Assembly (NCBI GenBank): GCA_018139225.1
Contig: JAGSNX010000002.1
Location: 496,001-560,000 of the forward strand
Direction: 5' to 3'
Length of the DNA: 64,000 nucleotides
DNA from: Microvirga sp. SRT01
GTDB taxonomy: Bacteria; Pseudomonadota; Alphaproteobacteria; Sphingomonadales; Sphingomonadaceae
A program made the translations under genes and the position numbers. This document shows, in pieces, positions 1 to 64,000 of this stretch (position 1 is the stretch's first letter; every line of letters begins with the position of its first letter). Under the pieces are notes generated by a model, which did no database searches, was not told the origin of the DNA, and saw nothing but the letters and a program-made list of their open reading frames with translations.

Positions 1-2328
1 CAACGACGCCGCCGGATCGTCGCGAAAGATGTCGACCAGCGTCCCTGTATCGATCGGATCGACATGCTGCGCATGCAGCGGCAGGCCACCGCGCGCCAGC
101 CGGTCGGCGATCCGCGCATGCACCGCGCGCAGCCGGCGGATCGCGGTGAACAGTCCCAGCGTGCCGCCATTCGCCGCCTCGATCAGCCGCGCATAGGCAT
201 TGGCGAGCGCCGGAATGTCGCCGCGCTTGACGTCGGTGACGATCAGCACCTCGGCGTTGTTGGCGTAGTCGAACGGGCTCTCGACCTGAAACCGCGCCGG
301 CGCGCGAGCCAGATGCGGGGCTCCCGTCCGCGCCTCCGCCACCGACCAGTCGCCGCCGCCCGTCAGCGTCGCCGACGTGACGAGCGCGCCGTGCGCCGGC
401 TTCAGCACGATCTCCGCGAACGGGCGCGTCGGGTCCAGCCAGCGGCGATGCAGGCCGATGTCGTACTCGCGGCCCTCGACCCGCTCGACCGACAGCCAGT
501 CGACATGATCGGGATCGACCGGCCCGCCGACCCGCGCCAGCAGCGCCAGCCACGCCGCGACCGTCTCCGCCCGCCAGCCGATCGAGGCGATTGCGCCTTC
601 GACCCGCGCCCGCGCCGGTCCGTCGAGCCAGTCCGGCCCTTCGGTCAGCACCGCTTCCAGCCGCCGGCCGAGCGTCACCAGCGGTCGCACCAGCGCATCA
701 AGCGCGGCGGCGGCGGGGGCGGCGGCCTCGATCAACTCGGGCGTCGGTTCGGCCAGCTCGGCCTCCAGCCCGTATCCGGCATCGCCGGGCTGTTCGGCGC
801 GCGCATAGGTCAGGCCGCGTACCGCCGCGAGCAACGCCTCGATTGGGCCGAACGGCTGCCCCTCGTTCAGCCGTCCCAGCCAGCCGTCCGCCGCCAGCGC
901 CTGCGCCGCCCGCACCGCATCGGCGATCGCGACCCCGCCCGCCTCGTCGTAACTGGCGACATCCGACAGGCGTGCCTGCAACCCGCGCCGTCGCCCGCGC
1001 CCGCCCGCCTCGGGACCCAGGATCCAGCGGCGCAACTCGATCGTCTCCGATCCGGTCAGCGCCACCCCGAACATCGCATCGGCGGCGTCGAACAGATGAT
1101 GCCCCTCGTCGAAGACATAGCGGGTGGGCCGTGTCGCCACTTCGCGTCCGCGCGCCGCGTTGACCATCACCAGCGCGTGGTTGGCGATGACGATGTCCGC
1201 GTCCGCGCTCGCCCGCGCCGCCCGTTCGATGAAGCACTTCCGATAATGCGGGCACCCGGCATAGACGCACTCGCCACGCCGGTCGGTCAGCGCCGCCGGC
1301 CCGTTGCGCCGGAACAGCGTCGGCAGCCAGCCGGGCAGGTCGCCGCCGACCATGTCGCCGTCCGCGCTATACGCCGCCCATCGCGCTACCAGCTGCGCCA
1401 GCACCGCTGCACGGCCCGCGAAGCCGCCGTGCAATGCGTCCTCCAGGTTCAGCAGGCAGAGGTAATTCTCGCGCCCCTTGCGCGTCACCACCCGCTCGCG
1501 CCGCAGTACCGGGTCGGGGTAGAGCCGCTGCGTCTCCGCCGCCAATTGCCGTTGCAGCGCCTTGGTATAGGTTGAAATCCACACCGCGCCGCCCGCCCGC
1601 TGCGACCACAGCGAGGCGGGCGCGAGATAGCCCAAAGTCTTGCCGATGCCGGTCCCCGCCTCCGCCAGCACCATGTTCGGCGACTCGCGCACCGCGCGCG
1701 GCGCGAAGGCGGCGGTCGCGGCGGCGGCATAGGCCCGCTGCCCCGGCCGTTCCTCCGCCAGCCCGCCGGTCAGTTCCGCCAGCCGCGCCTCGCTATCGCC
1801 CGGCTCGATCTCGATCGTGCGCGGCGCGGGGCGGGGCGCGCCTTCCTCCCATTCCGGCAGGCGGGAGAACAGCCAGCGCTCGTCGACCCGCGGCTTGACG
1901 ATGCGCGGTCCGACGACGGGGGCCCAGGCCCACCGCAACCGGCCGAGCGACTGGACCGACGCCCATGCGCCCTCCCGCTCGCGCCAGTCGTTGTCGGGCA
2001 CCGCCAGCAACGCCGCCGTCGCCTCCAGCAGAAACGCCGCCACATCCTCGTCGCGCTCCGGCGGCGACAAGTCGACCGCGCGCGCCAGCCCGGCCGGCGT
2101 CGGCACCGCGAACCGCGCCGGATGCAGGAAGGCGTACAGTTCGAGGATGTCGAGGCCCGACAACTCCGCATAGCCCAGCCGCTGCCCGACCAGCGGCGCG
2201 TTCAGCAGGATCACCGGCGTATCCGCGGCGACCCGGATCGCCTCGCCACGCCCGACCGGCCGCGTCCCCTCGGCGGTCGCGATCCAGATGCCGCCATGGC
2301 TGGCATGAAGGGCGGGGTAGGGGGGCAC
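1..2328 (-). CDS. DinG/XPD-type ATP-dependent DNA helicase (C-terminus outside window)
   Basis: Superfamily 2 helicase of the DinG/XPD type, expected to unwind DNA 5'-3' in repair. The reverse strand is open from 2328 to the window edge (776 codons visible). A Walker A motif AEAGTGIGKT lies near residue 222. Four cysteines of an Fe-S domain follow (one in ENYLC near 289, three in ECVYAGCPHYRKC near 353), then a DEAH-type box DEGHHL near 405. The start is GTG at 2328, because an in-frame TAA lies only 9 bp upstream and no ATG intervenes; the N-terminus reads VPPYPALHASHGG. Helicase domain 2 is beyond the window. The family is clear; the exact subfamily (DinG or a sphingomonad paralog) is not. 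Confidence 0.88.
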   Translation of the reverse strand, partial: MPPYPALHASHGGIWIATAEGTRPVGRGEAIRVAADTPVILLNAPLVGQRLGYAELSGLDILELYAFLHPARFAVPTPAGLARAVDLSPPERDEDVAAFLLEATAALLAVPDNDWREREGAWASVQSLGRLRWAWAPVVGPRIVKPRVDERWLFSRLPEWEEGAPRPAPRTIEIEPGDSEARLAELTGGLAEERPGQRAYAAAATAAFAPRAVRESPNMVLAEAGTGIGKTLGYLAPASLWSQRAGGAVWISTYTKALQRQLAAETQRLYPDPVLRRERVVTRKGRENYLCLLNLEDALHGGFAGRAAVLAQLVARWAAYSADGDMVGGDLPGWLPTLFRRNGPAALTDRRGECVYAGCPHYRKCFIERAARASADADIVIANHALVMVNAARGREVATRPTRYVFDEGHHLFDAADAMFGVALTGSETIELRRWILGPEAGGRGRRRGLQARLSDVASYDEAGGVAIADAVRAAQALAADGWLGRLNEGQPFGPIEALLAAVRGLTYARAEQPGDAGYGLEAELAEPTPELIEAAAPAAAALDALVRPLVTLGRRLEAVLTEGPDWLDGPARARVEGAIASIGWRAETVAAWLALLARVGGPVDPDHVDWLSVERVEGREYDIGLHRRWLDPTRPFAEIVLKPAHGALVTSATLTGGGDWSVAEARTGAPHLARAPARFQVESPFDYANNAEVLIVTDVKRGDIPALANAYARLIEAANGGTLGLFTAIRRLRAVHARIADRLARGGLPLHAQHVDPIDTGTLVDIFRDDPAASL

Positions 2329-2359
2329 GCGCCCGTTTTAGCGGAACGAAGCGTGAATG

Positions 2360-2926
2360 CTAGAGAATGCCGTGCCCATCGATCGTCAGGTTCGGCACCG
2401 TCGCGCTCTGCAAGGGCCCCGCCATCGGGACTATCCTGCTGTCGACGTAGCTGCCGTCCGCCGGCGTCCAGAACTGATGCACCTGCCGTCCGTCGACATC
2501 GACGACCCAATATCCCGGGACGTGCTGATCCGCATACAGCGTGCGCTTGATCCCGAGGTCCCCGCGCAGCGACGTCGCGCCTACTTCGATCACCAGCATG
2601 ACGTCGTCCCGGTTGAAATACGCGCCCTTGGCGTCGATCCGCGCCACGAGAACGTCGGGTTGCGGCATATTATGCGGCGCGAATGCCAGACTGCCCTCGA
2701 CGTAAGCGTCGTATGGGTCGCTGCGGTCGCGGAGCGCCAGCCGCAGGCGGAACATCAGCTCGTTCTTGATCCGCGTGTGCGGCAACATCTCCGAATTCAC
2801 CGCGACGATGACCCCCTCGATCAATTCCGTGCGACGACCATCGAACGCGCCCGCCCGATCGAGCAGTTCGTAATCCTCGATGCGCAACTTGAACGGTTGC
2901 AGGTCGGATGACGGCATCATGTTCAT
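2360..2926 (-). CDS. Uma2 family (DUF820) putative restriction-like endonuclease
   Basis: A 188-residue protein of the Uma2/DUF820 family, which has a PD-(D/E)XK nuclease-like fold and largely unknown function. The family signature is visible: QPDVLVA near residue 90, an acidic VIEV strand, then KRTLYADQHVPGYWVVDVDG, whose Lys and Tyr-Trp-Val-Val-Asp are typical. The start ATG at 2926 gives MNMMPSS. It sits alone between the helicase gene and the cupin gene, both on the same strand. A second Uma2 protein lies at 28155-28724. Nuclease activity is inferred from the fold family only. Confidence 0.8.
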   Translation of the reverse strand: MNMMPSSDLQPFKLRIEDYELLDRAGAFDGRRTELIEGVIVAVNSEMLPHTRIKNELMFRLRLALRDRSDPYDAYVEGSLAFAPHNMPQPDVLVARIDAKGAYFNRDDVMLVIEVGATSLRGDLGIKRTLYADQHVPGYWVVDVDGRQVHQFWTPADGSYVDSRIVPMAGPLQSATVPNLTIDGHGIL

Positions 2927-2969
2927 GGCGACGCTCTTCTACCACTCACACGGGCCGACCCCAAGCCTT

Positions 2970-3974
2970 TCAGCGCAACGAGCGCGCGATCAGATCCTTC
3001 AACCGCGCCAGCATTCCCGGCGTCCGCTCGCCCAGCACCCCGCGCGCGTCGGGCGGCAGATGCGCGACCGGATCGTCGGCGCGGAAGACATAATGGTCGA
3101 ACATCGCCCGCCACGCCTCGCGCTCGCGCTGAGCCACCGGCCCCAGTGTCAGGATCGCGTGGTACAGCGCGCTCAGCGGCGTCGTCGTTCCCGCCGGCGC
3201 ATCCCGCCACCAGTAATTGACCATCGCACCGATCTCATCCAGCCCGCGCACCGCGTGCCACCAGAGCGAGGGCATATACAGCACGTCGCCCGGCTCCAGT
3301 TCCGCGACCTGCGCCTGCTCCAGCGCCGCGGCGAATTTCGGATGCCGCGCGAAATCCGGCGCGTCGATATCGACCAGGCTCGACGGCTGCCCCGCCAGCG
3401 TCAGGTCGAGCGGCCCGACATACAGGTTCGCAACCTGATCGGTCGGGAACAGCGTGAACCGCCGCCGCCCCATGACCACGCACGCCAGATTCTGCGGCAA
3501 ATCCCAATGCGCCGCCGTCTTCGTCCGGTTGCCCAGCCACAGCGACACGAGCATCCGCCGCTCCGCATCCAGCAGCGGCATCGCATTCTCCGCCCGAAAG
3601 CCCGGGACATGCTTCGCCACCGGCAGCGCCCCGGCATAGATCGCGAATGGGCTGGCGCTTCCCCGCTGGCGCAATAGCAGGTCGAGCAGCTGGTCGATCG
3701 TCGCCAGCCGCCGGTCGTGGTTGTACCCCTCGAAATCCTCGGTGAAGCCGAACCGCCCGTCGATCGCCGGATCGCCGAACCACGCCTCCGCCGGCTCGTC
3801 CGTCGCCCGCGCACGCAGATACGCGGCCAGCGCTTCCGCCCCCTCGCGCGCCGCCGCCACGATCGGCCAGTCCGCCACCAGCCCGCGCAGCACCGCCGGG
3901 CGTCCCGCGGGCACGATCTCCGCCTCGAACCGTGCGCGGTCGACGGCGTAATATTCCGGAACGCTGCTCGTCAC
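2970..3974 (-). CDS. Cupin-like JmjC-type Fe(II)/2-oxoglutarate oxygenase
   Basis: A 334-residue protein of the cupin_8/JmjC family, probably an Fe(II) and 2-oxoglutarate dependent hydroxylase; the substrate is unknown. The metal motif is visible as HWD in [12 protein letters not shown] near residue 155 and a distal His in LWWHAV near 238. The segment GRRRFTLFP is the usual strand after the first metal pair. No signal peptide is seen, so it should be cytosolic. It is divergent from the lysyl-tRNA synthetase gene, with 48 bp between the starts. Paralogs in related bacteria often sit near TonB-dependent receptors, but none is present here. Confidence 0.85.
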
Positions 3975-4022
3975 GGCCCCCAGGGTAGCAGCGCGCCGCA
4001 GGTGGGGCTAGGAGCCGGGACA

Positions 4023-5600
4023 ATGGTCGACGAAACACTGAGAGCGGAGGCGCTGGCCTCCAAGGCATGGCCCTATGAAGAGGCGCGCAAGCTGCTCGCG
4101 CGCTACCCGGACGGGAAAGCCAACGGCCCGATCCTGTTCGAAACCGGCTACGGCCCCTCGGGCCTGCCGCATATCGGCACCTTCAACGAAGTGCTGCGTA
4201 CGACGATGGTGCGTCAGGCGTTCCACGCCCTGTCCGACCAGCCGACGAAGTTGGTCGCATTCAGCGACGACATGGACGGCCTGCGCAAGGTGCCGGACAA
4301 CGTGCCGAACGGCGACATGCTGCGCGCGCATCTCGGCAAGCCGCTGACGACGATCCCCGATCCGTTTGGCACGCACGACAGCTTTGCCGCGCACAACAAC
4401 GCCCGTTTGCGCGACTTCCTCGATCGCTACGGCTTCGACTACGAGTTTGCCTCGTCCACCGAATACTACACCGGCGGTCGCTTCGACGAGGCGCTGAAGC
4501 TGGTGCTGCGCCACTTTCAGGGCATTCAGGACGTGATGCTGCCGACGTTGCGGGCGGAGCGGCGCGCCACCTATTCGCCGGTGCTGCCGATCAGTCCAAC
4601 GACGGGCGTCGTGTTGCAGGTCCCCGTAGAGGTGGTCGACGCCGCCGCCGGCACGATCGCGTTCGTGGACGAGGACGGCCAGCGCGTCGTCCAGTCCGCG
4701 CTCGGCGGCCTGTCGAAGCTGCAATGGAAGGTCGACTGGGCGATGCGCTGGGTCGCGCTTGGCGTCGATTACGAGATGGCGGGCAAGGACCTGATCGACT
4801 CGGTCGTGCAGTCGTCGAAGATCACCCGCGTCCTCGGCGGCCGCCCGCCGGAGGGGTTCAACTACGAGATGTTCCTCGACGAGCATGGCGAGAAGATCTC
4901 GAAGTCCAAGGGCAACGGCCTGTCGATGGACCAATGGCTGACCTATGGCCCCGAAGAGTCGCTCGCCTTCTTCGCCTATCGCGAGCCAAAAAAGGCCAAG
5001 CAACTGCACATGGGCGTGATCCCGCGCGCGGTGGACGACTATTGGCAGTTCCGCGCCAACTACCCGGCGCAGGACCTGAAGCAGCGGCTCGGCAACCCCG
5101 TCCACCATATCCACGACGGCAATGTCCCGACCGAAAAGCTGCCGGTGACGTTCGGGCTGCTGCTCAATCTGGCCAGCCTGCCCGGTGTCGGCGATGCGCA
5201 GACGATGTGGCGTTTCCTGCAACGCTACGACGCGGGCCTGTCCCCGGAAGCGAACCCTGCGCTCGACCGGCTGGTCGGCTATGCGGTCGCCTATGGCCGC
5301 GATTTCGTCGCGCCGACGCTCGTCCGCCGCGCACCGACCGACGCGGAAAGCGCCGCGCTGACCGACCTCGACGCGGCGCTGGCCGAACCGGTCGAGGGCG
5401 ACGACGTCGCCGGCGTGTTGCAGGACCGCGTCTACGAGATCGGCAAGGCGCATTACGGCAAGGAGGCGCTGCGCGACTGGTTCAAAACCCTGTACGAGAC
5501 GCTGCTCGGCTCGTCGCAGGGCCCCCGAATGGGCAGCTTCTTCGCGCTCTACGGCGTCGACAACAGCCGCAAGCTGATCGCTGAGGCGCTGGCGCGGTGA
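4023..5600 (+). CDS. lysS: Class I lysine--tRNA ligase
   Basis: Charges tRNA-Lys with lysine using ATP. This is the class I (archaeal-type) enzyme common in alphaproteobacteria, not the class II LysS of enterics. Of 525 residues, the HIGH-like motif GLPHIG falls at about residues 47-52 and the KMSKS-like motif KISKSKG near 290-296; both belong to the class I Rossmann catalytic core. The frame stays open upstream to 3717, but that stretch is the reverse complement of the cupin gene, so the ATG at 4023 ([10 protein letters not shown]) is chosen. A tRNA-Lys gene occurs elsewhere in the window at 40904. Confidence 0.95.
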
Positions 5601-5609
5601 CCGTTCCGC

Positions 5610-6029
5610 CTAGCTGACGACGCCGTCGGTACAGCGGATACGCATCCCCTTGGTCGTCACCAGCGCGGTTTCGCCGGGTTGCGCCTCGACCCGGCCGTCG
5701 CCCTTGCTGCTCGATACTACCAGGATCATCGGGCGATCGACGACGCAGCGATATTCGGCCTTGGTCACGGTGCAGGCGCGCCGCAGCGCGGCTGCATCGT
5801 CGGCAGACGGATTTCCCACCGATTCGACGCTGAACCCGATCGACGCTGAGCCGCCGAGGAAGGCCGCCTTCAGCCCCGAGATGAGCCGGCCTTGCCACAG
5901 GTCCGGTTTGCTCGTGGGGCTCAACCCGATCTGCGGCGCGAGCCGCGCGCAGAAGCTCGGCCGCCGTTGCTGTGCCGTGGCGGCGCTGCTTCCGATAATG
6001 GACAGTATCGCGACGATCGCCAGTTTCAT
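5610..6029 (-). CDS. Exported hypothetical protein
   Basis: A protein of 139 residues that I do not recognise. The N-terminus MKLAIVAILSIIGSSAATAQ is a standard Sec signal peptide with a probable cut after ATAQ, so the mature protein should be periplasmic. Two pairs of cysteines (FCARL, RACTV, YRCVV, IRCTD) could form disulfides. The frame is open up to 6422, but the ATG at 6029 is the only start that puts the signal peptide at the N-terminus. It converges on the LysRS gene with a 9-bp gap and is divergent from nhaA. Confidence 0.72.
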   Translation of the reverse strand: MKLAIVAILSIIGSSAATAQQRRPSFCARLAPQIGLSPTSKPDLWQGRLISGLKAAFLGGSASIGFSVESVGNPSADDAAALRRACTVTKAEYRCVVDRPMILVVSSSKGDGRVEAQPGETALVTTKGMRIRCTDGVVS

Positions 6030-6224
6030 CCACCACTCCCCGGAACTCGCACGGTCCCCCCGGCGTGTCGGAACGATAGGGACGTTAGACGACAAATGCG
6101 TGACAGCCGCCGGTCCCGCCCGGCTGATGTCTCCGGTCGTGTCGCGGCACTTTGGGAGGCACCCGATCTGCCAACCCTCCAAGCCGTATTCAGAACGCGC
6201 CCCCGATCGGCTAGGCCTGTCGTC

Positions 6225-7451
6225 ATGATCCGTCGTCGCCCCCTCTCCGCCCTCCGCGCTTTCCTCGTCGGGGAAGCGGGGGGTGGTGCCGTGCTGATTG
6301 CGGCGGCGGTCGTGGCGATGGTCACGGCAAATCTGTCGGCGACCGCGCCGGTCTATGAGGCGTTCCTGCACTGGACCACTGGACCGGTCATCGCTCCCGC
6401 GCTGGGGTCGATGACGGTACATCTGTGGATCAACGATGCCGCGATGGCGCTGTTCTTCCTGCTCGTCGGGCTGGAGATCAAGCGGGAGCTGGTCGATGGA
6501 CAGCTTGCCAATCCCAAAAAGCGCCGCCTGCCGATCATAGTCGCGGCGGCGGGGATGGCTGTACCTGCGCTGATCTATTTCGCGGTCGCCGGCAGTACGC
6601 CCGGCCTTGCGCGGGGTTGGGCGATCCCCGCGGCGACCGATATCGCTTTCGCCGTCGGCATCCTCGCGCTGCTCGGCAGCCGGGTGCCGCCGTCACTCAA
6701 GATCTTCCTGACTGCGGTGGCGATCGTCGACGATATGGGTGCAGTGGCAATCATCGCGCTCGCCTACACGCCCGCGGTCGATCTCGGGGCACTGGCGGCG
6801 GCGGCGGGAACGCTGGCGGCGATGATGGCGCTCAACCGGCACAAGGTCGGGGCGGTCTGGCCGTATCTACTCGGGTTCGTGGTGTTATGGTATTGCGTCT
6901 TGCTGTCCGGCGTCCACGCGACGGTCGCGGGCGTGCTGGCGGCGGCGGCGATCCCGCTGACGCTATCGCCGGGCGTTCCCGACGAGCCCGATTCGCCGCT
7001 GCACCGGATCGAGCACGCTCTGGCCGGACCTGTTCTGTACGGCGTCGTCCCGCTGTTCGCCTTCGCCAATGCCGGCGTGTCGCTGCAAGGGATCAGCGCC
7101 GAGACGCTGCTGCATCCGCTGGTCGTCGGCATCGCGGCCGGACTGTTCGTCGGCAAGCAGGCGGGTGTGATCGGCGCAATCTGGCTGGCCGAGCGGCTGG
7201 GGTTTGCCAAACGGCCGGGCGGCGCGGGGTGGATGCAGGTTTACGGCGTCGCGTTGCTCGCGGGGATCGGCTTCACGATGAGCCTGTTCATCGGTCAACT
7301 CGCCTTCCCGGAGGACCCGGTGCTGGCGGAGGAGGTGAAGCTGGGCGTGCTGGGCGGATCGATCGCATCGGCGCTGATCGGCTATTGCGTCCTGCGCCTC
7401 GTCGCCGCCAAAAAGCCGGTATGCAACGCTTCTTCTCCCCCGCCCAGTTGA
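6225..7451 (+). CDS. nhaA: Na+/H+ antiporter NhaA
   Basis: Inner-membrane antiporter that expels Na+ in exchange for protons and keeps the cell tolerant to salt and alkaline pH. The 408 residues contain about a dozen hydrophobic segments. The NhaA signatures are present: PAATDIAFAVG near residue 135 and AIVDDMGAVAIIALAY near 167-180, carrying the paired aspartates that bind the ion. The start ATG at 6225 (MIRRRPLSALRAFL) is chosen because the upstream extension is low-complexity read-through. The 3' end overlaps the following deacylase gene by 31 bp, so the two are probably co-transcribed. Confidence 0.95.
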   Translation: MIRRRPLSALRAFLVGEAGGGAVLIAAAVVAMVTANLSATAPVYEAFLHWTTGPVIAPALGSMTVHLWINDAAMALFFLLVGLEIKRELVDGQLANPKKRRLPIIVAAAGMAVPALIYFAVAGSTPGLARGWAIPAATDIAFAVGILALLGSRVPPSLKIFLTAVAIVDDMGAVAIIALAYTPAVDLGALAAAAGTLAAMMALNRHKVGAVWPYLLGFVVLWYCVLLSGVHATVAGVLAAAAIPLTLSPGVPDEPDSPLHRIEHALAGPVLYGVVPLFAFANAGVSLQGISAETLLHPLVVGIAAGLFVGKQAGVIGAIWLAERLGFAKRPGGAGWMQVYGVALLAGIGFTMSLFIGQLAFPEDPVLAEEVKLGVLGGSIASALIGYCVLRLVAAKKPVCNASSPPPS

Positions 7452-8431
7452 TCCACGCGCCTGCGCGCGAACTGCACAACGGTAGCTTCACCGACTATGC
7501 CGAAACCCCGGCGCGAGCGGAAGCGATCCTGCGTGCGATCGGCGGTGCGGCGGAACCCGCTGATCGCGGCGAAGGTCCGATCCTGGCGGTCCATACGCCG
7601 GATTACGTTGCGTTTCTGAAGGATGCCGCGCGGTTGTGGCGGGAGGCGGGGCGGCCGGGTAACGCCATCCCTTATGCCTTTCCGATCGTCGGCCGCCGCC
7701 CGCTGAAGCTCGACCGGATTGATGCGCTGCTCGGCCGCCACGGCTTCGATGCAACGACGCCGATCACGCCCGACACGTGGGCGGCTGCCTATGCCAGCGC
7801 GCAGACCGCACTCGCCGCGACCCACGCGGTATTGGACGGCCAGCAGGCTGCGTTCGCGCTGTGCCGCCCACCAGGCCATCACGCGGGCGCGGATTATTGC
7901 GGAGGCTATTGTCACCTGAACGTCGCCGCAATCGCTGCGCAGGCGGCGCGCGACGCGGGAATGGAGCGGGTCGCAATCCTCGACATCGACTATCATCATG
8001 GCAACGGCACGCAGGATATCTTCTGGACGCGCAGCGACGTGTTCTACGCCTCGGTCCACGCCGATCCGGCGCGCGACTATCCCTTCTACTGGGGCCATGC
8101 CGATGAAGTGGGCGAGGGTGAGGGCAGGGGCGCAACGCTCAACTTGCCGCTGCCGCACGGCACGACGCGGGCCGCTTTCCGTGCCACGCAGGTCCAAGCG
8201 CTGGACGCGATCGCCGCGTTCGATCCGGGGTTGCTGGTCGTCAGCTTCGGCGCGGACACGTGGGAGGGGGACCCGATCTCCCGCTTCGCACTGAAGACTG
8301 ACGACTATCCGCTGCTCGCCGCCGACATCTGCGATCGCGGGTGGCCGACGGTGATCGTGATGGAAGGCGGCTATGCGGTCGACGCGCTGGGGGCGAACGT
8401 CGCTGGCTTCCTGTCGGGGTTCGACGGCTAG
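7421..8431 (+). CDS. Histone deacetylase family protein (zinc deacylase)
   Basis: A protein of 336 residues of the arginase/deacetylase fold (HDAC, AcuC, acetylpolyamine amidohydrolase group) that removes acyl groups from lysines or polyamines. Visible active-site motifs are RPPGHHAGADYCGGYCH near residue 150, the zinc-ligand stretch DIDYHHGNGTQD near 188, and GADTWEGDP near 277. The start ATG at 7421 lies inside the end of nhaA (31-bp overlap). Its 3' end overlaps the convergent PepSY gene by 4 bp. The substrate cannot be told from sequence. Confidence 0.9.
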   Translation: MQRFFSPAQLIHAPARELHNGSFTDYAETPARAEAILRAIGGAAEPADRGEGPILAVHTPDYVAFLKDAARLWREAGRPGNAIPYAFPIVGRRPLKLDRIDALLGRHGFDATTPITPDTWAAAYASAQTALAATHAVLDGQQAAFALCRPPGHHAGADYCGGYCHLNVAAIAAQAARDAGMERVAILDIDYHHGNGTQDIFWTRSDVFYASVHADPARDYPFYWGHADEVGEGEGRGATLNLPLPHGTTRAAFRATQVQALDAIAAFDPGLLVVSFGADTWEGDPISRFALKTDDYPLLAADICDRGWPTVIVMEGGYAVDALGANVAGFLSGFDG

Positions 8432-9906
8432 ATCGACCGGACTGTCCGCACGCCGCGGAACAGCCACAGGACCGCGCCCGCCGATACCGCCGCGATCAGG
8501 TCAATCGCGATCGGTCCCCCCATCTCCGGCCGCAGCAGCGCCGCATGCCCGGCCGCCGTCGCCAGCACTGCTGCCGCCGCCACCGTCCGCAGCCGTGCCG
8601 CCGTGGCCCAGAGCGGCCACGCGATCGCAGCCACCAGCATCGCAGCCATCAGGCCCCAGAACATGCCCACCAGCGGCGCGTCCGGCCCGGCGGCGCCGCG
8701 CAGCCACAGCGCCGCGAGCAGCGCCAGCGGGGTACCCCAGACCACTACCGCCCAGCACGCCGCCATGCGCTGGCTGTGCAGCCCGCGACGGCGGCGCTTC
8801 TCCAGCCACAGCGAGGTGCCCGTGGCGGTGACGACGCACAGTCCCAGGCCCAGCAGCATATAGGCTAGCTCCACCGCCAGCCCGCCGAAATTGCCGAAGT
8901 GCAAATTGTACGCAGACGCCGCCGCCTGTCGGCCGATCGGTCCATCGGACAGCCCGACCTTGCCCTTCGCGACGCCGCGCCCGTCAAAGGCATAGGTTTC
9001 GCCGTAGATCAGCCGGCGGGGATGCTCGGCAATGATCTGGACGTGCTGGCCGCGCGTGCCGGGGTCGTGCGCGATGACGTAGGTTGGTGTCGTGCCGGGT
9101 GCCTGTGTGGCCTGCGCGCGGATCGCAGTCGCGAGATCGGGCAGGGGCGCGCGAGCCGCGTCCGGCTTCGGTTCGTGGCCGAAGATCGTCGCATAGACCG
9201 GCTCGACCGCGCCGTTCGTGTAGGCGCGGGCTAGTAGCGTCGTACCGACGCTGCCCAGCCCGATGAACGCGCCGGTCAGTGCCACCGCCAGCACGAACGG
9301 CAGTGTCCATACGCCCAGCCGGTTGTGCCAGTCCGCCCGCGCGAGTTGGGTGTTGTGGCGGGTGCGGATGCGGAAGGCGTCTCGGAAGATCCGGGGGTGG
9401 GCGAGGACGCCGGTCACGACCAGTCCGACGAGCATCACGCCGAACGCGCCGACGACGATCAGCCCCAACGTCGCGGGAAGATGCAGATATTCGTGCAGGC
9501 CGATGACGAACTCGGTCCAGGCATGCGCCTCCCGCCCCACGACCTTTCCGGCACCGTCGACATACCAGGCACCGTTGTCGGTGGTGACCACCGCGCGCGG
9601 CAGGTCCGGCGTCGGCATGCGGATGTAGAGGTGCGTGGTGCGCGGCTTGCCCGCCTCGCCGGCGACGACCGCAGTCATCGCCGCCTGTGCCGCGGCGGGC
9701 GACAGCGATGCCGTTTCGGCGATATTGGGCTGTTCCCAGCGTTGCCAGCGATCGTGGATCACGATCAGCGATCCGGTCAGCGCGATGATATAGAGCAGGG
9801 CACTCGCCAGCAGGCCGATCGCGGCGTGGCCGCCGAGCGCGCGCTGCACGAGCGTGGCGGGGGCCGGCGTCGTGGTCGGCGTGTCAATTTTGAAGGGCGC
9901 GTTCAT
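8428..9906 (-). CDS. PepSY-associated transmembrane protein
   Basis: A 492-residue inner-membrane protein of the PepSY_TM family, often linked to siderophore iron reduction. The first membrane helix is near residues 28-52, with PepSY-like periplasmic stretches between helix pairs and histidines near membrane segments (HEYLHLP, DWHNRLG, YNLHFGNFGG) that could bind haem. Translation starts at the ATG at 9906, which overlaps the stop of the 181-aa membrane protein gene by 4 bp, so the pair is translationally coupled. A Fur-like palindrome lies about 95-110 bp upstream of the operon. The usual TonB-dependent receptor neighbour is absent. Confidence 0.85.
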   Translation of the reverse strand: MNAPFKIDTPTTTPAPATLVQRALGGHAAIGLLASALLYIIALTGSLIVIHDRWQRWEQPNIAETASLSPAAAQAAMTAVVAGEAGKPRTTHLYIRMPTPDLPRAVVTTDNGAWYVDGAGKVVGREAHAWTEFVIGLHEYLHLPATLGLIVVGAFGVMLVGLVVTGVLAHPRIFRDAFRIRTRHNTQLARADWHNRLGVWTLPFVLAVALTGAFIGLGSVGTTLLARAYTNGAVEPVYATIFGHEPKPDAARAPLPDLATAIRAQATQAPGTTPTYVIAHDPGTRGQHVQIIAEHPRRLIYGETYAFDGRGVAKGKVGLSDGPIGRQAAASAYNLHFGNFGGLAVELAYMLLGLGLCVVTATGTSLWLEKRRRRGLHSQRMAACWAVVVWGTPLALLAALWLRGAAGPDAPLVGMFWGLMAAMLVAAIAWPLWATAARLRTVAAAAVLATAAGHAALLRPEMGGPIAIDLIAAVSAGAVLWLFRGVRTVRSI

Positions 9907-10448
9907 CCGACGCTCCAGAAGACGGTTCCGAGGATGGCGGCGGACGCGGGCGCGGCGATCATCCGCGACGGGCCGGCGCGAGTCATCTGCACCGCGATGA
10001 TGATCGCCCAGGCGATCGGTTGCAGGAACAGCGTGATGACGACCGCATCGGTCTCCACCGCGCCGGCCCGCCGGGCCGCGGCCTGCACGCCGAACGCCAG
10101 CCACTGCGCCGCGACGAAGGCGACGGGTACGACGAGAACGAAGACCGACACCCGCGCCGCGATTTCGGAGGCGCGTTGTGGTAAGGCGATCGCCGCCGCC
10201 ACGCGGGCGGGACGCTGTGGCCGGGCGGGGGAGGTCCAGCCTGCGTAGAGCAGCATCGCCAGCGCCGCGGCCGAGCCGGCGAGGATCGTCACCGCGAGGC
10301 CCCACGCGCCATCGGCGACGGTCGCGCCGATCGCCGCGACGGCGGCGATCAGCCAACCCCCCAGTGCCACCCCGCGACGGCCGTCCCAACCGAACCGCAC
10401 GAGCATCATCGCGGCGACCGCCATCAGCAGCATCACCGGCGTCGTCAT
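9903..10448 (-). CDS. Hypothetical integral membrane protein, partner of PepSY protein
   Basis: A protein of 181 residues with about five or six hydrophobic segments and no recognised domain. Small membrane proteins of this sort commonly sit just upstream of PepSY_TM genes in sphingomonads and other proteobacteria, which makes a shared role in iron uptake or reduction likely, but this is inference from context. The start ATG at 10448 gives MTTPVMLLMAVAAMML, so the first helix begins at once. It is the first gene of a two-gene operon. Confidence 0.78.
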   Translation of the reverse strand: MTTPVMLLMAVAAMMLVRFGWDGRRGVALGGWLIAAVAAIGATVADGAWGLAVTILAGSAAALAMLLYAGWTSPARPQRPARVAAAIALPQRASEIAARVSVFVLVVPVAFVAAQWLAFGVQAAARRAGAVETDAVVITLFLQPIAWAIIIAVQMTRAGPSRMIAAPASAAILGTVFWSVG

Positions 10449-10540
10449 GCCGCCAAGTCCATGCCAGGGCTGGGCTTCATCGACGGTTCTCCGCTACTAC
10501 GACGCTGATCGGCATGGCCGCACCGGTACAAGCCGCGCTA

Positions 10541-10558
10541 TTGCAAATCAATCGCATA
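10541..10558. promoter_or_regulatory. Putative Fur box upstream of the PepSY operon
   Basis: The sequence TTGCAAATCAATCGCATA contains a 7-1-7 imperfect inverted repeat (TGCAAAT, C, AATCGCA; 5 of 7 pairs match). It resembles the TGCRAAT-type Fur sites reported in alphaproteobacteria. It lies about 95-110 bp before the start of the membrane-protein/PepSY pair, whose family is iron-linked. The match is by eye only. Confidence 0.4.
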
Positions 10559-10752
10559 GTGGAGCGGGTCGGAAAACGCTGAGGTCAGCGCCCCGCGAAT
10601 GCGCCGATGTCGTTGGGCGCGCACCGCACGGCGTCGACGTGCATCTTCACTCCCGCTTCGGGGATTGTTGCAGAACCTCGTCTGTCATCCCGGACAGGCC
10701 GGGGTCCACTTGGGACTACGGCGGTAGGAGATCGGGAACGTTGCCCAACTAG

Positions 10753-10777
10753 ACCCCGGCCTCCGCCGGGGTGGTAG
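10753..10777. repeat. Dispersed GC-rich palindromic repeat, copy 1
   Basis: ACCCCGGCCTCCGCCGGGGT followed by GGTAG forms a short hairpin. Near-copies lie at 21605-21628 and 22932-22956, always between genes. Confidence 0.6.
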
Positions 10778-11140
10778 TTTGCCACCAGACAGGAGGCTGT
10801 TTCGCAAGGCCCCTCCACCAGCGAGCCGCTCGCGATAACGTCCCATTCCGAACTTTGTCCGGCAAGTCACATGGGACACGGTGCAGGCGACGATCCTGAA
10901 GTTCGGGACGTAAAGATCGCGCTCAAGGCTTCGATACGATCCGCGGCTGGCGGCAATGGTTTGACGATGGAGCAGCGCGGCGGTTCTTCTGCCCTGTGCC
11001 GTCAGTCGAAGCCTCGTCTCCCCGGACGTGGTCGGCGTCGACTGAGCAGCGAGCGCCGCCCGCTGAGCCTCTTGCCAATGAAGCCGCGCTTGAGAGGCCT
11101 CGGATATGTCGGTCATTGTTCCCGCTAGACACATACCGCT

Positions 11141-11200
11141 CATGTGCTCCCGCGAAGGCGGGAGCCCAGTACTGTGCTCCCGCCTTCGCGGGAGCACATG
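11141..11200. repeat. Perfect 25-bp inverted repeat (REP/BIME-like)
   Basis: The arms at 11141-11165 and 11176-11200 are exact reverse complements, separated by 10 bp (CCAGTACTGT). Each arm itself contains a small palindrome, CTCCCGCGAAGGCGGGAG, so the unit is a pair of head-to-head REP-like hairpins. No transposase is nearby. Confidence 0.85.
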
Positions 11201-11422
11201 GATGCGGGGAAAGTTGTAGTTCCTAATTAGGAGGGGCAAGTCTCAGGCACGTCTGCGGTAAAAGGCGCACTTGCGCCGATCGCCTTAAAGCTCGAAGCGA
11301 AGTCGATCAGTCCCAGGAACGAGATGTCGGCACAGGCGCAGTCGGTCATATAAATTAGCGGACGTGCCCTGTCGCCAGCTACAATCCTCCTTCCCGCAGC
11401 CCCGAAGGAGCGGAGGTACGTG

Positions 11423-11821
11423 TCAGGTCCCCGAGGACACGCCGTCCTCGACCAGTGCATCCGCCAGCAGGGCGCGGATCGCCTGCAACGATGCCGCGGT
11501 GTCCGGGTCAGCAGGTGAGGGAGCAGTGTCCGCGACGGGCGAGGGAGGTGGCGAAGCCGTGCCCTTCTTCTCCGCGGCCAGCAACTGCTGAACGCCGCGG
11601 ATCGTGTAGCCCTCGTGGTTCAGCAGCGCGTCGATACGCCGCACCAGTGCGACGTCGTCGGTGCGGTAGTAACGGCGGTTGCCGGCACGGGTTAACGGCC
11701 GCAACTGGGGAAAGCGCGTCTCCCAGTACCGCAGCACATGATGCGGCAGACCGGTGTCCGCCGACACCTCGCCAATCGTTTTCAGCGCGCCACTCGCCTT
11801 GGGCGTGGGCGCGCCGACCAC
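11423..11821 (-). CDS. MerR family transcriptional regulator
   Basis: A 132-residue DNA-binding regulator. The N-terminal MerR winged helix is visible from about residue 14: KTIGEVSADTGLPHHVLRYWETRFPQLRP, then AGNRRYYRTDDVALVRRI. The C-terminal part is short and proline/alanine-rich, with no metal- or drug-binding domain, as in the small MerR proteins that follow ihfA in many alphaproteobacteria. It begins 2 bp after the ihfA stop, so it is probably expressed with ihfA. The target is unknown. Confidence 0.88.
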   Translation of the reverse strand: MVGAPTPKASGALKTIGEVSADTGLPHHVLRYWETRFPQLRPLTRAGNRRYYRTDDVALVRRIDALLNHEGYTIRGVQQLLAAEKKGTASPPPSPVADTAPSPADPDTAASLQAIRALLADALVEDGVSSGT

Positions 11822-11823
11822 GA

Positions 11824-12129
11824 TTATGCCTCCGGAGCCCCGACGATGCGGTCGCGCATCATCTGGCTGGCTCGGAATGTGAGGACGCGGCGGGGTGCGA
11901 TCGGCACTTCGATGCCGGTCTTGGGATTGCGACCGACGCGCTCACCCTTGTCGCGGAGCACGAAGGTACCGAACCCGGAAATCTTGACGTTCTCGCCCGA
12001 GGCGAGGCTCTCGCACATTTCCGACAGGATCTGCTCGACGATATCCGCTGAGTCCGCGCGGCTCAGACCGACCTGATGATGCAGTGCTTCGGCCAGATCG
12101 GCCCGCGTCAACGTCCCTGCTTCACTCAT
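11824..12129 (-). CDS. ihfA: Integration host factor subunit alpha
   Basis: A DNA-bending protein of 101 residues. The HU/IHF fold is complete, including the arm motif [20 protein letters not shown], in which the Pro intercalates into the minor groove. IHF-alpha features are [13 protein letters not shown] and the N-terminal TRADLAEAL. It normally pairs with IhfB, which is not in this window. A perfect 15-bp palindrome lies about 60 bp upstream of its start and may overlap its promoter. Order on this strand is plsX, fabH, ihfA, merR. Confidence 0.96.
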
Positions 12130-12189
12130 TCCAGGCTCCCCATTCGCCGCGCCTACACTGGCACAAGGCGATTCGAAAGCCCCTTTGCT

Positions 12190-12204
12190 CTATGTTACAC
12201 ATAG
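12190..12204. promoter_or_regulatory. Palindrome in the ihfA upstream region
   Basis: CTATGTTACACATAG has perfect 6-bp arms around a 3-nt centre. On the reverse strand it contains TAACAT, a fair -10 element, 61 bp before the ihfA start, so it may be an operator over the promoter. Which protein binds it is unknown. Confidence 0.4.
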
Positions 12205-12244
12205 TTGAAAAGAGGAGAACCGCACATGAATGAAGTTTTTGCCG

Positions 12245-13210
12245 CTAAAAACGGATGACGGCCGCGCCCCAGGTGAATCCGCCGCCCATCGCCTCCAGCA
12301 CGACGATGTCGCCCTGCTTCACGCGCCCGTCGCGGACGCCGACATCGAGGGCCAGCGGCACCGACGCCGCGGAGGTGTTCGCGTGGCGGTCGACCGTGAC
12401 GATGACCGTCTCGGGTGCCAGGCCCAGCTTGCGTGCGGTCGCATCGAGGATGCGGGCATTGGCCTGATGCGGCACGACCCAGTCGACATCGTCGGCGGCG
12501 ATGCCGGCGATCCCCAGCGACTCCGTCATCACGGCCGCCAGATTGGTCACGGCGTGGCGGAATACCTCGCGCCCCTTCATCCGCAGCTTGCCGACGGTAC
12601 CGGTGGTCGACGGTCCACCATCGACATAGAGCAGGTCGTTGTAGCGACCGTCCGCGTGCAGTTTCGTCGCAAGGATGCCGCGGCCGTCCTGTTCGACTTC
12701 CTGCCCCTCCAGCACGATCGCGCCGGCGCCGTCGCCGAACAGGACGCAGGTGGTGCGATCCTCCCAATCGAGGATGCGGCTGAACGTCTCCGCCCCGATC
12801 ACCAGCGCGCGGCGGTGGACGCCGGTGCGCAGCATCGAATCGGCGACCTGCACGGCGTACAGAAAACCTGAACACACTGCCGCCACGTCGAACGCGACGC
12901 AGTCGAGGATGCCCAGCGCCGCCTGGACCTTGGTCGCGGTAGCGGGGAACGTCTGGTCGGGCGTAGCCGTCGCCAGCACGATCAGGTCGATATCGGTGGC
13001 GGCGATCCCCGCCGCCTCGATCGCGCGCCGGGCGGCGTCGGTGGCGAGCGTGCCCGTCGTCTCGTCCGGGCCGGCGATGTGGCGGAAGCGGATACCGGTC
13101 CGCTCGACGATCCATTCGTCGCTGGTATCGACCTGCGCCGCCAGTTCCGCGTTCGACACGCGGCGGGCCGGCAGGGCCGACCCGGTGCCGGTCACGACCG
13201 AGCGGATCAT
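12245..13210 (-). CDS. fabH: Beta-ketoacyl-ACP synthase III
   Basis: Starts fatty acid synthesis by condensing acetyl-CoA with malonyl-ACP in the cytosol. Across 321 residues the Cys-His-Asn triad is visible: Cys113 in [10 protein letters not shown], His248 in PHQANARI and Asn278 in RHANTSAAS. The length is normal for FabH. The start ATG at 13210 overlaps the plsX stop by 4 bp, so it is coupled to plsX. This plsX-fabH-ihfA-merR order is a conserved alphaproteobacterial lipid/nucleoid cluster. Confidence 0.96.
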
Positions 13211-14280
13211 GCCGCCGCGTCCTGCGGCTTGGGAGTGCCGGCACGTCGGGCGGGGCGGGCGACATGCTCCAGCCCCAGATCCTCGGCGATGCGGCGGGTG
13301 AGGTCGGCGCGCGCCATCTTCGTCGCGTTGCCGATGGCGGTGGCGACGCCGCGCTCGTTGGCGCTGCCGTGGCTCTTCACGACGATGCCGTTGAGGCCCA
13401 GAAACACCGCGCCATTGTGGTTGTTGGGATCGAGATGATGCTTCAGCAGCTCGGTCGCGGGGCGGGAGATCAGGAAGCCGACCTTTGACCGGATGGAGCT
13501 GGTAAAGGCCCGCTTCAGCAGGTCGGCGACGAACCGCGCCGTCCCTTCCGCGGTCTTCAGCGCGATGTTGCCGGCAAAGCCGTCGCACACGATCACGTCG
13601 TGGTTGCCGCGCGCCAGCTTGTCGCCCTCGACGAAGCCGGTGAACGCGAGCGGGAGGTGCGCAGCCGCCTTCAACTGAGTCGCGGCGTCGCGAATCACGT
13701 CGGTGCCCTTCTGATCCTCCGACCCGATGTTGAGCAGCGCCACGCGGGGCCGCTCCAGGTCCATGATCGTACGGGCATAGGCCGCGCCCATCACCGCGAA
13801 CTGGACGAGGTTGCGGGCATCGACTTCGGTATTGGCACCCAGGTCGAGCATCACGACGTCGTTGTCACCCAATGTCGGCAACGGCGCGGCGAGCGCCGGC
13901 CGGTCGATGCCGGGCAGCGTGCGCAATGCGACCTTTGCCATCGCCATCAGCGCGCCGGTGTTGCCGGCGGACACGGCAGCCGCCGCGCGACCCTGCTTCA
14001 CCAGATCGATCGCCACGCCCATCGACGTGCGTTTGGCGCGACGGATCGCCTGGCTCGGCTTTTCGCTCGGCCCGACGACCTCGGGCGCGTGTACGACCTC
14101 GGCGTTCTGACTGAGATTGGGGTGGGCGACGAGGGCTTCGCGAATCGCCGCCTCGTCGCCCACCAGCAGGAACCGGCTGCCCTCGAACGCGCGGCGCGCC
14201 CGCGCCACGCCGGCGAGCATCACCGCCAGCCCTTCGTCACCGCCCATCGCATCGATGGCGATCCAGGGCTGTTCGGTCAT
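13207..14280 (-). CDS. plsX: Phosphate acyltransferase PlsX
   Basis: Makes acyl-phosphate from acyl-ACP for phospholipid synthesis at the membrane surface. The 357 residues begin with [11 protein letters not shown], the PlsX signature, and continue with [10 protein letters not shown] and [11 protein letters not shown], both typical. The C-terminal 20 residues are low-complexity. It lies 24 bp after rpmF on the same strand, so transcription probably starts before rpmF, as in the classic rpmF-plsX-fabH operon. Confidence 0.96.
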
Positions 14281-14304
14281 CGTCGGTTCCAGTCGTTCGG
14301 AGGC

Positions 14305-14484
14305 TTACGCCTCGACCGACACGACCTCGCGGCCATTATAATGGCCGCAGGCGCCGCACAGCACGTGCGGGCGCTTCAGCTCGCCGCAGTTCGGGCACTC
14401 CTGAAAGGCCGCGACGGTCAGCGAATCGTGACCGCGACGCATGCCGCGCTTGGAGGGAGAGGTCTTTCGCTTGGGAACGGCCAT
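14305..14484 (-). CDS. rpmF: 50S ribosomal protein L32
   Basis: A 59-residue zinc-type L32. The N-terminus [20 protein letters not shown] is the conserved rRNA-contact segment, and the four zinc cysteines are visible in CPNC and CGAC. The start ATG is at 14484 and the stop TAA at 14305. It is first in the rpmF-plsX-fabH order, and it is divergent from the MAPEG gene. Confidence 0.96.
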
Positions 14485-14732
14485 TGCGGCACCTTGTCGT
14501 GTTTATACCGGTGGAGACGAACACAAAAAAGTCGGGCACGGCCGAATTGGCCGCGCCGGCATTCCGGGTCCGTCGCGAAGCGTGGCGCTATAGCGAATTC
14601 GGCTGCGGTTGCAAGCGTCGCGACGTGCTTCCGATGCGGCCGGAGGTGCGTTTCGACGGCGGGGACTGGCGGCTTGCCGTGCCGCGACGGGCGGTCCATC
14701 CCGGACCCGATACCACAGGAAGGCCGACGACG

Positions 14733-15170
14733 ATGATCCTGCCCGTTTCGCTTACCATCGCCGCCGCGTGCGGTGCGCTCAACCTGTGGCTGGCGCTCAG
14801 GACCAGCGTCGGCCGGGTCAAGGGCAAGGTGATGATCGGCGACGGCGGCGATCCGACGATGCTGGCGCGGACGCGGGCGCATGCGAACCTGACGGAATAC
14901 GCCCCGTTCGTGCTGATCCTGATCGCGCTGATCGAACTGGCGGGCGGATCGCCGACGACCTTGTGGTTGCTGGGGAGTGCGTTCGTTCTCGCCCGGATCG
15001 CGCACGGGATCGGCATGCTGCGACCCGCGCCCAACATCCTGCGCGCGGGTGGCGCGGTGCTGACGTGGCTGCTGCTCGCCGGGCTGGCAGGATGGGCGCT
15101 GGCGATCGTGGTGGCCGCGCCGCGCGTCGCCGCGGGGCATCCGATCGTGCTGACGGTGGCGCCGCAATGA
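14733..15170 (+). CDS. MAPEG family membrane protein
   Basis: A 145-residue membrane protein of the MAPEG family (eicosanoid/glutathione metabolism fold), with four hydrophobic segments. The family motif is visible as RAHANLTEY. The enzyme activity of bacterial members is mostly unknown; glutathione transferase-like activity is possible. The ATG at 14733 is preferred because AGGAAGG precedes it, although the frame is open to 14484. Its stop overlaps the start of the M28 peptidase gene (ATGA). Confidence 0.88.
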   Translation: MILPVSLTIAAACGALNLWLALRTSVGRVKGKVMIGDGGDPTMLARTRAHANLTEYAPFVLILIALIELAGGSPTTLWLLGSAFVLARIAHGIGMLRPAPNILRAGGAVLTWLLLAGLAGWALAIVVAAPRVAAGHPIVLTVAPQ

Positions 15171-16792
15171 TCCGCCTGCTTCCCCTTGCGGCGCTGTTGC
15201 TCGGTGCCGCCTCCGCGCCGCCACAGGCGATCTCGCCGGAACGCCTGTCCGCGGATGTGAAGACGCTCGCCTCCGACGCGTTCGGCGGCCGTGCGCCCGG
15301 CACGCCGGGAGAGGCGAAGACGGTCGACTGGCTGATCGCCGCGTTCAGGGATGCCGGGCTGCAACCCGGCGGGCGCGGCGATAGCTGGACGCAGGACGTG
15401 CCGCTGGTGCGGACGCAGCTTGGCAGCGGCACGGTATCGGCGGGCGGAGCGCCCCTCGCGATCGGGCGCGACGTGTATCTGAGTACCGTCCGCCCGGTGA
15501 CGCGCACGACGATCGCCGCCGCGCCGATGGTCTTCGTCGGCTATGGTGTCTCCGCGCCCGAACGGGGCTGGGATGATTTCAAGGGTGTGGACCTGAAGGG
15601 CAAGGTCGCCGTCATCCTGGTCAACGATCCCGATTTCGAGGCGAAGCCGGGCGACGACGCGGCGGGCAAGTTCGGCGACCGGCGCATGACCTATTACGGG
15701 CGCTGGACCTACAAGTTCGAGGAAGCCGCGCGGCGCGGCGCGATCGCCGCGCTGATCGTCCACGACACCGCCGGGGCCGGCTATGGCTGGGCGACCGTCA
15801 CTGCGCCGGCGGGCGAGAATTACGACGTCGCGAAACCGGCCGCCTCGCGCGTGCTGCTGCAGGGGTGGCTGGAGGGCGCGGCGGCGACGCGGCTGTTCAC
15901 CGCGGCGGGGCTCGATCTGGCCCAGCAACGGAGAGCGGCCCGGCGCGCCGATTTTCGGCCGGTGATGCTGAAGGGGCAGGCGTTCGCAGCCGACCTGCCG
16001 GTGACGGTCACGAGGGCGGTCAGCCGCAACGTGCTGGCGCGCCTGCCCGGCAGCGGCCACGCGGATGAAGTCGTGATGCTCGGCGCGCACTGGGATGCGT
16101 ATGGGGAGGGTGCGCCGGACGCGCAGGGCCGCCGCATCCGCCCCGGTGCGAACGACGACGCGTTGGGCGTCGCCGGGCTGCTGGAGATCGCCCGTTCCGC
16201 CGCCACGGGGCCGCGCCCCGAGCGCAGCCTCGTCTTCGGCGTGTGGACGGGAGAGGAGCGGGGGCTGCTCGGGTCCGAAACCTATGCCGCCGATCCGGTG
16301 TATCCGGCCGCGAAGACGGTTGCGAACCTGACGCTCGACATCCTCCAGACGGGTGGCCCCGCACGCGACGTGATGCTGGTCGGCGACGGTAAGAACGCGC
16401 TGGAGGACATGCTGCGCGACGCCGCCACCGCGCAGGGCCGGGTGGTGACGCCAGAGGCGCTGCCGGAGCGGGGGCTGTTCTATCGTGCGGATCACTTCAG
16501 CCTCGCGCGGCGTGGGGTGCCGACGCTGCTGCTGATGGCGATCAGCGGAGCGCCCGACCTCGTCACCGGCGGGCGTGCGGCGGGGCAGGCTTGGCTGGAC
16601 GGCTATATGCGCTGCTACCACCAGACGTGCGACGCGTGGGATGCCGGCTGGGACCTGCGCGGCGCGGCGGCGGATGTCGATCTGGTGCGGATGGTGACGA
16701 TGGGGCTGGCGACCTCGCGCGCATGGCCGGACTGGAAGCCGGGGTCCGAGTTCGCGGCGGTTCGGGCGAAGACGGCGGGGGAGCGGCGCTAG
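15167..16792 (+). CDS. Exported M28 family zinc aminopeptidase
   Basis: A protein of 541 residues: signal peptide (MIRLLPLAALLLGAASA), a PA-like insert around residues 125-260 (MVFVGYGVSAPERGWDDFKG), and an M28 catalytic domain. Metal and catalytic residues are visible in GAHWDAYGEG, GANDDALGVA (bridging Asp), WTGEERGLLGS (Glu-Glu pair) and FYRADHFS. It should be a periplasmic metallopeptidase. It is coupled to the MAPEG gene by a 4-bp overlap. A close paralog lies at 35078-36727, with the same RWTYKFEEAAR segment. Confidence 0.92.
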   Translation: MIRLLPLAALLLGAASAPPQAISPERLSADVKTLASDAFGGRAPGTPGEAKTVDWLIAAFRDAGLQPGGRGDSWTQDVPLVRTQLGSGTVSAGGAPLAIGRDVYLSTVRPVTRTTIAAAPMVFVGYGVSAPERGWDDFKGVDLKGKVAVILVNDPDFEAKPGDDAAGKFGDRRMTYYGRWTYKFEEAARRGAIAALIVHDTAGAGYGWATVTAPAGENYDVAKPAASRVLLQGWLEGAAATRLFTAAGLDLAQQRRAARRADFRPVMLKGQAFAADLPVTVTRAVSRNVLARLPGSGHADEVVMLGAHWDAYGEGAPDAQGRRIRPGANDDALGVAGLLEIARSAATGPRPERSLVFGVWTGEERGLLGSETYAADPVYPAAKTVANLTLDILQTGGPARDVMLVGDGKNALEDMLRDAATAQGRVVTPEALPERGLFYRADHFSLARRGVPTLLLMAISGAPDLVTGGRAAGQAWLDGYMRCYHQTCDAWDAGWDLRGAAADVDLVRMVTMGLATSRAWPDWKPGSEFAAVRAKTAGERR

Positions 16793-16829
16793 GCCAGCGT
16801 CGCCTTTGCACGCATCGTCGGCCGACGCA

Positions 16830-17492
16830 CTACTGCCCGGCCAGCACCGCGTCGCCGACGAAGCCGTTGCTGGCGCGTTCGTGCGCGAAGGTGCTGGCGT
16901 GGCCGTGGCCGGGGATGAAGGCGGTGTCGTCGCCGAGCGGCCACAGCTTTTCCACCACCGATCGCACCAGCTGGTCGTGATCGCCGCCGGGAAAGTCGGA
17001 GCGGCCGACGGACCCCTGAAACAGCACGTCGCCGACCAGCGCCAGCTTCGACGGCGGGTGGTGGAAGATGACGTGGCCGCGGGTGTGGCCGGGCGTCTCG
17101 TATACGTCGAGTATCAGGTCGCCGATCGTCACCGTGTCGCCCTCGACCAGCCAGCGGTCGGGTTCGAACACCACGCCGCGGATGCCGTACGTGCGGCCGT
17201 CTTCGTCCAGCCGCGCGAGCCAGAACCGGTCCTCCTCGTGCGGGCCCTCGATCGGCACGCCGAGTTCGTCCGCCAACGGTTTCGCCTCGCCGGCGTGGTC
17301 GATATGGCCGTGGGTCAGCAGGATCTTTTCGACCGTGACGCCCGCCTGCGCGATGGCGGCGCGGATGCGGGGCAGGTCGCCGCCGGGATCGATCACCGCC
17401 GCCTTCATCGTCGTGGTGCACCAGATGATCGAGCAATTCTGCTGGAGCGGCGTGACCGGGACGATAACGGCGCGAAGGGGAGGCTGGGTCAT
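16830..17492 (-). CDS. MBL-fold metallo-hydrolase (glyoxalase II-like)
   Basis: A 220-residue metallo-beta-lactamase fold hydrolase. The metal motif THGHIDHAGE, the second His in ETPGHTRGHVIF, Asp in LVGDVLFQGS and a final His in IPGHGHAS are all visible, as in YcbL/glyoxalase II-like thioesterases. The start ATG at 17492 gives MTQPPLRAVIVP; an in-frame ATG at 17522 would add ten residues. It is divergent from the pabB fusion gene. The substrate is unknown; S-lactoylglutathione or similar thioesters are possible. Confidence 0.88.
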   Translation of the reverse strand: MTQPPLRAVIVPVTPLQQNCSIIWCTTTMKAAVIDPGGDLPRIRAAIAQAGVTVEKILLTHGHIDHAGEAKPLADELGVPIEGPHEEDRFWLARLDEDGRTYGIRGVVFEPDRWLVEGDTVTIGDLILDVYETPGHTRGHVIFHHPPSKLALVGDVLFQGSVGRSDFPGGDHDQLVRSVVEKLWPLGDDTAFIPGHGHASTFAHERASNGFVGDAVLAGQ

Positions 17493-17561
17493 GGCGGCTG
17501 CTTGGCGCAGGATCGCGCGCATGGTCAATGCTTGCCCTGACCGCGCGCAGGATGCATCTGC

Positions 17562-19298
17562 ATGGACATGCAGCCGAAAGCACCGTTCGTCCTGCTCGAC
17601 GACGCCCGGCAGGGCGGTGCACCCGCTCGGCTCTACGCCGGGCCGGTGGAGGTGGTCGAAACGTGCGAGGCTGGGCAGGTCGCTGCGACGCTCGACCGGG
17701 TCCGCGCCGGTATCCGCCGCGGCCTGCACGCGGCGGGGTTCCTGTCCTACGAAGCGGGCGCGGCCTTCGAGCCGACGATCACCGCGGTCGCGCCGACGAC
17801 GCCGCTCGTCTGGTTCGGCCTGTTCGACGGCTGGACCACGCCGCCGCCGCCGCCCGATCCGGCCGGTGCGTGGATCGGCGCGCCACGGCCTTTGATCGAA
17901 CGGGAGGACTATGAGGATCAGGTCCGCGCCATCCTGCGCCTGATCGCGGCGGGCGACCTGTACCAGGCGAACCTGTCGTTCCGCGCGGCCGTCCGCATCG
18001 TCGGCGACCCGCTCGCGGTCTATACCCGACTGCGCCGTGCCGCGGGCGCCGGATATGGCGCGGTGATCGAGACGGGCAAGGACACGCTCATCAGCCTGTC
18101 GCCCGAATTGTTCTTCTCCCTCCACGGCGATCGGCTGACCTGCCGGCCGATGAAGGGCACTGCGCGGCGCGGCGCGACCCCGTCCGCCGACGCCACGCTG
18201 GCCGCTGCTCTGGCGCTCGATGCCAAGCAACGTGCCGAGAACCTGATGATCGTCGACCTGATGCGCAACGACCTGTCGCGCGTCGCCGTCGCCGGATCGG
18301 TGGCGGTGCCGGACCTGTTCGCGGTCGAGACCTATCCGACCGTCCACCAACTCGTCTCCACGGTCGTCGCGACGCTCGCCCCGGATCGCGACGCGGTCGA
18401 CGTGTTGGCCGCGGCTTTTCCCTGTGGATCGATCACCGGCGCGCCCAAGGTCCGCGCGATGCAGGCGATCGCGGAGACCGAGCGAGCCCCGCGCGGGGCT
18501 TATACGGGCGCGATCGGGCATATCGACCCGGACGGCACGGCGATGTTCAACGTCGCGATCCGGACGTTGACGATCGCGGGCGGCGACGACGTTGCGACGC
18601 TGTCGCTGGGCGCGGGCATCGTCGCCGATTCGGACCCGGCGGCGGAGTGGGAGGAATGTCTGGCCAAGGGAGCGTTCGTGGGGGAGGGGCATGTCAGCTT
18701 CGACCTGATCGAGACGATGGCGTTCGACCCGGAAGAGGGCATGCCGCTGCTGGAGCGTCATCTGGCGCGCATGAAGGCGAGTGCGGAGGTGTTCGGCTTC
18801 GCGTTCGATCGCCACGGTGCGCGCAACGAGTTGCAGGCGGCGACTTTCCGCCTGCGCGACCCGTGCCGCATCCGCCTGTTGCTGGCACCCTCCGGCTCGG
18901 TGGCGGTCGAGATGTCGCCGCTGCCACCTGCACCGCGGGATGGGTGGACGGTCGCGATCGTCCCGCTGCCGGTCTCGCCGCACGACCTGCGGCTGCGGCA
19001 CAAGACCAGCGACCGCGGCTTTTACGACGAGGCGCGCCGGGCGGCGGCCACGGACGAGGTGCTGTTCGAGCATGACGGGGTGCTGACGGAGGGTAGCTTC
19101 ACGTCGCTGTTCGTGGAGCGTGACGGTGTATTGCTAACGCCCCCACCCGGCCCGCTGCTGCCCGGCGTGCTGGTCGCCGACCTGATCGCGGCGGGCCGCG
19201 CGCGCCCCGCAACGCTGACCCGCGCCGACCTGACCGACGGATTTTTCGTCGGCAATGCGTTGCGCGGGCTTATTCCAGCGATTGTTGCGGTTGCGTAA
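17562..19298 (+). CDS. pabB: Aminodeoxychorismate synthase component I fused to 4-amino-4-deoxychorismate lyase
   Basis: Folate pathway enzyme of 578 residues that makes 4-aminobenzoate from chorismate. The N-terminal about 385 residues are the chorismate-binding PabB domain (DLYQANLSF, MKGTARRG, LMIVDLMRNDLSRV, CGSITGAPK). The rest, from about residue 390, is a class IV aminotransferase-like PabC domain (RHLARMKASAEVF, RHKTSDRGFYDEAR, LTEGSFTSLF), whose catalytic Lys is in HKTSD. PabB and PabC are separate in E. coli; the fusion occurs in several proteobacteria. The PabA glutaminase is not in this window. Confidence 0.93.
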   Translation: MDMQPKAPFVLLDDARQGGAPARLYAGPVEVVETCEAGQVAATLDRVRAGIRRGLHAAGFLSYEAGAAFEPTITAVAPTTPLVWFGLFDGWTTPPPPPDPAGAWIGAPRPLIEREDYEDQVRAILRLIAAGDLYQANLSFRAAVRIVGDPLAVYTRLRRAAGAGYGAVIETGKDTLISLSPELFFSLHGDRLTCRPMKGTARRGATPSADATLAAALALDAKQRAENLMIVDLMRNDLSRVAVAGSVAVPDLFAVETYPTVHQLVSTVVATLAPDRDAVDVLAAAFPCGSITGAPKVRAMQAIAETERAPRGAYTGAIGHIDPDGTAMFNVAIRTLTIAGGDDVATLSLGAGIVADSDPAAEWEECLAKGAFVGEGHVSFDLIETMAFDPEEGMPLLERHLARMKASAEVFGFAFDRHGARNELQAATFRLRDPCRIRLLLAPSGSVAVEMSPLPPAPRDGWTVAIVPLPVSPHDLRLRHKTSDRGFYDEARRAAATDEVLFEHDGVLTEGSFTSLFVERDGVLLTPPPGPLLPGVLVADLIAAGRARPATLTRADLTDGFFVGNALRGLIPAIVAVA

Positions 19299-20558
<1,260 letters not shown>

Positions 20559-20665
20559 TCGCGCGCTCCCGGACCGGGGGGCGCAGAGCCTGACAGCCAC
20601 GTGAACGATCGACCCAGTCGAGGTTCAGTGTTGCAACGCTATGTTTCAGGACAGTCATCTTGTCG

Positions 20666-20723
20666 TGTCGTGGTGCATCCACGACATGGGAGGCAACGTA
20701 GCTTCGTCGGCAACCCGGCGAAG
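20666..20723 (+). other. Two tandem hairpins in the leader of the 47-aa gene / msrA
   Basis: Hairpin 1 is TGTCGTGG, loop TGCAT, CCACGACA (20666-20686, perfect 8-bp stem). Hairpin 2 is CTTCGTCGG, loop CAAC, CCGGCGAAG (20702-20723, nine pairs with one G-T). A purine-rich GGGAGG lies between them. There is no T tract, so this is not an ordinary terminator. It may be a structured 5' leader. Confidence 0.4.
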
Positions 20724-20741
20724 TCATCAAGGTTTGGGATT

Positions 20742-20885
20742 ATGTTGAAGCATCTGAAGTCCAGTTTCGTGTGGCAGTTCGCCGGTGGCTTCGTGCTCGG
20801 CGCGGTCGGCCTGCTGGCGATCCAGCCCGCCGAAGCCACGCGCGAGCTGGAGCATCGCTTCGCTCCGACGCATCAGGTCCGCTGA
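20742..20885 (+). CDS. Small single-pass membrane protein
   Basis: A 47-residue protein (MLKHLKSSFVWQFAGGFVLG start) with one hydrophobic helix from about residue 11 to 27 and a charged tail. I do not recognise a family. The start ATG at 20742 is the only one that gives a membrane anchor. Its stop is 1 bp before the msrA start, so the two are very probably one operon, and the small protein may act with the exported MsrA. It follows a leader with two hairpins. Confidence 0.65.
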   Translation: MLKHLKSSFVWQFAGGFVLGAVGLLAIQPAEATRELEHRFAPTHQVR

Positions 20886-20886
20886 T

Positions 20887-21540
20887 ATGAAGGCGGCGGC
20901 GCTGGGGCTGGGCATGGTCGCGATCGCCGCGACCTTTGCGATGAGCCAGGCGAACGCCGAGCGCGCCGTGCCGATTCCGGCGGCGCGCGCCGATGTCGCG
21001 CCGGCGCCCGGTCTCCAGTCGGCGATCTTCGCCGGCGGATGCTTCTGGGGCATGGAAGCGGTGTTCGAGCATGTGAAGGGCGTCCGCAGCGTCACCGCGG
21101 GCTATGCCGGCGGCACGCGCGCCACCGCGTCCTACGCGCAAGTGTCGACCGAGACGACGCGTCACGCAGAGGCGATCCGTATCGCCTATGATCCGCGGCA
21201 GGTCAGCTACGCGACGCTGCTGCGCGTGTATTTCTCGGTCGCGCACGATCCGACGCAGGTGAACGGCCAGATGCCGGACATGGGGCCGAGCTACCGCTCC
21301 GCGATCTTCGCGCAATCGCCCGAGCAGGCGCGCGTCGCGCGGGCGTACATCGCACAGCTCGACGCGACGCGCGCGTTCAGGAAGCCGATCGCGACGAAGC
21401 TGGAACAGGGCCAGTTCTTTCCGGCCGAAGCCTATCATCAGGACTTCTTCGACCGGAACCCGGATCATCCCTATATCCGGATGTGGGACAAGCCGAAGCT
21501 GGCCGCCTTCCGCGCCGGCTTCCCGTCGCTGGCGCGGTAG
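20887..21540 (+). CDS. msrA: Exported peptide-methionine (S)-S-oxide reductase
   Basis: Repairs oxidised methionine in proteins. The catalytic Cys52 sits in AGGCFWGMEAVF, and the MsrA core continues through GYAGG, HAEAIRI, YRSAIFA and AEAYHQDF. The N-terminus (MKAAALGLGMVAIAATFAMS to QANA) is a signal peptide, so this copy should act outside the cytoplasm. Cys52 is the only cysteine I see, so recycling must be by a one-Cys route or a partner. Length 217 residues. The cytosolic paralog is at 44598-45134. Confidence 0.93.
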   Translation: MKAAALGLGMVAIAATFAMSQANAERAVPIPAARADVAPAPGLQSAIFAGGCFWGMEAVFEHVKGVRSVTAGYAGGTRATASYAQVSTETTRHAEAIRIAYDPRQVSYATLLRVYFSVAHDPTQVNGQMPDMGPSYRSAIFAQSPEQARVARAYIAQLDATRAFRKPIATKLEQGQFFPAEAYHQDFFDRNPDHPYIRMWDKPKLAAFRAGFPSLAR

Positions 21541-21604
21541 CGGTCGTCCCGCATCGGTCTTTCTCCCTCTCCTTGGGGGGACTATTCGGAAACTTTTTCT
21601 GCCG

Positions 21605-21628
21605 CCCCGGCCTACGCCGGAGTGGTGA
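21605..21628. repeat. Dispersed GC-rich palindromic repeat, copy 2
   Basis: CCCCGGCCTACGCCGGAGTGG, a near-copy of the elements at 10753-10777 and 22932-22956, between msrA and the phosphoesterase gene. Confidence 0.55.
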
Positions 21629-21767
21629 TTTGGTGATCATCCGCGGAGGTACTTCGCAACGGTTCCCCGCAAGGGGACGGCAGGACCGGGTGGAGCTCTG
21701 GCCGGCCGTACGCTGAAGCGCCTCGCCCACCGCCTCCCGGAAGGGAAGCGAGGGGAGGGGCTGTGTA

Positions 21768-22430
21768 TCAAGCCGCCAGCGGAAACCGCAGCAGCCGGTC
21801 CTCGACCGGAATCAGCGCCTGACCCTCGCGCCCGACCGCGGCGCGGAGGGCAGGGTGGTCGACGTCCAGCCCTCCCGTCAGCGAACCGAACGCCGGCAGC
21901 ACCAGCTTGGTCGCGGTGGCGACGAAACAGCGGCGCGCCACCTGACGACCCCGCACCCGCACGCGCAGCTTGGGGTGGAAATGCCCCGATACTTCGGGCC
22001 GCACGTCCTTCGGGTCGGCTTCGTGACGCAGCACCAGTCCGTCGACGATCGCCTCGTCGAAAACTTCGCCACCACAGCGATCGAGGATCGCGGGATCGTG
22101 ATTGCCGGTGATCCACGTCCAGCGCGTCGTCGTGGTCAGCCCCCGCAGCGTGTCCTGCGCCGCCACGGGCAGCCGGTCGCACCCGGCGACATCGTGGAAA
22201 CTATCACCCAGGCACCAGATCTCCCGCGCCTGCGTCCGCTGCACCAGCACCTCCAGCGCGGCGAGCGTCGCCATCGAGTCATAGGGGGGCAGCAACTGGC
22301 CCTTGCTGGCGAACCAGCTCGCCTTCTCCAGATGCAGGTCCGCGACCAGCAACGCGCCGCGTGCCGGCCAGAACACCGCGCCCTCGGGCATCGCCATCAC
22401 TGCGTGGCCGCCGAACGAAAAGGGAACCAT
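21768..22430 (-). CDS. pdeM: Ligase-associated DNA damage response metallophosphoesterase
   Basis: Calcineurin-like phosphoesterase of 220 residues, the nuclease/phosphatase partner in the Lhr-like helicase-ligase repair set. The metal motifs are visible: ADLHLEK near residue 30, GDSFHD near 80, ITGNHDP near 110 and SGHFHPK near 148. The ATG at 22430 (MVPFSFGGHAVMAMPEG) is chosen over an upstream in-frame GTG at 22469, because the family usually starts at this block. The helicase and exonuclease of the set are at 24001 and 26704, separated from it by two unrelated genes. Confidence 0.88.
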   Translation of the reverse strand: MVPFSFGGHAVMAMPEGAVFWPARGALLVADLHLEKASWFASKGQLLPPYDSMATLAALEVLVQRTQAREIWCLGDSFHDVAGCDRLPVAAQDTLRGLTTTTRWTWITGNHDPAILDRCGGEVFDEAIVDGLVLRHEADPKDVRPEVSGHFHPKLRVRVRGRQVARRCFVATATKLVLPAFGSLTGGLDVDHPALRAAVGREGQALIPVEDRLLRFPLAA

Positions 22431-22514
22431 GGCCTGCCAATGCCCCGCCGCGCCAGCCTGCGCAAGCACGGGATTGGCTTTCCGCCGCGAGCGGTTCAGG
22501 GTGGGCGACGAACA

Positions 22515-22874
22515 TTGCAGAAAGTCCAGCTCGTGATCCTACTCGCCGCCGCCTTGCTCCTGGCCCCCCAAGCCGCCCCCACCGGTGCCGACGCGGACGG
22601 GCGTTGCATCGCCGTTCTCGGTTCGATGGGGTCGAAGGGCAATCCGCAGACCGCCGCGATGGCGCAGGCGGGGATCCTCTATTACGTCGGTAAGCTGAAG
22701 GGCCGCAACGCGTCGACCAACGTCGGCGCGGTCGTGATGCGGGCGGCACAGCAGGCGACCGCCCAGAAAGCCAATCCGCAGAACGAGTTGAAGCGGTGCG
22801 GCGCGGAACTGAACGTCGCCGGCCAGTCGCTGCGCGGCGTGAACACGGGCAAGGCGCCGGTGCCGAAGCGCTGA
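22515..22874 (+). CDS. Exported hypothetical protein
   Basis: Unrecognised protein of about 119 residues. With a TTG start at 22515 it begins MQKVQLVILLAAALLLAPQA, a signal peptide with a basic residue; a GTG at 22533 is the alternative start. The mature part (DADGRCIAVLGSMGSKGNPQ) has two cysteines (GRCIA, KRCGA) and small repeats of Asn/Gln/Ala. It is divergent from pdeM and convergent with the aspartyl protease gene. No function can be assigned. Confidence 0.6.
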   Translation: MQKVQLVILLAAALLLAPQAAPTGADADGRCIAVLGSMGSKGNPQTAAMAQAGILYYVGKLKGRNASTNVGAVVMRAAQQATAQKANPQNELKRCGAELNVAGQSLRGVNTGKAPVPKR

Positions 22875-22931
22875 GCTTTGGCGGGCGGGGGGCTGACGTT
22901 CTCGACAGATTACCACCGACATTCCAACTGG

Positions 22932-22956
22932 ACCCCGGCCTCCGCCCGGGTGGTAG
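22932..22956. repeat. Dispersed GC-rich palindromic repeat, copy 3
   Basis: ACCCCGGCCTCCGCCCGGGTGGTAG, close to the copy at 10753-10777, lying between two convergent genes. Confidence 0.55.
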
Positions 22957-22993
22957 ACGAGGTTTGCAATGGTGGCATGAACGGAACGGGCGC

Positions 22994-23938
22994 TCAGAAA
23001 CCCGTCACGCTCGTGCCCGACACCCGCGAACCGCGGGGCAGGGTGAGGCGGATCGCGCGGTTGGCGAAGTCGATCTCGACCGCGCGGAACAGGCGCAGCG
23101 TCTCCATGCCCAGTAGCAGCGCGGGCGTGTCGCCGAGGCCGAAGCGCGCGAACGGCGCGGCGTCGGCGACCGCGACCGACACGCCGTCGAACGCGACTCC
23201 GCCGACCTCCAGCCGCTCCAGTCGATAGGCGTCGGCGCTGAGCGTCGCGCCGCTCGGCGTGATGACGGACATCGCGCCCAGGAAGGGCGGTGGCTTGCGC
23301 GTGGCGATCCGCAGCAGTGCGGGGTTGGCGATCGTCACCGGTGAGCCGGTGTCGATGACGACAGCGATCTTCTTCCCCCGCCAGCGCGCATCGGTGACGA
23401 TCAACTGGCCGTAGAGCGACCGCGCGACGATGACGATCTCGTCCGGCGAGGATCGACGCAGCATCCGCTTCTTCGAAGGTGTCAGCGTCATGCGGTTGCG
23501 GTCGAAGTCAATCGCGACCTTCTGCCCCTGAAGCGCGTCGATTCCCAGCATGCCGATCGCGCCGAGATTGGCGCGCGTGAAGGTCGGCGCCTCGATCGTA
23601 TCGGGGGTCAGCGCCTTCAGCCGCAGCATCGGCACCAGCGTGGTCGGCGCGACGACGCTGCCGCTCATCGTCATGACCCGCACGGTGCGGCCGGGCAGCA
23701 GCGCCAGCCGGTCGGCGAGTTCGTGCGACACGACCGTCCGCTCCGCGCCGGTATCGATGACGAAGGGCCACGACCCCTTGCCCGCGATCGACACGGGCAC
23801 GGTCATGCGCAGGTCGGCCTCGCCGATCGCGAGTTCGTCGACGGGTATGTCCAGGGGCGGCGGAGGCACGATCTGGGAGGTGGCCGGCACGGCGAACGCC
23901 GCGGCGGCGACGAACGCCAGGGCGGCGATCCTCTCCAT
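22994..23938 (-). CDS. Exported retropepsin-like aspartyl protease with two DTG lobes
   Basis: A 314-residue protein with a signal peptide (MERIAALAFVAAAAFAVPATS). Two aspartyl-protease active-site motifs are visible in one chain: VIDTGAERTVV near residue 62 and VIDTGSPVTIAN near 195, each followed by a hydrophobic-hydrophobic-Gly segment (MLGID, LLGME). It thus looks like a tandem of two retropepsin (clan AA) domains that could form one active site without dimerising. It should act in the periplasm. It lies between pdeM and the helicase gene on the same strand, but I see no functional link. Confidence 0.82.
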   Translation of the reverse strand: MERIAALAFVAAAAFAVPATSQIVPPPPLDIPVDELAIGEADLRMTVPVSIAGKGSWPFVIDTGAERTVVSHELADRLALLPGRTVRVMTMSGSVVAPTTLVPMLRLKALTPDTIEAPTFTRANLGAIGMLGIDALQGQKVAIDFDRNRMTLTPSKKRMLRRSSPDEIVIVARSLYGQLIVTDARWRGKKIAVVIDTGSPVTIANPALLRIATRKPPPFLGAMSVITPSGATLSADAYRLERLEVGGVAFDGVSVAVADAAPFARFGLGDTPALLLGMETLRLFRAVEIDFANRAIRLTLPRGSRVSGTSVTGF

Positions 23939-24000
23939 GCCAAGAGGCTGCGCCTGTGGTGCGGGTTTGGCAAGGGGCCGCGCGGGACCGCGGGGCGTCG

Positions 24001-26406
24001 TCAGTCGGCGCGCATCGCTTCCGCCGCGAGGGCTTCGGCTTCGATCAGCAGCGCGTCGTCGCCCGCATTGGTGGACACCTTCTCGCGTCCGATCAGCACC
24101 AGTACCGGCACCGCCAGCGGCGACACGCGGGGGAGGTCGATGTGCACCATCGTGTCGGCCGCGCGGTCGAGCAGGTTCGCGAGCCGGCCGACGTCCGTCA
24201 TCCGCGCGCGCGCGTCGTCCCACGCCGCCTGCAACAACAGATGCGACGGCTCGTACTTCCTGAGCACGTCGTAGATCAGGTCGGTGGAAAACGTCACCTG
24301 ACGCCCGGTCTTGCGCTTGCCGGGATGCTGGCGCTCGACGAGCCCCCCGATCACCGCCACCTCGCGGAAGGCGCGTTTCAGCAGGTGCGACTGCTGCACC
24401 CAGTCGACGAACTCATGTTCGAGGATATCGGCAGAGAACAGCGAGGCGGGGTCCGTGACCTTCTCCGCTGAAAAGCAGGCGATCGCGTAATCGTTGGCGA
24501 CGAAGCCGAGCGGCTTCAGCCCCTGCGTCTCCATCCGGCGCGTGACGAGCATGCCGAGCGACTGGTGCGCGTTCCATCCCTCGAAACTATAGGCGACCAT
24601 GTAGTTTCGGCCCTCGCGCGGGAAGGTTTCGACCAGCAACTGATCGGGCTTGGGCAGGATCGAGCGGGCCGCTTGCATGTCCAGCCATTCGTGCACGTCG
24701 GGCGGAAAGCGGTCCCATTCCGATGGCGTGGCGAGGAAGCGCCGGACGCGGTCGGCGAGGTTGGTCGACAGCGGCATCCGGCTGCCGCCATAGGTCGGGA
24801 TGCGGGCGGGGCGGCTGGTGGCGCGGACGATCAAATCCTCGGTGTCGATCTTCTCCACCTCCAGGCTCAGGCCGGCGAAGAAGAAGGTGTCGCCGTGGCT
24901 CAGTGTCGCGGCGAAGCCCTCTTCGACCTTGCCGAGGTTGCGCCCGTTGCGGAAGCGGACGTTGAGCATCGTCGCCTCGACGATGATGCCGGCGTTCAGG
25001 CGGTGCTGCGCGACGAACTTCGGGTGCGCGATCCGCCAGAGCCCGTCCGCTTCCTGCACCAGCCGCTTGAACCGGTCATAGGCGTGCAGCGAATAGCCGC
25101 CGTCGCGGATAAAGCCGAGCACGCGTTCGAACGTGTCCGCGGTCAACGCGGAATAGGGTAGGGCGGAGCGCACCTCGTCCAGCAGGTCCTCCTGACGGAA
25201 CGGACCCGCACAGGCGCAGGCCATGACGTGCTGCGCCAGCACGTCGAGCGCACCAGGGCGGAACAGGTCGGGGTCGAGTTCGCCCGCCTCCACCGCATCG
25301 AGCGCAGCGCGCGCCTCCAGATATTCGAAGCGGTTGCCGGGCACGACGATCGCCTTCGACGATTCGTCCAGCCGGTGGTTGGCGCGGCCGATCCGTTGCA
25401 ACAGCCGCGACGATCCCTTGGGCGCGCCCATCTGCACGACGCAATCGACATCGCCCCAGTCGACGCCGAGATCGAGGCTGGCGGTCGCGACCAGTGCACG
25501 CAGCTTGCCGTCCGCCATCGCGCCCTCGACCTTGCGCCGTGCCTCCAGCGCGAGACTGCCGTGGTGGACGCCGATCGGCAGGCCCTTGTCGTTGGCCTTC
25601 CACAAATCCTGAAAGATCAGTTCCGCCAGGCTGCGGGTGTTGCAGAAGACGATGCTGGTCCGGTTCTCCTCGATGACCTTCATCACCTGCGCCGCGGCGT
25701 AACGCCCGGAATGCCCGGCCCAGGGGACGCGATCCTCGGGCAACAGGATGGAAATGTCGGGGTCCGCGCCCGGCTCGCCTTGCACCAGGCTCACGGTGTC
25801 GATGTCGCCGTCGGGCGCGAGCCAAGCACGGTAGCCGTCCGCATCCGCGACCGTCGCCGACAGTGCGACCCGACGCATGGCCGGCGCGATCCGTTGCAGG
25901 CGCGCCATGCACAGGGACAGCAGATCGCCGCGCTTGCCGGTGGCGAAGGCATGGACCTCGTCCACGACGATCGTGCGCAGGCCGGCGAACATCGTCAGGC
26001 TGTCGGGGTAGCTGAGCAGCAGCGACAGCGATTCGGGCGTGGTCAGCAGGATGTGCGGCGGCTTGACCCGCTGCCGAGCCTTGCGGTCGGAGGGCGTATC
26101 GCCGGTCCGCGTCTCGACCCGGATGTCGAGCCCCATCTCCTCGACCGGCGTCACCAGATTGCGCTGGATGTCGACGGCCAGCGCTTTGAGCGGCGACACG
26201 TACAGCGTGTGAAGTCCCTCGGTCGGAACCTCGATCAGTTCGGTGAGCGTAGGCAGGAAGCCGGCAAGGGTCTTGCCCGCGCCGGTGGTCGCGACGAGCA
26301 GCGCATGCCGCCCGGCGCGACCCTCCGCCAGCATGTCCCACTGGTGCCGCCGCGGTCGCCAGCCGCGCGCGGCGAACCAGTCCGCCAGTGGGGCCGGTAG
26401 CGTCAG
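24001..26406 (-). CDS. Ligase-associated DNA damage response DEXH-box helicase (Lhr-like)
   Basis: Superfamily 2 helicase of about 801 residues, like Lhr. Motif I is ATTGAGKT near residue 36, motif II is VVDEVHAF, motif III is LSATVAD, and motif VI is LLQRIGRANHRL; the Lhr-type C-terminal winged-helix and core domains follow. The start is unusual: the only near start is CTG at 26406 (LTLPAPLADWFAARGW), overlapping the TGA of the upstream 68-aa gene. No ATG, GTG or TTG exists in frame between there and well into that gene. It belongs to the PdeM-helicase-exonuclease repair set. Confidence 0.88.
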   Translation of the reverse strand: MTLPAPLADWFAARGWRPRRHQWDMLAEGRAGRHALLVATTGAGKTLAGFLPTLTELIEVPTEGLHTLYVSPLKALAVDIQRNLVTPVEEMGLDIRVETRTGDTPSDRKARQRVKPPHILLTTPESLSLLLSYPDSLTMFAGLRTIVVDEVHAFATGKRGDLLSLCMARLQRIAPAMRRVALSATVADADGYRAWLAPDGDIDTVSLVQGEPGADPDISILLPEDRVPWAGHSGRYAAAQVMKVIEENRTSIVFCNTRSLAELIFQDLWKANDKGLPIGVHHGSLALEARRKVEGAMADGKLRALVATASLDLGVDWGDVDCVVQMGAPKGSSRLLQRIGRANHRLDESSKAIVVPGNRFEYLEARAALDAVEAGELDPDLFRPGALDVLAQHVMACACAGPFRQEDLLDEVRSALPYSALTADTFERVLGFIRDGGYSLHAYDRFKRLVQEADGLWRIAHPKFVAQHRLNAGIIVEATMLNVRFRNGRNLGKVEEGFAATLSHGDTFFFAGLSLEVEKIDTEDLIVRATSRPARIPTYGGSRMPLSTNLADRVRRFLATPSEWDRFPPDVHEWLDMQAARSILPKPDQLLVETFPREGRNYMVAYSFEGWNAHQSLGMLVTRRMETQGLKPLGFVANDYAIACFSAEKVTDPASLFSADILEHEFVDWVQQSHLLKRAFREVAVIGGLVERQHPGKRKTGRQVTFSTDLIYDVLRKYEPSHLLLQAAWDDARARMTDVGRLANLLDRAADTMVHIDLPRVSPLAVPVLVLIGREKVSTNAGDDALLIEAEALAAEAMRAD

Positions 26407-26609
26407 GTCCGGTCGTGCGGCTTTTCCGTCGCCCCGTCCTTGTACAGATCGTGCGTCGCTTGCTCCGTCCGGCGATGTTCCTCGGGCGTGATCGCCTTGT
26501 TCTTCTGGCGCGCCCAGATCATCACGCCCAGCAGGACGAATGCTCCGACGAACACCACGATCACCCAGAGGCTGCCGTCCGCCCAGTTGCTCGCCACCTG
26601 ATCGTTCAT
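26403..26609 (-). CDS. Small single-pass membrane protein upstream of helicase
   Basis: A 68-residue protein with one membrane helix (about residues 15-34, WVIVVFVGAFVLLGVMIW) and a charged cytoplasmic tail rich in Glu, His and Lys. No family recognised. Its TGA overlaps the presumed CTG start of the helicase gene, so the two are coupled. Divergent from the exonuclease gene with 94 bp between the starts. Its helicase neighbour is the only hint of function. Confidence 0.68.
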   Translation of the reverse strand: MNDQVASNWADGSLWVIVVFVGAFVLLGVMIWARQKNKAITPEEHRRTEQATHDLYKDGATEKPHDRT

Positions 26610-26703
26610 GATCCATTCCTTCTCTATGTCGGGCTAAAGAACGACAGGGGCAAGGTTTTCGATCCGGGCGGCTCCATCCGACCCGGTCGCGCGTACTAGC
26701 CGC

Positions 26704-27702
26704 ATGGCGAAACTCGGCGACTGGATCGAACCGCATCCCCACGGCATCTATGTCCGCCCCGCCGATGCGTGGATCGATCCGTCGGAACCGACACCGCGGG
26801 CGCTGGTGACGCACGGTCACGCCGATCACGCGCGCGGCGGGCACGAGCGGGTGTGGGCGACGCCGGAGACGCTGGCGATCATGGATGCGCGCTACGGTCC
26901 GCAAACGGGCGAGCCGGTCGCCTATGGCGAAAGCATTCGGATGGGCGATGTGGAGGTGGGCTTCGTCCCTGCCGGGCATGTGCTGGGATCGGCGCAGATC
27001 GTGCTCGACTATCGCGGCGAACGGGTCGTCGTGTCGGGCGACTACAAGCGCCGCCCGGACCCGACCTGCGCGGCGTTCCAGCCGGTGAAGTGCGACGTGT
27101 TCGTCACCGAGGCGACCTTTGCGCTGCCGGTGTTCCGCCACCCGGATACCGGCGACGAGATCGACAAGCTGCTGGAGCGGCTGCACGCCAATCCCGATCG
27201 CTGCGTCGTGGTCGGGGCCTATGCACTGGGCAAGGCGCAGCGCGTGATCGCGGAACTGCGCGACCGCGGCCACGTCGCGCCGATCTACATCCACGGCGCA
27301 CTCCAGCGCCTCTGCGAACTGTACGAGGAATTGGGTGTCCGTCTGGGGGAGCTGATCCCGGCGACCGGCGTGCCGAAGGCGGCGATGGCGGGGCATGTGG
27401 TGATGTGTCCACCGTCCGCACTCAACGATCGCTGGTCGCGGCGGCTGCCCGATCCGATTACGGCGATGGCATCGGGATGGATGCGGGTGCGGCAGCGCGC
27501 GCGGCAGAAGAATGTCGAGTTGCCGCTGATCCTGTCCGATCATGCCGACTGGGATGAACTGATCGATACGCTGACCGAGATCGCGCCCAAGGAGGTGTGG
27601 GTGACGCACGGGCGCGAGGATGCGTTGGTCCACTGGTGCATGACACGCCAGATCAAGGCGCGGGCGCTGGCGCTGGTCGGGTTTGAGGACGAGGACGACT
27701 GA
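26704..27702 (+). CDS. Ligase-associated DNA damage response exonuclease (MBL/beta-CASP-like)
   Basis: A nuclease of 332 residues with a metallo-beta-lactamase fold, related to mRNA 3'-end processing factors. The metal motif THGHADHARGG lies near residue 37, AGHVLGSAQI near 92, and SGDYKRRPDP near 112 carries the Asp ligand; DHADWDEL and THGRED follow. It is the exonuclease of the Lhr-PdeM-exonuclease-ligase set. The ATP-dependent ligase usually found next door is not here: the next gene downstream is a DUF1488 protein. Confidence 0.9.
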   Translation: MAKLGDWIEPHPHGIYVRPADAWIDPSEPTPRALVTHGHADHARGGHERVWATPETLAIMDARYGPQTGEPVAYGESIRMGDVEVGFVPAGHVLGSAQIVLDYRGERVVVSGDYKRRPDPTCAAFQPVKCDVFVTEATFALPVFRHPDTGDEIDKLLERLHANPDRCVVVGAYALGKAQRVIAELRDRGHVAPIYIHGALQRLCELYEELGVRLGELIPATGVPKAAMAGHVVMCPPSALNDRWSRRLPDPITAMASGWMRVRQRARQKNVELPLILSDHADWDELIDTLTEIAPKEVWVTHGREDALVHWCMTRQIKARALALVGFEDEDD

Positions 27703-27754
27703 GGGAACAGGTCGCCGCGCTTGTGCGCTTCAGGTTGATAAGAGGAGATTTTTC

Positions 27755-28027
27755 ATGGCCGCAGACCGGCTTACGATCGACACCGCCACCGTATACGATA
27801 ATGTCGACGATCGCCGGGTCGAGTTCGCCGCGGACATCGGCGACCAGCGCCGGGCGTTCGCCGCGCAATACGACCTGCTGGAGGCGCTGGGGGCCGAAGT
27901 GCCGGACGATCGCGCGGTCGCGGTGTTCCGGAAGCATGTCGACACGATCTCGGCGATCGGGGCCAAGGCGCTGGCGCGGAACGAGGACGAGGAGCTGGTG
28001 GTGATCAGCGAGAACGATCTGGATTGA
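27755..28027 (+). CDS. DUF1488 family protein
   Basis: A 90-residue cytosolic protein resembling DUF1488: a short beta-rich N-terminus (VYDNVDDRRVEFAADIG), then a helical half ending FRKHVDTISAIGAKALARN. The function of the family is unknown. A good ribosome site (AGAGGAG) precedes the ATG at 27755. It follows the exonuclease gene by 52 bp on the same strand and may be transcribed with it. Confidence 0.75.
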   Translation: MAADRLTIDTATVYDNVDDRRVEFAADIGDQRRAFAAQYDLLEALGAEVPDDRAVAVFRKHVDTISAIGAKALARNEDEELVVISENDLD

Positions 28028-28154
28028 GGTGGAAGTGTTGAGAGGATGGAGGCGTCGCTGACTCGGACGTTACGTCTGCCTCAGCGAGGCGGTCAGGCCA
28101 AGACCATGACGCTCTGGATTGCTTCGCTACGCTTGCATGATGGCGGCGCCAGTA

Positions 28155-28724
28155 TCAGTCGAGCGTGATGGTCGCATATGTGCCGGGGACAGCCAGCGTT
28201 TCGCCGAACGGCACTAGCCGTAGTGAGGCGTAGTCCCCGTCGACGGGATGCTCGAAGACGTGGGTGACCGATCGCTTGCCATCTACGACCCAGTAATGCG
28301 GGACACCGGCGCTGGCATAGAGCAGGCGTTTCACGCCGAGGTCGCGGTCCGCGGTCGTCATGGCGATCTCGACTGCCAGCAATATCGCACCCGCCTCAAC
28401 GGAACGATGTCCTTCGTACGGGGCGGACAATAGTCCGACATCACAAGCGACGATCGTGTCGTCGCCCAAGTCGATCGCGACCTCCCCGCGAAGACGATTG
28501 CGAGCATCGGGAAGCACCGCCCACAGTTGCCCGATCAGTTCGGCCTGCCGACCCGCATGCTCGTTCATTGGCGGGTTCATGCGGACGAGTTCCCCTTGGA
28601 CAAGCTCGATCTGGATATCGTCGAAGGCCCCCGCCTCGACCATGTGCAGGAACTCCGCCGCGGTGAAGCGCGCCGTGCCGCCGGTATCGCCGGTGACGGA
28701 TGGAAATCGCGCAGGCTTGTTCAT
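28155..28724 (-). CDS. Uma2 family (DUF820) putative endonuclease
   Basis: A protein of 189 residues with the Uma2 signature: a central ACDVGLLS, then LLAVEIAM, and GVKRLLYASAGVPHYWVVDGK. The fold is PD-(D/E)XK-like; biological function unknown. The ATG at 28724 is chosen over the ATG at 28730, because AGGAGG sits 7 bp before 28724 but directly abuts 28730. It follows the anti-sigma factor gene by 22 bp on the same strand, so it may be an operon member. The other copy is at 2360-2926. Confidence 0.8.
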   Translation of the reverse strand: MNKPARFPSVTGDTGGTARFTAAEFLHMVEAGAFDDIQIELVQGELVRMNPPMNEHAGRQAELIGQLWAVLPDARNRLRGEVAIDLGDDTIVACDVGLLSAPYEGHRSVEAGAILLAVEIAMTTADRDLGVKRLLYASAGVPHYWVVDGKRSVTHVFEHPVDGDYASLRLVPFGETLAVPGTYATITLD

Positions 28725-28746
28725 GCCCATCCTCCTACCACAGCCG

Positions 28747-29460
28747 TCAGACCGCCGACAGCGCGCCCGTCGCAACGACCGGACCGGTCGGCAGCCCGGT
28801 CGGCGATCCCCCCGTTGGCTCGACCGAGATCGCCAGGGTCGTTCCCGGCACCAGTCGAGCCCGATCCGCGGCCGCCAGTCGCAGTTCCGTGCCCGCCGCT
28901 GTCAGCAGGCCGAGCGGGTGCGGTACGCCGTCGCCGCCGATCGCCCATAGCTGCGCGACGCGCGCGGCGGGCACGGTGGGTGCGGCGGCGATGCGCATCA
29001 GCCCGTTCTCGGGATGGTAGGCCGCCGCGACCGGCGACTTGGCGTCGCCCAGCGCCGCAATCAGCAGCGTGCGCGAGCCCTCCTGAACCTGCGGCACCGG
29101 TGCCGGCAGCGGCGTCGGTGTGGGGCGGAGCGCGATGACGACCAGCAGCACGGCGGCCAGCGCGCTCATCGCCACCGCGATCAGCGGCCATGGCGCACGC
29201 CGGGTGCGCGACGGCTTGGGTCCGCCGAGCGACTCGTCGATGCGGTCGATCAACCCTTCCGGCGCTTCCGCCTCCGGCCACAGGTCGAACAGTTGCGCGA
29301 AATACAGCCGCCAGCGTTCCACTTCCGCTGCGAAAGCGGGTTCGGCCAGCACGCGGCGCAACGCCGCCGCGCGCTCCTCGCCGTCGAGCAGCCCCAGCGC
29401 CAGTTCCGCGGCAGCCACGTCCAGAGGCTCGGGATCGTGGGTGTCGGGCTCAGGCGTCAC
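28747..29460 (-). CDS. Anti-sigma factor, RskA type
   Basis: A 237-residue membrane protein. The N-terminal about 85 residues form an anti-sigma domain (LDVAAAELALGLLDGEERAA; no zinc-binding HxxxCxxC motif), a single membrane helix lies near residues 92-110, and the C-terminal RskA-like domain faces the periplasm. It should hold the partner ECF sigma factor inactive until the periplasmic domain is signalled. Its start overlaps the end of the sigma gene by 11 bp, so the two are coupled. Confidence 0.9.
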   Translation of the reverse strand: MTPEPDTHDPEPLDVAAAELALGLLDGEERAAALRRVLAEPAFAAEVERWRLYFAQLFDLWPEAEAPEGLIDRIDESLGGPKPSRTRRAPWPLIAVAMSALAAVLLVVIALRPTPTPLPAPVPQVQEGSRTLLIAALGDAKSPVAAAYHPENGLMRIAAAPTVPAARVAQLWAIGGDGVPHPLGLLTAAGTELRLAAADRARLVPGTTLAISVEPTGGSPTGLPTGPVVATGALSAV

Positions 29461-30025
29461 GGTCTAGGCACTCCTTCAGCCGCGCGAGGCCGCGTCTTAT
29501 CCAGCTTTTCGCGGTGCCCAGCGGGACGCCGCGGGCCTCCGCATAGTCGGCATAGGTCATGCCGTCGAAGAAGGCGGTGCGGATAGCCTCTCCCTGACGC
29601 GGTTCGAGTTCTTCCAGGCAGTGACGCAGCGAGTGGCGCTCACCCGCGGCGACGAGTTCCGATTCGGCGTCGGGCGCTGTGTCGGGTATGTCGGATGCAT
29701 CGTCGATCGGGCCGGCGCGCCGTACCTTCTGTGCCCGTCGCCAGTCGATCGCGCGATTGCGGGCGATCGTCGCGAGCCACGTGATCGGGCTGGCGCGGCC
29801 GGGTTCCCACGCACCGGCGCGGCGCCAGATGATGAGGTAGACGTCATGAAGCACATCCTCCGCCGCCTGGGTGTCGCCACAGATACGCAGCACGACGCCG
29901 AAAAGCTTCGCGGAGGTCAGGTGGTACAATTCGCGGAAGGCGGCGCGATCCTCGCTGCCGGTCGCGATCAGCATCCGGGCGAGGTGGGCGCGCGCTTCGT
30001 CGCTGGCGGGGCGGGGTTGGGTCAC
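29450..30025 (-). CDS. ECF RNA polymerase sigma factor (SigK/ECF19-like)
   Basis: A 191-residue extracytoplasmic-function sigma factor. The region 2 segment DVLHDVYLIIWRRAGAWEPGRASPITWLATIARNRAID and the region 4 segment ending YADYAEARGVPLGTAKSWIRRGLARLKECL are plain. The GTG at 30025 is chosen, because the frame upstream to 30136 is low-complexity and unrelated. It pairs with the RskA-type anti-sigma gene that follows. Partner type suggests the SigK-like group, linked in other bacteria to oxidative or envelope stress. Confidence 0.92.
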   Translation of the reverse strand: MTQPRPASDEARAHLARMLIATGSEDRAAFRELYHLTSAKLFGVVLRICGDTQAAEDVLHDVYLIIWRRAGAWEPGRASPITWLATIARNRAIDWRRAQKVRRAGPIDDASDIPDTAPDAESELVAAGERHSLRHCLEELEPRQGEAIRTAFFDGMTYADYAEARGVPLGTAKSWIRRGLARLKECLDRDA

Positions 30026-30162
30026 AGCCAGGCAGCGTAGCGGCTGGCGCGGTGGCGGCAAGCTGCGATCGCAATGCTTTGCGGGTGATGCTTCGGGGTG
30101 GCGTTTGCGGTGGCCTGCGGCTATGGCGCGCGCCATCCCACGCGATCAAAGGACTCCAGCGT

Positions 30163-30636
30163 TTGCGCATCGCCCTCGCCTCCGATCACGCCGCCGTCGC
30201 GCTGAAATCCTCGCTGGCGAGCTGGCTGTCGGAGCAGGGGCATGACGTGTTCGATCTGGGGGCGGACGGGACGGCGTCGGTCGACTATCCGGATTATGGC
30301 TTTGCGCTGGCTGCTGCGATCGGGGACGGCCGTGCCGAGCGGGGTATCGCGCTGTGCGGTTCCGGGGTCGGCATTGCGATTGCCGCCAATCGCCATTCCG
30401 CCTGCCGCTGCGCACTGGTGTCGGAACCGCTGTCCGCTGCGCTGGCGCGCCAGCACAACGATGCCAACGCCATCGCGATGGGCGCTCGCCTGATCGGTGA
30501 GGACATGGCCAAGGCTTGCATTGTCGCCTTCCTGACCACCGAATTCGAAGGTGGGCGTCATCAACGCCGCGTCGACAAATTGTCGACCAGTTTCAGTTCT
30601 GTCGACACATTGTCGGCCAAGGAGTTCGCCGCATGA
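30163..30636 (+). CDS. rpiB: Ribose-5-phosphate isomerase B
   Basis: Interconverts ribose 5-phosphate and ribulose 5-phosphate. The 157 residues carry the RpiB core: IALASDHAA at the start, [26 protein letters not shown] (active-site Cys), and [13 protein letters not shown]. The start is TTG at 30163, with AAGGA 9 bp before it. The last about 15 residues ([15 protein letters not shown]) extend past the usual end and are encoded by two operator-like palindromes before glyA. The stop overlaps the glyA start. Confidence 0.93.
30571..30617. promoter_or_regulatory. Pair of operator-like palindromes before glyA
   Basis: Site 1, GTCGACAAATTGTCGAC (30571-30587), is a perfect palindrome with 8-bp arms around one base. 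Site 2, GTCGACACATTGTCGGC (30601-30617), matches 6 of 8 pairs. The two are 30 bp apart start to start, about three helical turns, and end 15 bp before the glyA ATG. This looks like a tandem operator or attenuating site; the regulator is unknown. Confidence 0.5.
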
Positions 30637-31943
30637 GCACGCAGCCCCGCACCCTGTCCGACGTCCAGCCGGACGGCTTCTTCACCCGCGAGCTGGCCGA
30701 CGCCGACGCCGCCGTGTTCGCCGGGATTGCCGCGGAACTGGAGCGCGAACAGACGCAGATCGAGCTGATCGCGTCCGAGAATATCGTGTCGAAGGCTGTG
30801 CTCGCCGCGCAAGGGTCCGTGTTCACGAACAAGTATGCGGAGGGCTATCCGGGCAAGCGCTATTACCAGGGCTGCGCACCGTCCGACACGGTCGAGACGC
30901 TGGCCATCGAGCGCGCCAAGCAGATCTTCGGGTGCGGCTTCGTCAACGTGCAGCCGCATTCCGGGGCGCAGGCGAATGGCGCGGTCATGCTGGCGCTGGT
31001 CAAGCCGGGCGATACGATCCTGGGCATGAGCCTGGACGCGGGCGGCCACCTGACCCACGGCGCGCGCGCGGCGATGTCGGGCAAGTGGTTCAACGCGATC
31101 CAGTATGGCGTCGACCCGGTTACGCACCTGATCGACTACGATCAGGTCGAGGCGCTGGCCGTGGAGCATCAGCCGAAGCTGATCATCGCGGGCGGCAGCG
31201 CCTATCCGCGCGTCATCGACTTCGCCCGCTTTCGCGCCATCGCCGATAAGGTCGGCGCGTATTTCATGGTCGACATGGCGCATTTCGCGGGGATCGTCGC
31301 TGCCGGCCATCATCCGACGCCGTTCGGCCATGCCCATGTCGTGACCACCACGACGCACAAGACGCTGCGCGGGCCGCGTGGCGGCATGATCATGACCAAT
31401 GACGAGGCGATTGCGAAGAAGATCAACTCGGCTGTGTTCCCGGGGCTCCAGGGCGGGCCGCTGATGCACGTCATCGCGGCGAAGGCGGTCGCGTTCGGCG
31501 AGGCGCTGCAGCCCGATTTCAAGAGCTACATCGCCGCGGTGGTGGAGAACGCCAAGGTGCTGGCGGCCACGCTGAAGGAGCGCGGCAGCGATGTCGTATC
31601 CGGCGGCACCGACACGCATCTCGCGCTGATCGACCTGACGCCGCTCGGCATCACCGGTCGCGATGCGGACGAGGCGCTGGAACGGGCCGGCATTACCTGC
31701 AACAAGAACGGCATCCCGAACGATCCGCTGCCGCCGGTGAAGACCAGCGGCATCCGCGTCGGCTCGCCCGCCGGCACCACGCGCGGCTTCGGCGCGGCGG
31801 AGTTCCGCGAGATCGGCCATATGGTCGCGGATGTGCTCGACGGTCTCGCCAGGAATGGCGAGCATGGGGACCCCGAGGTCGAGGCGGACGTTCGGACCCG
31901 CGTGCGGGCACTCTGCGCGCGCTTCCCCATCTATCAGGGCTGA
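30633..31943 (+). CDS. glyA: Serine hydroxymethyltransferase
   Basis: PLP enzyme that converts serine and tetrahydrofolate to glycine and methylene-THF, feeding one-carbon metabolism. The 436 residues include [11 protein letters not shown], the conserved [11 protein letters not shown], and the PLP lysine K243 in [14 protein letters not shown]. The ATG at 30633 overlaps the rpiB stop (ATGA). The genes that follow, a 57-aa protein and nrdR, are close and on the same strand, so rpiB-glyA-orf-nrdR is a likely operon. Confidence 0.96.
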
Positions 31944-31948
31944 ACGGC

Positions 31949-32122
31949 ATGTCGAAGATCGAAGAAATCCAGAGCGAAGTGAAGAACACCCCTGGCCTGG
32001 GCAAGAAGATGGCCAAGTACAGCGCGATCGGCGCCGTGATCGCGATTCCCCTTCCGGTCGTCGGCCCGGTGCTGGGCGCGATCGCGGGCGCGGCGTTCGC
32101 CTATTCCAAGCGCAAGGGCTGA
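31949..32122 (+). CDS. Small glycine-rich membrane protein
   Basis: A 57-residue protein with an amphipathic N-terminus (MSKIEEIQSEVKNTPGLGKK) and one hydrophobic helix rich in Gly and Ala (IGAVIAIPLPVVGPVLGAIAG), ending SKRKG. It is like glycine-zipper proteins, but no family is recognised. It lies 5 bp after glyA and 8 bp before nrdR, clearly within the same transcription unit. Confidence 0.72.
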   Translation: MSKIEEIQSEVKNTPGLGKKMAKYSAIGAVIAIPLPVVGPVLGAIAGAAFAYSKRKG

Positions 32123-32130
32123 GCTGCTGA

Positions 32131-32595
32131 ATGCGCTGTCCGTTTTGCAGTCACGAGGACAGCCAGGTCAAGGATAGCCGCTCCACCGAAGATGGAGCGG
32201 CCATTCGCCGGCGGCGGCAATGCGAGGCGTGCGGAGCGCGCTTCACGACGTTCGAACGCATCCAGTTGCGCGAACTGACGGTGTTGAAGAGCGAGAACCG
32301 GCGCGAGCCGTTCGATCGCGAGAAGCTGATGCGCTCCGTGTCGATCGCCGCGCGCAAGCGGCCGGTCGAGGCCGCGCGGATCGAGAAGCTGGTGACCGGT
32401 ATTCAGCGCCGGCTGGAGACGCTGGGCGAGGGCGAGGTGACCTCCGCCCGGATCGGCGAGCTGGTGATGGACGGGCTGAAGGGGCTGGATTCCGTCGCCT
32501 ATATCCGCTTCGCCAGCGTGTACCGCGATTTCAACGAAGCGCGTGATTTCGAGGCGTTCGCCGGGGCCGTGGAGGAGGCGGGGCGGAACGAGTAG
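32131..32595 (+). CDS. nrdR: Transcriptional repressor NrdR
   Basis: Represses ribonucleotide reductase genes in response to ATP/dATP. The 154 residues begin with a zinc ribbon (CPFC and CEAC pairs, residues 3-34) followed by an ATP-cone ([13 protein letters not shown], then [20 protein letters not shown]). Its targets probably include nrdA and nrdB at the end of this window; their shared promoter is outside the window, so NrdR boxes cannot be checked. Part of the glyA unit. Confidence 0.95.
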
Positions 32596-32613
32596 CGTTT
32601 TCGATCGAAAGAA

Positions 32614-32659
32614 CCGTTCGTCCCGAGAGCGGTCGAGCTTGTCGAGACCGCGTATCGAG
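32614..32659. repeat. Inverted repeat flanking GIY-YIG gene, left copy
   Basis: A 46-bp element beginning CCGTTCGTCCCGAG and ending GCGTATCGAG. Aligned by eye, about 38 positions match the reverse complement of the element at 32953-32999. It lies 16 bp before the GIY-YIG start. It belongs to the CGTTCGTC...GTCGAG type of intergenic repeat common in sphingomonads. Confidence 0.7.
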
Positions 32660-32675
32660 CAGTAGGTCCCGTCGC

Positions 32676-33836
32676 ATGACCTTCTGGACGTACATCCTCC
32701 GCTGCTCCGACGGCAGCTATTATACTGGGCATACCGACGATCTGGAGCGCCGCGTCGGCCAACATCAGGCTGGCGAGATACAGGGTTATACACAGACGCG
32801 CCGCCCGGTTGCGCTGATGTGGTCGCAGGAGTTCCCCTCGCGTCAGGAGGCTCTCGCATCCGAGATGCAGGTGAAGGACTGGTCCCGCAAGAAGAAGGAG
32901 GCGCTGTTCCGGGGAGATTGGGACGGCGTGTCGGAGGCGGCTCGCAAGGTTTCTCGATACGGTGTCTCGACGGGCTCGACGCCTACTCGAGACGAACGGG
33001 AGGTGGAGGTCGCTAGCGGCGGCGAGCGCAGTCGAAACACCTTCCCGAGCACCACCCCACCCCCCGTGATCGTCCTCGTCCGCCCCCAACTCGGCGAGAA
33101 TATCGGCAAGGCGGCGCGGGCGATGCTGAATTTCGGGCTGGCCGATCTGCGGCTGGTCGCGCCGCGCGACGGGTGGCCGAACCCCGCCGCCGGGCCGGCC
33201 GCGTCGGGGGCGGACATCGTCCTCGAACGCGCGCAGCTGTTCGACACCGTTGCCGACGCCGTGGCCGACTGCGCGCAAGTCTATGCCACCACGGTCCGCA
33301 AGCGCGGCGTCACGAAGCCTGTGGTCAAGCCCGACGAAGCGGCCACGGCGATCCACGCCGGTCCCGGCCGGTCGGCGATCCTGTTCGGACCGGAGCGCTC
33401 CGGGCTCGAGACGGACGATGTCGCGGTCGCGCGGACGATCATCACCGTCCCCATCAATCCTGAATTCGGGAGCCTGAACCTCGCGCAGGCGGTGATCCTC
33501 GTCGCGTACGAATGGTCGAAGCATCAGGATCTGGCGCAGCCACCGGAAACCGAGCTGCCGGAACCCGCGCCGCAGGAGGAGCTGGACGGCATGATCGGCC
33601 AGCTCGACGCGATGCTCGTTCACGCCAATTTCTACTTCCCGCCGGCGCGTACCGAAACCACGCGGCGGACATTGCGAACGCTGCTGACGAAGCCGGGCTG
33701 GTCGACGCAGGAGGTGCGAACGCTGCGTGGCATCCTGTCCGCGCTCGACGGCGCGAAGATGCGGCGGAATTCAGCCGCGCCGATCGAAAGCGGCGAGTTC
33801 GTACGCGATCGAGACCTCGACGAGCCGCTCCCATAG
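32676..33836 (+). CDS. GIY-YIG nuclease domain in frame with TrmJ-type SPOUT RNA methyltransferase
   Basis: One open frame of 386 codons carries two domains. Residues 1-90 are a GIY-YIG nuclease of the small YhbQ/UvrC-like type (TYILRCSDGSYYTGHTDDLE, later ASEMQVKDWSRKKKEAL). Residues 92-129 are translated intergenic repeat. From V131 the protein is a SPOUT methyltransferase of the TrmH/TrmJ family (RPQLGENIGKAARAM, ILFGPERSGL, PINPEFGSLNLAQAV), which methylates tRNA. The GTG codon at 33066 (V131) could start the methyltransferase alone, so this may be two genes without an intervening stop. The 3' end overlaps the convergent chorismate mutase gene by 66 bp. Confidence 0.85.
   Translation: MTFWTYILRCSDGSYYTGHTDDLERRVGQHQAGEIQGYTQTRRPVALMWSQEFPSRQEALASEMQVKDWSRKKKEALFRGDWDGVSEAARKVSRYGVSTGSTPTRDEREVEVASGGERSRNTFPSTTPPPVIVLVRPQLGENIGKAARAMLNFGLADLRLVAPRDGWPNPAAGPAASGADIVLERAQLFDTVADAVADCAQVYATTVRKRGVTKPVVKPDEAATAIHAGPGRSAILFGPERSGLETDDVAVARTIITVPINPEFGSLNLAQAVILVAYEWSKHQDLAQPPETELPEPAPQEELDGMIGQLDAMLVHANFYFPPARTETTRRTLRTLLTKPGWSTQEVRTLRGILSALDGAKMRRNSAAPIESGEFVRDRDLDEPLP
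32953..32999. repeat. Inverted repeat flanking GIY-YIG gene, right copy
   Basis: A 47-bp element (CTCGATACGGTGTCTCGACG to GACGAACGG) in reverse orientation to the copy at 32614-32659. It is translated here as part of the linker between the nuclease and methyltransferase domains. Confidence 0.7.
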
Positions 33837-34073
33837 ATCGGCGATCGCATCGGCCGGCAGGTCGTGCGCTTCGGCGTCGGCACGGGCGTTGGCGATCACC
33901 TCCGCCTTGCGCGCCTCGTCGCGGACGTGGCCGCGCTCCGGCTTGATGCGGGCGGCGGCGTCCATATAGCCGAACCGGCGGGCGAGCAGGGCCACCAGCT
34001 CGCGATCGGTCGCATCCACGCCGGCGCGGACCTCGGTCATCGTGGAACAGTCGGCGGGCGCGAGGATCGTCAT
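33771..34073 (-). CDS. Chorismate mutase family protein (AroQ type)
   Basis: All-helical AroQ-class chorismate mutase or isochorismate-pyruvate lyase-like protein of 100 residues: VDATDRELVALLARRFGYMDAAARIKP, then EARKAEVIANARADA and LWERLVEVSIAYEL. The helix-1 Arg and the Lys of RIKP, typical substrate contacts, are visible. It would convert chorismate to prephenate for Phe/Tyr. The start ATG is at 34073; another Met 11 residues on is possible. Divergent from rpsD; its last 22 codons overlap the methyltransferase gene on the other strand. Confidence 0.85.
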   Translation of the reverse strand: MTILAPADCSTMTEVRAGVDATDRELVALLARRFGYMDAAARIKPERGHVRDEARKAEVIANARADAEAHDLPADAIADLWERLVEVSIAYELAAFDRRG

Positions 34074-34267
34074 GATCGGCCTAGTGGCTCGCGCTGCGCC
34101 GCCTGTCCAGCAGGCGCGCCATTCTTGACTTCGCCTGCACCCTCGGCTAGGCGCGCCGCTTCGCAATGGCTCCGCACTCCGGTGAAGCGGCGGCCCTGCC
34201 TTTTCCTCCTGGAAATCCAGCAGAGCGATACCGGAACCAACGTTGTTCGTGATTGCAAGGAATATAC

Positions 34268-34882
34268 ATGTCGAAGCGCCATAGCGCCAAGCACAAGCTC
34301 GACCGCCGGATGGGCGAGAACATCTGGGGTCGTCCGAAGTCCCCGGTGAACAAGCGTGAATACGGCCCCGGCCAGCATGGTCAGCGCCGCAAGGGCAAGG
34401 TGTCCGATTTCGGCATCCAGCTGCGCGCCAAGCAGAAGCTGAAGGGCTATTACGGCGACGTCACCGAGAAGCAGTTCCGCGCGTGCTATCACGAGGCGGC
34501 CCGCATGAAGGGTGACACCAGCCAGAACCTGATCGGCCTGCTGGAGCAGCGCCTCGACATGATCGTCTATCGCGCCAAGTTCGCGCCGACGATCTTCGCG
34601 GCCCGTCAGATCGTCAGCCACGGTCACATTCGCGTCAACGGCGTGAAGTGCAACATCGCGTCGCGTCGCTGCTTCGTCGGTGACGAGATCACGCTGGGCA
34701 CGAAGGCCAAGGAAATGGCGCTGGTGCTCGAGGCGCAGGGTCTCGCCGAGCGTGAGATCCCCGACTATGTCGCGCCGGACGGCAACGCCAAGATCACCTT
34801 CGTGCGCGTGCCGACGCTGGACGAAGTGCCTTATCCGGTGAAGATGGAGCCGAATCTGGTCGTCGAGTTCTACTCGCGCTAA
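34268..34882 (+). CDS. rpsD: 30S ribosomal protein S4
   Basis: Primary 16S rRNA-binding protein of 204 residues, the standard length. The N-terminus [18 protein letters not shown], the S4 RNA-binding domain ([34 protein letters not shown]) and the C-terminal EFYSR are typical. The start ATG at 34268 has AGGAATA before it. It is transcribed alone and ends at a strong terminator. Upstream, TTGACT at 34125-34130 could be a -35 element but the -10 is poor. Confidence 0.97.
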
Positions 34883-34931
34883 GACGGGCATGGTCCGACG
34901 GCGCGGTGTTCCGCGCCGCTTCGGATGCAAA

Positions 34932-34963
34932 AGAAAGGGCGGTCCTGAGGGGCCGCCCTTTCT
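34932..34963 (+). terminator. Rho-independent terminator after rpsD
   Basis: AGAAAGGGCGG (34932-34942) pairs exactly with CCGCCCTTTCT (34953-34963) over a 10-nt loop, 50 bp after the rpsD stop. The A-rich and T-rich flanks mean it may work in both directions. Confidence 0.82.
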
Positions 34964-35077
34964 CGTTGTGGCGGGTGCGCTTACCCAATTCATGGAGCAT
35001 TCCTCCGCCATAGCGAGGTTGCCGAGTCCGCGGCCCGCTGGCACACGGTGGCCATCCTATCGCTCAGCGGAGCCGCC

Positions 35078-37689
<2,612 letters not shown>

Positions 37690-37690
37690 C

Positions 37691-38041
37691 ATGCTGGCCT
37701 TCGTCGTTCGGGCGGCGCTGTCGGGCGTGATCGTCGCGCTTGTGGCGTCGATCGCGCGGCGCAGTCCGGCAGCGGGTGCGCTGATCGCATCGCTGCCGCT
37801 GGTGTCGGTGCTCGGCATGATCTGGCTGTGGCGCGACACCGGCGACCGCGTGCGGATGGCGGCGCATGCGGAGGCAACCTTCTGGTACGTGCTGCCGTCA
37901 CTTCCCATGTTCCTGTTGATCCCGGCGCTGCTCCGCCACGATGTCGGCTTTCCGCTGGCGCTGGCCGCGGGGTGCGTGCTGACGATGCTCCTTTACCTCG
38001 CCACCGTCGCGATCGCGGCGCGCTTCGGCGTCACGCTGTAG
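37691..38041 (+). CDS. DUF3147 family membrane protein
   Basis: A 116-residue protein with four hydrophobic helices (VVRAALSGVIVALVASIARR, then LIASLPLVSVLGMIWLW and two more). It fits DUF3147, a small membrane family of unknown function. It starts 1 bp after the aguA stop and ends 10 bp before aguB, so it is embedded in the putrescine operon. A polyamine transport role is possible but unsupported. Confidence 0.8.
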   Translation: MLAFVVRAALSGVIVALVASIARRSPAAGALIASLPLVSVLGMIWLWRDTGDRVRMAAHAEATFWYVLPSLPMFLLIPALLRHDVGFPLALAAGCVLTMLLYLATVAIAARFGVTL

Positions 38042-38051
38042 GATTGAACCG

Positions 38052-38900
38052 ATGACCCAGATCACCGTCGCCGCCTTGCAACTGGCGTTTTCCGACGACC
38101 TCGAAACGAACATCGCCAACGTGTCGCGGCTGGTCCGCGAGGCCGCAGGACAGGGCGCGCAGGTGATCCTGCCGCCGGAGTTGTTCGAAGGCGAATATTT
38201 CTGCCGCGTCGAGGACGAGGGGCTGTTCGCCAATGCCAAGCCGGTCGGCGAGCACAAGGCGGTCCTGGCGATGCAGGCCCTTGCCGAGGCGCTGCGGGTG
38301 ACGATCCCGACCAGTTTCTTCGAGGCGGACGGGCCGCATCATTATAACTCACTGGCGATGATCGGCCCGGACGGCGAGGTGCAGGGCGTCTATCGCAAGA
38401 GCCACATCCCTGATGGCCCCGGGTACGAAGAGAAATTCTATTTCCGCCCCGGCAACACGGGCTTCAAGGTGTGGCCGCACCCCGCCGCGACGCTGGGCGT
38501 CGGCGTGTGTTGGGACCAGTGGTACCCCGAAACCGCGCGTGCGATGATGCTGATGGGCGCTGAAGTGCTGTTCTACCCGACCGCGATCGGTAGCGAGCCG
38601 CACGATACTTCTCTCGATACGGCAAGGCTTTGGCGGCGGGCTATGGTCGGTCATGCGGTGTCGAACGTGGTCCCGATCGTCGCCGCCAACAGGATCGGTA
38701 CCGAGCATGGCCAGACCTTCTACGGCACCAGCTTTATCGCGGATGAGCGCGGCGACATTCTGGCTGAGCTGGGCCGCGAGGAGGAAGGGGTGATCGTGGC
38801 GACGCTTGATCTCGACCGCATCAAGCGGCACCGTGCCGCCTTTGGCTTCTTCCGCGATCGGCGGCCGGAGCTTTACGGCAGGTTGGTGGAGGATCGGTGA
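38052..38900 (+). CDS. aguB: N-carbamoylputrescine amidase
   Basis: Completes putrescine synthesis by hydrolysing N-carbamoylputrescine. A nitrilase-superfamily protein of 282 residues; the Glu-Lys-Cys triad is visible as E43 (PPELFEG), K116 (YRKSHIP) and C153 (GVCWDQW). It works on the product of aguA, which lies just upstream. The last bases overlap the start of the next gene. Confidence 0.95.
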   Translation: MTQITVAALQLAFSDDLETNIANVSRLVREAAGQGAQVILPPELFEGEYFCRVEDEGLFANAKPVGEHKAVLAMQALAEALRVTIPTSFFEADGPHHYNSLAMIGPDGEVQGVYRKSHIPDGPGYEEKFYFRPGNTGFKVWPHPAATLGVGVCWDQWYPETARAMMLMGAEVLFYPTAIGSEPHDTSLDTARLWRRAMVGHAVSNVVPIVAANRIGTEHGQTFYGTSFIADERGDILAELGREEEGVIVATLDLDRIKRHRAAFGFFRDRRPELYGRLVEDR

Positions 38901-39721
38901 TGCTGGCAGCGGCGGCGACCTACCTGTTCGCTGCCACACTGTCTCCGAGCCTTGCTCAGCAGACGCCGCAGCAACCAACGACAGCAATTTCGGACGACAT
39001 CGTCGTAGAGGGTATGCGGGACATCGACGATCCAACGTCGGCCGTGACGCATTCGACGCTCGGGAGCGGACGCACCGGCGGGGGTGCGCGGCGAAGTCAG
39101 GAGGCTCTGACGCTCGCGTCGCGTTTCGCCACGTGCGCCATCAAAGAAGGAGCGGATAACGAATGGCTCCGCGGCGCACTGGACGGCACGATCAACAGCG
39201 CGAGTCAGCGGTTTGCGCAGGGTCGCCTTGTCCAGACGCGATCGGCATGCGCCCAAGACACCGAGATCGCTCGGCAGAGCGGCGCGGCCACGATCATCAC
39301 CGGATACGACACGAGCTATTATGATCGCGGGGCGATGTTCATTCGCGCGATCACCTTGTTCGCGCCCGACCTGCGTCTGACTAAGACGCAAACGGCCGAT
39401 CCCGCCGTGCAGGCGCGTTTCAATGCGCGGGAGGTTCCGCTCGCGCGCTTTCGGCTGCCGGTCGATCGTACATATTTCGAAATGGCGATATGCCTCGTCC
39501 GCCTGCAGCCTGAACTGTCCGTCCGTTTGGTCAAGACCGACGATGCCAGCCAGATCGCACGGCTGGAGGCGTTGATCGTGAATGGTGGTCTAGCCTGCGT
39601 CGGCAATGCCAAACGCGTCTATTTCGACCCTTCCCAATTCCGCATGTACATCGCCGATGCGGTCTATCGCTGGGCGGTCGCGGCCAAGGGCGTCGACAGT
39701 CTCATTCCGGCCGACGCCTGA
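38900..39721 (+). CDS. Exported hypothetical protein
   Basis: Unrecognised protein of 273 residues with a signal peptide (MLAAAATYLFAATLSPSLAQ). The early mature region DDIVVEGMRD resembles the N-terminal tag seen on many sphingomonad exported proteins. Cysteines FATCAI, RSACAQ, AICLV and LACVG could form two disulfides. The start is ATG at 38900, sharing one base with the aguB stop; GTG at 38897 is possible. It converges with the UDG gene, overlapping by 20 bp. Confidence 0.7.
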   Translation: MLAAAATYLFAATLSPSLAQQTPQQPTTAISDDIVVEGMRDIDDPTSAVTHSTLGSGRTGGGARRSQEALTLASRFATCAIKEGADNEWLRGALDGTINSASQRFAQGRLVQTRSACAQDTEIARQSGAATIITGYDTSYYDRGAMFIRAITLFAPDLRLTKTQTADPAVQARFNAREVPLARFRLPVDRTYFEMAICLVRLQPELSVRLVKTDDASQIARLEALIVNGGLACVGNAKRVYFDPSQFRMYIADAVYRWAVAAKGVDSLIPADA

Positions 39722-40370
39722 TTTCCACGGCCCGAGCGAAGACGGCTTCGAACATTTCGGTCGTCAGGCGGCCGGTGTTCTGGTTGTAACGTGAGCAGTG
39801 GTAGCTATCGATCAGCGTCACGCCGCTTGGCATCACGTGTTCTGCCAGATGACCGAACTTCGCCTTGGGCAGGCGCCCGCCGAGGACCTTCACCGCCGAT
39901 TGATGTGCGATCTGCCCAAGCGCCACGACCACGCGGACATTCGGCAGCACGCCCATTTGGCCAGCCAGAAAGGGGCGGCAGGTGTGGATTTCTTCCGGGG
40001 TTGGTTTGTTGGCCGGCGGCAGGCACTTGACCGCGTTGACGATGATCGCGCCGGTCAGCGCCAGGTCGTCCTCCGGAGCCCCCGCATAGATGCCCGTCGC
40101 AAGTCCGTATTTCGCCAGCGTGGAGAACAGCAGGTCGCCGGAATAGTCGCCGGTGAAAGGGCGCCCGGTACGGTTCGCGCCATGTTTGCCGGGCGCCAGT
40201 CCGACGATCGCTAGCCAGGCCGCCGGATCGCCGAACGCGTTGACCGGGGAGTTCCACCAGTCCGGATACTCGGCGCGCAATGCCGCGCGCACGCCGACGA
40301 GGCGCGGACAGAGCGGGCAGTCGCGGGGCGGTTCGGTGTCGGCGATGGGGGAGGGTGCGAAATACATCAT
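39702..40370 (-). CDS. Type-5 uracil-DNA glycosylase
   Basis: Removes uracil and other deaminated bases from DNA. About 222 residues: N-terminal Fe-S cysteines (CPLCPRL), motif 1 GLAPGKHGANRTGRPFTGD, KCLPPANKPT, motif ALGQIAH and SYHCSRYN. The GLAPG and Fe-S pattern fits UDG family 5 (UdgB). The start is uncertain: ATG at 40370 is given here; an in-frame GTG at 40388 would leave 1 bp to the divergent folK start, which seems too little for two promoters. Confidence 0.85.
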   Translation of the reverse strand: MMYFAPSPIADTEPPRDCPLCPRLVGVRAALRAEYPDWWNSPVNAFGDPAAWLAIVGLAPGKHGANRTGRPFTGDYSGDLLFSTLAKYGLATGIYAGAPEDDLALTGAIIVNAVKCLPPANKPTPEEIHTCRPFLAGQMGVLPNVRVVVALGQIAHQSAVKVLGGRLPKAKFGHLAEHVMPSGVTLIDSYHCSRYNQNTGRLTTEMFEAVFARAVEIRRRPE

Positions 40371-40389
40371 TCCGAGGTAGGTCGGCACG

Positions 40390-40878
40390 GTGTCCCCGGC
40401 AACGCCCCCCTATCGCTACGTCGTCGCGCTCGGTTCGAACCGGCGGGGACGATATGGCAGCCCGACGCAGGCAATTACGGTCGCGCTGGAGCAGATCGGC
40501 GGAGTCCGCGCGGTGTCGCCGGTGATCGCCACCGCGCCGCTCGGTCCGTCCATCCGCCGGTTCGCCAACGCCGCGGCTGTCGTCGAAACGGTCGAGAGCC
40601 CCCCGGCACTGCTCGCTCGGCTGAAGCGCATAGAGCGCGCGCTCGGCCGGCGGGCGGGGCGCCGCTGGGGCGCGCGAGCGATCGATCTGGATATCGTCCT
40701 GTGGTCAGGAGGGCAGTGGCGCCGTCGATCGCTCATGATCCCGCATGCTGCCTATGCCGCGCGAGCGTTCGTGCTGACCCCGGTGACCGCGATCGCCCCC
40801 GATTGGCGCGACCCGCCTACGGGCAGAACTATGCGCCAGATGTCGTCGCTGGTTGACCGCCGCCGACCATCCACCTAG
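40390..40878 (+). CDS. folK: 2-amino-4-hydroxy-6-hydroxymethyldihydropteridine diphosphokinase
   Basis: Folate pathway kinase that pyrophosphorylates hydroxymethyldihydropterin. The 162 residues show the HPPK core: YVVALGSNRRGRYGSP, FANAAAVVET, ERALGRRAGRRWGARAIDLDIVLW (with the metal DLDI) and MIPHAAYAARAFVLTPV. The start is GTG at 40390. A tRNA-Lys gene follows 25 bp later on the same strand. Confidence 0.93.
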   Translation: MSPATPPYRYVVALGSNRRGRYGSPTQAITVALEQIGGVRAVSPVIATAPLGPSIRRFANAAAVVETVESPPALLARLKRIERALGRRAGRRWGARAIDLDIVLWSGGQWRRRSLMIPHAAYAARAFVLTPVTAIAPDWRDPPTGRTMRQMSSLVDRRRPST

Positions 40879-40903
40879 GTCCGGCCGCGGCACGCGATGG
40901 CCG

Positions 40904-40979
40904 GGGTCCGTAGCTCAGTTGGTAGAGCAAGCGACTTTTAATCGAGAGGTCCCGGGTTCGAGCCCCGGCGGACCCACCA
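40904..40979 (+). tRNA. tRNA-Lys (anticodon TTT)
   Basis: A 76-nt cloverleaf including the encoded CCA. Acceptor GGGTCCG pairs with CGGACCC; D stem GCTC/GAGC; T arm CCGGG-TTCGAGC-CCCGG. The anticodon loop is CTTTTAA, giving TTT. The anticodon stem has three good pairs next to the loop but its outer two positions are A27-G43 and G28-A42 mismatches, which is odd. Confidence 0.95.
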
Positions 40980-41019
40980 TCGCCTGCCGCTTGGCCCGCG
41001 CATGGACGGACGGCGGCGT

Positions 41020-41544
41020 TCAGTCGCTGGAGACGAACTCGCGGAGTTCTTCCAGCCTGACCATCACGGCCGCGGCGAGGTCGCGGAACTGCTGCTCCTG
41101 CCGCTGCGTCACGCCGGCGCGGGGGAGGGGGTCGAACGCGCACAGGGCGCCGAGCGGCTGGCCGTGATCGTCGCGCAGGACCGCACCGACGTAGAAGCGC
41201 AGCATGCCGTCGACCACGGCAGGGTTGCCGGCGAACCGCGCATCCTGTCCGGCATCGGGGACGAGGAATATCTCGTCCGACGCCACGACGGTGTGTCCGC
41301 AGAACGACGTGCGCCGGCTGTAGACGCCCGGCTTCAGCCCGGCAGTCGCGATCAGATACTGCCATTCCTGGTGCACGATCGACACCGCGGCCACCGACGT
41401 GCCGAGCGACGCGCGGGCGCGTTCGACCAACCGGTTCAATTCGGGATCGTCGATAATTTCCAGCGCGCCCGATGCGATGACGGCGCGCGAGCGTTCGTCC
41501 TCGTCATGAGGCTCTGGCGGCGGGGTATAGAAAGTGATGCCCAC
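41020..41544 (-). CDS. GAF domain protein
   Basis: A 174-residue protein that is essentially a single GAF domain: LNRLVERARASLGTSVAAVSIV, then RRTSFCGHTVVAS, DAGQDARFAGNPAV, RFYVGAVLRDDHGQPLGALCAFDP. Such stand-alone GAF proteins in alphaproteobacteria often act as light or redox sensors; the ligand cannot be told. The start is GTG at 41544 with GAGGAG upstream. It lies downstream of the PilZ gene on the same strand, 133 bp apart. Confidence 0.85.
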   Translation of the reverse strand: MGITFYTPPPEPHDEDERSRAVIASGALEIIDDPELNRLVERARASLGTSVAAVSIVHQEWQYLIATAGLKPGVYSRRTSFCGHTVVASDEIFLVPDAGQDARFAGNPAVVDGMLRFYVGAVLRDDHGQPLGALCAFDPLPRAGVTQRQEQQFRDLAAAVMVRLEELREFVSSD

Positions 41545-41677
41545 GGGCCGCTCCTCGTCTACGATACACACGCTGCACCAAAATGGTTGCATAACAGCTA
41601 CAATGGGGCAAACTGTATCGGAACAGAAATGGTTCATCGTCACCGCCGGAACGGTGCAGAAAGCCGGCGACCTGTTG

Positions 41678-42001
41678 TCAGTGAAGTTGCGAAACACTCA
41701 TCCCGGCCAGCCTTTGTACGACGAGCGGATGCAGCGGTCGCAGGAATTCGACGCCAAGACCCAAATGATGGCACCACCGGACGCGCGCGCCGACCGGTTC
41801 CAGGGTCGGGATCGTGACCGTCAGGTGCGCGCCGTCGGCCATGTACAGGCCGGTCGCGATGCGGCATCCACCGGTCGACAGATCGACGAGGTCGGCGGCG
41901 ACCTTGCGCACGGCGGAGCTACAGATGGTGGATTGCAACCGGACCGGGATGCGCAGCGCGCCGCGCCCGTCCCGTTGCGGTTCGACACGCTGGATGGTCA
42001 T
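41678..42001 (-). CDS. PilZ domain protein
   Basis: A small protein of 107 residues with one PilZ domain, a c-di-GMP sensor: the N-terminal R-rich motif (QRDGRGALRIPVRL), DLSTGGCRIAT and VRWCHHLGLGVEF are visible. The classic RxxxR is imperfect (RDGRGALR), so binding may be weak. The start ATG at 42001 gives MTIQRVEPQ. Partner or target unknown. Confidence 0.82.
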   Translation of the reverse strand: MTIQRVEPQRDGRGALRIPVRLQSTICSSAVRKVAADLVDLSTGGCRIATGLYMADGAHLTVTIPTLEPVGARVRWCHHLGLGVEFLRPLHPLVVQRLAGMSVSQLH

Positions 42002-42058
42002 CGCCGGGGTCCTGCAAGCTGTCCGATCATGAGCCGCACGATAGGAGAAACATCGTAA

Positions 42059-42727
42059 ATGAAAGCTGAAGGCGCGCACCGCCGGCCCTTGCCGCCATTG
42101 CTGGCGGGAGCAGCCACTGCATCGGTGGCGGTGGCCCTGCTGCTGATCGCCGGCACGCTGCTCGGGCGGTGGCCGCTGGCGTGGGACCAGACGATCCTGA
42201 CGAATTTACGCGCATGGGGCGGGCCGCGGTGGCTCGGCAAAGTGGCGGTGGACCTGACCGCGCTTGGCGGCGGCACCGTGCTGACGCTGGCGGTCGCGCT
42301 GGTGGCGGGCTTGCTGCTGGTGCGGCGACTGTGGCTGACGGCAGCGGCGATCGTCGTGGCCTGCGCGTCCGGGGCTTGGCTGGTGGGGCTGGCGAAGGAC
42401 ATCGTCGGGCGGACGCGCCCGGATGTCGTCGCGCATCTGGTGCCGGTCTCCAGCGCCAGCTTCCCCAGCGCGCACGCAGCGAACAGCGCGATCGTGTACC
42501 TGACCCTCGCCGCGCTCGCCAGTCAGGTCGCGCCGGAACCACCAATTCGGCGCTATCTGATGACGTGTGCGATCCTGCTGGTCGGGGCGATCGGGCTCAG
42601 CCGGGTGTATCTCGGCGTGCACTGGCCGTCCGACGTGCTGGCCGGGTGGAGCTTCGGGACGCTCTGGACACTCGGCAGCTGGTGGGCGACCGCGCGTATC
42701 CGCGCATCAATCGGCGGCGAGCGCTAG
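42059..42727 (+). CDS. PAP2 family membrane phosphatase
   Basis: A 222-residue membrane lipid phosphatase with about six helices. The three catalytic motifs are complete: KDIVGRTRP (KxxxxxxRP), SFPSAHA and SRVYLGVHWPSDV. Likely substrates are phosphatidic acid or undecaprenyl pyrophosphate. The start ATG at 42059 has AGGAGA before it. Its 3' end overlaps the CitE-like gene by 21 bp on the opposite strand. Confidence 0.93.
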   Translation: MKAEGAHRRPLPPLLAGAATASVAVALLLIAGTLLGRWPLAWDQTILTNLRAWGGPRWLGKVAVDLTALGGGTVLTLAVALVAGLLLVRRLWLTAAAIVVACASGAWLVGLAKDIVGRTRPDVVAHLVPVSSASFPSAHAANSAIVYLTLAALASQVAPEPPIRRYLMTCAILLVGAIGLSRVYLGVHWPSDVLAGWSFGTLWTLGSWWATARIRASIGGER

Positions 42728-43543
42728 CAGGCGGCGGGCCGCCTTCAGATGCGGCGCATCGACCATCCGGCCGTCGAGTTGCAACGCGCCCGCGCCGGGG
42801 TTCGCCGCGAACAGGTCGACGATCGCCTGCGCCCTCGCGAGCTCCTCGGGCGTGGCCGAGAAAGCGGCGTTGATGATCGGCACTTGCGCCGGGTGGATGG
42901 CCATCATGCCGGTGAACCCATCGCGCCGTCCGCGTGCGGCATAGCTGGCAAGGCCGTCGAGATCGCGAAAATCCGGGTACACCGTCTCGATCGCCGCCAC
43001 GCCCGCCGCGTGCGCGCCGAACAGCGTGAGCGACCGCGCCAACTGGTAAGGCGCGGTATAGCTGCCGTCCTGCTCTCGCGAGGTCGTGGCGCCGATCGCC
43101 GCGGGCAGATCTTCCGCGCCCCAGGTCAGGCCGGCAAGCTGACCCGAGACGGCGGCATAGTCGCCCAGCCGGAACAATGCGGAGGGTGTTTCCGTCGCGA
43201 TCGGCAGGATCGGGGTGCCCGGCAGCCGCTCCGCCAGCGTCCGAACGCCGTCTGCACCCTCCGCCTTGGGCAGGACGATGCCGTCCGGGACAGCGCGCAG
43301 GATCGCCGCAAGATCGAGCGCCGCTTCCTCGCCATCCAGCGGATTGATGCGGACGAACAGCGTCGGGCCGTGCCCGCGTCGGCGCGTGACGAAATCGGTG
43401 ACCGCGTCGCGCGCGATCGGCCGGGCCAGCGGCGCGACCGCATCCTCCAGATCGAGGATCAGCGCGTCGGCCCCGAGGGTCAGTGCCTTTTCCATCCGCT
43501 CCGGCCGGTCGCCGGGTACGAACAGCAGCGAGCGCAGCCTCAT
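42707..43543 (-). CDS. HpcH/HpaI aldolase / citrate lyase beta-like protein
   Basis: A TIM-barrel lyase of 278 residues of the CitE-like group (malyl-, citramalyl-CoA or similar). The start RSLLFVPGDRPERMEKAL and DALILDLEDAVAP are signature; VRINPLDG, ATETPSAL and WGAEDLPAAIG continue the active site. No citrate lyase alpha or gamma genes are near, so it is likely a stand-alone CoA-thioester lyase. The start ATG at 43543 overlaps the galE stop by 4 bp. Confidence 0.9.
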   Translation of the reverse strand: MRLRSLLFVPGDRPERMEKALTLGADALILDLEDAVAPLARPIARDAVTDFVTRRRGHGPTLFVRINPLDGEEAALDLAAILRAVPDGIVLPKAEGADGVRTLAERLPGTPILPIATETPSALFRLGDYAAVSGQLAGLTWGAEDLPAAIGATTSREQDGSYTAPYQLARSLTLFGAHAAGVAAIETVYPDFRDLDGLASYAARGRRDGFTGMMAIHPAQVPIINAAFSATPEELARAQAIVDLFAANPGAGALQLDGRMVDAPHLKAARRLLALAAD

Positions 43544-44529
43544 ACGCCGCGTTCGGCCAGTGCGCGCTCCCACGCCAGCGCATCGCGGACGATCAGGTCG
43601 AGGTCGTCGCGTTCCGGCCGCCAGTCGGTCGCCGCCAGAATCGCACGGTTGTCGGCGATCAGCTCCGCGGGGTCGCCGGCGCGGCGCCCTTCGTAGCGGC
43701 GCGCGATCGTGACGTTCGTGACGCGGTCGACGGCGTCGAGCACCTGATTGACGGAAAAGCCGCGACCATAGCCGCAGTTGAGCGTGTGGCTGCGGACCGG
43801 CTCGCTGCGCAACAGGGCGAGGGCGGCGACATGCGCGGCGGCGAGGTCACTGACGTGGATGTAATCGCGTACGCCGGTGCCGTCCGTCGTCGCAAAGTCC
43901 GTTCCGAAGACTGCGACACTGTCGCGCTTGCCCGTTGCCGCCTCGACCGCGACCTTGATCAGGTGAGTCGCGCCCGCCGTCGACTGGCCGGTTCGCCCCT
44001 GAGGGTCCGCGCCTGCGACGTTGAAGTAGCGCAATGCCGCATAGTTGATCGGGTGGGCGGCCGCGACATCGCGCAACATCGTCTCCGTCATCAGCTTCGA
44101 CATGCCGTACGGGTTGATCGGCACGGTCGGGTCGCCCTCCGCCACCGGCACCTTGTCCGGCGTGCCGTAGGTCGCGGCGGTGGAGGAGAAGATGAAATGC
44201 TTCACGCTCTCCGCAACCGCACTCTCGATCAGGGAGCGCGAGGCGGCGGTGTTGTTGCGGTAGTATTTGAGCGGATCGCCGACCGATTCCGGGACCACGA
44301 CGGATCCGGCGAAGTGGAGGATCGCATCCACGTCATGCCCGCGGATCGCCGCGCGCACGCGGCCCTCGTCCGACACGTCGCACTCGATCAGCGTCGCACG
44401 CTCGTCCACCGCCCAGTCGAACCCGGTGACGAGATTGTCGACCACGACGACATCCGCGCCCGCATCGAGCAGCGCCAGTACGGCGTGGCTGCCGATATAG
44501 CCCGCACCGCCCGTCACCATTACCGCCAT
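43540..44529 (-). CDS. galE: UDP-glucose 4-epimerase
   Basis: Interconverts UDP-glucose and UDP-galactose for polysaccharides. The 329 residues carry the Rossmann TGGAGYIGSH at the N-terminus, the catalytic SSTAATYG and YGMSK (Tyr-x-x-x-Lys), and RYFNVAGADPQGRTGQ. An extended SDR. It is coupled to the CitE-like gene by overlap and divergent from msrA. No other sugar nucleotide genes are close. Confidence 0.95.
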   Translation of the reverse strand: MAVMVTGGAGYIGSHAVLALLDAGADVVVVDNLVTGFDWAVDERATLIECDVSDEGRVRAAIRGHDVDAILHFAGSVVVPESVGDPLKYYRNNTAASRSLIESAVAESVKHFIFSSTAATYGTPDKVPVAEGDPTVPINPYGMSKLMTETMLRDVAAAHPINYAALRYFNVAGADPQGRTGQSTAGATHLIKVAVEAATGKRDSVAVFGTDFATTDGTGVRDYIHVSDLAAAHVAALALLRSEPVRSHTLNCGYGRGFSVNQVLDAVDRVTNVTIARRYEGRRAGDPAELIADNRAILAATDWRPERDDLDLIVRDALAWERALAERGV

Positions 44530-44597
44530 CGTCGCATGCTCCCTGACCCTTACGGTGGCCCTAGCGACTTCCTATCTGCCGATCAAAGGAGACGATG

Positions 44598-45134
44598 ATG
44601 ACCGAATATGCCACGCTGGCCGGTGGTTGCTTCTGGTGCACGGAAGCGGTGTTCAAGGACGTGATCGGCGTCGAAAGCGTCGAGAGCGGTTATATCGGCG
44701 GGCATGTGCCTGATCCGACCTACAAGCAGGTGTGCGGCGGCGACACGGGTCATGCCGAGGCGATCCGGGTCGGCTACGATCCCGACCAGCTTCGCTATGC
44801 CGACCTGCTCGACATCTTTTTCGCGACGCATGACCCGACCCAATTGAACCGTCAGGGCAACGATGTCGGGACGCAGTATCGCTCGGCGATCTTCCCCGCC
44901 GACGAGGCGCAGGAAACCGAAGCGCGCGCCGCGATCGAGCGAGCGGGCGAAACGGGTGGAAAGATCGTGACGACGATCGAACCGATGACGACGTGGTACC
45001 CGGCGGAGGGTTATCATCAGGATTATTGGGAAACGTCGGGCCGGTCGAATCCGTATTGCATGGCCGTCATCCCGCCCAAGCTGCAAAAGCTGCGGAAGAG
45101 CTTCGCGGCGCGATCACGGGCGGTGAGTGTCTGA
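44598..45134 (+). CDS. msrA: Cytosolic peptide-methionine (S)-S-oxide reductase
   Basis: Methionine sulfoxide repair enzyme of 178 residues. The catalytic Cys11 is in [11 protein letters not shown], where the usual Gly after Trp is Cys14; further cysteines are C46 (KQVCGG) and C154 (PYCMAV), which could give disulfide recycling. No signal peptide, so cytosolic. The ATG at 44598 is preferred to that at 44595 because AAGGAG is 6 bp before it. The exported paralog is at 20887-21540. Confidence 0.93.
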
Positions 45135-45227
45135 TCGAAAGGCGCTTTCGCCAAGGAACGATCATGGATCAGGATCGCTGATGCCGACCGTTCCGGACCC
45201 GGAGCGATGCCAACAGGACATTCTTCG

Positions 45228-45515
45228 ATGAAAGCCATCCTCCCGCTCGCGTGCCTGTCGTTGCTCGCCCTGCCGCTCGCTGCCTGCGGGGGCAAAGGCG
45301 ACGACAAGCTGGCCGAACGCGTGGAGGATGCCGCCGACAACCGCGCCGACTCGCTGGAAGCCATGGCCGACAATCTTCAGGAGCGGGCGGAGCGGACGCG
45401 CGATGTGGGCGAGCAGCGTGCCGACGCGATCGACGCGGCCGATGTGAATGCCCAGTCCATGTCGCCGGAGCGGAAGGCGGACATCGTCGCCAACGAGGCC
45501 GCGGCCGTTCGCTAA
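45228..45515 (+). CDS. Small lipoprotein
   Basis: A 95-residue protein with a lipoprotein signal (MKAILPLACLSLLALPLAAC; lipobox LAAC), then an Ala/Asp/Glu-rich helical tail that looks like a short coiled coil (DKLAERVEDAADNRADSLEAMADNLQ). No family recognised. The ATG at 45228 is chosen because it places the lipobox correctly. Follows msrA by 93 bp and converges with the Sua5 gene. Confidence 0.75.
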   Translation: MKAILPLACLSLLALPLAACGGKGDDKLAERVEDAADNRADSLEAMADNLQERAERTRDVGEQRADAIDAADVNAQSMSPERKADIVANEAAAVR

Positions 45516-45536
45516 CGGCAATCGCGCTGGCGCAGT

Positions 45537-46487
45537 CTAGCGCGTCGCGGCGCGGGCGAGGCGGTCGTTGATCGCCTCGCCGATGCCGTCCGAAGGAATG
45601 GGAGCAACGGCGATGCGCGCCTTCGGCGAGGCATCGGCCCGGTGCAGGGCATCGAACAGCCGTGCTGCCGCCGCCACCGGGTCGCTGCTGGCCGAGAGCG
45701 TCTCGTCACCGGGGATCGCTCCGAACCCGATCAGCCATTCGTCCGGCTCGGCCGCAAGGGCGTTCAAGCGCAGCGGCTTGTGCGGCGCGTAGTGCGTCGC
45801 AAGCTGGCCGGGTGCGACGATGTCGCCGGCGAGAAGCGGCGGGGATCGCGTCCCGCCGGGTGCCGACAACGACAGGACCGACATCAGGTTCGCCGAGGTG
45901 ATGGGTCCGGGCCGCAACACGTCGCGCCCCATGACGATCGTCGATTCCAGCCCGGCCGCGCACGGTCCGTCGTCGATCACCAGCGGTACCGCGTCCCCGA
46001 GGCTGGCGACGACATGCTCCGCTCGGGTGGGGCTGATGCCGTTGCTGCGATTGGCGGACGGAGCGGCCAAGGCGCGACCGCTCGCCGTGATCAGCGCCTG
46101 CATGGCTCGGTGTGCCGGTATGCGGATGGCCACAGTCCCCAAGCCGGCGGTGACGATCGACGCGACCGGAGCACCGGGGCGCAGTGGCAGCACCAGCGTC
46201 AGCGGCCCCGGCCAGAACGCCGCCGCCAGCGCGCGCGCATCGTCGTCGAACTCCGCCAGCGCGTCGGCTGCCGCGAGGTCGCCGACATGCACGATCAGGG
46301 GGTTGAACGCCGGACGACCCTTGGCCGCGTAGATGCGCGCCACCGCCGCCGAATCGCTGGCGTCGGCAGCGAGGCCGTAGACGGTTTCGGTCGGCACCGC
46401 GACGATCCCGCCGCCCCGGATCATGTCCGCCGCCGCCGCGATCGCCGCCGGGCCGTAGGGGAAGATGGAGGCGTTTGGAGCGGTCAT
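45537..46487 (-). CDS. L-threonylcarbamoyladenylate synthase (Sua5/TsaC)
   Basis: Makes threonylcarbamoyl-AMP for the t6A37 modification of ANN-decoding tRNAs. The 316 residues have an N-terminal YrdC domain (VPTETVYGLAADA, KGRPAFNPLIVHV, APSANRSN, ESTIVMGRDVLRPGPI) and a C-terminal Sua5 domain from about residue 215 (HYAPHKPLRL). This is the long Sua5 form. Divergent from the acyl-CoA dehydrogenase gene, with 40 bp between the starts. Confidence 0.94.
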   Translation of the reverse strand: MTAPNASIFPYGPAAIAAAADMIRGGGIVAVPTETVYGLAADASDSAAVARIYAAKGRPAFNPLIVHVGDLAAADALAEFDDDARALAAAFWPGPLTLVLPLRPGAPVASIVTAGLGTVAIRIPAHRAMQALITASGRALAAPSANRSNGISPTRAEHVVASLGDAVPLVIDDGPCAAGLESTIVMGRDVLRPGPITSANLMSVLSLSAPGGTRSPPLLAGDIVAPGQLATHYAPHKPLRLNALAAEPDEWLIGFGAIPGDETLSASSDPVAAAARLFDALHRADASPKARIAVAPIPSDGIGEAINDRLARAATR

Positions 46488-46527
46488 CGCCGCGGGCTAT
46501 AGCCTTGCCAAACACAGGAGAGAAACC

Positions 46528-48243
46528 TTGGCCTTCGCAGCCCCCGTCGCGGAACAGCGCTTCGTCCTCGATCAGGTCGTCGGCCTGCCCGAACTTGCCG
46601 CGACTGAAATGTTCGCCGCCGCGAGCGAGGACGTGGTCGACGCCGTGCTGGAAGGCGCCGGCCAGTTCGCAGAGGGCGAGTGGGCGCCGCTTGCGAAGGT
46701 CGGCGACACCATCGGTGCGCAGTGGACGGTCGACGGCGTGGTCATGCCGGCGGGCTATCCTGAGGCGTACCGCGCCTATGTTGAGGGTGGCTGGGGCACG
46801 ATCGGCGCGCCGGAAGCGTGGGGCGGTCAGGGGCTGCCCTTCGCGCTCCAGACCGCGGTGCTGGAGACGCTGGGCGGGGCCAATACCGGTTTCGCCTTGT
46901 GTCCGACGCTGACGGTGGGGGCGATCGAGGCGCTCCAGCATCACGGATCGCCGGAACAGCAGGCGCTCTACCTGCCGCACCTCGCGACCGGGGAATGGAC
47001 GGGGACGATGAACCTGACGGAGCCGCAGGCGGGCAGCGATGTCGGTGCGTTGCGGACGATGGCGACGCCGCGTGGCGACGGCCGATGGTCGATCAAGGGT
47101 ACGAAGATCTACATCTCGTTCGGGGACCACGACATGGCCCCGAACATCGTCCACCTCGTGCTGGCGCGGACGCCCGACGCGCCGCCGGGCACGCGCGGCA
47201 TTTCGCTGTTCCTCGTGCCGAAATACCGGCTGGATGCGGACGGGAAGCCGGGCACATTCAACGATGTCCGCGTCGTGTCGATCGAACACAAGATGGGGCT
47301 GCATGCCTCACCCACCTGCGTGCTGTCGTTCGGCGATCACGACGATTGTCTCGGCGAACTGATCGGGCCGGAGCATGGCGGCCTGCGGGCGATGTTCACG
47401 ATGATGAACAATGCGCGCCTCAATGTCGGGCTTCAGGGCGTGCAGATCGCGGAGGGCGCGACGCAGGGGGCGGTCGCCTATGCGCTGGACCGCGTGCAGT
47501 CGGCGCGGGCGGGGTCGCCGGACAAGGCACCGATCCGCATCGTCGATCATCCCGACGTGCGCCGCATGCTGCTGCGCATGAAGGCGCAGACGCAGGCGGC
47601 GCGGGCGTTGGTCTATTACGCGGCGGGACAGGTCGATCGTGCGACGCTGGGCGATGCGGCGGCGAAGGGGCGGCTGGAACTCGTCACGCCGCTGGCGAAG
47701 GCGCACGCGACCGATCTTGGCAACGAGGTCGCGAGCATCGGCATCCAGGTACACGGGGGCATGGGCTACATCGAAGAGACAGGCGCGGCGCGTTTCTTCC
47801 GCGATGCGCGGATCACACCGATCTACGAGGGAACGAACGGGATTCAGGCGGCGGATCTGGTGGGGCGCAAGCTGGGGCTGGAGAACGGCGCGGTGTTTGC
47901 GGCGCTGATCGCCGATATTCGGGCGGACGCGAAGGCGGCGGGACTGGTCGAGCTGGTCGAGGCGTGCGACGCCGCCGGTCGCCGGCTCGCCACTGCGGAC
48001 GCCGACGACAAGCTGGCGGCGAGCTACCCGTTCCTGACGATGCTATCGGTGGCGACCTGCGGCTGGCTGATGGAGCGCGAGGCCGCGGCGGCGACCGGGG
48101 ATGACGACTTTGCGACGATGAAGCGGGCGAGCGCGCGCTTCTATCTGGAGCAGATCGTGCCGGAGGCGCTGGGACTGGTGGCGGCCGCGAATGCGTCGGC
48201 GGAGGCGCTCTATGCGGTGCCGGCGGAGATGTTTGCGGCTTAG
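46528..48243 (+). CDS. Acyl-CoA dehydrogenase
   Basis: FAD enzyme of 571 residues that oxidises acyl-CoA at the alpha-beta bond. It belongs to the long, about 600-residue class with N- and C-terminal extensions (FadE-like, 3-methylmercaptopropionyl-CoA dehydrogenase-like). Visible are MNLTEPQAGSDVGALRT, FGDHDMAPNIVHLVLAR, QVHGGMGYIEETGAARFFRDARITPIYEGTNGIQ with the catalytic Glu in YEGTN. The start is TTG at 46528 with AGGAG 7 bp before it. The physiological substrate is not clear. Confidence 0.92.
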   Translation: MAFAAPVAEQRFVLDQVVGLPELAATEMFAAASEDVVDAVLEGAGQFAEGEWAPLAKVGDTIGAQWTVDGVVMPAGYPEAYRAYVEGGWGTIGAPEAWGGQGLPFALQTAVLETLGGANTGFALCPTLTVGAIEALQHHGSPEQQALYLPHLATGEWTGTMNLTEPQAGSDVGALRTMATPRGDGRWSIKGTKIYISFGDHDMAPNIVHLVLARTPDAPPGTRGISLFLVPKYRLDADGKPGTFNDVRVVSIEHKMGLHASPTCVLSFGDHDDCLGELIGPEHGGLRAMFTMMNNARLNVGLQGVQIAEGATQGAVAYALDRVQSARAGSPDKAPIRIVDHPDVRRMLLRMKAQTQAARALVYYAAGQVDRATLGDAAAKGRLELVTPLAKAHATDLGNEVASIGIQVHGGMGYIEETGAARFFRDARITPIYEGTNGIQAADLVGRKLGLENGAVFAALIADIRADAKAAGLVELVEACDAAGRRLATADADDKLAASYPFLTMLSVATCGWLMEREAAAATGDDDFATMKRASARFYLEQIVPEALGLVAAANASAEALYAVPAEMFAA

Positions 48244-48317
48244 CGTTTGCTAGCCGAGCCGCGTCGGCCGTCACCCCTTTTGTGGAAGTGACGGCGGACG
48301 CGGACGCCGCCCGTCTA

Positions 48318-50078
48318 TCAGGCGGCGATGTCGTATGGTTTGATCTCGCCCGCCAGATACAGGTTCCGGGCCTTGGCGCGGCTGAGCTTGCCCGAGCTGG
48401 TGCGAGGCAGGGTGCGCGGCGGGATCAGTTCCACCACGCAGTTCATGCCGGTGACCGAGCGGACCCGCTCGCGGATCGCATCGCGGAGGCGCGTGCGTTC
48501 GGCGTCGTCGCTGCTGCGGCACTGGACGAGGACGGCGGGGGTTTCCTCGCCGCCCGGCGTCGTAATCGCAAAGGCGGCGATGTCGCCGGCCTTGAAGCCG
48601 GGGATCTGCTCCACGGCCCATTCGATGTCCTGCGGCCAGTGGTTCTTGCCGTTGACGATGATCATGTCCTTGGCGCGACCGACGATGTAGACATAGCCGT
48701 CCGACAGATAGCCCATGTCGCCCGTGTCGAGCCAACCGTCCTGCAGGCACGCCTCGGTCGCGGCGGGGTCGCGGAAATAGCCGACCATGACCGACGGACC
48801 CTTGCACCATACCTTGCCGATCGCACGATCGGGCAGGGGCGTGCCGTTCTCCTGACGGATCTCGACCACCATGTCGCGCACCGGCTTGCCGCAGTTGACG
48901 ATCGCGCGGAACCGCTGCGGCCGGCCATTGTCGTTCGCGCCGTTGTCGTGCGTGCCGGACAGCTCGGTTTCCTCGACCAGCTCGACGCGGATACCCTCGC
49001 CCGGCGGCATGATCGACACCGCCAGCGTCGCTTCCGCCAGCCCGTAGCTGGGCAGGAACGCCGACGCCTTGAAACCCGCATCGGCGAAGGCGTCGACGAA
49101 CGACTGCATCACGTCGGGGCGGATCATGTCGGCACCGTTGCCGGCGACGCGCCAGCGCGACAGGTCGAACCGGTCCGACGCCTTGGTCTGCGACGACATG
49201 CGACGCGCGCAGATGTCGTAACCGAAAGTCGGCGAATAGCTGAGCGCGGTGCCCTTATGACGGCTGATGAGGTCGAGCCACGCGAGCGGACGGCGAGCGA
49301 AATCCTCCGTCTTCAAATAGTCCGTCGACACCTGATTGGCGACCGGCGACAGGAAGCAGCCGACGAGGCCCATGTCGTGATACCAGGGCAGCCAGCTGAT
49401 GCAGCGATCGGTGCCGTCGATCTGCATGCCGTGACTGTGCGCGGCGAGGTTGTTCAGCAACGCCTCGTGCGTGATGGCGACGCCGTGGGGGAAACGGGTC
49501 GAGCCGCTGGAATATTGCAGGTAGGCGACCTGATCGCTGCTCGCGGTCGGCAGCGCCACGTCGGGCACCGCGCGCGCGCCGAATTCGGCCCAATCAACGC
49601 CGGTGGTATTCGCCAGCGCCGCCGCCGCGCCGGCCATCTCGGCCAGTTCGGGCGGGTAGATCAGCATCGACGGATCGCAGCTCGACAGCTGGACGCGCAG
49701 TTGTTCGATATAGCTGTCGCGGCCACCGAACGAGGTCGGTAGCGGCAGCGGCACGGGCCACGCGCCGGCGTAGACGACGCCGAAGAACAGGGCCGCGAAT
49801 TCGGCGGACGTCTCGGCGACGAGCGCGACGCGATCCTCGGGCTTGATACCGGCCGCGATGAGGCGACGGGCAGCGTCGAGCGCGTCCGTCCGCAGGTCCG
49901 TGAAGGGGTAACCGCGCACCAGCGTGCCGCGTGCGTCATGGAAATTAAGGCCGCGTTTACCGGATGCAGCGTAATCCAGAGCCTCGCCCAGCGTGGCGAA
50001 ATCCGCGTAACGGCGGGGCAGCGAATCCTCGGTCGGCGTCGCCTGGGGCGCGTCCATCGGGGTTTGCGTCTCGGTCAT
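48318..50078 (-). CDS. Fatty acyl-AMP ligase
   Basis: An ANL-superfamily enzyme of 586 residues that adenylates fatty acids for loading on an acyl carrier. The AMP-binding P-loop is YLQYSSGSTRFPHGV near residue 190; HDMGLVGCFLSP, SYGLAEATLAVS, DGWLDTGDMGYLSDG and the catalytic Lys in RTSSGKLSRAKAR follow. The HxxxGL and YLQYSSGSTR forms fit FAALs rather than acyl-CoA ligases. No carrier protein or PKS gene is adjacent. In sphingomonads FAALs are sometimes linked with sphingolipid synthesis, but that link is inference here. Confidence 0.9.
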   Translation of the reverse strand: MTETQTPMDAPQATPTEDSLPRRYADFATLGEALDYAASGKRGLNFHDARGTLVRGYPFTDLRTDALDAARRLIAAGIKPEDRVALVAETSAEFAALFFGVVYAGAWPVPLPLPTSFGGRDSYIEQLRVQLSSCDPSMLIYPPELAEMAGAAAALANTTGVDWAEFGARAVPDVALPTASSDQVAYLQYSSGSTRFPHGVAITHEALLNNLAAHSHGMQIDGTDRCISWLPWYHDMGLVGCFLSPVANQVSTDYLKTEDFARRPLAWLDLISRHKGTALSYSPTFGYDICARRMSSQTKASDRFDLSRWRVAGNGADMIRPDVMQSFVDAFADAGFKASAFLPSYGLAEATLAVSIMPPGEGIRVELVEETELSGTHDNGANDNGRPQRFRAIVNCGKPVRDMVVEIRQENGTPLPDRAIGKVWCKGPSVMVGYFRDPAATEACLQDGWLDTGDMGYLSDGYVYIVGRAKDMIIVNGKNHWPQDIEWAVEQIPGFKAGDIAAFAITTPGGEETPAVLVQCRSSDDAERTRLRDAIRERVRSVTGMNCVVELIPPRTLPRTSSGKLSRAKARNLYLAGEIKPYDIAA

Positions 50079-50162
50079 CGACGGGTCTTGCCTTCTCTTG
50101 GTCTTCCGGCGCGAAACGCGCCAACGTTCCTCTTCACGGCCCAGTGTGGCACAATCAAGGCC

Positions 50163-50732
50163 ATGCGACGCCCCAATCGTGCCGATGCCCGGCCCATTCC
50201 GCCCCTCGACGCCGCGTCGCTGGAGCGGCTCGCCCTGCGCTATGTCGAACGGTTCGCCACAACACAGGGCAAGCTGGTCGACTATCTGAAGCGCAAGATC
50301 CGCGAGCGCGGATGGGAGGGCGAGCCTGCCGATACGGTCGCGATGGCGGCGAAGATGGCGGATCTGGGCTATGTCGACGATCGCGCCTGGGCAGAAGCGA
50401 AGGCGTCGGCGCTCGGCCGGCGCGGGCTGGGGGCGGGGCGGGTGCGGCAGGCGCTGTCCGCCGCGCGTGTCGGCGAAGCGGATGCCAGTGCCGTCGCACC
50501 AGCCGTGGCAAAGGACGCGGTGGAGAGCGCGTTGCGGCTGGCGAAGCGGAAACGGATCGGGCCGTTCGCGCTTGCACAAGCGGACCGGCCGTTGCGACAG
50601 AAGCAGTTGGCGACGATGATCCGGGCAGGTCACGGCTTCGCGCTGGCGCGGGCGATCGTCGATTCTGCGCCCCGTGAGGGTGACGATCTGGATAGTTTTA
50701 CCGACCTGATGCATTGCAGCGAAGATGAATGA
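50163..50732 (+). CDS. recX: RecX-family regulator of RecA
   Basis: A 189-residue helical protein that modulates RecA filaments. The RecX repeats are visible: ALRYVERFATTQGKLVDYLKRKIRERGWEG, then MADLGYVDDRAWAEAKASALGRRGLGAGRVRQAL and a third repeat ending GHGFALARAIVD. The start ATG is at 50163. recA is not in the window. Divergent from the acyl-AMP ligase gene, and followed after 29 bp by the cold-shock gene. Confidence 0.88.
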   Translation: MRRPNRADARPIPPLDAASLERLALRYVERFATTQGKLVDYLKRKIRERGWEGEPADTVAMAAKMADLGYVDDRAWAEAKASALGRRGLGAGRVRQALSAARVGEADASAVAPAVAKDAVESALRLAKRKRIGPFALAQADRPLRQKQLATMIRAGHGFALARAIVDSAPREGDDLDSFTDLMHCSEDE

Positions 50733-50761
50733 TGCTAGTCAGGCCGCGCCAGGGGTGACTT

Positions 50762-51379
50762 ATGCAAGTTGACGTGCAGCAGGGGGGCGAACCCGGAAGT
50801 GGCGCCGAGCCTGTTGCAGTCGGCGGCGTCATCAAATGGTTCGATGTGACCCGGGGCTTTGGGTTCGCGGTAGCCGACGATGCGGCGATCGGCGACATCC
50901 TCGTCCATTTCAGCGTGTTGCAGCCGCACGGCCGCCGGAGCCTGCCCGAGGGCGCGCGCGTCGAGGCGATGGCGGTGCAGCGCGGTCGCGGCTTTCAGGC
51001 GCGCGAAATCGTGGCCATTGACCTCTCCGGTGCTGTCGAGGAAACGCCGCCGCGACGTCCGACCGTGGCCGGCCGTATCGATCCCGCATCGCTGATCGAA
51101 TCGGCGGGGCCGCTGGAATCGGTCAGCGTGAAGTGGTTCAACCGCTTGAAAGGCTACGGTTTTCTGATCCGATCGTCGGACGGTCGCGACGTATTCGTGC
51201 ATATGGAGACGCTGCGTCGCGGCGGCATTCCGTCGGTCGAGCCGGAACAGCCGCTGCTCGCGCGCATCGTTGACGGCGACAAGGGGCCGCTCGCGGTGCT
51301 GGTCGAGGACGTGGACGACGACCTTGCCGGTGACGGCTTCAGCGACGGGTCCGACATGGCGGCGGAGGACGAAGCATGA
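50762..51379 (+). CDS. Protein with two cold-shock domains
   Basis: A nucleic-acid chaperone-like protein of 205 residues. CSD1 (about residues 20-88) has [18 protein letters not shown] and [12 protein letters not shown]2 (about 119-180) has [18 protein letters not shown] and [14 protein letters not shown]1 and RNP2 motifs are clear in both. The double form is typical of alphaproteobacteria. The C-terminus is acidic. Its stop overlaps the DUF192 gene start by 4 bp. Confidence 0.92.
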
Positions 51380-51864
51380 TGCGGTCGATGACGATATCGT
51401 TGGCGGCGAGCGTGCTGGCCCTGACCGGCTGTTCGCGCGGCGACGGCGATGCGGCGACCGTGTCGCGCACTACGACGATCCCGGTGAAGATCGCCGCGAA
51501 CGGTCGCGTGCAGGTGTTTCGCGCCGAACTGGCCCGGACCAAGGAGGAGCAGGCCACGGGTCTGATGTTCCGCACCAATCTCGCCCCCGATTTCGCGATG
51601 CTGTTCGCCCCCTATCCGGCGGAAGGCGGCGGCCCGCGGGAGGCGAGCTTCTGGATGAAGAACACGCCGAGCCCGCTCGACATCGTCTACATCCGCACCG
51701 ACGGAACGATCGCGCGGATCGCAGAGAATACGGTGCCGTTTTCCGAGACGCCGATCGCGTCGGGGGAGCCGGTGGCGGCGGTGCTGGAGGTTCGCGGCGG
51801 GCGCACCGCCGAATTGGGCATCGGCGAGGGCGACAAGGTGTCGTGGACTATGCCCCGGCCCTGA
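51376..51864 (+). CDS. DUF192 family lipoprotein
   Basis: A 162-residue protein. N-terminal lipoprotein signal with the lipobox LTGC at residue 19, then a DUF192 domain ([49 protein letters not shown]-like [18 protein letters not shown]). The role of DUF192 is unknown. In many alphaproteobacteria it follows a cold-shock gene, exactly as here (ATGA overlap), which suggests co-regulation. Confidence 0.9.
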
Positions 51865-51921
51865 CCATCACAGAAGCCGTCATGGTTGAAGGTGGGCGGC
51901 AGGCAAGGTAAGCGACGCATC

Positions 51922-52317
51922 ATGGGCATCAATCGCAATCCCTTCACCTGGTGGAACGGCGCCTCCTGGGGCACGTGGTTCTACGGTCTTCGCGGCATGA
52001 AGCAGATGGGCGAGGATTCGCTCGGCAACGTGTATTTCGAAGGTCGCAAGGACACGTACGGCAATCCGCGCCGCTGGGTGATCTACAACGGCTCGAACGA
52101 TGCCAGCCGGGTGCCGCCTGCGTGGTTCAGTTGGCTGCATCATCAGGTCGACGACGTGCCCGATCGTGCGCTGCCCGCGCCGCGTGCGTGGCAGAAGCCG
52201 GCGGTCGCCAACCTGACCGGGACGGCGCTCGCCTATCGTCCGTCGGGGTCGCTGGAGAAGGGCGGCCGGCGTGCGGCTGCGACGGGCGATTATGAAGCCT
52301 GGACGCCGGAGGGGTGA
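51922..52317 (+). CDS. NADH:ubiquinone oxidoreductase NDUFA12-like subunit
   Basis: A 131-residue accessory subunit of respiratory complex I, found in alphaproteobacteria and mitochondria (B17.2). The signature is clear: FTWWNGASWGTWFYGLRGMKQMGEDSLGNVYFEGRKDTYGNPRRWVIYNG, then AWFSWLHHQVDDVP. The ATG at 51922 gives MGINRNPFTWW. The main nuo operon is not in this window. Its stop overlaps the GTG start of the DUF2155 gene, an order conserved in the class. Confidence 0.94.
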   Translation: MGINRNPFTWWNGASWGTWFYGLRGMKQMGEDSLGNVYFEGRKDTYGNPRRWVIYNGSNDASRVPPAWFSWLHHQVDDVPDRALPAPRAWQKPAVANLTGTALAYRPSGSLEKGGRRAAATGDYEAWTPEG

Positions 52318-52979
52318 ACCGACGCTGGATCGCCGCGGCAGTGCTGGTCGCGGCGCTGCTCGGGGTCGGTGGCTGGTTCGGCTATCGCGCGCTGGACGAC
52401 CGGGATACGCCTGCGCCCGTTCACCGCGTCGAGCAGGTCGTTCCCGAAGGTCCGCCACCCGCGGCGAGCGGGATCGAGACGATCGACGCTGGCGACGAGG
52501 CGGTCGCCAGTGGCGGAACGCCGATGGCGCAGCGCGTGGCGGTGCTCGGCCTGCTGAACAAGCGTAACGGCGAAAGTCGCGAGATCACGCTGAAGCCAGG
52601 ACAGGCGACGCGCATCGGTGATGTCGTGGTACGGCTGCGCGCGTGCGAGAAGACCGCGCCGTGGGAGCAGGACCAACTGACCGGTGCCTTTGCGCAGGTG
52701 ATCGTCCGCGGTTCCGATGCGAAGTGGCGGCGGACGTTTTCGGGCTGGCTGTTCAAGGAGCGGCCGGGCCTGAACGTCGTGCAGCACCCGATCTACGACG
52801 TTTGGACCAAAAGCTGCACGATGTCCTTTCCCGATAAGGGTGCGGATACAGAAGCGCTGACATCGACCAGGCGTTCGAGTGCGCCGAAGTCGGCGGCCCC
52901 GGCTGCGGACTTAGGGAACGATGGCCCCGCCGACGACGACGCGCCGGTCGAAAGCGCCGTGCCCAGCAACGCGACGTAA
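52314..52979 (+). CDS. DUF2155 domain protein
   Basis: A protein of 221 residues: N-terminal membrane anchor or signal (RWIAAAVLVAALLGVGGWFGY), a Pro/Glu-rich spacer, and a DUF2155 domain from about residue 70 (AVLGLLNKRNGESREITLKPGQATRIGDVVVRLRACEKTAPWEQ to VWTKSCTMSFP). Two conserved cysteines are present. The start is GTG at 52314 in a GTGA overlap with the NDUFA12 gene. The last about 62 codons lie over the 3' end of aat on the other strand. Confidence 0.85.
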   Translation: MNRRWIAAAVLVAALLGVGGWFGYRALDDRDTPAPVHRVEQVVPEGPPPAASGIETIDAGDEAVASGGTPMAQRVAVLGLLNKRNGESREITLKPGQATRIGDVVVRLRACEKTAPWEQDQLTGAFAQVIVRGSDAKWRRTFSGWLFKERPGLNVVQHPIYDVWTKSCTMSFPDKGADTEALTSTRRSSAPKSAAPAADLGNDGPADDDAPVESAVPSNAT

Positions 52980-53521
52980 TCGTCGCGGTCGATCTCCACC
53001 GCGCCGAGCGAGGCGAGGTGCGAGGTCTGGAACTGGCAATCCAGCAGGGTGAACCCGCCGACGCGCAGGCGGGCGATCAGCCACGCGAGCGCGACCTTCG
53101 ACGCGTCGGTCGCGCGGCTGACCATGCTTTCCCCGAAGAACGCGCGACCCAGCGCCAGCCCGTAGAGGCCACCGACCAGCCGGTCGCCGTCCCAGCATTC
53201 GACCGAATGCGCGTAACCGCGAGCATGCAGATCGAGGAACACGCGTTCGATCGCGGTGCTGATCCACGTTTCCGGCCGGTCGGTGGCGCTTTCGGCGCAG
53301 AGGCGCAGCACGGCCTGGAAGTCGGCGTCGGCGGTGACCCGAAAGCGATCGGCGGCGATCCGGCGGCGCAGCGAGCGCGACAGGTGGAAACCATCCAGCG
53401 GGAGAATTGCGCGGCGGCGCGGCTCCACCCAATACACGTCGTCCGCATCGCGCGCGTCCGCCATCGGGAAGACGCCGACCGAATAGGCGCCGAGGACGAG
53501 GTGGGGATCGAGCATGGTCAT
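52793..53521 (-). CDS. aat: Leucyl/phenylalanyl-tRNA--protein transferase
   Basis: Adds Leu or Phe to the N-terminus of proteins with basic N-termini, marking them for ClpAP (N-degron pathway). The 242 residues show LVLGAYSVGVFPMADARDADDVYWVEPRRRAILPL, ETWISTAIERVFLDLHARGYAHSVECWDGDRLVGGLYGLALGRAFFGESMVSR, and LLDCQFQTSHLASLGAVEI. The start ATG at 53521 is preferred to an upstream TTG. The 3' 187 bp overlap the DUF2155 gene in the opposite direction, and the protein's C-terminal tail is poorly conserved there. Confidence 0.94.
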   Translation of the reverse strand: MTMLDPHLVLGAYSVGVFPMADARDADDVYWVEPRRRAILPLDGFHLSRSLRRRIAADRFRVTADADFQAVLRLCAESATDRPETWISTAIERVFLDLHARGYAHSVECWDGDRLVGGLYGLALGRAFFGESMVSRATDASKVALAWLIARLRVGGFTLLDCQFQTSHLASLGAVEIDRDDYVALLGTALSTGASSSAGPSFPKSAAGAADFGALERLVDVSASVSAPLSGKDIVQLLVQTS

Positions 53522-53632
53522 CGGATGCAACTACCGTGGCGATGCGCGCGACGGTCGGCAAGAGGCTGTCCCAGCGATGTCATGAACGGCCGGGGTTCCG
53601 CGACGGGCGAGGAATGGGTACGGGCGGGCATC

Positions 53633-54874
53633 ATGTCAGATCAGACCCACCCCGCGCCGGATCTTCCGGTGGAGCCACTCGGCGCGCCCATAGGCTTTGC
53701 CGAATTCGTGGCGCTGGTCGCGGCGCTGATGGCACTGGGTGCGCTGGGCACCGACGCGATGTTGCCGGCGCTGCCCGCGATCGGCGAGGCGCTGGGCGTG
53801 GCGAGCGCGAACGACCGGCAGTTCGTGGTGTCGGCATTCCTCGGCGGGTTCGGCGTCGCGCATCTGGTGCACGGGCCGCTGGCGGACCGGTATGGGCGGC
53901 GGCGTGTGCTGTTGTTCGCGCTGGCGGGCTATGTCGTCGCCAATGCCGCCGCGGCGGTGGCGGGCAGCTTCACGCTGCTGCTGGTGGCGCGAGTGGCCGG
54001 CGGGGCCTGCGTCGCGGCGACCCGGGTCGCGACGATCGCGCTGGTTCGCGACTGTTATCACGGCCGGGCGATGGCGCGCGTCATGTCGATTGCGTTCATG
54101 GTGTTCATGATCGTGCCGGTGCTGGCCCCGTCGATGGGGCAGGCGGTGCTGCTGTTCGGCGACTGGCGGACGATTTTTTGGGTGATCGCCGGGGCGGGGG
54201 CGGTGATGTTCGCGTGGCTGGGCTTGCGCATGCCGGAGACGTTGCGGCCGGAGGCGGCGCTGCCGATCCACCCGCGGCGGATCGTCGCCGGGTGGCGCAC
54301 CGCGCTGACCGACCGGCAGTCGATCGGCTACACGCTGGCCGCGACGATGCTGCTGGGGGCATTGTACGGATATTTGAACACGATTCAGCAGATCATGTTC
54401 GATGTGTTCCGCCACCCGCAGCTGCTCGCCGCGGTATTTGCGGGGACGGCGGCGACGATGGCGGCGGCGAACCTGCTCAACGCGCGGATCGTGATGCGGC
54501 TGGGCACCCGGCGGATCGCCCAGAGCGCGCTGGTGGCGCTGATCGCGACGGGCGCGCTGCACTGGACGCTCGCCGGACTGGGGATGGACTCGCTGATCGC
54601 GTTTTCCGTGTTGCAGGCAATTACGATGGCGAGCTTTGCGCTGGCGTCGTCCAACTTCTCCGCGATGGCGATGGAGAATATGGGCGCGATCGCCGGCACC
54701 GCTTCAAGCGTGCAGGGCTTTATCAGCATCACCGCCGGTGTCCTGATCGGCGCCGTCATCGGGCAGGCGTTCGACGGGTCGGTCGTGCCGATGGTCGCAG
54801 GCTTCCTGATCGCCGGCGTGATCGCGCTCGCGCTGGTCGCCGTGATCGAGCGCGGCCGATTGTTCCGCGCCTAG
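53633..54874 (+). CDS. MFS multidrug efflux transporter (Bcr/CflA type)
   Basis: A 413-residue inner-membrane drug/proton antiporter with twelve helices. The MFS motif A is HLVHGPLADRYGRRRVLLF near residue 78, the N-terminus TDAMLPALPAIG is characteristic of the Bcr/CflA (DHA1) subfamily. The ATG at 53633 (MSDQTHPAPDL) is chosen over the far-upstream open frame. It stands alone; its substrate cannot be predicted. An EcfG-type promoter for the next gene begins 5 bp after its stop. Confidence 0.9.
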   Translation: MSDQTHPAPDLPVEPLGAPIGFAEFVALVAALMALGALGTDAMLPALPAIGEALGVASANDRQFVVSAFLGGFGVAHLVHGPLADRYGRRRVLLFALAGYVVANAAAAVAGSFTLLLVARVAGGACVAATRVATIALVRDCYHGRAMARVMSIAFMVFMIVPVLAPSMGQAVLLFGDWRTIFWVIAGAGAVMFAWLGLRMPETLRPEAALPIHPRRIVAGWRTALTDRQSIGYTLAATMLLGALYGYLNTIQQIMFDVFRHPQLLAAVFAGTAATMAAANLLNARIVMRLGTRRIAQSALVALIATGALHWTLAGLGMDSLIAFSVLQAITMASFALASSNFSAMAMENMGAIAGTASSVQGFISITAGVLIGAVIGQAFDGSVVPMVAGFLIAGVIALALVAVIERGRLFRA

Positions 54875-54879
54875 GCAAC

Positions 54880-54905
54880 GGAACCGCCACGCCGATCCCG
54901 CCGTT
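54880..54905 (+). promoter_or_regulatory. EcfG (general stress response) type promoter
   Basis: GGAAC at 54880-54884 and CGTT at 54902-54905, with a 17-bp spacer, match the GGAAC-N16/17-CGTT consensus of the alphaproteobacterial general stress sigma factor. It is 33 bp before the ATG of the acidic 114-aa protein, so transcription would start in the right place. Confidence 0.6.
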
Positions 54906-54938
54906 CGACCTTGCACAGATCAAGAAGAGGACGACGAC

Positions 54939-55283
54939 ATGGGCGGTCAGCAGATTCCCGGCCACGGCACCGGCGACGACGGTTGGGACGAGGAAGGCTA
55001 TGACGAGAGCCAGCGTGCCGAGATCCTGGAGGCCACGCGCAACGGCCCGACCGACGGTATCGTCCTGACCGACCTCGACCCGGATCTCGGCGACGAGGAC
55101 AGCGAGGGTGAGCCGATCGACGATCTCGACATGACCGACGACGAGGTCGGCGAGACCGACGCGTCGGTGAAGATGGACGAGGATGACATCGACGAGGACG
55201 ACGTTCAGGAGGAACTGGACGACGGCAGCATCGACGATGACGAAGACCTCGACGACGCCGACGACGTCGCGCTGAAACCCTGA
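54939..55283 (+). CDS. Highly acidic hypothetical protein
   Basis: A 114-residue protein; nearly half of it is Asp or Glu (LDPDLGDEDSEGEPIDDLD, later DEDDIDEDDVQEELDD). No signal peptide or membrane helix is visible and no family is recognised. It probably is disordered and cytosolic. AAGAGGA precedes the ATG at 54939. An EcfG-type promoter suggests it is made under general stress. The next gene, an MliC-like lipoprotein, begins 4 bp later and may share the transcript. Confidence 0.75.
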   Translation: MGGQQIPGHGTGDDGWDEEGYDESQRAEILEATRNGPTDGIVLTDLDPDLGDEDSEGEPIDDLDMTDDEVGETDASVKMDEDDIDEDDVQEELDDGSIDDDEDLDDADDVALKP

Positions 55284-55287
55284 CGGG

Positions 55288-56022
55288 GTGCGCAGCGCCC
55301 TGATCGGCATCGCATCGGCCGCGATTAGCATCGTCGCGGCCGGCTGTACGAACGGGGTGGAGTCCGCCGCAGTGGCGAGCAACACCGTCGACCTGTCCGC
55401 CGTCGCCAGGGACGCGGTCGCGGACATCGGCAATTACTCGGCGGTGGCACCCATCCCCGCCGACGAGCAAGCGGCGGGCGATGTCGTCCGCGGCATGTTC
55501 GCGGCGTTGCTCGACCGGCGCTGGGATGCGGCCCGCGCGGCGTGGCGTGACCCGGCGTCGGCGCACCGGCTGGAGGGTGAGCGCCGCGGCTACGACCGTT
55601 TCATGGCGGAGGTCGGGCGCGCCGTGCCGGACGGCCGGACCGACGACATGGCCGTGCCGCTGGAGATCGTCGCGACCCCGGCCAAGGGTGTGCAGCAACT
55701 CTATGTCGGCGAGGCGGCGTTGATCCGCGAGCCTGCCACGACCGGTCGCTGGCGCATCGATCGCGTCGAATTGTCGCCGGCCATGCCCGCACGCGCTGCC
55801 GCGACCTATCGCTGCGGCGGCGGGGCGATCCTGAGCGTCGCGTTCGACAATCGGCGACAGACGGCGGTGGCGACGTCCGGGCGTGCGACCTGGCGCCTGG
55901 AGCAGCAGCGGGCGGCGTCGGGGATCGCCTATTCGGGTGACGGCGCGCTGTTGCGCGGCAAGGGCCGCGATGCCGATTGGTCGGTTCCTGGCGGCTCCAT
56001 AGTGCGCTGCCGCACGGTCTAG
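55288..56022 (+). CDS. Lipoprotein with C-terminal MliC-like lysozyme inhibitor domain
   Basis: A protein of 244 residues. N-terminal lipoprotein signal (IGIASAAISIVAAGC), a middle part of unknown kind, and from about residue 172 an MliC-like domain (ATYRCGGGAILSVAFDN, ATWRLEQQ, IAYSGDGALLRGKGRDADW, IVRCRTV) with the two cysteines of membrane-bound c-type lysozyme inhibitors. It may protect peptidoglycan from lysozyme. Translation begins at GTG 55288. It is likely downstream of the stress promoter at 54880. Confidence 0.8.
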   Translation: MRSALIGIASAAISIVAAGCTNGVESAAVASNTVDLSAVARDAVADIGNYSAVAPIPADEQAAGDVVRGMFAALLDRRWDAARAAWRDPASAHRLEGERRGYDRFMAEVGRAVPDGRTDDMAVPLEIVATPAKGVQQLYVGEAALIREPATTGRWRIDRVELSPAMPARAAATYRCGGGAILSVAFDNRRQTAVATSGRATWRLEQQRAASGIAYSGDGALLRGKGRDADWSVPGGSIVRCRTV

Positions 56023-56269
56023 CGCCGCGTCGCCGACCGCGATCGATGTGGCGGGAACATGGCGGAAATGGCGGAAAGCCTCGCTTTTGACATGGTTTAT
56101 TCACCTGCGTGACAGGAACCGTGTCGTTCCGGCAACACAGGCCGAAAAGCGCCGCCGCTCGAAACATTGCGCTGCAACAAACCTGTCACTGAACGCTTCT
56201 GCATGCCTGGATCGGGTCTGGATCGACCCCGACACCGACCGGATAGTTAAACCAACAAGGCCATTTTCG

Positions 56270-56872
56270 ATGCGTAAGCTCTCCCTCGCCGCCGCCCTTC
56301 TGGCAGTCACCGCCGCCGTTCCCGCCTTCGCGCAGGACGACACCATTCCCGCCGACGCAGCGCGCGCGCCGGACGGCACCCGCGCATTCGGCATCGAGCC
56401 CTACGTCGCCGTGCTGGGCGGCTGGGAAGGCTTCGACCGCAACCCGGGTCACGGCATTCCCGCGACCCCGATCGGCGGCAACAAGCTGGACGGCAGCCTG
56501 GTGCAGGGCATCGTCGGCGTGAACGTTCCGCTCGGGCCGGTGTTCGTCGGTGTCGAGGGTAACGCCGCCAAGGGCGTGTCGGGCGACATCGATTGGGAAT
56601 ATGGCGCAGCGGGTCGTTTCGGCTTCCGCGCCGGCGACAGCGGCCTGTTCTACGGCAAGGTCGGCTACCAGTGGGTGAACTTCGACCGTTTCGGCAACAA
56701 CAGCCGTGACTTCCACGCGATCACCTACGGCGTCGGTGCCGAGGTCGGTCCGAAGGACATCGGTCTGGCGGGCATCACCGGCAACGCCGGCGTGCGCTTC
56801 CGCTTCGAGGTTTCGACCTTCGGCGGCGCGGACAGCTTCCGTCCGATGGCCGGCGCGGTGTTCCACTTCTAG
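56270..56872 (+). CDS. Outer-membrane beta-barrel protein (opacity/porin family)
   Basis: A protein of 200 residues with a signal peptide (MRKLSLAAALLAVTAAVPAFA) and a small beta-barrel pattern of alternating residues: EPYVAVLGGWEGFDR, GIVGVNVPLGPVFVGVEGNAA, YGKVGYQWVNF, MAGAVFHF with the terminal Phe typical of outer-membrane proteins. Similar to OmpA-like barrels. The ATG at 56270 follows a 247-bp leader that contains TTGACATGG near 56088. It ends at a strong terminator. Confidence 0.85.
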   Translation: MRKLSLAAALLAVTAAVPAFAQDDTIPADAARAPDGTRAFGIEPYVAVLGGWEGFDRNPGHGIPATPIGGNKLDGSLVQGIVGVNVPLGPVFVGVEGNAAKGVSGDIDWEYGAAGRFGFRAGDSGLFYGKVGYQWVNFDRFGNNSRDFHAITYGVGAEVGPKDIGLAGITGNAGVRFRFEVSTFGGADSFRPMAGAVFHF

Positions 56873-56899
56873 TCGCACCGTCGCTTCGGCGAGGAACGG

Positions 56900-56934
56900 G
56901 GCGGGGCGCGACGATGGTCGCGCCCCGCCTTTTT
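56900..56934 (+). terminator. Rho-independent terminator after the outer-membrane protein gene
   Basis: GGCGGGGCGCGAC (56900-56912) pairs exactly with GTCGCGCCCCGCC (56917-56929) over a 4-nt loop GATG, followed by TTTTT. It is 28 bp after the stop at 56872. Confidence 0.92.
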
Positions 56935-56942
56935 CGTGCGCG

Positions 56943-57143
56943 CTACAGCCCCGCCGCGTTGGCGACCGCGATGAGGTCGGCGGCGTCGACCGCTTCCCCC
57001 GCGGCGTCGGTGATCGTCGCGTTGCCCGAGCTATTGGTGCCGGCCTGTTCGCGCGGGGCGGAGTCGGCGACGTCATAGGCGGTCCAGACGATCCCGCCGG
57101 CCCAGAGGAGCGCGGACCAGCGGCTGCGGAACAGGCGGGACAT
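56943..57143 (-). CDS. Small anchored protein
   Basis: A 66-residue protein (MSRLFRSRWSALLWAGGIVW start) with one membrane helix near residues 9-22 and an Ala/Asp-rich tail. No family is recognised; similar small proteins seem common in sphingomonads. The ATG at 57143 is used; a GTG 6 bp upstream is also possible. It converges with the outer-membrane protein gene just past its terminator. Confidence 0.62.
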   Translation of the reverse strand: MSRLFRSRWSALLWAGGIVWTAYDVADSAPREQAGTNSSGNATITDAAGEAVDAADLIAVANAAGL

Positions 57144-57373
57144 CGGCACCGCAATGTCCTGCCAGATCAGCGGTTAACGAACCGGATGCCGGCAGATTGG
57201 TGTCTGCCTCGGATCGGAAGGTTAGGCTAAGGTTAGTCCAATGCGGCGTTTTGGTGGTGGTGGCCCGGATGCTGTCGACGCTCACGATCGGCTCCCGCCC
57301 TTGTCGAGGAGCCGGACCATTTACGCGGCTCATCCGGTGTAGGACAGCGAGGCATGGAGAATGTTGGAGACGC

Positions 57374-57402
57374 TTGACGGCGCACCGATGACGTGATGCA
57401 AT
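57374..57402 (+). promoter_or_regulatory. Putative sigma-70 promoter of exbD
   Basis: TTGACG (57374-57379) and TGCAAT (57397-57402) are separated by 17 bp and lie 28 bp before the exbD ATG. The -10 matches 4 of 6 consensus bases. Confidence 0.4.
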
Positions 57403-57430
57403 ATCATCACCTTCATCGGGAGATCGTCAG

Positions 57431-57877
57431 ATGTCACGCTCACGTTCCTTCGCCTCCCCCTATGCTTCCGCCCGCGGTGCCACCGCCTCCGGTATCGGCG
57501 AGCCGATCAGCGGGCTGAACATCACGCCGCTGATCGACGTGATGCTGGTGTTGCTGGTGATGATGATCATGATCCTGCCGACGACGCTGCATAAGGTGAC
57601 GATCGACCTGCCTGCGCCCGGCGGCACGACCGAGCCCCGTATCGAGCATCGGCTGGACCTGAGCCGCAGCGGCGTCGCGGTGCTGGACGGCGTGGCGACG
57701 AGCGACACGGCCCTGCCGGCGCGGCTGGCGGTGCTGAAGGCGGATCCGAAGGCGCTGCTGGTGATGAACACCGATCCGGAGGCGCGGTACGAACGCTTCG
57801 ATCAGGTGCTGGCCGTGGTGAAGCGCGCCGGCATCACGCGGCTGGGCTTCGTGGGGAACGAGCGGATGGTGGAGTGA
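57431..57877 (+). CDS. exbD: ExbD/TolR family biopolymer transport protein
   Basis: A 148-residue inner-membrane protein that couples proton motive force to TonB-dependent transport. The N-terminal GLNITPLIDVMLVLLVMMIMI (near residues 29-50) is the single helix with its conserved Asp; the periplasmic ExbD domain follows (LLVMNTDPEARYERFDQVLAVVKRAGITRLGFV). ExbB and TonB genes are not next to it, which is unusual. A decayed copy of its C-terminus lies 0.7 kb downstream. Confidence 0.9.
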   Translation: MSRSRSFASPYASARGATASGIGEPISGLNITPLIDVMLVLLVMMIMILPTTLHKVTIDLPAPGGTTEPRIEHRLDLSRSGVAVLDGVATSDTALPARLAVLKADPKALLVMNTDPEARYERFDQVLAVVKRAGITRLGFVGNERMVE

Positions 57878-57896
57878 GGGGCTGGGGGTTCCGTCC

Positions 57897-57933
57897 TTCT
57901 CCCTCCCCGGCAAGGGGAGGTCGGGGTGGGGTG
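57897..57933. repeat. GC-rich intergenic palindromic repeat
   Basis: CTTCTCCCTCCCCGGCAAGG, then GGAGGTCGGGGTGGGG, a self-complementary element between exbD and the HNH gene. A similar element lies at 58035-58069 in the opposite sense. Confidence 0.55.
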
Positions 57934-58034
57934 GAATTTTGGCCATACCGCTGGTGGAGAGCTCTTCCTTGAAGCCACCAGGTTCCGAACGCGCAGGGCT
58001 GGGCTGACACCGCATCGACATCGCTCGCGGCGAA

Positions 58035-58069
58035 GCCCTCCCCCAACCCCTCCCCGCGGGAAGGGGAGC
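58035..58069. repeat. GC-rich intergenic palindromic repeat, opposite sense
   Basis: GCCCTCCCCCAACCCCTCCC, then CGCGGGAAGGGGAGC. It resembles the reverse complement of the element at 57897-57933. Confidence 0.55.
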
Positions 58070-58146
58070 CTGTCGGGTGCGGGGTGAGCGATACCTCTTC
58101 CCCGCACCCCGGCGGCTACCCACATTCGGGGCATGATGGACAGGGC

Positions 58147-58485
58147 ATGACGGGCAGGGTGAAGCGCAAGGCGGGACTGGCGGCGGCCGCAGCCCGCGCC
58201 GCCGCCGAAGCCGCACCGCCGCCGACCTGCGCGCTGTGCGAGCGGCCGCTGGGCGCGCGGGTGGAGTGGCATCATCTGGTGCCCAAGAGCGAAGGCGGCC
58301 GCGTCACCGCCCCGGTCCACCCGATCTGCCACCGCACGATCCACGCGACGCTGCCGAACGGGGAATTGGCGCGGGCCTATGCCGACCCGGCGGTCCTGCG
58401 CGACCACCCCGCGATCGCGCGCTTCCTGCGCTGGGTGGCGGACAAACCGGCGGACTTCTCGGTGCCGGTGAGACGGGGGCGGTGA
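58147..58485 (+). CDS. HNH endonuclease family protein
   Basis: A small protein of 112 residues with one HNH nuclease motif: CALC then WHHLVPKSEGG (catalytic His), and HPICHRTIHATL. The zinc/structural cysteines (CALC, ICH) fit the beta-beta-alpha-Me fold. The ATG at 58147 (MTGRVKRKAGL) is chosen; an upstream in-frame GTG at 58084 is less likely. It follows a pair of opposed palindromic repeats. Cellular function unknown. Confidence 0.82.
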   Translation: MTGRVKRKAGLAAAAARAAAEAAPPPTCALCERPLGARVEWHHLVPKSEGGRVTAPVHPICHRTIHATLPNGELARAYADPAVLRDHPAIARFLRWVADKPADFSVPVRRGR

Positions 58486-58562
58486 GGGTGGGGTTTGACC
58501 AGTGAGTTCCACTTTGTCTCAGCCTATGGGTCCAACTGTCGTCCAGCAGGGTTTGCGTTTGC

Positions 58563-58712
58563 AAGGCGCTGCGCGCGGACCCCGCTGCGCTGCTGGTGAT
58601 GCGGACCGGCCCGGAGGCGCGCTACGACCGCTTCGACTAGGTGCTGGCCGAGGTGAAGCGCGCAGGAATTACGCGGCAGGGCTTTGCAGGGAGTGAGGCA
58701 GTGGTGGAGTGA
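58563..58712 (+). pseudogene. Decayed copy of the exbD 3' end
   Basis: Translated in frame, this stretch reads KALRADPAALLVMRTGPEAR, then YDRFD, a stop, and VLAEVKRAGITRQGFAGSEA, then VVE and a stop. It aligns along about 50 residues with the C-terminus of ExbD at 57431-57877 (KADPKALLVMNTDPEARYER...). A TAG at 58638-58640 replaces the Gln codon of ExbD. The N-terminal half is missing. It is a partial duplicate that has lost function. Confidence 0.88.
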
Positions 58713-58716
58713 GGAC

Positions 58717-59388
58717 TCAGGTATTATTTGATCTACGCATCGTGATAAGCTCAGGTAACATGATTTCTTCATGGCAGAAATTCGCATAGCGATAAAGCCA
58801 AGCTGTTTTGCTACGAACACGTGGACTTGACTTCGTTAAAGAAGGTCGGAACTTTTCTAATATTCCGGAAACATGGTTTCCGTCTAGATGTCCTAAATAG
58901 TCTAAGAAAGCCTCATTATCAACATCACGTATAAGAAAGTCGAGCTTTGCACCGGTAGGATACAAAAGGTCCAATGTTTCGCCGGAAACAACAATTCTAG
59001 GATCGGTCGCTACTTGGCTTTTCAGCCTATATGCATCAATCAATCCTTGGCTGAACAGCAAAGTCTCATCATGGAAGTGCCGGCCATGACTTATTCCGCC
59101 GCGGCATAAAATACCTGCGTTAAAAAGAAGGCTTTGTAAGTCACGCACTAATCGCAGGTGCTGTTCGAATTCTTCGCAACTCGTCGAAAACGGCGACGAT
59201 ACAACTATGCTGTCAGAAAACTGAGTTATCTTCGAATTTATTGATGTGGCGCTTGCTAAGGCGGTGTGGATGGCCGCCTTTAGGCTAGGAAGATATGTTG
59301 TCCCGGGAGCGGCGTTCTCATAGTCCGCTACCACCATCTCGCCAAAGCCAAGAATATCAACAAAGGCGACGAAGCTCAAACCAATCAA
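58717..59388 (-). CDS. Divergent class III nucleotide cyclase-like protein
   Basis: A 223-residue protein, AT-rich unlike its neighbours. It is not a named family to me, but the order of motifs fits a class III nucleotidyl cyclase fold: FVAFVDILGFGEMV with a metal-type Asp11, KITQFSDSIVVSSP with a second Asp59, CRGGISHG, and SQGLIDAYRLKSQ with Arg121 followed by PRIVVS. The usual catalytic Asn is not seen, so activity is uncertain. The start is TTG at 59388, in a TTGA overlap with the ATPase gene. Confidence 0.72.
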   Translation of the reverse strand: MIGLSFVAFVDILGFGEMVVADYENAAPGTTYLPSLKAAIHTALASATSINSKITQFSDSIVVSSPFSTSCEEFEQHLRLVRDLQSLLFNAGILCRGGISHGRHFHDETLLFSQGLIDAYRLKSQVATDPRIVVSGETLDLLYPTGAKLDFLIRDVDNEAFLDYLGHLDGNHVSGILEKFRPSLTKSSPRVRSKTAWLYRYANFCHEEIMLPELITMRRSNNT

Positions 59389-60443
59389 GAAAGTGTCTCC
59401 ACCCGTTCGGCTAGCCGAGAAAGCTCAGACTTGTAGCTAGTCATTCTTTCAACGGCTTGATCCCAAACCTTTCCTTGCCAAGGATGACCTTCGTTCACGA
59501 TGCGAGTGTCATTCTTTTCTATACCAAAGACTGGCTTTCCAGTTTCCTGCATTAGCGGCGCCAAGCCAACAAAATCAGGAATTTTTGCGACGATGCAATC
59601 TTCGGCGGTAATGCCTTGAGAAAGTGACACGCCCTCAATCGCCCCGTCTAGTGCAGGCTTTAGCTTGTCCGAGTATCGACCCGGCATGCGAGATATCCAC
59701 AGTTCGTAGCTCTTTTTGGGTTTGCCGCTAATCATTTTGAAGTTTTGAGAAATAATTCCGAGAAAGAGCGGCGTGCCTGGTCTGATCGGTAGTCCTTGAT
59801 CGATAAAAGATGCATATATCTGCTGGTGCTCACTTATCCAGCGCCTAAGGATCGTAGATAGAGTACCAATTGCTTGAACGTTAAACCGATCAGGCATAGA
59901 CGGAACGAAGAAACCATCGCAGACTAAAAAGCATGCGCGTGTCAGGGCGCCGGAACTCGGACCTACATCGATTAGAACGTAATCAATAGAGTGCTTTACG
60001 GCCAACCTCTCTATAAACGATCCCATCGCTACATAAGTTCGTTTTTCGTGAGTTTTATTAGAAAATCTTTGGGTATGGGCTTCGGCTAACGAATCTTCAA
60101 TATCGCTTAAATTAACATCACCTCTGAGTAGAAGCATATTAGGCGAAACCGGTATCAGTTCGACCGAATCGATGTCCACCTCTGGGACGTCTCCATCTAT
60201 CCTTGGTCTTAGCGCTTCCAAGATAGTAGATCCCGGAAGCGGCTGCGGAACCCCAGTATCCGCTTCCTTTGTGTCTGCTTCTTGGATCGTCTGCGAAATT
60301 AACAACTCGGTCAAATTACACTGAGGATCTGCGTCAACCACCAGCACTCTACCGCCACGTTCAGCTAAAAGGTGCGCTAAGTTGAACGTCGTAGTCGTTT
60401 TCGAAACGCCACCTTTGTGGTTGTAGAGCGTGATGATCTTCAT
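59385..60443 (-). CDS. ParA/MinD-family ATPase
   Basis: A 352-residue P-loop ATPase. The deviant Walker A is HKGGVSKTTTTFN (residues 9-21, with the signature Lys15), then VVDADPQCN near 37-43 and IDVGPSS near 158-164. A long C-terminal part after residue 200 is not typical of plasmid ParA. No ParB gene is near. The start ATG at 60443 follows the nrdB stop by 4 bp on the same strand. The gene is AT-rich next to high-GC neighbours, suggesting acquisition. Confidence 0.85.
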   Translation of the reverse strand: MKIITLYNHKGGVSKTTTTFNLAHLLAERGGRVLVVDADPQCNLTELLISQTIQEADTKEADTGVPQPLPGSTILEALRPRIDGDVPEVDIDSVELIPVSPNMLLLRGDVNLSDIEDSLAEAHTQRFSNKTHEKRTYVAMGSFIERLAVKHSIDYVLIDVGPSSGALTRACFLVCDGFFVPSMPDRFNVQAIGTLSTILRRWISEHQQIYASFIDQGLPIRPGTPLFLGIISQNFKMISGKPKKSYELWISRMPGRYSDKLKPALDGAIEGVSLSQGITAEDCIVAKIPDFVGLAPLMQETGKPVFGIEKNDTRIVNEGHPWQGKVWDQAVERMTSYKSELSRLAERVETLS

Positions 60444-60447
60444 CGTA

Positions 60448-61506
60448 TTACTCCGCCGCAACCCCAGCCCGCGAGAACATGTCGCCGGTTTGCAGACCCA
60501 GATCCTGCTCCGTCGGGCGGATGATCTTCGCCTTCTGGCGCTTGTCGAACGAGTCCCAGACGTCGTTCCACTGGCCCTTGGTCGCGGCCTTCGAATATTC
60601 GGTGGCGCGCTGTTCGAAGAAATTGGCGTGCTCGACGCCGTTGAGCATCGGCGCGAGCCAGGGCAGGGGGTGCTCGTCGATCATGTAGATCGGCTTCAGG
60701 CCGAGCTGGCCCATGCGCCAGTCGGCGATGAAGCGGATGTACTTCTTGATCTCCTTGGGCGTCATGCCGTTGACCGGACCCATTTCGAACGCGAGGTCGA
60801 TGAAATTGTCCTCGAGCCGGATCGTGGTCTGGCACACGTCGGCGATGTCGTCCTTCACCGCCTTGGTCAGGCACTGGCGCTCCTGACAGAAGGTGTGGAA
60901 CATCTTGATGATGCCCTCGCAGTGCAGCGACTCGTCGCGGATCGACCAGGTGACGATCTGGCCCATGCCCTTCATCTTGTTGAAGCGCGGGAAGTTCATC
61001 AGCATCGCGAAGCTGGCGAAGAGCTGCACGCCCTCCGTGAAGCCGCCGAACATGGCGAGCGTGCGGGCGATGTCCTCGTCGCTGTCGACGCCGAAGTTCT
61101 GCATGTAGTCATGCTTCTCCTTCATCTCGGCATATTCGAGGAAGGCGCCATACTCGCTCTCGGGCATGCCGATCGTGTCGAGCAGGTGGCTGTAGGCGGC
61201 GATGTGGACCGTCTCCATGTTGCTGAACGCGGTCAGCATCATCTTGATCTCGGTCGGCTTGAACACGCGGCCGTATTTCTCGTGGTAGCAATCCTGCACC
61301 TCGACGTCCGCCTGCGTGAAGAAGCGGAAGATCTGGGTGAGCAGGTTACGCTCGTGATCGGTCAGCTTCTGCGCCCAGTCGCGGCAATCCTCGCCCAAGG
61401 GCACTTCCTCGGGGAGCCAGTGGAGCTGCTGCTGACGCTTCCAGAACTCGAACGCCCAGGGGTATTCGAACGGCTTGTACTGCTTGGAGGCGTGAAGGAG
61501 GGACAT
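60448..61506 (-). CDS. nrdB: Ribonucleoside-diphosphate reductase beta subunit (class Ia)
   Basis: Small subunit carrying the diiron-tyrosyl radical for dNTP synthesis. In the 352 residues the iron ligands are visible: D67, E98 and H101 (NMETVHIAAYSH), with the radical Tyr105 spaced as in E. coli; ESLHCEG and further His/Glu follow. It pairs with nrdA, which lies upstream (at higher coordinates) on the same strand, and the two are separated by three small genes. Immediately downstream is the ATPase/cyclase-like cassette. Confidence 0.96.
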   Translation of the reverse strand: MSLLHASKQYKPFEYPWAFEFWKRQQQLHWLPEEVPLGEDCRDWAQKLTDHERNLLTQIFRFFTQADVEVQDCYHEKYGRVFKPTEIKMMLTAFSNMETVHIAAYSHLLDTIGMPESEYGAFLEYAEMKEKHDYMQNFGVDSDEDIARTLAMFGGFTEGVQLFASFAMLMNFPRFNKMKGMGQIVTWSIRDESLHCEGIIKMFHTFCQERQCLTKAVKDDIADVCQTTIRLEDNFIDLAFEMGPVNGMTPKEIKKYIRFIADWRMGQLGLKPIYMIDEHPLPWLAPMLNGVEHANFFEQRATEYSKAATKGQWNDVWDSFDKRQKAKIIRPTEQDLGLQTGDMFSRAGVAAE

Positions 61507-61552
61507 GGGGATTACTCCGGTGCGAACAGGGGGAAGGGGGAAAGGGCGGAAT

Positions 61553-61753
61553 TCATATGGCCATGCTCCACCGCCACATCGCGGTGGCGGACATGGCGAG
61601 GACGATGCCGGCGGAGGCGGCCATGATGCCGATCATGCGATAGGCATAGACCTGACGCTCCGACAGGTTGCCGCGCAGGCGCAGCAACAGGACGACACCG
61701 GCGATGCCCAGCACCGCGGCGACGACGTACATCACGACGACGTTATAGCTCAT
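61553..61753 (-). CDS. Small two-helix membrane protein
   Basis: A 66-residue protein with two hydrophobic helices (VVVMYVVAAVLGIAGVVLLL and IGIMAASAGIVLAMSATAMW) joined by a short basic loop. No family recognised. It lies 46 bp before nrdB on the same strand and may be expressed with it. Divergent from the DUF2171 gene. Confidence 0.68.
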   Translation of the reverse strand: MSYNVVVMYVVAAVLGIAGVVLLLRLRGNLSERQVYAYRMIGIMAASAGIVLAMSATAMWRWSMAI

Positions 61754-61809
61754 GCGACCAACTTCCCTTCCATGCGTTCGGCAGCGGAACCCATTAGAGG
61801 AGAAGACGA

Positions 61810-62061
61810 ATGGTCGACGTAAGCCAGATCAAGGAACATGCCGAAGTGATCGGTGCGGACGGCGTGCATGTCGGGACCGTCGATCACGTCGATGGCGACC
61901 GCATCAAGCTGACCAAGAACGACTCGCCGTCCACCGAGGACGGGCAGGGGCAGAAGCATCACTATCTGCCGATCGGCCTGATCGCGGAGATCGAGGGCGA
62001 CACGGTGCGCCTGAGCGCGACCGGGCAGAACGCGGTGGATATGTTCGAAGAAGCCGAGTGA
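61810..62061 (+). CDS. DUF2171 domain protein
   Basis: An 83-residue protein with one DUF2171 domain, a PRC-barrel-like small beta fold: IKEHAEVIGADGVHVGTVDHVDGDRIKLTKND, then HHYLPIGLIAEIEGDTVRLS. It probably is cytosolic. The function is unknown; related proteins are often stress-linked. AGAGGAG precedes the ATG at 61810. Confidence 0.85.
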   Translation: MVDVSQIKEHAEVIGADGVHVGTVDHVDGDRIKLTKNDSPSTEDGQGQKHHYLPIGLIAEIEGDTVRLSATGQNAVDMFEEAE

Positions 62062-62071
62062 CGTCGTTCCT

Positions 62072-62131
62072 CCTCTCCCCTTGTGGGAGAGGAAGGGGCC
62101 CGCTGCCATTGGCAGCGGGAAGGTGAGGGGG
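62072..62131. repeat. Inverted repeat flanking DUF559 gene, left copy
   Basis: A 60-bp palindromic element from CCTCTCCCCTTGTGGGAGAG to GGTGAGGGGG. The first 31 bases match the reverse complement of the copy at 62520-62581 at all but one position, and the last 15 at all but one; the middle differs. Confidence 0.75.
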
Positions 62132-62156
62132 CCGTCCGTCATAGGCGGCCCTTTTG
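62127..62156. terminator. Probable terminator between the DUF2171 and DUF559 genes
   Basis: GGGGCCGTCC and GGCGGCCC form a hairpin with one bulged base, followed by TTTT. It lies between two convergent genes and overlaps the end of the DUF559 gene; the T tract serves the + strand transcript. Confidence 0.5.
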
Positions 62157-62528
62157 CATAGGAGCTGCGGCCGCGATCAACGTCACCACGTCGTCGATGT
62201 TGTCCATCACGTCAGAATTGGCGAAGCGGATCACGCGATAACCTTCGTTTTCGAGAAAGCGGGTGCGGATGGCATCCGTGGTTACCCGCATGGCGTGATC
62301 GTCGCCGTCCACTTCGACGATCAGCTTTGCGGCATGCGAGCAGAAGTCGGCGTGATAGGTCCCGAACGGCACCTGACGGCGGAACTTCAGTGACGGCACC
62401 GATGACCTGAGCGCCGCCCATAATCGCCGCTCCGGCTCGCCAGCCTCGCGCCTCAGAGTACGCGATCGGTTTACGGCGTCGGGAGGAAGCAGCTGGCGCT
62501 TGGTCAGCCCATCCGCATTCCCCCTCAC
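62139..62528 (-). CDS. DUF559 family Vsr-like endonuclease
   Basis: A protein of about 129 residues of the DUF559 family, which has a PD-(D/E)XK fold related to very short patch repair nucleases. Visible are NRSRTLRREAGEPERRLWAALR, FRRQVPFGTYHADFCSHAAKLIVEVDGDDH and FLENEGYRVIRFANSDV, including the catalytic Asp (ADF) and Glu (VEV). A GTG at 62528 is the likely start; it lies inside an inverted repeat. An in-frame start at 62606 would merely translate that repeat. Cellular role unknown. Confidence 0.8.
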   Translation of the reverse strand: MRGNADGLTKRQLLPPDAVNRSRTLRREAGEPERRLWAALRSSVPSLKFRRQVPFGTYHADFCSHAAKLIVEVDGDDHAMRVTTDAIRTRFLENEGYRVIRFANSDVMDNIDDVVTLIAAAAPMQKGRL

Positions 62529-62581
62529 CCTCCCACGCCGCTGCGCGGCGCGGGCCCCTCCCTCTCCCACAAGGGGAGAGG
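62520..62581. repeat. Inverted repeat flanking DUF559 gene, right copy
   Basis: A 62-bp palindromic element (CCCCCTCACCCTCCCACGCC to CAAGGGGAGAGG), the reverse-complement partner of 62072-62131. It overlaps the first codons of the DUF559 gene. Confidence 0.75.
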
Positions 62582-62607
62582 GGATTAGAGGGTGATCGCC
62601 GTCCACC

Positions 62608-64000
62608 TCACTGACACGCCAGACACTCGTCGTAGTCCGTGCTTTCCAGCTCGAACTTCGGCTTGGCGATGGTGTTGTCCGCCTCGACGCCGCCCGCGAA
62701 GCCGGCGCGCTGGACGGATTTCGAGCGCAGGTAATAGAGCGACTTGATGCCCAGTTCCCACGCGCGGAAGTGGAGCATCAGCAGGTCCCACTTCTCGACA
62801 TCGGCGGGGATGAACAGGTTCAGCGACTGCGCCTGATCGATGTAGGGCGTGCGGTCGCCGGCGAGTTCGAGCAGCCAGCGCTGGTCGATCTCGAAGCTGG
62901 TCTTGTAGCAGTCCTTTTCCTCCTGCGAGAGGAAGTCGAGATGCTGCACCGAGCCGCCGTTTTCGAGCATCGAGTTCCACACCGCCTCGGTGTTCTTCGA
63001 CTTCTCGTTCAGCAGCTTTTCCAGATACGGGTTCTTGACCGAGAAGCTGCCCGACAGCGTCTTGTGCGTGTAGATGTTGGCCGGGATCGGTTCGATGCAG
63101 GCGCTGGTGCCGCCGCAGATGATGCTGATCGATGCGGTGGGGGCGATCGCCATCTTGCAGCTGAACCGCTCCATCACGCCGACATCGGCGGCGTCGGGGC
63201 AGGGGCCGCGCTCGACGGCGAGCTGCATCGACGCCTCGTTCACCTGCGCGTTGATCTGCTTGAAGATGCGCAGGTTCCACGACTTGGCCATCGCCCCCTC
63301 GAACGCGATGCCACGCGCCTGAAGGAAGGAGTGGAAGCCCATGACGCCGAGGCCGACCGACCGCTCGCGGCCGGCGCTGTAGGCGGCCCGCTCCATGCCG
63401 GGCTCGTGCCGGTCGATATAATCCTGCAGGACGTTGTCGAGGAAGCGCATCACGTCCTCGACGAAGCCCTTCTCGTCCTTCCACTGATCCCACGTCTCGA
63501 GGTTCAGCGACGACAGGCAGCAGACGGCGGTGCGATCGTTGCCGAGGTGATCCTTGCCAGTCGGCAGCGTGATTTCCGAACACAGGTTGGAGGTCGAAAC
63601 CTTCAGCCCGAGCTGGCGGTGATGCGCGGGCATCGTCGAATTCACGTGATCCGCGAACACGATGTACGGCTCACCGGTGGCGAGGCGGGTTTCGACCAGC
63701 TTCTGGAACAGCGCGCGGGCATCGACCTTGCCACGCTCCGACTGGTCCTTGGGCGACCGCAGGATCCACTCGGCACCGTCGCGGACGGCCTCCATGAAGG
63801 CGTCGGGGATCAGCACGCCGTGGTGCAGGTTCAGCGCCTTGCGGTTGAAATCGCCCGAAGGTTTGCGGATTTCGAGGAACTCCTCGATCTCCGGGTGCGA
63901 GATGTCGAGGTAGCAGGCGGCCGAACCGCGGCGCAGCGAACCCTGCGAAATCGCGAGCGTCAGCGAGTCCATCACGCGGACGAAGGGGATGATGCCGCTG
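62608..64000 (-). CDS. nrdA: Ribonucleoside-diphosphate reductase alpha subunit (N-terminus outside window)
   Basis: Catalytic large subunit of class Ia ribonucleotide reductase. The visible C-terminal about 464 residues carry SNLCSEITLPTGKD (active-site Cys), CCLSSLNLETWDQW, SVGLGVMGFHSFLQARGI and the C-terminal redox pair CLACQ. The frame remains open to 64000, so the N-terminus and promoter lie outside. It is separated from nrdB by the DUF559, DUF2171 and 66-aa genes, which is looser than the usual nrdAB operon. Confidence 0.96.
   Translation of the reverse strand, partial: SGIIPFVRVMDSLTLAISQGSLRRGSAACYLDISHPEIEEFLEIRKPSGDFNRKALNLHHGVLIPDAFMEAVRDGAEWILRSPKDQSERGKVDARALFQKLVETRLATGEPYIVFADHVNSTMPAHHRQLGLKVSTSNLCSEITLPTGKDHLGNDRTAVCCLSSLNLETWDQWKDEKGFVEDVMRFLDNVLQDYIDRHEPGMERAAYSAGRERSVGLGVMGFHSFLQARGIAFEGAMAKSWNLRIFKQINAQVNEASMQLAVERGPCPDAADVGVMERFSCKMAIAPTASISIICGGTSACIEPIPANIYTHKTLSGSFSVKNPYLEKLLNEKSKNTEAVWNSMLENGGSVQHLDFLSQEEKDCYKTSFEIDQRWLLELAGDRTPYIDQAQSLNLFIPADVEKWDLLMLHFRAWELGIKSLYYLRSKSVQRAGFAGGVEADNTIAKPKFELESTDYDECLACQ

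Follow-up and report, generated by a model that had tools for sequence, protein, structure and literature searches.

A ParA-type ATPase gene and an overlapping cyclase-fold gene form an acquired, conserved two-gene module, probably of a defence or toxin type

The locus was studied in a window of 64,000 nucleotides from Microvirga sp. SRT01 (contig JAGSNX010000002.1), which is the whole stretch of DNA that was analysed. As the preliminary description had reported, it contains two overlapping open reading frames on the minus strand: a gene for a ParA-type ATPase of 352 aa (59385..60443) with an ATG start, and a gene for a partner protein of 223 aa (58717..59388), a member of a compact subfamily, with a TTG start. 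The ParA stop and the partner start share the sequence TTGA (59385..59388, minus strand). Judged from sequence, this overlap likely couples the translation of the two genes; -4 was also the commonest spacing between them in relatives (16/50, with naive starts). GGTGGAG (59397..59403, minus strand), 8 bases 5' of the TTG, is a likely ribosome-binding site of the partner gene. The ORF list offers an alternative upstream ParA start, TTG at 60461, and we took ATG at 60443 as the start because it fits the alignment with relatives. Between the ParA start codon and the stop of nrdB (60448..61506, minus strand; ribonucleotide reductase small chain, Pfam Ribonuc_red_sm E 1.8e-74) there are 3 to 4 bases. 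An intact exbD lies at 57431-57877, and its 3' end recurs as a partial copy (58562..58714, plus strand; 85% identity to the exbD end of the relative L220) at the border of the tract that holds the pair. This duplicate has an in-frame stop and is a possible trace of the insertion event. A short HNH-like ORF (58084-58485), whose Pfam match was below the cut-off, is found between exbD and the insert.

The two genes fill an AT-rich tract, predicted to be acquired, that extends from the end of the exbD fragment to the nrdB stop (58715..60447). Its GC content is 0.465 compared with 0.678 in the remaining window, and the GC at third codon positions is 0.469 in ParA and 0.435 in the partner gene, compared with 0.926 in nrdB, 0.899 in exbD and about 0.9 over the three neighbours, so the low GC noted from two lines of sequence held for the whole tract and for codon use. 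In L220, a relative without the cassette, matches to the window end at 58714 and resume at 60448. In between, L220 carries some 660 bases of different, GC-rich DNA and thus does not offer a clean empty site; the tract borders (about 58715-60447) were accordingly set by homology and GC. Pfam detected no ParB, replication or transposase gene among the three scanned neighbours (ExbD, the HNH-like ORF and NrdB), in agreement with the preliminary description.

Residues 1-202 of the ATPase matched Pfam AAA_31 (E 1.5e-27), which confirmed its ParA type. Because AAA_31 covers these residues only, the long C-terminus noticed before is real. The protein has a deviant Walker A motif (NHKGGVSKTT), and K10, K15, D39 and D159 were kept in 49/49 aligned clade members; it thereby has the two-lysine deviant Walker A and the A' and Walker B aspartates of SIMIBI ATPases. 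Its AlphaFold2 model (pLDDT 95.7) matched best the PDB entry 3pg5 (DIP2308, uncharacterised; E 4.8e-15), followed by ParA, Soj and McdA. In PADLOC, just matches of the Walker region were obtained, to the candidate PDC-M28B over residues 3-44 (best E 6.3e-7). Compared with the sphingomonad locus L138, the window ParA is 82% identical and the partner 58%.

The partner protein belongs to no Pfam family, had no PADLOC match up to E 10, and gave one chance match in NCBIfam (E 0.1). It matched phrog_23933, a PHROGs family with no assigned function, with E 6.7e-35. The motifs DILGF, FSDS, RGGISHG, AYRL and PRIVVS, from which a divergent class III nucleotide cyclase had been proposed, are present in its translation. 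An AlphaFold2 model built with a 52-sequence alignment (pLDDT 95.5, pTM 0.92) was compared with known structures, and the best 50 PDB rows listed were all class III cyclases. The model superimposed on human soluble adenylyl cyclase (4cll) with Z 15.5 and rmsd 3.2 Å over 154 residues, with residues 169-223 barely covered by the comparison; Foldseek gave a best E of 1.8e-6 and modest TM-scores, about 0.4-0.5 by query length. A profile of the wider partner family (12 sequences) gave seven weak matches to PDB sequences within E 10 (best E 0.27), all named cyclase or adenylate cyclase. According to the predicted structure, then, the partner protein has a class III cyclase fold, as had been proposed. 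PycC is not among the best 50 PDB rows listed, an absence that excludes nothing. In a viral structure library only a giant-virus 'response regulator' reached E <= 0.001, and next came a giant-virus guanylate cyclase domain (3.2e-3) and then mostly unrelated polymerase rows. As a single query, the protein had no match in a phage tblastn or the viral scan, and alignments were needed.

Nine residues (D11, S58, D59, R96, H104, S113, P130, R131 and W197) are invariant in 52/52 partner proteins. D11 aligned with the first metal aspartate in a weak profile match, and D59 was placed by motif alone; we take the two as putative fits to the two metal-binding aspartates of class III cyclases. For catalysis, a transition-state Asn and Arg also matter in these enzymes. 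The position aligned with the Asn (117) is N in 0/52 proteins, and that aligned with the Arg (121) is variable and R in 2/52, so the proposal that Arg121 is an active-site residue found no support. Position 55, which we place opposite the purine-selecting lysine of cyclases, is variable among the 52 proteins. The window partner has K123 (codon 59020-59022), where the other 51/52 have E, and since this lysine is unique to it, the window copy may be altered. The signalling role suggested earlier was dropped because the Asn and Arg positions are lost and the scanned neighbours include no cyclic-nucleotide receptor.

To see how far the pairing extends, the cyclase-paired ParA clade served as the query against genome contigs, and of 308 relatives the best 80 were taken. 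Seventy-nine loci had a ParA ORF, with a cyclase-fold gene behind it in 50, a HEPN gene in 16, another ORF in six and none in seven; L198 and L200, among the last seven, carry broken HEPN-like remnants. Every full-length ParA of the clade in these best 80 of 308 loci had a cyclase-fold gene directly behind it (50/50), by a criterion for 'full-length' set after looking at the loci. As the scan began from the clade, this number describes the cyclase-paired clade and not ParAs at large. The clade members with incomplete ParA (L151, L182, L185 and L191) had a truncated or cut ParA and no adjacent partner, and L185 had a partner-like ORF elsewhere on the contig. In the 50 loci besides the window the genes are in the same order with gaps of -82 to +36 bases (naive starts); an arrangement so uniform, adjacent or overlapping in 50 other loci, indicated that the pair is not a chance one. 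ParA and partner distances were correlated (r = 0.93, 49 pairs; maximum of 2000 permutations 0.23), a value that includes shared host ancestry.

In a quick tree of 127 ParA rows, in which long branches were flagged and some partner labels were set by eye, 56 cyclase-paired ParAs formed one group with support 100. L151, L185, L191 and L200 were dropped from this tree, seven plasmid rows were included and L024 and L025 left out; 44/80 viral loci were entered by hand, and the 36 omitted were duplicates only in part. L161 is present in A7 and the tree and absent from A6. The hosts of the cyclase pair are Pseudomonadota, Bacillota, Bacteroidota, Verrucomicrobiota, Thermodesulfobacteriota and one Methanosarcinales bin, whose contig is short and may be misbinned. 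The pair was also found on five IMG/VR contigs, with viral status taken from the IMG/VR listing alone.

A conserved third gene was considered and not borne out by a Pfam scan of neighbour ORFs. The scan took 71/95 upstream and 82/96 downstream ORFs from a naive finder, which at nrdB chose the wrong strand in L171 and L186. Among the first 25 families listed, none besides nrdB occurred in more than three ORFs, and none was a ParB family.

Members of the wider partner family were also found without ParA. The family had matches on 41 plasmid records, and among the ten examined only CP131057 has an adjacent ParA of the kind studied here. In 398 Pseudomonadota genomes a partner-family match was present in 14, and ParA lay within the 1.5-kb flanks only in the window genome and G476. 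On viral contigs, 3/26 members were paired and one more had a ParA match 2.6 kb off. Thus the expectation of a conserved pair held for the compact subfamily, with its 50/50 full-length ParAs, and only in part for the wider small-protein family, so that not every member of it can depend on ParA for restraint. Three plasmid relatives without ParA (L011, L016 and L018) have annotated neighbours that include a patatin-like phospholipase, an AbiEii-type protein, a UvrD-helicase and VapC.

Different genes occupy the second position behind more distant ParAs, overlapping or within a few bases: HEPN (PF18735), SIR2_2 (PF13289) and RelA_SpoT (PF04607). In the tree, ParAs labelled RelA/SpoT and SIR2 were on a branch neighbouring the cyclase group, and those labelled HEPN, which include Microcystis loci, were on another. 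The HEPN label was set by eye for L198, L206 and L066, the last without a Pfam match. In a set of 80 viral ParA loci the partner has the cyclase fold in five, and the HEPN proteins confirmed by Pfam belong to a single partner cluster with 20 members. ParAs without a recognised partner are common (34/127 tree rows), so ParA alone may have a function.

Several individual loci of this wider ParA family were recorded. A RelA/SpoT-type gene follows ParA, overlapping by 4 or within 8 bases, in L096 (1841-2644), L213 (8973-9776) and L216 (2258-3001); the label is Pfam-confirmed in L096 and was given by eye to L213 and L216 from similarity to L096. These might be toxSAS-like dyads. On Neorhizobium and Burkholderia replicons, ParA overlaps a SIR2-like gene (L028, 6001-6858; L029, 5980-6846). 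In L098 a ParA of the wider family is followed, after about 200 bases, by a SocA/Panacea-type antitoxin gene (6245-6751). The family is carried by phages Pf1, WX-TY, ST160 and SE1, and filamentous Pseudomonas phages with such a ParA were seen in L272 (3073-4026) and L275 (2676-4308). The ParA of Pseudomonas phage WX-TY overlaps a gene of 202 codons, and that of ST160 is separated from a CI-like repressor by one gene.

The proposal that the cassette was acquired found support in two comparisons. GC was more than 3 points under that of the flanks in 49/50 loci (median -17). Between the window and L138, identity at fourfold sites was 30% for ParA (37/124) and 78% for nrdB (98/126); fourfold identity was used, and no dN/dS, since synonymous sites of the cassette are saturated. 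This result suggests that the cassette was not inherited together with its neighbour nrdB. The cassette is located 0-371 bases behind nrdB in the window and in 7/50 loci, namely the sphingomonads L138, L139 and L171 and the Pseudomonas loci L140, L168, L186 and L187; that the pair always stands behind nrdB was accordingly rejected. The nrdB-site cassettes and the window represent four branches of the ParA tree, and, given the difference at fourfold sites, each probably entered this site, or was replaced there, independently of the others.

The site behind nrdB was then compared in hosts that carry other DNA there. Among relatives of the same genus (15 loci examined and 8 extended, without L228 and L235, whose contigs end there), other low-GC DNA was found behind nrdB in 5/15. 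This cargo includes a gene for an AAA_21 (AbiEii-type) ATPase and two of the HipA_2 family, and behind each of the HipA_2 genes stands a gene that matches DUF3037 below the threshold. A further family, f49, consists of 15 loci (L276-L290) whose NrdB shares 84-96% identity with the NrdB of Pseudomonas sp. ACN8. In 9/15 of them the GC of the DNA behind nrdB fell short of that of nrdB by more than 10 points; one of these nine stretches is just 83 bases long. Ten of the 15 loci were tested with PADLOC (L281, L282, L283, L284 and L290 were left out), counting the nrdB site alone; 5/10 genes matched at E <= 1e-8, to dCTPase, SIR2, type I methylase, dGTPase and the candidate PDC-M18A, and the other 5/10 had no match at this threshold. 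The dCTPase and dGTPase genes adjoin ribonucleotide reductase in this family. Because 4/10 tested genes point against nrdB, not all cargo of the site can ride on the nrdB transcript. By sequence comparison, the 3' site of nrdB is a hotspot for low-GC insertions in two groups of hosts (L276-L290 and L247-L251). No mention of it was found in the titles, abstract openings and passages surveyed in a full-text collection with few subscription journals or bioRxiv papers, and nrdB and ParA are absent from the main text of a 2025 article on Pseudomonas defence hotspots (PMC12629846).

We concluded that the ParA and cyclase-fold genes form a genuine two-gene module that was acquired and is well conserved. 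Since known types of toxin occupy the partner position of related ATPases, the pair is probably an undescribed defence or toxin module, mobile and present in several bacterial phyla and one archaeal genome bin. By analogy, a function in genome conflict is likely; the HEPN, SIR2 and RelA partners of related ParAs and the PADLOC-matching genes behind nrdB agree with the conflict-type setting that had been expected from the gene architecture.

What was computed comprises both folds, the conserved pairing, the correlated divergence, the signs of horizontal transfer, the different partners and the defence-type site. The explanation that we prefer, and to which we give an even chance, is a two-gene conflict module in which ParA would act as an ATP-driven gate and the cyclase-fold enzyme as the effector. 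It is drawn from the interchangeable toxin-type enzymes, from the site and mobility, which fit conflict, and from the postulate on ParA and HEPN genes discussed below. The module would be of a genome-conflict type, abortive-infection or toxin-antitoxin. Inserted behind nrdB, the pair is probably co-transcribed with it. ParA, as the common regulatory chassis, would be made first, form ATP-dependent dimers, and physically hold or gate the partner. As an enzyme of class III cyclase fold, the partner probably has a nucleotide as its substrate and an altered chemistry, because the two putative metal aspartates are kept and the canonical transition-state residues are lost. Released by some trigger, it would be toxic, stopping growth or phage production.

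The same features were weighed for other explanations. If the partner were not an enzyme and instead a nucleotide-binding sensor controlling ParA, the active protein would be ParA, perhaps on DNA. The lost transition-state positions, the invariant ATPase motifs of ParA (49/49) and its better conservation relative to the partner in the comparison with L138 are in line with this, as is 6yii, rank 49 among the PDB matches, which is titled a class III cyclase-like ATP-binding protein. However, the putative metal aspartates together with R96, H104 and R131 are invariant in 52/52 proteins, as expected of an active site, and the fold occurs also without ParA, so that we regard a sensor as unlikely. 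A second-messenger system of the Pycsar kind, with a cyclic nucleotide made by the partner and ParA or a host receptor as its sensor, would account for the predicted class III cyclase fold and for D11 and D59 in all 52 proteins, one of which weakly matches PycC (E 0.025). Such a system seems quite improbable, since the Asn and Arg positions are not retained, no receptor gene is among the three scanned neighbours, the neighbours of relatives hold no recurrent Pfam family besides nrdB (in more than three ORFs, first 25 listed), and HEPN, SIR2 and RelA types fill the slot in related ParAs.

The location directly behind nrdB, in the window and in seven sphingomonad and Pseudomonas loci, could also mean that the pair is a ribonucleotide reductase accessory that senses or tunes the dNTP supply. 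We consider this very unlikely, as there is no nrdB upstream in 43/50 loci (some of whose contigs end close by) and unrelated low-GC cargo, defence-type genes included, occupies the same site elsewhere. Still less probable is a remnant of a plasmid or phage partition system; it would explain the fold and motifs of ParA, whereas no ParB is among the scanned neighbours and the conserved second gene has a cyclase fold.

A broader version of the preferred gate-and-effector module can be proposed only tentatively. ParA would be a general immune chassis of phages, plasmids and chromosomes for interchangeable effectors (HEPN RNase, SIR2 NADase, RelA/SpoT synthetase and the cyclase-fold enzyme), the cyclase version would be anti-phage with a new chemistry, and the nrdB slot would be a defence hotspot where co-oriented genes such as the pair could ride on the reductase operon. 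If gating is right, ParA, known mainly for moving DNA, would double as a switch that can be reused with one toxic enzyme or another, and the cyclase fold, its active-site positions altered, may represent an effector of new chemistry. The nrdB hotspot is a place to look for more systems. The pair is compact (1.7 kb), conserved and easily cloned, and direct tests are feasible.

Among known systems, Pycsar consists of the PycC cyclase and an effector. The window pair resembles it in having a class III cyclase fold in a mobile module of conflict type. It differs in that the partner has no PycC match and does not keep the Asn and Arg positions, and in that the window has a ParA and no adjacent cyclic-nucleotide-binding effector among NrdB, the HNH-like ORF and ExbD. 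With ParABS the window shares the ParA ATPase fold and nucleotide motifs, but its ParA has no ParB beside it, and the adjacent genes are nrdB and the cyclase-fold gene. The Gifsy-1 region STM14_3218-3220 is, by description, similar in having a ParA-like ATPase without ParB in a prophage immunity region (PMC9879122). This three-gene region is required for the activation of RtcR, whose signal is RNA with a 2',3'-cyclic phosphate; the neighbours of the ParA-like gene are without assigned function. MinD/ParA-like domains also occur in NTP-dependent conflict systems, where they are predicted to be inactive and listed as effectors, not regulators (PMC7159879), in contrast to the invariant ATPase motifs of the window clade.

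No mention of a ParA and cyclase pair was found in the titles, abstract openings and passages of the same full-text collection, which has few subscription journals or bioRxiv papers. This agrees with the earlier statement that no system with this pair is described, although dyads of ParA/Soj and HEPN genes were postulated in 2013 to be toxin-antitoxin systems with ParA as the antitoxin (Anantharaman et al. 2013, PMC3710099). In that dyad (MAE_18760 family) a ParA gene is followed by a short toxin-like gene; the window pair agrees with it in gene order and overlap, its second protein being a putative toxin. The window partner differs in lacking HEPN (no Pfam match) and having the cyclase fold, and its ParA belongs to a separate clade with support 100, whereas the HEPN-paired ParAs found here, whose partners are Pfam RiboL-PSP, form another branch of the same tree. 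The cyclase-fold version is thus a variant of the postulated ParA-toxin dyad.
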